Part shown: positions 1 to 11,070 of the stretch, piece by piece
How positions within the stretch are numbered: position 1 is the stretch's first letter
Layout: every line of letters begins with the position of its first letter
Source: Deltaproteobacteria bacterium
GTDB taxonomy: Bacteria > UBA10199 > 2-02-FULL-44-16
Length of the DNA stretch: 11,070 nucleotides
Reading direction: 5' to 3'
Assembly: GCA_016203825.1 (NCBI GenBank)
Contig: JACQMA010000004.1
Span: 1-11,070, forward strand
Program-made: the position numbers and the translations under genes
Notes under the pieces: model-generated
The model's input: only the letters and a program-made list of their open reading frames with translations
The model's database searches: none
Told to the model about the DNA's origin: nothing

Positions 1-432
1 AGCGGGTTTACGTCCGTGAGCATGACGGGGATTGACGTGAGTGCGTGTGACGCGTTGGCGCAGGAGATTGCGGACGGCAGTGGCAAGGGCGGTGATGAGT
101 GTTTTGCGGGTGGGCAACAGGAGAGTGAAGAGCAGGAGACTGATCTTTCCGGGACCTGGGATGTTACCACCAGTGGGGCAAGTTGTATACCGCAGTCCAC
201 TGATCTCACAGTAACCGGCAGCGGCAATAGTTATGCGTCAAGTTACCTCACCTCCACGATTTCGATGAGCGTGACGGGTCCAACGAGTTGTGGAATGGTG
301 TTTAACACGCAAACCGGTGTCACCACATGTACCAGCTGCAGCCTTTCTCTCCAGGGGTCGGGTGCTGCGGGGTCAACGATTACCATGGGCACATGTGGAA
401 ACTGCAGCAGCATGGTGTGGACAAAACAGTAG
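1..432 (+). CDS. 3' end of a cysteine-rich, probably secreted hypothetical protein (5'-truncated by window edge)
   Basis: The reading frame is open from base 1, and no start with a convincing ribosome site is visible; GTG at 16 and ATG at 22 are possible but unsupported. The gene therefore probably begins upstream. The visible part has a small polar, acidic stretch (a run of E and Q around 115-145) followed by a Ser/Thr/Gly-rich domain. That domain opens with the motif DLSGTWDVT and continues with alternating polar and hydrophobic residues typical of beta strands. It is rich in cysteine, including CTSC and CGNC pairs near the C-terminus, and ends in MVWTKQ. Such composition is common in exported proteins of Gram-negative bacteria, where cysteines form disulfides or sit behind a lipoprotein signal; the signal itself would lie outside the window. 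I do not recognise the family. A lipocalin-like or other small beta-barrel fold is only a guess. The stop overlaps the start region of pgeF. Confidence 0.6.
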   Translation, partial: SGFTSVSMTGIDVSACDALAQEIADGSGKGGDECFAGGQQESEEQETDLSGTWDVTTSGASCIPQSTDLTVTGSGNSYASSYLTSTISMSVTGPTSCGMVFNTQTGVTTCTSCSLSLQGSGAAGSTITMGTCGNCSSMVWTKQ

Positions 433-1082
433 TTTCTCACTTGTTCCAAGGTATTTCAGGTATTGCTCACGGATTCGGTTTGCGTGGTGTTGAGCCTTCC
501 GGTCTTATTCAAACGAAACAAGTTCATGGTGATCGCGTCCATCGACTTCCCGTTTCTCAAGATGATCCCATCGAAGGGGATGCGTTTATCACGAACCACC
601 CCAACACCGTGTGTTCGGTTCGTACTGCTGATTGTGTCCCCATCTTGATGGTCGATCCCGTTCGTCGTGCCGTGGCAGCGGTGCACGCCGGGTGGCGGGG
701 GAGCCAGCTCAATATTGCCACCACCACCATCATAGCAATGAACGAACATTTCGGCTCATTGCCGAAAGATCTCGTCGTCGCGATTGGTCCGCGTATTTGT
801 CTCACATGTTATGACGTCGGGAAAGACGTTGCCGACCAGTTTCTTGCGTATGCCCCAACAGGTGTTCATCTGATCGGTGATCGTTGGCATCTCGACTTGG
901 GGGAGATCAGTCGTCAGCAGTGTCTTGCTGCCGGAGTCGCATCCGATCATATCGATGTACTTTCGCTGTGCACCACGTGTCGCCCCGATCTCTTTGCCTC
1001 GTATCGGCGCGATCGAGGTGAAGATCGGCAGATCAGTTTCATTGCCCTAAAATCGGCTTGTCAATGGGCGGATGACGTGTAG
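417..1082 (+). CDS. pgeF: PgeF/YfiH family purine nucleoside phosphorylase / adenosine deaminase (laccase-domain, 'polyphenol oxidase' family), short form
   Basis: Members of this family (old Pfam name Cu-oxidase_4) act on purine nucleosides, by phosphorolysis and adenosine deamination, and carry a metal site of two His and one Cys. That site is visible as KQVHG (His37 from this start), RTADCVPI (Cys73) and VHAGWRG (His90). The family C-terminal block is present too: AIGPRICLTCYDVG, LDLGEI, then FASYRRDRGE and QISFIAL. The start is uncertain. GTG at 417 gives 221 residues beginning (M)DKTVVSHLF, which matches how relatives begin. ATG at 393 or 327 would only add residues that read through the upstream gene in another frame. 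None has a clear Shine-Dalgarno. The usual segment between the first strand and KQVHG (the N-L-x-x-H-V-G-D part) is missing, so the protein is shorter than the 240-plus residues usual for the family. It overlaps the upstream gene and lies 13 nt before glmU. Older annotations call the family laccase or polyphenol oxidase. Confidence 0.87.
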   Translation: MDKTVVSHLFQGISGIAHGFGLRGVEPSGLIQTKQVHGDRVHRLPVSQDDPIEGDAFITNHPNTVCSVRTADCVPILMVDPVRRAVAAVHAGWRGSQLNIATTTIIAMNEHFGSLPKDLVVAIGPRICLTCYDVGKDVADQFLAYAPTGVHLIGDRWHLDLGEISRQQCLAAGVASDHIDVLSLCTTCRPDLFASYRRDRGEDRQISFIALKSACQWADDV

Positions 1083-1095
1083 AATCCGCCACCTC

Positions 1096-2481
1096 ATGAA
1101 AAAATTGGCCATCATCGTTTTAGCGGGGGGCTTAGGCACGCGGATGAAATCGCTCCTACCGAAGGTTCTCCACCCGCTCGCGGGCAAGCCACTCCTTTCG
1201 TACCCTGTGGCCATCGCCCGGGCGATCAAGGCGAAACCGGTTTTGGTTGTGGTGCCGCCGCGTGTTCGAAGGATTCACGAGTTTGTTCATGAGGTTGGAG
1301 CTACCGCTATCATCCAGTCACGTCCGCTCGGGACCGCCCATGCCGTGGCCGCAACGGAAACGAAACTCAAAGATTTTCGTGGGTGTGTCGTCATTTTGAG
1401 TGGGGACGTTCCCCTTTTGCGAATCGAGACGGTCACCGCCCTCATCAAGAGCGTCGAAAAGAAACAGGCGACGTTGGGACTGACGACCATGCGGCTTGAT
1501 GATCCCGGGATGTATGGTCGTATCGTCCGTGATCGTGATGGAGAAATCGTACGGATTGTCGAGGCCCGGGATGCGAGTTCCGAGGAGTTGAACATTCGTG
1601 AAGTCAATGCAGGGGTGTATTGCGTGGACAAGGACTGGCTTTTCGATGCCCTTCGTCGCGTAAAATCCGATAACGCCAAGCAAGAGTATTACCTCCCCGA
1701 TATTCTTTCGTTGGCCGTCGCAGAAGGAAAAGGGGTGACGACGTTTCTGACACCTGATCCCGATGAGGTGCTCGGGATCAACACCCGCGTTGACCTCGCG
1801 CGTGTGGGACGCATTCTTCGTCGCCGGATCAATCACGGACACATGCTGCGTGGGGTGACGATCTGGGATGAGGATGATACCTCTATTGATGAAGGGATCA
1901 CCATTGGGGAAGATACGACGATTCTTCCCACGACGTTTCTTGTGGGAAAGACGAAGATCGGTCGAAACTGTCTCATCGAGCACGGTGTCTCCATCAAAGA
2001 CACGATCATCGGCGATGGCGTGACGATCAAGGCGATGAGTGTGGTGGAAGGCAGTCGCATTGCTCCCGGCGCCACGATTGGTCCCTTCGCGCGGATTCGT
2101 CCTGAATCGGTGATTGGTGCGAAGGTGCGCGTTGGAAATTTCGTCGAGATCAAAAAGAGTGTCCTTTGCGAGGGAGCAAAGGCCAATCACCTCACGTATC
2201 TTGGGGATGCGAGTGTGGGCAAGGGAACCAATGTCGGCTGCGGGACGATTACCTGTAATTACGACGGCCACGCCAAACATCGCACGATCATTGGGGAGAA
2301 GGTCTTTGTGGGGAGTGATGTCCAGTTTGTCGCCCCCGTGCGTGTCGGGGCTGGAGCCACCATCGGGGCCGGTTCGACAATTACGGGAAATGTGCCCGCG
2401 AAGGCGTTAGCCCTTGCGCGCGCGAAGCAGGTTGTGGTTAAGGGATGGCGGCCAAAGTGGAAGCGGAAGAAGAAGGGATAA
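1096..2481 (+). CDS. glmU: Bifunctional GlmU: UDP-N-acetylglucosamine pyrophosphorylase / glucosamine-1-phosphate N-acetyltransferase
   Basis: GlmU acetylates glucosamine-1-phosphate with acetyl-CoA, then couples it to UTP to give UDP-GlcNAc, the cytosolic precursor of peptidoglycan and lipid A. The product has 461 residues, close to the E. coli length. The N-terminal uridyltransferase domain (about 1-230) shows LAGGLGTRM...LPKVLHPLAGKP, QSRPLGTAHA, LSGDVPLL, YGRIVR, EVNAGVYC, QEYYLPDI and GINTR. The C-terminal left-handed beta-helix (about 250-440) has hexapeptide repeats and the acetyltransferase blocks TIGPFARIRPE, VGNFVEIKKS, NHLTYLGD (catalytic-type His365) and GCGTITCNYDG. It ends in a basic tail, KGWRPKWKRKKKG. 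ATG 1096 is chosen because MKKLAIIVLAGG aligns with the family start. An upstream ATG at 1072 would add eight residues and overlap pgeF. The nucleotide-binding loop reads LAGG where most GlmU have LAAG. glmS follows after 3 nt. Confidence 0.97.
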   Translation: MKKLAIIVLAGGLGTRMKSLLPKVLHPLAGKPLLSYPVAIARAIKAKPVLVVVPPRVRRIHEFVHEVGATAIIQSRPLGTAHAVAATETKLKDFRGCVVILSGDVPLLRIETVTALIKSVEKKQATLGLTTMRLDDPGMYGRIVRDRDGEIVRIVEARDASSEELNIREVNAGVYCVDKDWLFDALRRVKSDNAKQEYYLPDILSLAVAEGKGVTTFLTPDPDEVLGINTRVDLARVGRILRRRINHGHMLRGVTIWDEDDTSIDEGITIGEDTTILPTTFLVGKTKIGRNCLIEHGVSIKDTIIGDGVTIKAMSVVEGSRIAPGATIGPFARIRPESVIGAKVRVGNFVEIKKSVLCEGAKANHLTYLGDASVGKGTNVGCGTITCNYDGHAKHRTIIGEKVFVGSDVQFVAPVRVGAGATIGAGSTITGNVPAKALALARAKQVVVKGWRPKWKRKKKG

Positions 2482-2484
2482 TTC

Positions 2485-4311
2485 ATGTGCGGGATCGTTG
2501 GATATATTGGTCAAAAGCCAGCCACACCTCTTCTCATTGAGGGGCTTCGTCGTCTTGAATACCGCGGGTATGACTCTGCCGGCATTGCGGTGATCGGCGG
2601 TGACGGTGTCCAGATTCAGCGGGCGGAAGGGAAACTTGCGCAGCTGGAATTGCTCCTGCGCGATCATCCCATCACCGGTGTAACGGGTATCGGTCACACA
2701 CGCTGGGCGACGCACGGGAAGCCTTCAGAGACCAACGCGCATCCGCATCGCTGTCAAAATGTCGTCGTGGTTCACAATGGGATTATCGAAAATCATGATG
2801 AGTTGAGAATTGACCTCGAAGGTGAGGGACATCAGTTTGAATCCGACACCGACACCGAAGTTGTGTGTCACCTCATCTATGCGTATCTCAAAAAAGGTTG
2901 CGATACGCTTTTAGCCATTCGCAAAACCCTTCACGACATTCGTGGCTCGTATGCCCTGGCGATCCTCAATGTCGATGAACCGACGCACCTCTATGTCGCC
3001 CGCCGAGGTGGTCCGCTGGTTGTCGGTTTTAATGGTGGCGACGCAATCGTGGCGTCCGATGTGACGCCGATCTTGCCGCATACGCGTCGCATGGTCTTTC
3101 TGGAAGATGGTGATTTCGGACGCGTGAGTGCCACGGGTCTCGAACTTTTTGATATGGAAGGAACTCTCCTCACGCGACCCTTTCAGTCCATTCCCTGGAA
3201 TCCGATCCAAGCCGAGCGCGGTGGCTACAAGCACTTCATGCTCAAGGAAATTTTTGAACAACCTCAGGTGATCGAAGATGCCCTGACCGGTCGTTTGAGT
3301 CGTGGTCGTGTCACGGTCAAAGAGCTTCAGGAAGTGTGTGGGGGCGATGATTTTCCTTTCGACGATATCACCATTCTTGCGTGTGGAACGTCGTATCACT
3401 CAGGGCTCATCGGGAAATATATTATCGAAGCCCTCGCGGGTGTTCGCGTGACGGTCGACCTCGCGAGTGAATTTCGCTATCGTGATACGATCACGTCCGA
3501 ACGAAGTCTCGTGATTCCCATCACGCAATCCGGTGAAACCGCCGATACGATTGCTGCGACGCAGCTTATGAAAGATCGGGGACAAAAGGTCTTGGCGATT
3601 TGCAACGCGATCGGCAGTACGATCACGCGGCTCGCGGATGCCACGATGCTGACGCATGCCGGACCCGAAATTGGTGTCGCGTCGACAAAGGCCTTTACGA
3701 CGCAGCTCGTGGTTCTTTATCTCTTTGCCCTCGATATCGGTCAGCGTCGTGGAAAGCTGAACGCAGATGTCGTGGTGAAGCATGTGAAAGAGTTGCGGCG
3801 TTTGCCGCGCCAAATTCAGGACTTGTTGGAACATGGGAAACGCTTGCAGCCCCTCGCACGGGAGCTCGCTGAGGCCGATCATGCCCTCTACATCGGCCGC
3901 GGCCTTCATTATCCCGTGGCCCTCGAAGGGGCGCTGAAACTGAAGGAAATCTCGTATCTTCATGCCGAGGGTTTTGCCGGCGGAGAACTCAAGCATGGTC
4001 CGATTGCCCTGATCGATGAAGGAACCCCTGTGATCGCCATGGCGCTGAAGGATGCGGTGTACGAAAAGATGCTTTCGAATATCGAAGAAGTTCGCGCCCG
4101 CGGGGCGAATGTCCTGGCGCTGGTCACCGAGGGCGATGAAACCCTTCGCGCCAAGGTTCATCACGTGATTGAAATTCCCGAGACGAATCCTTATCTTGCC
4201 GCGGTCCTCGCCTCGATTCCTTTGCAGCTCCTTGCTTATTATGTTGCTGATCACAAAGGGACGGATGTTGATCAGCCACGCAATCTCGCCAAAAGTGTCA
4301 CCGTTGAATAA
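2485..4311 (+). CDS. glmS: GlmS: glutamine-fructose-6-phosphate aminotransferase (isomerizing)
   Basis: GlmS transfers the amide nitrogen of glutamine to fructose-6-phosphate to make glucosamine-6-phosphate, the first committed step to UDP-GlcNAc. The product is 608 residues, essentially the E. coli length. The N-terminal class II amidotransferase domain begins MCGIVGYIG, with the nucleophilic Cys2 exposed after Met removal, and has RRLEYRGYDSAGIAV, HTRWATHGKPSE and VVVHNGIIENH. Two SIS domains follow: ACGTSYHSG, ITQSGETADT and GVASTKAFTTQ in the first, and YIGRGLHYPVALEGALKLKEI and GGELKHGPIALI in the second. The C-terminus, DVDQPRNLAKSVTVE, is the family ending that channels ammonia. The start lies 3 nt after the glmU stop, with the purine-rich 3' end of glmU (AGAAGGG, 2471-2477) as a likely ribosome site. 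There is no leader long enough for a glmS ribozyme. Its stop overlaps the next start by one base (TAATG). Confidence 0.98.
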   Translation: MCGIVGYIGQKPATPLLIEGLRRLEYRGYDSAGIAVIGGDGVQIQRAEGKLAQLELLLRDHPITGVTGIGHTRWATHGKPSETNAHPHRCQNVVVVHNGIIENHDELRIDLEGEGHQFESDTDTEVVCHLIYAYLKKGCDTLLAIRKTLHDIRGSYALAILNVDEPTHLYVARRGGPLVVGFNGGDAIVASDVTPILPHTRRMVFLEDGDFGRVSATGLELFDMEGTLLTRPFQSIPWNPIQAERGGYKHFMLKEIFEQPQVIEDALTGRLSRGRVTVKELQEVCGGDDFPFDDITILACGTSYHSGLIGKYIIEALAGVRVTVDLASEFRYRDTITSERSLVIPITQSGETADTIAATQLMKDRGQKVLAICNAIGSTITRLADATMLTHAGPEIGVASTKAFTTQLVVLYLFALDIGQRRGKLNADVVVKHVKELRRLPRQIQDLLEHGKRLQPLARELAEADHALYIGRGLHYPVALEGALKLKEISYLHAEGFAGGELKHGPIALIDEGTPVIAMALKDAVYEKMLSNIEEVRARGANVLALVTEGDETLRAKVHHVIEIPETNPYLAAVLASIPLQLLAYYVADHKGTDVDQPRNLAKSVTVE

Positions 4312-6506
4312 TGGAATTGAATCCCCAACAGCAAGAAGCCGTTGAGCACGGCGGTGGGCCACTCTTGGTCTTGGCCGGTGCCGGCAGTGGCAAGACGCGG
4401 GTGCTCACATCGCGGATTGCGCGTCTCGTCGTCGAACAGCAGGTTCCCGCCTCTTCCATTCTTGCAGTCACCTTCACCAATAAAGCCGCCGACGAAATGC
4501 GACGCCGTCTCGAGTCACTCATCGGTCCCAAGGCCCGCGAACTTGCGCTCGGAACATTTCATGCCATCTGCCTTCGCATCCTCCGTCGTCACGGTGAGGC
4601 CGTGGGGCTCGGTCCCCATTTTACGGTCTATGATGATGACGATCAACGTGCGTTGTTGAAACAGTGTGTTGAACTCTTGGGACTTCCCGAAAAACGTTTT
4701 CCGATTTCATCGCTCCTCGATCGTATTTCACGCGCGAAGGATCAATGCCTTGATCCGCAGGCGTTTGCTGCAGAGTCGCATGATTTTTACCTGACTCGGG
4801 TCGCCGAGGTGTATGCCCTCTATCAACGCCGCCTCCTCGAAGTTCAGGCTGCGGACTACGGTGACCTCATTCGCCTCGTGGTCACCCTCTTCGAGCGCAC
4901 ACCGGCGATTCTCCACGCACATCGCGAACGCTGGCAGCACCTGTTGGTCGACGAATACCAGGACACGAATCATGCCCAGTATCGACTCCTGAAATTCCTT
5001 GCCGATGGGCATCGGAATCTCATGGTGGTCGGCGACCCCGATCAATCGATCTACGCCTGGCGCGGAGCGGACGTTTCGAACATCCTTCGGTTCGAGCAGG
5101 ATTTTCCTGGAGCTAAAGTGGTTCGACTCGAGCAGAATTACCGATCGACGAAGACGATCCTTGCGGCGGCGCAAGGTGTGGTCGAGCAAAATGCGAGACG
5201 AAAACCCAAGACGTTGTGGACGGATAACGCTGATGGCGATCGCATCGAAGCGATCGTGGCCGCCACGGAGCGCGAAGAAGCGAACGAGATCCTCGGTCGC
5301 ATTCGTGCCTTCGCTACGACGGGAAAGCGTTTCGATCAGGTCGCCATTTTTTACCGGACGAACGCGCAGTCGCGACCGTTCGAAGAAGTCTTTCGCGCCG
5401 AAGGGATTCCGTATCGCATCTATGGCGGCATTCGTTTTTATCAGCGCGCCGAGATCAAAGACATCATCGCCTACCTTCGGCTTGTGGCGGATCAGCGCGA
5501 CGACATGGCATTTCTGCGGATCATTAATACTCCAACGCGGGGGTTGGGGAAGGGGACGATCGACAAACTCGTTTCATTCGCGCGCAGCAGAAATGAAGGT
5601 ATCTTCGCCGCCCTCGCGCATTTTGTGACGTCGGATCATGTGCGACCGACGCAAGCGAAGCAGCTGAGCGTCTTTGCAGTGATGATCACTGAACTTGCCG
5701 TCACGGCCCACACACGACCGCTTGCGGATTTGCTTCACGACGTCCTGGAACGAAGTGGGTACATCCAGGCTCTGGTCGACGAAGGAACGATCGAGGCCGA
5801 GGGTCGCATCGAAAATATCAACGAGTTGGTGTCCGCGGTTGAAGAATTTATTGTCGAAGAAGAAGGATCGACGCTCCAGGCTTTCTTGGATCAAGTGGCG
5901 CTCATCTCTGCGTCCGACGAAGTCCAAGGTGATCAGGGCGCGGTGACGCTCATGACACTTCACCTTGCCAAGGGATTGGAATTTCCGTTCGTCGCGATCG
6001 TCGGGATGGAGGAGGGGCTCCTTCCCCACGCGCGCTCGCTCGACAACCCCGATGCGCTCGAAGAAGAGCGGCGGCTGTGTTACGTCGGGATGACGCGCGC
6101 CAAGGAACGTTTGGTCGTGGGCTATGCTCGCCGTCGCCAAATTTTTGGCCAGACGCGCTACAGTGTCCCGTCACGATTTCTCGATGAAATTCCAGTACAT
6201 CTTGTAAGTGGTATGTCATTGCGAGGAGCAGAGCGACGAAGCAATCTCCTGGAAACACGTGATGCAGGAGATCGCCACGTCCATGCTGGGCTCGCGATGA
6301 CAACGGGTGATGATTTCGACCAACGCTCTCCCGACGAACAACCACTTCCCTTCCCGATCGGAGCGCGCGTCCATCACCCGACGTTTGGCCGCGGCATCAT
6401 TCGTAAGTGCGAACGCTCTTCTACCGGCCACAAGGTCATCGTCCAATTCGACAACGGGCATCTCAAACGCCTGATTGCTGAGTATGCGGGATTGATACCG
6501 TTATAA
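4311..6506 (+). CDS. UvrD/PcrA-type ATP-dependent 3'-5' DNA helicase (SF1A) with an in-frame palindromic-element insertion
   Basis: SF1A helicases of this group unwind DNA in nucleotide-excision and mismatch repair and strip recombinase from DNA. The 731-residue product has all core motifs: Q motif NPQQQEAV, Walker A GAGSGKTR (Lys28), Ia TFTNKAADEM, Walker B VDEYQDTNHAQ (Asp214-Glu215), III GDPDQSIYAWRGAD, IV EQNYRST, the UvrD C-terminal blocks AIFYRTNAQSR and INTPTRGLG, V TLHLAKGLEF with EEGLLPH, and VI EEERRLCYVGMTRAKERL. The last 50 residues (IGARVHHPTFGRGII to the end) match the Tudor-like RNA-polymerase-binding tail of PcrA/UvrD. Residues about 635-664 are encoded by a palindromic repeat, which suggests a late insertion in the linker before this tail. 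Start ATG 4311 shares one base with the glmS stop, so translation is probably coupled. Whether it is the uvrD or the pcrA orthologue, or a paralogue, cannot be settled from one window. The 3' end overlaps the opposing receiver gene by 6 bp. Confidence 0.95.
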   Translation: MELNPQQQEAVEHGGGPLLVLAGAGSGKTRVLTSRIARLVVEQQVPASSILAVTFTNKAADEMRRRLESLIGPKARELALGTFHAICLRILRRHGEAVGLGPHFTVYDDDDQRALLKQCVELLGLPEKRFPISSLLDRISRAKDQCLDPQAFAAESHDFYLTRVAEVYALYQRRLLEVQAADYGDLIRLVVTLFERTPAILHAHRERWQHLLVDEYQDTNHAQYRLLKFLADGHRNLMVVGDPDQSIYAWRGADVSNILRFEQDFPGAKVVRLEQNYRSTKTILAAAQGVVEQNARRKPKTLWTDNADGDRIEAIVAATEREEANEILGRIRAFATTGKRFDQVAIFYRTNAQSRPFEEVFRAEGIPYRIYGGIRFYQRAEIKDIIAYLRLVADQRDDMAFLRIINTPTRGLGKGTIDKLVSFARSRNEGIFAALAHFVTSDHVRPTQAKQLSVFAVMITELAVTAHTRPLADLLHDVLERSGYIQALVDEGTIEAEGRIENINELVSAVEEFIVEEEGSTLQAFLDQVALISASDEVQGDQGAVTLMTLHLAKGLEFPFVAIVGMEEGLLPHARSLDNPDALEEERRLCYVGMTRAKERLVVGYARRRQIFGQTRYSVPSRFLDEIPVHLVSGMSLRGAERRSNLLETRDAGDRHVHAGLAMTTGDDFDQRSPDEQPLPFPIGARVHHPTFGRGIIRKCERSSTGHKVIVQFDNGHLKRLIAEYAGLIPL
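6215..6301. repeat. Imperfect palindromic interspersed element inside the helicase gene
   Basis: Two 37-nt arms, 6215-6251 and 6265-6301, are inverted copies matching at 25 of 37 positions by hand alignment. They surround a 13-nt loop (6252-6264). Pairing is strongest at the two ends: the outer 11 nt (gtcattgcgag against ctcgcgatgac, one mismatch) and the inner 8 nt (atctcctg against caggagat). The motif 'cattgcgagg...gaagcaatctc' is the hallmark of short palindromic elements scattered through many bacterial genomes; their spurious translations read like SLRGAERRSN or EERSDEAI. The element is read in frame with the helicase, has no stop and is a multiple of three (87 nt). No target-site duplication is obvious, and I see no second copy in this window. 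Confidence 0.82.
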
Positions 6507-6959
6507 CTTCCACTCCGTGACTTCGGGGTAGTCTTCGTTATCGGAAAAGGAATCTTCGGAGGCGTCGGAGAAGACGTCTTCTCCTGCCACAAGGTGGGTC
6601 ACCAAACGTTTGAGTTCGGCGAGATTCGTATACGGTTTGTGAAGGAGATGAAATCGATGTTCATCGAGTGAGAAATGTTTCAACTTTGCGCCGTAGGCCG
6701 TTGTGAGCAAGACTTCGATCTCGGGATGATGTTTGCGCGCAAGTTCCGCAAGCTCGAAACCGTTACGTGACGGAAGAATCACATCACTAATGAGGAGGGT
6801 GTAGGGAGATGCCGCCAACATTTTTGCCGCCTTGTCGGCATCGCTTACGAGTTCCACGCCATCGATCTGCAACTCGTTCAAGAGACGCCGCCAAAATTGG
6901 AGAAACGTCGGATCGTCTTCCACCACCATCACACGTTGTGCTTCATCATGGATCTGCAT
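6501..6959 (-). CDS. Stand-alone CheY-like response-regulator receiver protein with acidic C-terminal tail
   Basis: This 152-residue protein is a single receiver domain (about 9-122) without a DNA-binding or enzymatic output domain. The phosphotransfer residues are in place: acidic pair E14-D15-D16 in VMVVEDDP, phospho-acceptor Asp59 in LLISDVILP, Thr87 in LLTTAYG and Lys108 in HKPYT. The last 27 residues are strongly acidic and Ser-rich (VFSDASEDSFSDNEDYPE), a low-complexity tail not found in typical CheY. Such proteins act by binding a partner or by relaying phosphate; no histidine kinase lies nearby, so the partner is unknown. Start ATG at 6959 has GAGGGA just upstream (6963-6968). The gene sits 134 nt downstream of the preceding minus-strand gene and may have its own promoter. 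It converges on the helicase gene and overlaps it by 6 bp. The fold is secure; the function is open. Confidence 0.9.
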   Translation of the reverse strand: MQIHDEAQRVMVVEDDPTFLQFWRRLLNELQIDGVELVSDADKAAKMLAASPYTLLISDVILPSRNGFELAELARKHHPEIEVLLTTAYGAKLKHFSLDEHRFHLLHKPYTNLAELKRLVTHLVAGEDVFSDASEDSFSDNEDYPEVTEWKL

Positions 6960-7093
6960 GGGTCCCTCGTTTGCCCATTAAGACTCCAAGAAGCATGCCA
7001 AGATTGACCAAAGGGGGTGATAGTATAACTCACTGAAATTACTTATGAATTTATGACAACTACGAGGGGGCCGTGATCAAAATGGGTGATTTT
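6960..7093. other. 134-nt intergenic gap, the largest in the window
   Basis: This gap lies between the receiver gene and the next minus-strand gene, and it is visibly more AT-rich than its surroundings at 7021-7065. It holds the receiver's ribosome site and a possible -10. I see no open frame with coding character, no tRNA-like fold and no GC-rich hairpin followed by a T-run in the minus direction, so termination after the upstream gene is not evident. Confidence 0.5.
7022..7027 (-). promoter_or_regulatory. Possible -10 box for the receiver gene
   Basis: In the only AT-rich stretch of the minus-strand run, the reverse complement reads TATACT at 7022-7027, about 62 nt before the receiver start. 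A TTGTCA sits further upstream, but about 26 nt away, which is too far for sigma70 spacing. The hexamer at the proper distance (ATTCAT) is a poor -35. Only the -10 is suggestive; an activator-dependent promoter or coincidence are both possible. Confidence 0.25.
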
Positions 7094-7483
7094 TCACGAC
7101 TTTTTTGTGCGCTGCTGGGTGAAAAGAGCTTGCGCGAGCTCGCGTGGAGACGCTGAAGGTTTGGGAAGGGCGATGCCGATAAACTCACGACCATGACGCA
7201 CCACGAGGTCAATACGTGCTGCTCGTCGTGCCGCTGCGTCGAGTCGTGAAAGGAAGGGGAGGAGTGCTTGGCGATGGCGGCCGTGAACCACCAGGGCTTC
7301 AATGTCGGTGAGTTTCAAACACAGGACGGTATTCTTGAGCGTGCGGCGTTCGGTTTCAAGGGGAAGACAGACATGATGGCGGCTCAGTCGCCGAACCTCG
7401 CGCTTGAGTGAGGCAAGCCACTTCGCCGCTGGCGGACGCGCCCCCAAGACTCCAATGATCCTAACCATGTCGTTTTCGTGCAT
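7094..7483 (-). CDS. Small protein of unknown function, possibly a degenerate stand-alone shikimate-dehydrogenase N-domain-like protein
   Basis: This encodes 129 residues, and I do not firmly recognise the family. The layout recalls the N-terminal substrate-binding domain of AroE. An opening strand with turn, RIIGVLGARPP, stands where AroE has Y-A-V-x-G-x-P. Then come a helix, the segment HHVCLPLE, the strand-turn-helix ALVVHGRHRQALLPFLSRLD (AroE: N-V-T-x-P-H-K followed by a helix and D-E-L) and ARIDLVVRHGREFIGI (AroE: G-A-V-N-T-V-V...G-x-L-x-G). The Ser pair, catalytic Lys and Asn of AroE are absent, and so is the NADP domain, so enzyme activity is unlikely if the relation is real. The tail is basic (TQQRTKKS). 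Start ATG 7483 is preferred: it has AAGGA at 7492-7496 with 8-nt spacing, whereas ATG 7468 has none. The gene overlaps the 3' end of ribF by 23 bp, implying co-translation. Confidence 0.7.
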   Translation of the reverse strand: MHENDMVRIIGVLGARPPAAKWLASLKREVRRLSRHHVCLPLETERRTLKNTVLCLKLTDIEALVVHGRHRQALLPFLSRLDAAARRAARIDLVVRHGREFIGIALPKPSASPRELAQALFTQQRTKKS

Positions 7484-8345
7484 CTTCGATATCCTTCGCA
7501 ATCTGCGCTGCCAGGCTTTGCGCATTGGCAAATTTCATTTCATCACGCAATCGTTCGAGAAACGCAACCGTGATGGTCTTTCCCGTGAGGTTGCGTTCCG
7601 CATCCAAGAGATGGGTTTCGATCAAACGCTCCTGTCCGTCAAACGTAGGATTGACACCCACATTGGTGACCGAGGCGAGTGCATCCTTCTCTTCGGCGAG
7701 TTGGGTCGTCGTCACATAGACGCCGCTCCCGGGTGCCAGTCGTTCCCCAACGGCAATATTTGCGGTGCGTGCGCCAAGGTCTTTTCCCCGACCGGTACCG
7801 GTTTGGACTTTGCCGGTAAACGTAAACGGGCGTCCCAAAAGTTTCGCCGCCCGCTCGACCATCCCTGCGGTGATGAGTTGGCGAATATGGGTGGAGCTGA
7901 TCAGTTCGTCATCGACAAATTGGGCAGGAACAATTTCGATACGGATATTCGCATCACGGCCGAAGCGTTCGAGGTCGTGAACGGTGCCCGCGCGTTTGTG
8001 GCCGAACGTAAAATCATATCCCACGACAATGGCGCTCGCGTGAAGTCGCTCCTGAAGCATGGTGCGAAAGAAATCTTGAGGAGACAGGTGAGCGAAGGCG
8101 ATGGTAAATGGTTCAACGACCGTGACGTCAACCCCGGCCTTGGCCATGGCCGCGAGCCGTTCGTCGAGCGGTTGAAGCAGCGGTGGTGCGGCGTGAGGGG
8201 CGAGCACTTCGGCGGGATGCGGATCAAAGGTGAGGGCCACCACCTGGCCGTCCATCGCATCCGCGATCGCGCGAGCCCGATTGAAAAGTTCTTGGTGGGC
8301 AAGGTGGACACCGTCAAAGTTGCCGATCACGACAACGTGCTTCAT
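7461..8345 (-). CDS. ribF: RibF: bifunctional riboflavin kinase / FAD synthetase
   Basis: RibF phosphorylates riboflavin to FMN and adenylylates FMN to FAD in the cytosol. The 294-residue product is slightly shorter than E. coli RibF. The N-terminal FAD-synthetase domain (about 1-165) shows IGNFDGVHLAHQ, LTFDPHP, VVGYDFTFGHKRAGTV and ISSTHIRQLI. The C-terminal riboflavin-kinase domain (about 170-290) shows TGTGRGKDLGARTANI, GVYVT, NVGVNPTF and IETHLLD. Two deviations stand out. The nucleotidyltransferase signature usually written G-V-H-x-G-H is HLAH here. The kinase loop usually written L-G-F-P-T-A-N is LGARTAN, keeping the Thr and Asn that bind Mg-ATP. Start ATG 8345 is fixed by the family N-terminus and by GGGG a few bases upstream. 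It forms an ATGA overlap with the stop of the upstream peptidase gene, so the two are translationally coupled. Confidence 0.95.
   Translation of the reverse strand: MKHVVVIGNFDGVHLAHQELFNRARAIADAMDGQVVALTFDPHPAEVLAPHAAPPLLQPLDERLAAMAKAGVDVTVVEPFTIAFAHLSPQDFFRTMLQERLHASAIVVGYDFTFGHKRAGTVHDLERFGRDANIRIEIVPAQFVDDELISSTHIRQLITAGMVERAAKLLGRPFTFTGKVQTGTGRGKDLGARTANIAVGERLAPGSGVYVTTTQLAEEKDALASVTNVGVNPTFDGQERLIETHLLDAERNLTGKTITVAFLERLRDEMKFANAQSLAAQIAKDIEDARKRHG
7492..7496 (-). promoter_or_regulatory. Ribosome binding site deciding the start at 7483
   Basis: The reverse complement reads AAGGA eight nucleotides before ATG 7483, inside the ribF coding region. The in-frame ATG at 7468, which would nearly abut the ribF stop, has no purine-rich block at a useful distance. 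Confidence 0.55.
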
Positions 8346-11026
8346 GTCCCCTCTTCATGAGGGACGACGCGACGAATAATCAGTTGATGGCGCTCGATGA
8401 GATCATGATGATCGCGGGCCGCGATCGTGATCACATTTTCTCCAGGCTCGAGGGGAATAGAGGTCGAGAAGGGCAGCGACGAGGCGTGATTTTTGGCCGA
8501 GAGGTAATAGATTTTTTTGGCGGCCGCAAAAACAAAGCAGTCCTTGACGGATTCATCATCGGCCACCACGCCTTCGAGTTGGAGGTGATCGCTCGGTGTT
8601 TCCAGTGGAGCGGCGGCCGTAAGATCGATCGTGGGGTTCGTGAGCGCCATCAGGGGTGGCGGCGTGATCTTTCCGGAGGCGACGTCGATCGTGATTTCCT
8701 TGATCAGCGATGTTCCATAGGAGGGATCGACCACGGTCAGCTCGAGTTTGGCCTTGGGTTCCGTAAAAGAGGAATCAAGGTGAAAGGTGAAGGTCACTTT
8801 TTTCGAAGCGCGAGGTTTCAGTTCGCCAATCATTTCTCGTCCGTGTTCCAAAAAGAGACGATCGCCACTTTTGTTACTGAGCAGCGCGACGGCATCTTTA
8901 CTGGTGCTCCCGCGTCCACGGTTCGTCACCTCGAGCGTGAGTTTTTGAGGGACGCCGGTGGAGATGGATTTCACTTTTGTCCCCGGGGAAGCAAGGTGGT
9001 AGCTGATCGTGAATCGCGGCGGTTCTTTTCCCTTGATCGGGATGACCAGCGCCAGTGATTCAGGGATGTGATCGCCCTTTCCGCTAAAGTTGACCGTGGC
9101 GCTCAGTTCTTGTGATGGCGTGCCCTCCGGAATCTTGAGTTTGATGTCGGCACTTTTAGTTTCACCGGGGCCGAGTTTCCCAAAGATGAGTTCTTTGTTG
9201 GCCAGAAACGATGGGTTCGCTTCGATATTGCCGGCGAGTTGCCAAAAGGGAGACGTCCCGATGTTGGTTGCCGTTAAACGAACAATGCCTTCCTCACCCG
9301 CACGGAGCGTGGTGGGTGTTTTTCCTCCGTCAATCATTTTAGAGGAGACGCGCAGTAACGGATTTCCCGTGCTGTCGCCGCGTGACCAGTCAATGTCGAG
9401 TTTTTTGAGCTCACTTGCAACATGCTGTATGCCTTGTTCTTGTGCCTGCGCAATGATGGGCGCGGCTGCTTCCAGCATCTCCTGGCTCGTGGGTCTTCCT
9501 GCCGTTGCCAGGATGCGGCCTGCGAGCTGAACGGTAATATCATTGCTCACGTCGGGGCGTTTCGAATATTCCTTGGCGCTGACCTCATCGGCCTTCTCCT
9601 CATCATGTTTCGGTTCCAGGTAGGGAATCTGCAAGAGCGGTTTGACGGCGGCCTCGGTGGTCCCTTCGAGGTGTTGCTCGAGATCTTTTTCCTGAGGGAG
9701 TATATCTTCGAGGATATTCATCTGGTCGCGATCAACCGTCGTGGGACGGAGTTCAATGTCGGGAATCACACCCCGGAGTTGGATCTTGTCGCGCCCTCCC
9801 GCCAGGTACTGGGCAATCGTGAGTTTGAGCGCTGTGTTCTCCGCAATGTCAAAAACGGTCTGCACGGATCCTTTTCCAAACGAAGTCTCGCCCATGATCA
9901 CGGCACGACCGTGGACCTTCAAGGCACCGGCGACGATCTCGGACGCGGAGGCCGAACCGGCATTAATCAAGACGATGAGCGGGTAGGGCGGTTCGTTACC
10001 GCGTGCGGTGGCGTCATCACGATCGAGGAGTTCATCGCGTGCGGCCACGGTCGAGACAATGGTGCCCTTTGCCAGAAAATGGTCCGTGAGGTAAATCGCT
10101 TGATCGAGAAGCCCGCCGGGATTGTTGCGCAGATCGAGGACGAGACCGTCGAGCGGACGCTCGCTTCGCAAACCTTTAAGGGCCGCGCGAACTTCATCAT
10201 CCGTATTCGCTTGGAAGTCTTTGACGCGCAGATAGCCTAAGTGTTTTCCGTCGGCGTCGATGGCCGTGTGCTGAACGCTGTCAATCGTAATGAGGGCGCG
10301 CGTGAGATTCACCGTGATGGGGTGATCGACGCCCGTGCGTTCGATGACAATTTCAACGGGTGAACCGATCTCGCCCCTGAGTTTTTCGACGGCATCCGTG
10401 AGTGACGTGTTGATCGTGGACTCATGATCAATCTGGACGATACGATCTCCCGGTTTAATGCCGGCACGTGCCGCGGGGGTCCCGTCCAGCGGGGCGATGA
10501 CGGCCAGCATGCCTTCGCGGATACCGATCACAATCCCCAGCCCACCGAATTCCCCCTTCGTGCCGACGCGAAATTCATTCAGCACTTTTGGTGGCAGGAG
10601 GTCGGAATGGGGATCGAGTTGATGGAGCATGCCATTAATAACGGCATACTCGATTTCGGAACGGTCCACATCGCCCTGGTAGGAACGATCGATAAACTGG
10701 AGAATCACTTTGAGTGTATTGCGCAGGGCGATCATATTATTAACATCGTGAATCGGAAATGATTTTGTCGTCGCACCCACGTTGACCACGGCTTGTTTCT
10801 TCGTAAAGGTGACGAGGAGTTCGGGTACGAGCCGTGAGGCCTCCTCAAGTCCCGCTTCCAGCATGGCCCTCGCATCGACGCGTTCGGGATCATAATAGTG
10901 ACGGTCAATGGCCGCGAGTGTCGTGGACACCAGCTTGGCCTCACCGAGACTGGCTTCGCCGACCCGCGTGAAGAGGGTGATGACGAAAAAGAGGGCCAAA
11001 AAACCGATAGGAGAAATGCGTTTCAT
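8342..11026 (-). CDS. Exported S41-family C-terminal-processing peptidase with PDZ domain and long Ig-like C-terminal extension
   Basis: S41 (CtpA/Prc) peptidases cleave exposed C-termini of envelope proteins with a Ser-Lys dyad. This 894-residue product starts with a Sec signal (MKRISPIGFLALFFVITLFT...GEAS), so it acts in the periplasm or outside. Residues 32-145 are helical and contain two S41-type lead-in segments, the second ending NGMLHQLDPHSDLL. The PDZ domain spans about 145-235 (GGLGIVIGI, AARAGIKPGDRIVQID). The catalytic core is about 245-430: VLDLRNNPGGLLDQA, GSASASEIVAGAL with Ser360 and GETSFGKGSVQT with Lys385, the same 25-residue spacing as E. coli Prc. A charged linker (430-560) leads to two CARDB-like beta domains (about 575-650 and 685-780) and a final Ig-like domain (795-888). 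The layout resembles the MXAN_5808-type peptidases of Myxococcota. Start ATG 11026 is chosen for the signal peptide and the GGAAG before it. The longer frame, from a TTG at 11068, lacks a ribosome site. Confidence 0.93.
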   Translation of the reverse strand: MKRISPIGFLALFFVITLFTRVGEASLGEAKLVSTTLAAIDRHYYDPERVDARAMLEAGLEEASRLVPELLVTFTKKQAVVNVGATTKSFPIHDVNNMIALRNTLKVILQFIDRSYQGDVDRSEIEYAVINGMLHQLDPHSDLLPPKVLNEFRVGTKGEFGGLGIVIGIREGMLAVIAPLDGTPAARAGIKPGDRIVQIDHESTINTSLTDAVEKLRGEIGSPVEIVIERTGVDHPITVNLTRALITIDSVQHTAIDADGKHLGYLRVKDFQANTDDEVRAALKGLRSERPLDGLVLDLRNNPGGLLDQAIYLTDHFLAKGTIVSTVAARDELLDRDDATARGNEPPYPLIVLINAGSASASEIVAGALKVHGRAVIMGETSFGKGSVQTVFDIAENTALKLTIAQYLAGGRDKIQLRGVIPDIELRPTTVDRDQMNILEDILPQEKDLEQHLEGTTEAAVKPLLQIPYLEPKHDEEKADEVSAKEYSKRPDVSNDITVQLAGRILATAGRPTSQEMLEAAAPIIAQAQEQGIQHVASELKKLDIDWSRGDSTGNPLLRVSSKMIDGGKTPTTLRAGEEGIVRLTATNIGTSPFWQLAGNIEANPSFLANKELIFGKLGPGETKSADIKLKIPEGTPSQELSATVNFSGKGDHIPESLALVIPIKGKEPPRFTISYHLASPGTKVKSISTGVPQKLTLEVTNRGRGSTSKDAVALLSNKSGDRLFLEHGREMIGELKPRASKKVTFTFHLDSSFTEPKAKLELTVVDPSYGTSLIKEITIDVASGKITPPPLMALTNPTIDLTAAAPLETPSDHLQLEGVVADDESVKDCFVFAAAKKIYYLSAKNHASSLPFSTSIPLEPGENVITIAARDHHDLIERHQLIIRRVVPHEEGT

Positions 11027-11039
11027 CGTTTCTTCCACC

Positions 11040-11068
11040 ATCGTAAGGAAATATTCGCGTGATATCAA
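11040..11068 (-). promoter_or_regulatory. Candidate sigma70-like promoter before the S41 peptidase gene
   Basis: On the minus strand, TTGATA (11063-11068) and TACGAT (11040-11045) are separated by exactly 17 nt. They match the TTGACA/TATAAT consensus at five and four of six positions. The -10 ends only 13 nt before the chosen ATG, so the leader would be very short and would barely hold the GGAAG ribosome site. The true promoter may lie beyond the window. Confidence 0.25.
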
Positions 11069-11070
11069 GG

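Follow-up and report, generated by a model that had tools for sequence, protein, structure and literature searches.

A REP-like palindromic dimer lies in frame in the UvrD helicase linker of an uncultured bacterial class and recurs there

Why does an imperfect palindrome lie inside the reading frame of a DNA-repair helicase, and is it a stray repeat that the protein tolerates or a part that it needs? The locus lies in a window of 11,070 nucleotides, the whole stretch of DNA analysed here, which is contig C205 of a 1.1-Mb draft genome (G000; 230 contigs, 84% complete). Translation, Pfam and PDB alignment identify an uvrD/pcrA helicase frame of 731 residues plus stop (4311..6506, forward strand), with the Pfam domains UvrD-helicase at residues 3-266 and UvrD_C at residues 271-607. 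The sequence VGMTRA (residues 592-597; 6084..6101, forward strand), which falls in invariant or near-invariant columns of the orthologue alignment, is what we take to be helicase motif VI. A Tudor-like C-terminal domain covers residues 683-726 (6357..6488, forward strand); its PcrA_UvrD_tudor match of 19 bits is under the Pfam cut-off of 23.9, and the domain is kept in orthologues. The alignment of the helicase core to PcrA (1pjr), upstream of the insert, stops at residue 640. An Rfam match to the P10 sRNA of Pseudomonas in the Tudor-coding part (6349-6404; 20.7 vs 37 bits, E 0.013) was set aside as probably due to chance. In PcrA, the stretch preceding the Tudor domain is described as natively disordered and poorly conserved in a portion of PMC5397179.

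The palindrome occupies 87 bp (6215..6301) with the ends GTCAT...ATGAC, flanked by T (6214) and A (6302), the neighbours usual for such copies. Comparison of its two halves resolved a left half-unit, TGTC-ATTGC...GCAAT-CTCC (6215..6251, forward strand), and an inverted right half-unit, TGTC-ATCGC...GCGAT-CTCC (6265..6301, reverse strand), identical at 26 of 38 positions. The 37-nt arms, separated by a 13-nt loop, form 25 of 37 possible Watson-Crick pairs, the highest count for this geometry anywhere in the window; mononucleotide shuffling of its entire length, repeated 20 times, gave no more than 22. Predicted RNA folding of 6200-6316 gave -46.1 kcal/mol (z -3.54), a value equalled or bettered by none of 200 dinucleotide shuffles. 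Codons 635-664, which contain the element (MSLRGAERRSNLLETRDAGDRHVHAGLAMT; 6213..6302, forward strand), continue the helicase frame without a stop and add about 30 residues between UvrD_C and the Tudor-like tail. Pairing counts, translation, Pfam and folding thus bear out a reading made earlier from the sequence only, which had proposed an 87-bp palindrome with arms and loop of these lengths, stop-free in uvrD between motif VI and the tail and able to fold into an RNA hairpin. The insert is presumably translated, and peptides within residues 635-664 would include SNLLETR and the junction peptide HVHAGLAMTTGDDFDQR.

The palindrome had also been proposed to be a dispersed repeat. BLAST of G000 returned 12 places including the window copy, to which the longer copies are ~76-87% identical, and a covariance model built on 23 element copies placed full-length dimers at all of at least 11 distinct places including the window's, one of them weak (150 of 560 candidates scored). 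Two extra half-units, on C207 and C179, were found by BLAST only. Among relatives, 23 of 60 genomes had element matches, with at most 15 candidates scored per genome. A repeat family is thereby established at the level of DNA, and the outcome that would have spoken against it, a palindrome with no other copy in its host genome, did not materialise. Of 78 exact-ended copies (GTCAT..ATGAC), 69 are preceded by T and followed by A; flanking direct repeats of 2-8 bp are not in excess over shuffled pairs. A MITE with target-site duplication was rejected for lack of such an excess in the 78 copies. Y1 transposase (Y1_Tnp) was not found in the 84% complete G000; it is present in 48 of 60 relatives and absent from G036 despite many element candidates there. 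With no Y1_Tnp in G000 or G036, RAYT as the mobiliser is unsupported, and a RAYT-mobilised GTAG-type REP was likewise rejected, the tag here being TGTC. In G023, seven copies (L225, L226, L228, L229, L230, L232 and L233) share flanks, ACCCATTGTTAT before and AG.GTG.GTAGT after, so that the palindrome is there the core of a longer repeat.

Further copies lie in frame in other genes of G000. One precedes the PF03167 domain of a uracil-DNA glycosylase (UDG), and another separates the TPR-like stretch of an N-acetylmuramoyl-L-alanine amidase from its amidase domain. Lnt carries a half-unit within its N-terminal membrane part. Six of the seven UDG orthologues aligned (nine found) are free of an element in the linker site of G000, and the UDG of G023 carries its own copy in the same linker in another frame (47.7 bits). 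A glycosylase of G033 has a copy before its UDG domain; in G006, a copy stands at the very start of the UDG frame and may be outside the protein. No element was present in the six amidase orthologues aligned, from 11 genomes with matches. For Lnt, where 11 genomes had matches and eight orthologues were aligned, six have no insert at the site and that of G002 does not cover it. The same Lnt loop in G001 holds a different palindrome (TGTC, an 8-bp stem, a 4-nt loop and a CTC tail), similar sequences to which occur at other G001 loci examined, and in the Lnt of G023 a copy lies at another site, in between the two domains.

Several inserts can share one frame. The methionine synthase of G033 contains three copies in frame, and the squalene-hopene cyclase of G023 (L222) also contains three, with a weaker fourth close to where its frame begins. 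Aligned to PDB relatives, the synthase shows a gap or break at each of its three inserts and the cyclase at two; the remaining cyclase insert is outside the aligned part. The cyclase frame also holds the short stretches ALSGVEGS and AHPEPVEGPAG, which to us look like further repeat families. Copies were also seen between the lipoyl and E3-binding domains of an E2 acyltransferase in G021 and beside the receiver domain of hybrid kinases in G001 and G010. The copy on C124 of G000 lies in a 314-residue frame that has no Pfam match and no clear orthologue in 11 genomes, and its intragenic status therefore rests on the open frame; weak matches appeared in two of the 11, that of G001 consisting of element copies and that of G023 being a carotenoid-type protein with inserts of its own. 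The half-copy on C207 lies in a 920-residue frame with coding-like flanks and no Pfam match. Two G000 copies stand directly upstream of genes, rsmG (L003, on C222) and a lipoprotein-like gene (L010, on C160), and the ATG in their terminal GCGATGACA could serve as a start codon.

How often copies lie in genes was scored from their flanks. Of 104 copies from eight genomes, 21 lie in frames that stay open between two flanks that both look coding: G000 3/12, G001 2/17, G023 7/25, G033 7/17, G012 0/15, G036 0/6, G021 1/9 and G010 1/3, with the G001 loci L163 and L166 probably being one gene on two contigs. This set leaves out seven weak places, six from the search of relatives and one from the covariance-model search of G000. 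The remaining 83 copies were not scored intragenic and count against the reading of the family given below. The copies outside G000 are the best matches to the element of the window (15 candidates scored per genome), so that the intragenic share carries the bias of a sample chosen by similarity. The UDG copy of G000 falls just below the flank threshold and the Lnt half-copy was unscorable near a contig end; both are placed in genes by homology. Where both 150-nt flanks scored as coding on one strand at a threshold of 0.05, 26 of 29 copies were in frame, 23 of them open and three with a stop, and three were out of frame, against one third in frame expected without selection. At a threshold of 0.1 there were 15 open, three in frame with a stop and two out of frame (n=20), and at 0.15 the counts were 10, one and one (n=12). 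The bias towards the frame is, like the in-frame position itself, a result at the level of sequence.

In UvrD itself, none of the other eight genomes compared of the order (nine in total) has the element, and the other outcome that would have spoken against the sequence-only reading, an ordinary conserved linker shared by relatives, was not seen either. The nearest UvrD is ~60% identical to that of the window, so that no clean empty site can be read, and since the linkers of the order vary in length and sequence, the insertion is marked solely by the DNA of the element. Across the class, linker DNA was covered in 39 of the 46 genomes searched (G000-G045). The element family occupies the linker in four of these (G000 96.2 bits, G036 67.5, G012 50.9, G010 23.1) and is missing from 35; the G010 copy is nested and weak (E 0.008), yet legible in DNA. 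The dispersed in-frame insert of the sequence-only reading withstood the comparison, and it is not an isolated case, given the occupied linkers of G036, G012 and, weakly, G010. The four genomes belong to families f1, f5 (both G010 and G036) and f7. The G000 copy precedes the FDQ motif, and those of G010 and G036 follow F(N/D)Q at a similar position and in the same SLR frame. Because they have frame and position in common, these two may be one event, in which case the recurrence amounts to two events besides the window; G021, of the genus of G010, has no element in UvrD. A rough hand estimate, indicative only, from ~935 first-look candidates in 46 genomes, one quarter intragenic and an assumed ~1,900 genes per genome, gives ~0.1 UvrD matches expected in 39 genomes vs three seen besides the window.

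The linker was also surveyed in protein sequences. At least 212 distinct UvrD-type proteins were collected (the best 120 of each of two protein searches) and 205 linkers were parsed. The element-peptide pattern matched six: the window, G036 (P0121), P0022, P0040, P0013 and P0026. The inserts of P0022 and P0040 read in the VIAR frame; the matches in P0013 and P0026 were judged false. At the protein level, other linkers contain peptides of the RGND/SRESGN type (P0033, P0051) or CHPERSEGS...PQDD (P0025), which we take to be other repeat families. Other repeats apparently also land repeatedly in the same linkers.

We consider it very probable that a REP-like dimer was inserted in the UvrD linker, is tolerated with the frame kept, and belongs to a family that recurs in permissive linkers. 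Two TGTC-tagged half-units joined head to head, similar to CGTC REPs and to RPE-4/RPE-6 of Rickettsia, and dispersed through the genome would have inserted into the disordered linker between helicase core and Tudor domain. With the frame left open and a linker that has no fixed sequence, the helicase would keep working, and for that reason the insertion would not be purged. The family would land repeatedly in a few permissive linkers or loops of the class, such as those of UvrD, UDG and Lnt, and mainly frame-preserving insertions would remain visible. For its host, the UvrD insert would then be close to neutral.

Alternatively, the insert could have been recruited for a function, either as a hairpin in the mRNA, slowing translation ahead of the Tudor tail, or as a peptide that tunes the binding of RNA polymerase. 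The stable fold, the position just before the tail and the repeated occupation of this linker by one family are all consistent with such a role. The insert differs in reading frame and in position relative to FDQ among genomes, however, most class linkers do without the family, and the element is also found in unrelated proteins, which makes recruitment improbable. The same spread over proteins and frames makes a dedicated role for the hairpin unlikely.

Little probability attaches to vertical inheritance, by which one ancient palindrome in the uvrD of the class ancestor was kept, shifted or lost. The agreement of the two f5 genomes in position and SLR frame is what such descent would leave, but the G000 copy stands on the other side of FDQ, P0022 and P0040 use the VIAR frame, and the congener G021 and the other eight members of the order have no insert. 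That the assembler wrongly joined two contigs inside uvrD at a repeat, as repeats in a 230-contig draft can cause, is hardly credible: both flanks align in frame to one orthologue (the core upstream, FDQR and the Tudor tail downstream), the longer copies in G000 share only ~76-87% identity with that of the window, and the same pattern is seen again in other genomes.

Taking the insert as a tolerated REP-like dimer, we compared it with known palindromic elements as described in parts of the cited papers. CGTC REPs (Di Nocera et al. 2013, PMC3733652, in part) have an unpaired CGTC tag at one end, often in the form TGTC or CCTC, an 8-9-bp stem starting with complementary A-T, a 4-5-nt loop and a 3-nt tail that is mostly CCA; they predominantly form head-to-head dimers and have no dedicated transposase. 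Set against this description, not against a consensus sequence, the window dimer has TGTC at both ends, a stem starting A-T and head-to-head units with the tags outside; single half-units occur too (C207, C179), and some copies are in frame in genes, that of UvrD included. It differs in a stem of 5 bp that is then bulged instead of a continuous 8-9 bp, in a tail that reads CTC(C) where CCA is usual, and in having no clean 4-5-nt loop. As stem, loop and tail depart from the description though tag, A-T start and dimer agree with it, we describe the element as CGTC-REP-like without assigning it to that superfamily.

Rickettsia palindromic elements (RPEs) are, in the sections of PMC3767692, PMC2229807 and PMC10969869 used here, similarly ATGAC-rich palindromes lying in frame in exposed or linker regions of conserved genes, and insertion of this type was found in uvrD, UDG, amidase and Lnt of G000. 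The likeness is one of description: RPEs belong to another lineage and measure 105-146 bp (PMC2229807, in part) vs 87 bp here. Parts of PMC3733652 equate RPE-6 and RPE-4 with CGTC-1 and CGTC-4. Wolbachia palindromic elements (WPEs) are also stop-free in-frame inserts, in the DNA recombination genes addA, addB and priA (PMC4224334, in part), and CGTC-4 repeats of Wolbachia are given as unrelated to WPEs in a portion of PMC3733652. The ERIC, NEMIS and RUP MITEs resemble the element as ~100-bp non-autonomous hairpins, some fused in frame to genes, but several have target-site duplications (PMC2229807, in part), none of which were found in the 78 exact-ended copies here.

The phenomenon is known in kind. 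As outlined in parts of PMC3733652, coding palindromes were known from Rickettsia and Wolbachia before they were reported, as REPs, from many species, in frame in repair genes including the UvrD/REP helicase. The earlier suggestion of an RPE-like palindrome outside Rickettsia is right about the manner of insertion, and the case is not the first of its kind. The same portions report that the recB genes of two Xanthomonas species carry different REPs at nearly one site, and that REPs in other genes of its category are at differing sites. What is new is the lineage, the divergent unit and the repeated landing of the family in the same linkers; the literature searched (subscription papers, preprints and supplements excluded) reported neither this element nor a hot spot for insertion in the UvrD linker. 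A REP-like coding palindrome with a divergent unit is here placed in an uncultured class, the named relatives of which carry the label Deltaproteobacteria in their sources. The same linkers are occupied in different genomes, the Lnt loop carrying one palindrome in G000 and another in G001.

Whether conserved proteins of the class (UvrD, UDG and Lnt, and kinases beside the receiver domain) have flexible linkers that are recurrent landing sites for several unrelated palindrome families seems to us an even bet. If they are, much of the linker evolution in the class would be capture of selfish DNA, and some enzymes, such as methionine synthase and hopene cyclase, would carry several inserts at once. 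For RPEs in orthologues, the choice between one old event and hot spots is left open in the part of PMC3767692 drawn on, and the class offers a place to test the two for in-frame palindromes. Natural protein pairs with and without an insert would also make the cost of such peptides measurable.

The UvrD sequences showed further features in passing. Four linkers (L018, L020, L023 and L026) are built of short motifs in a tandem-like order, such as GAGTCCC and GAACGAAGAACC, and the uvrD of G038 (L025/L295) has an in-frame TAA inside the tail match. Eight UvrD homologues of ~1,090-1,150 residues (P0011, P0041, P0042, P0046, P0079, P0191, P0211 and P0212) match PF14890, presumably an intein-splicing domain.
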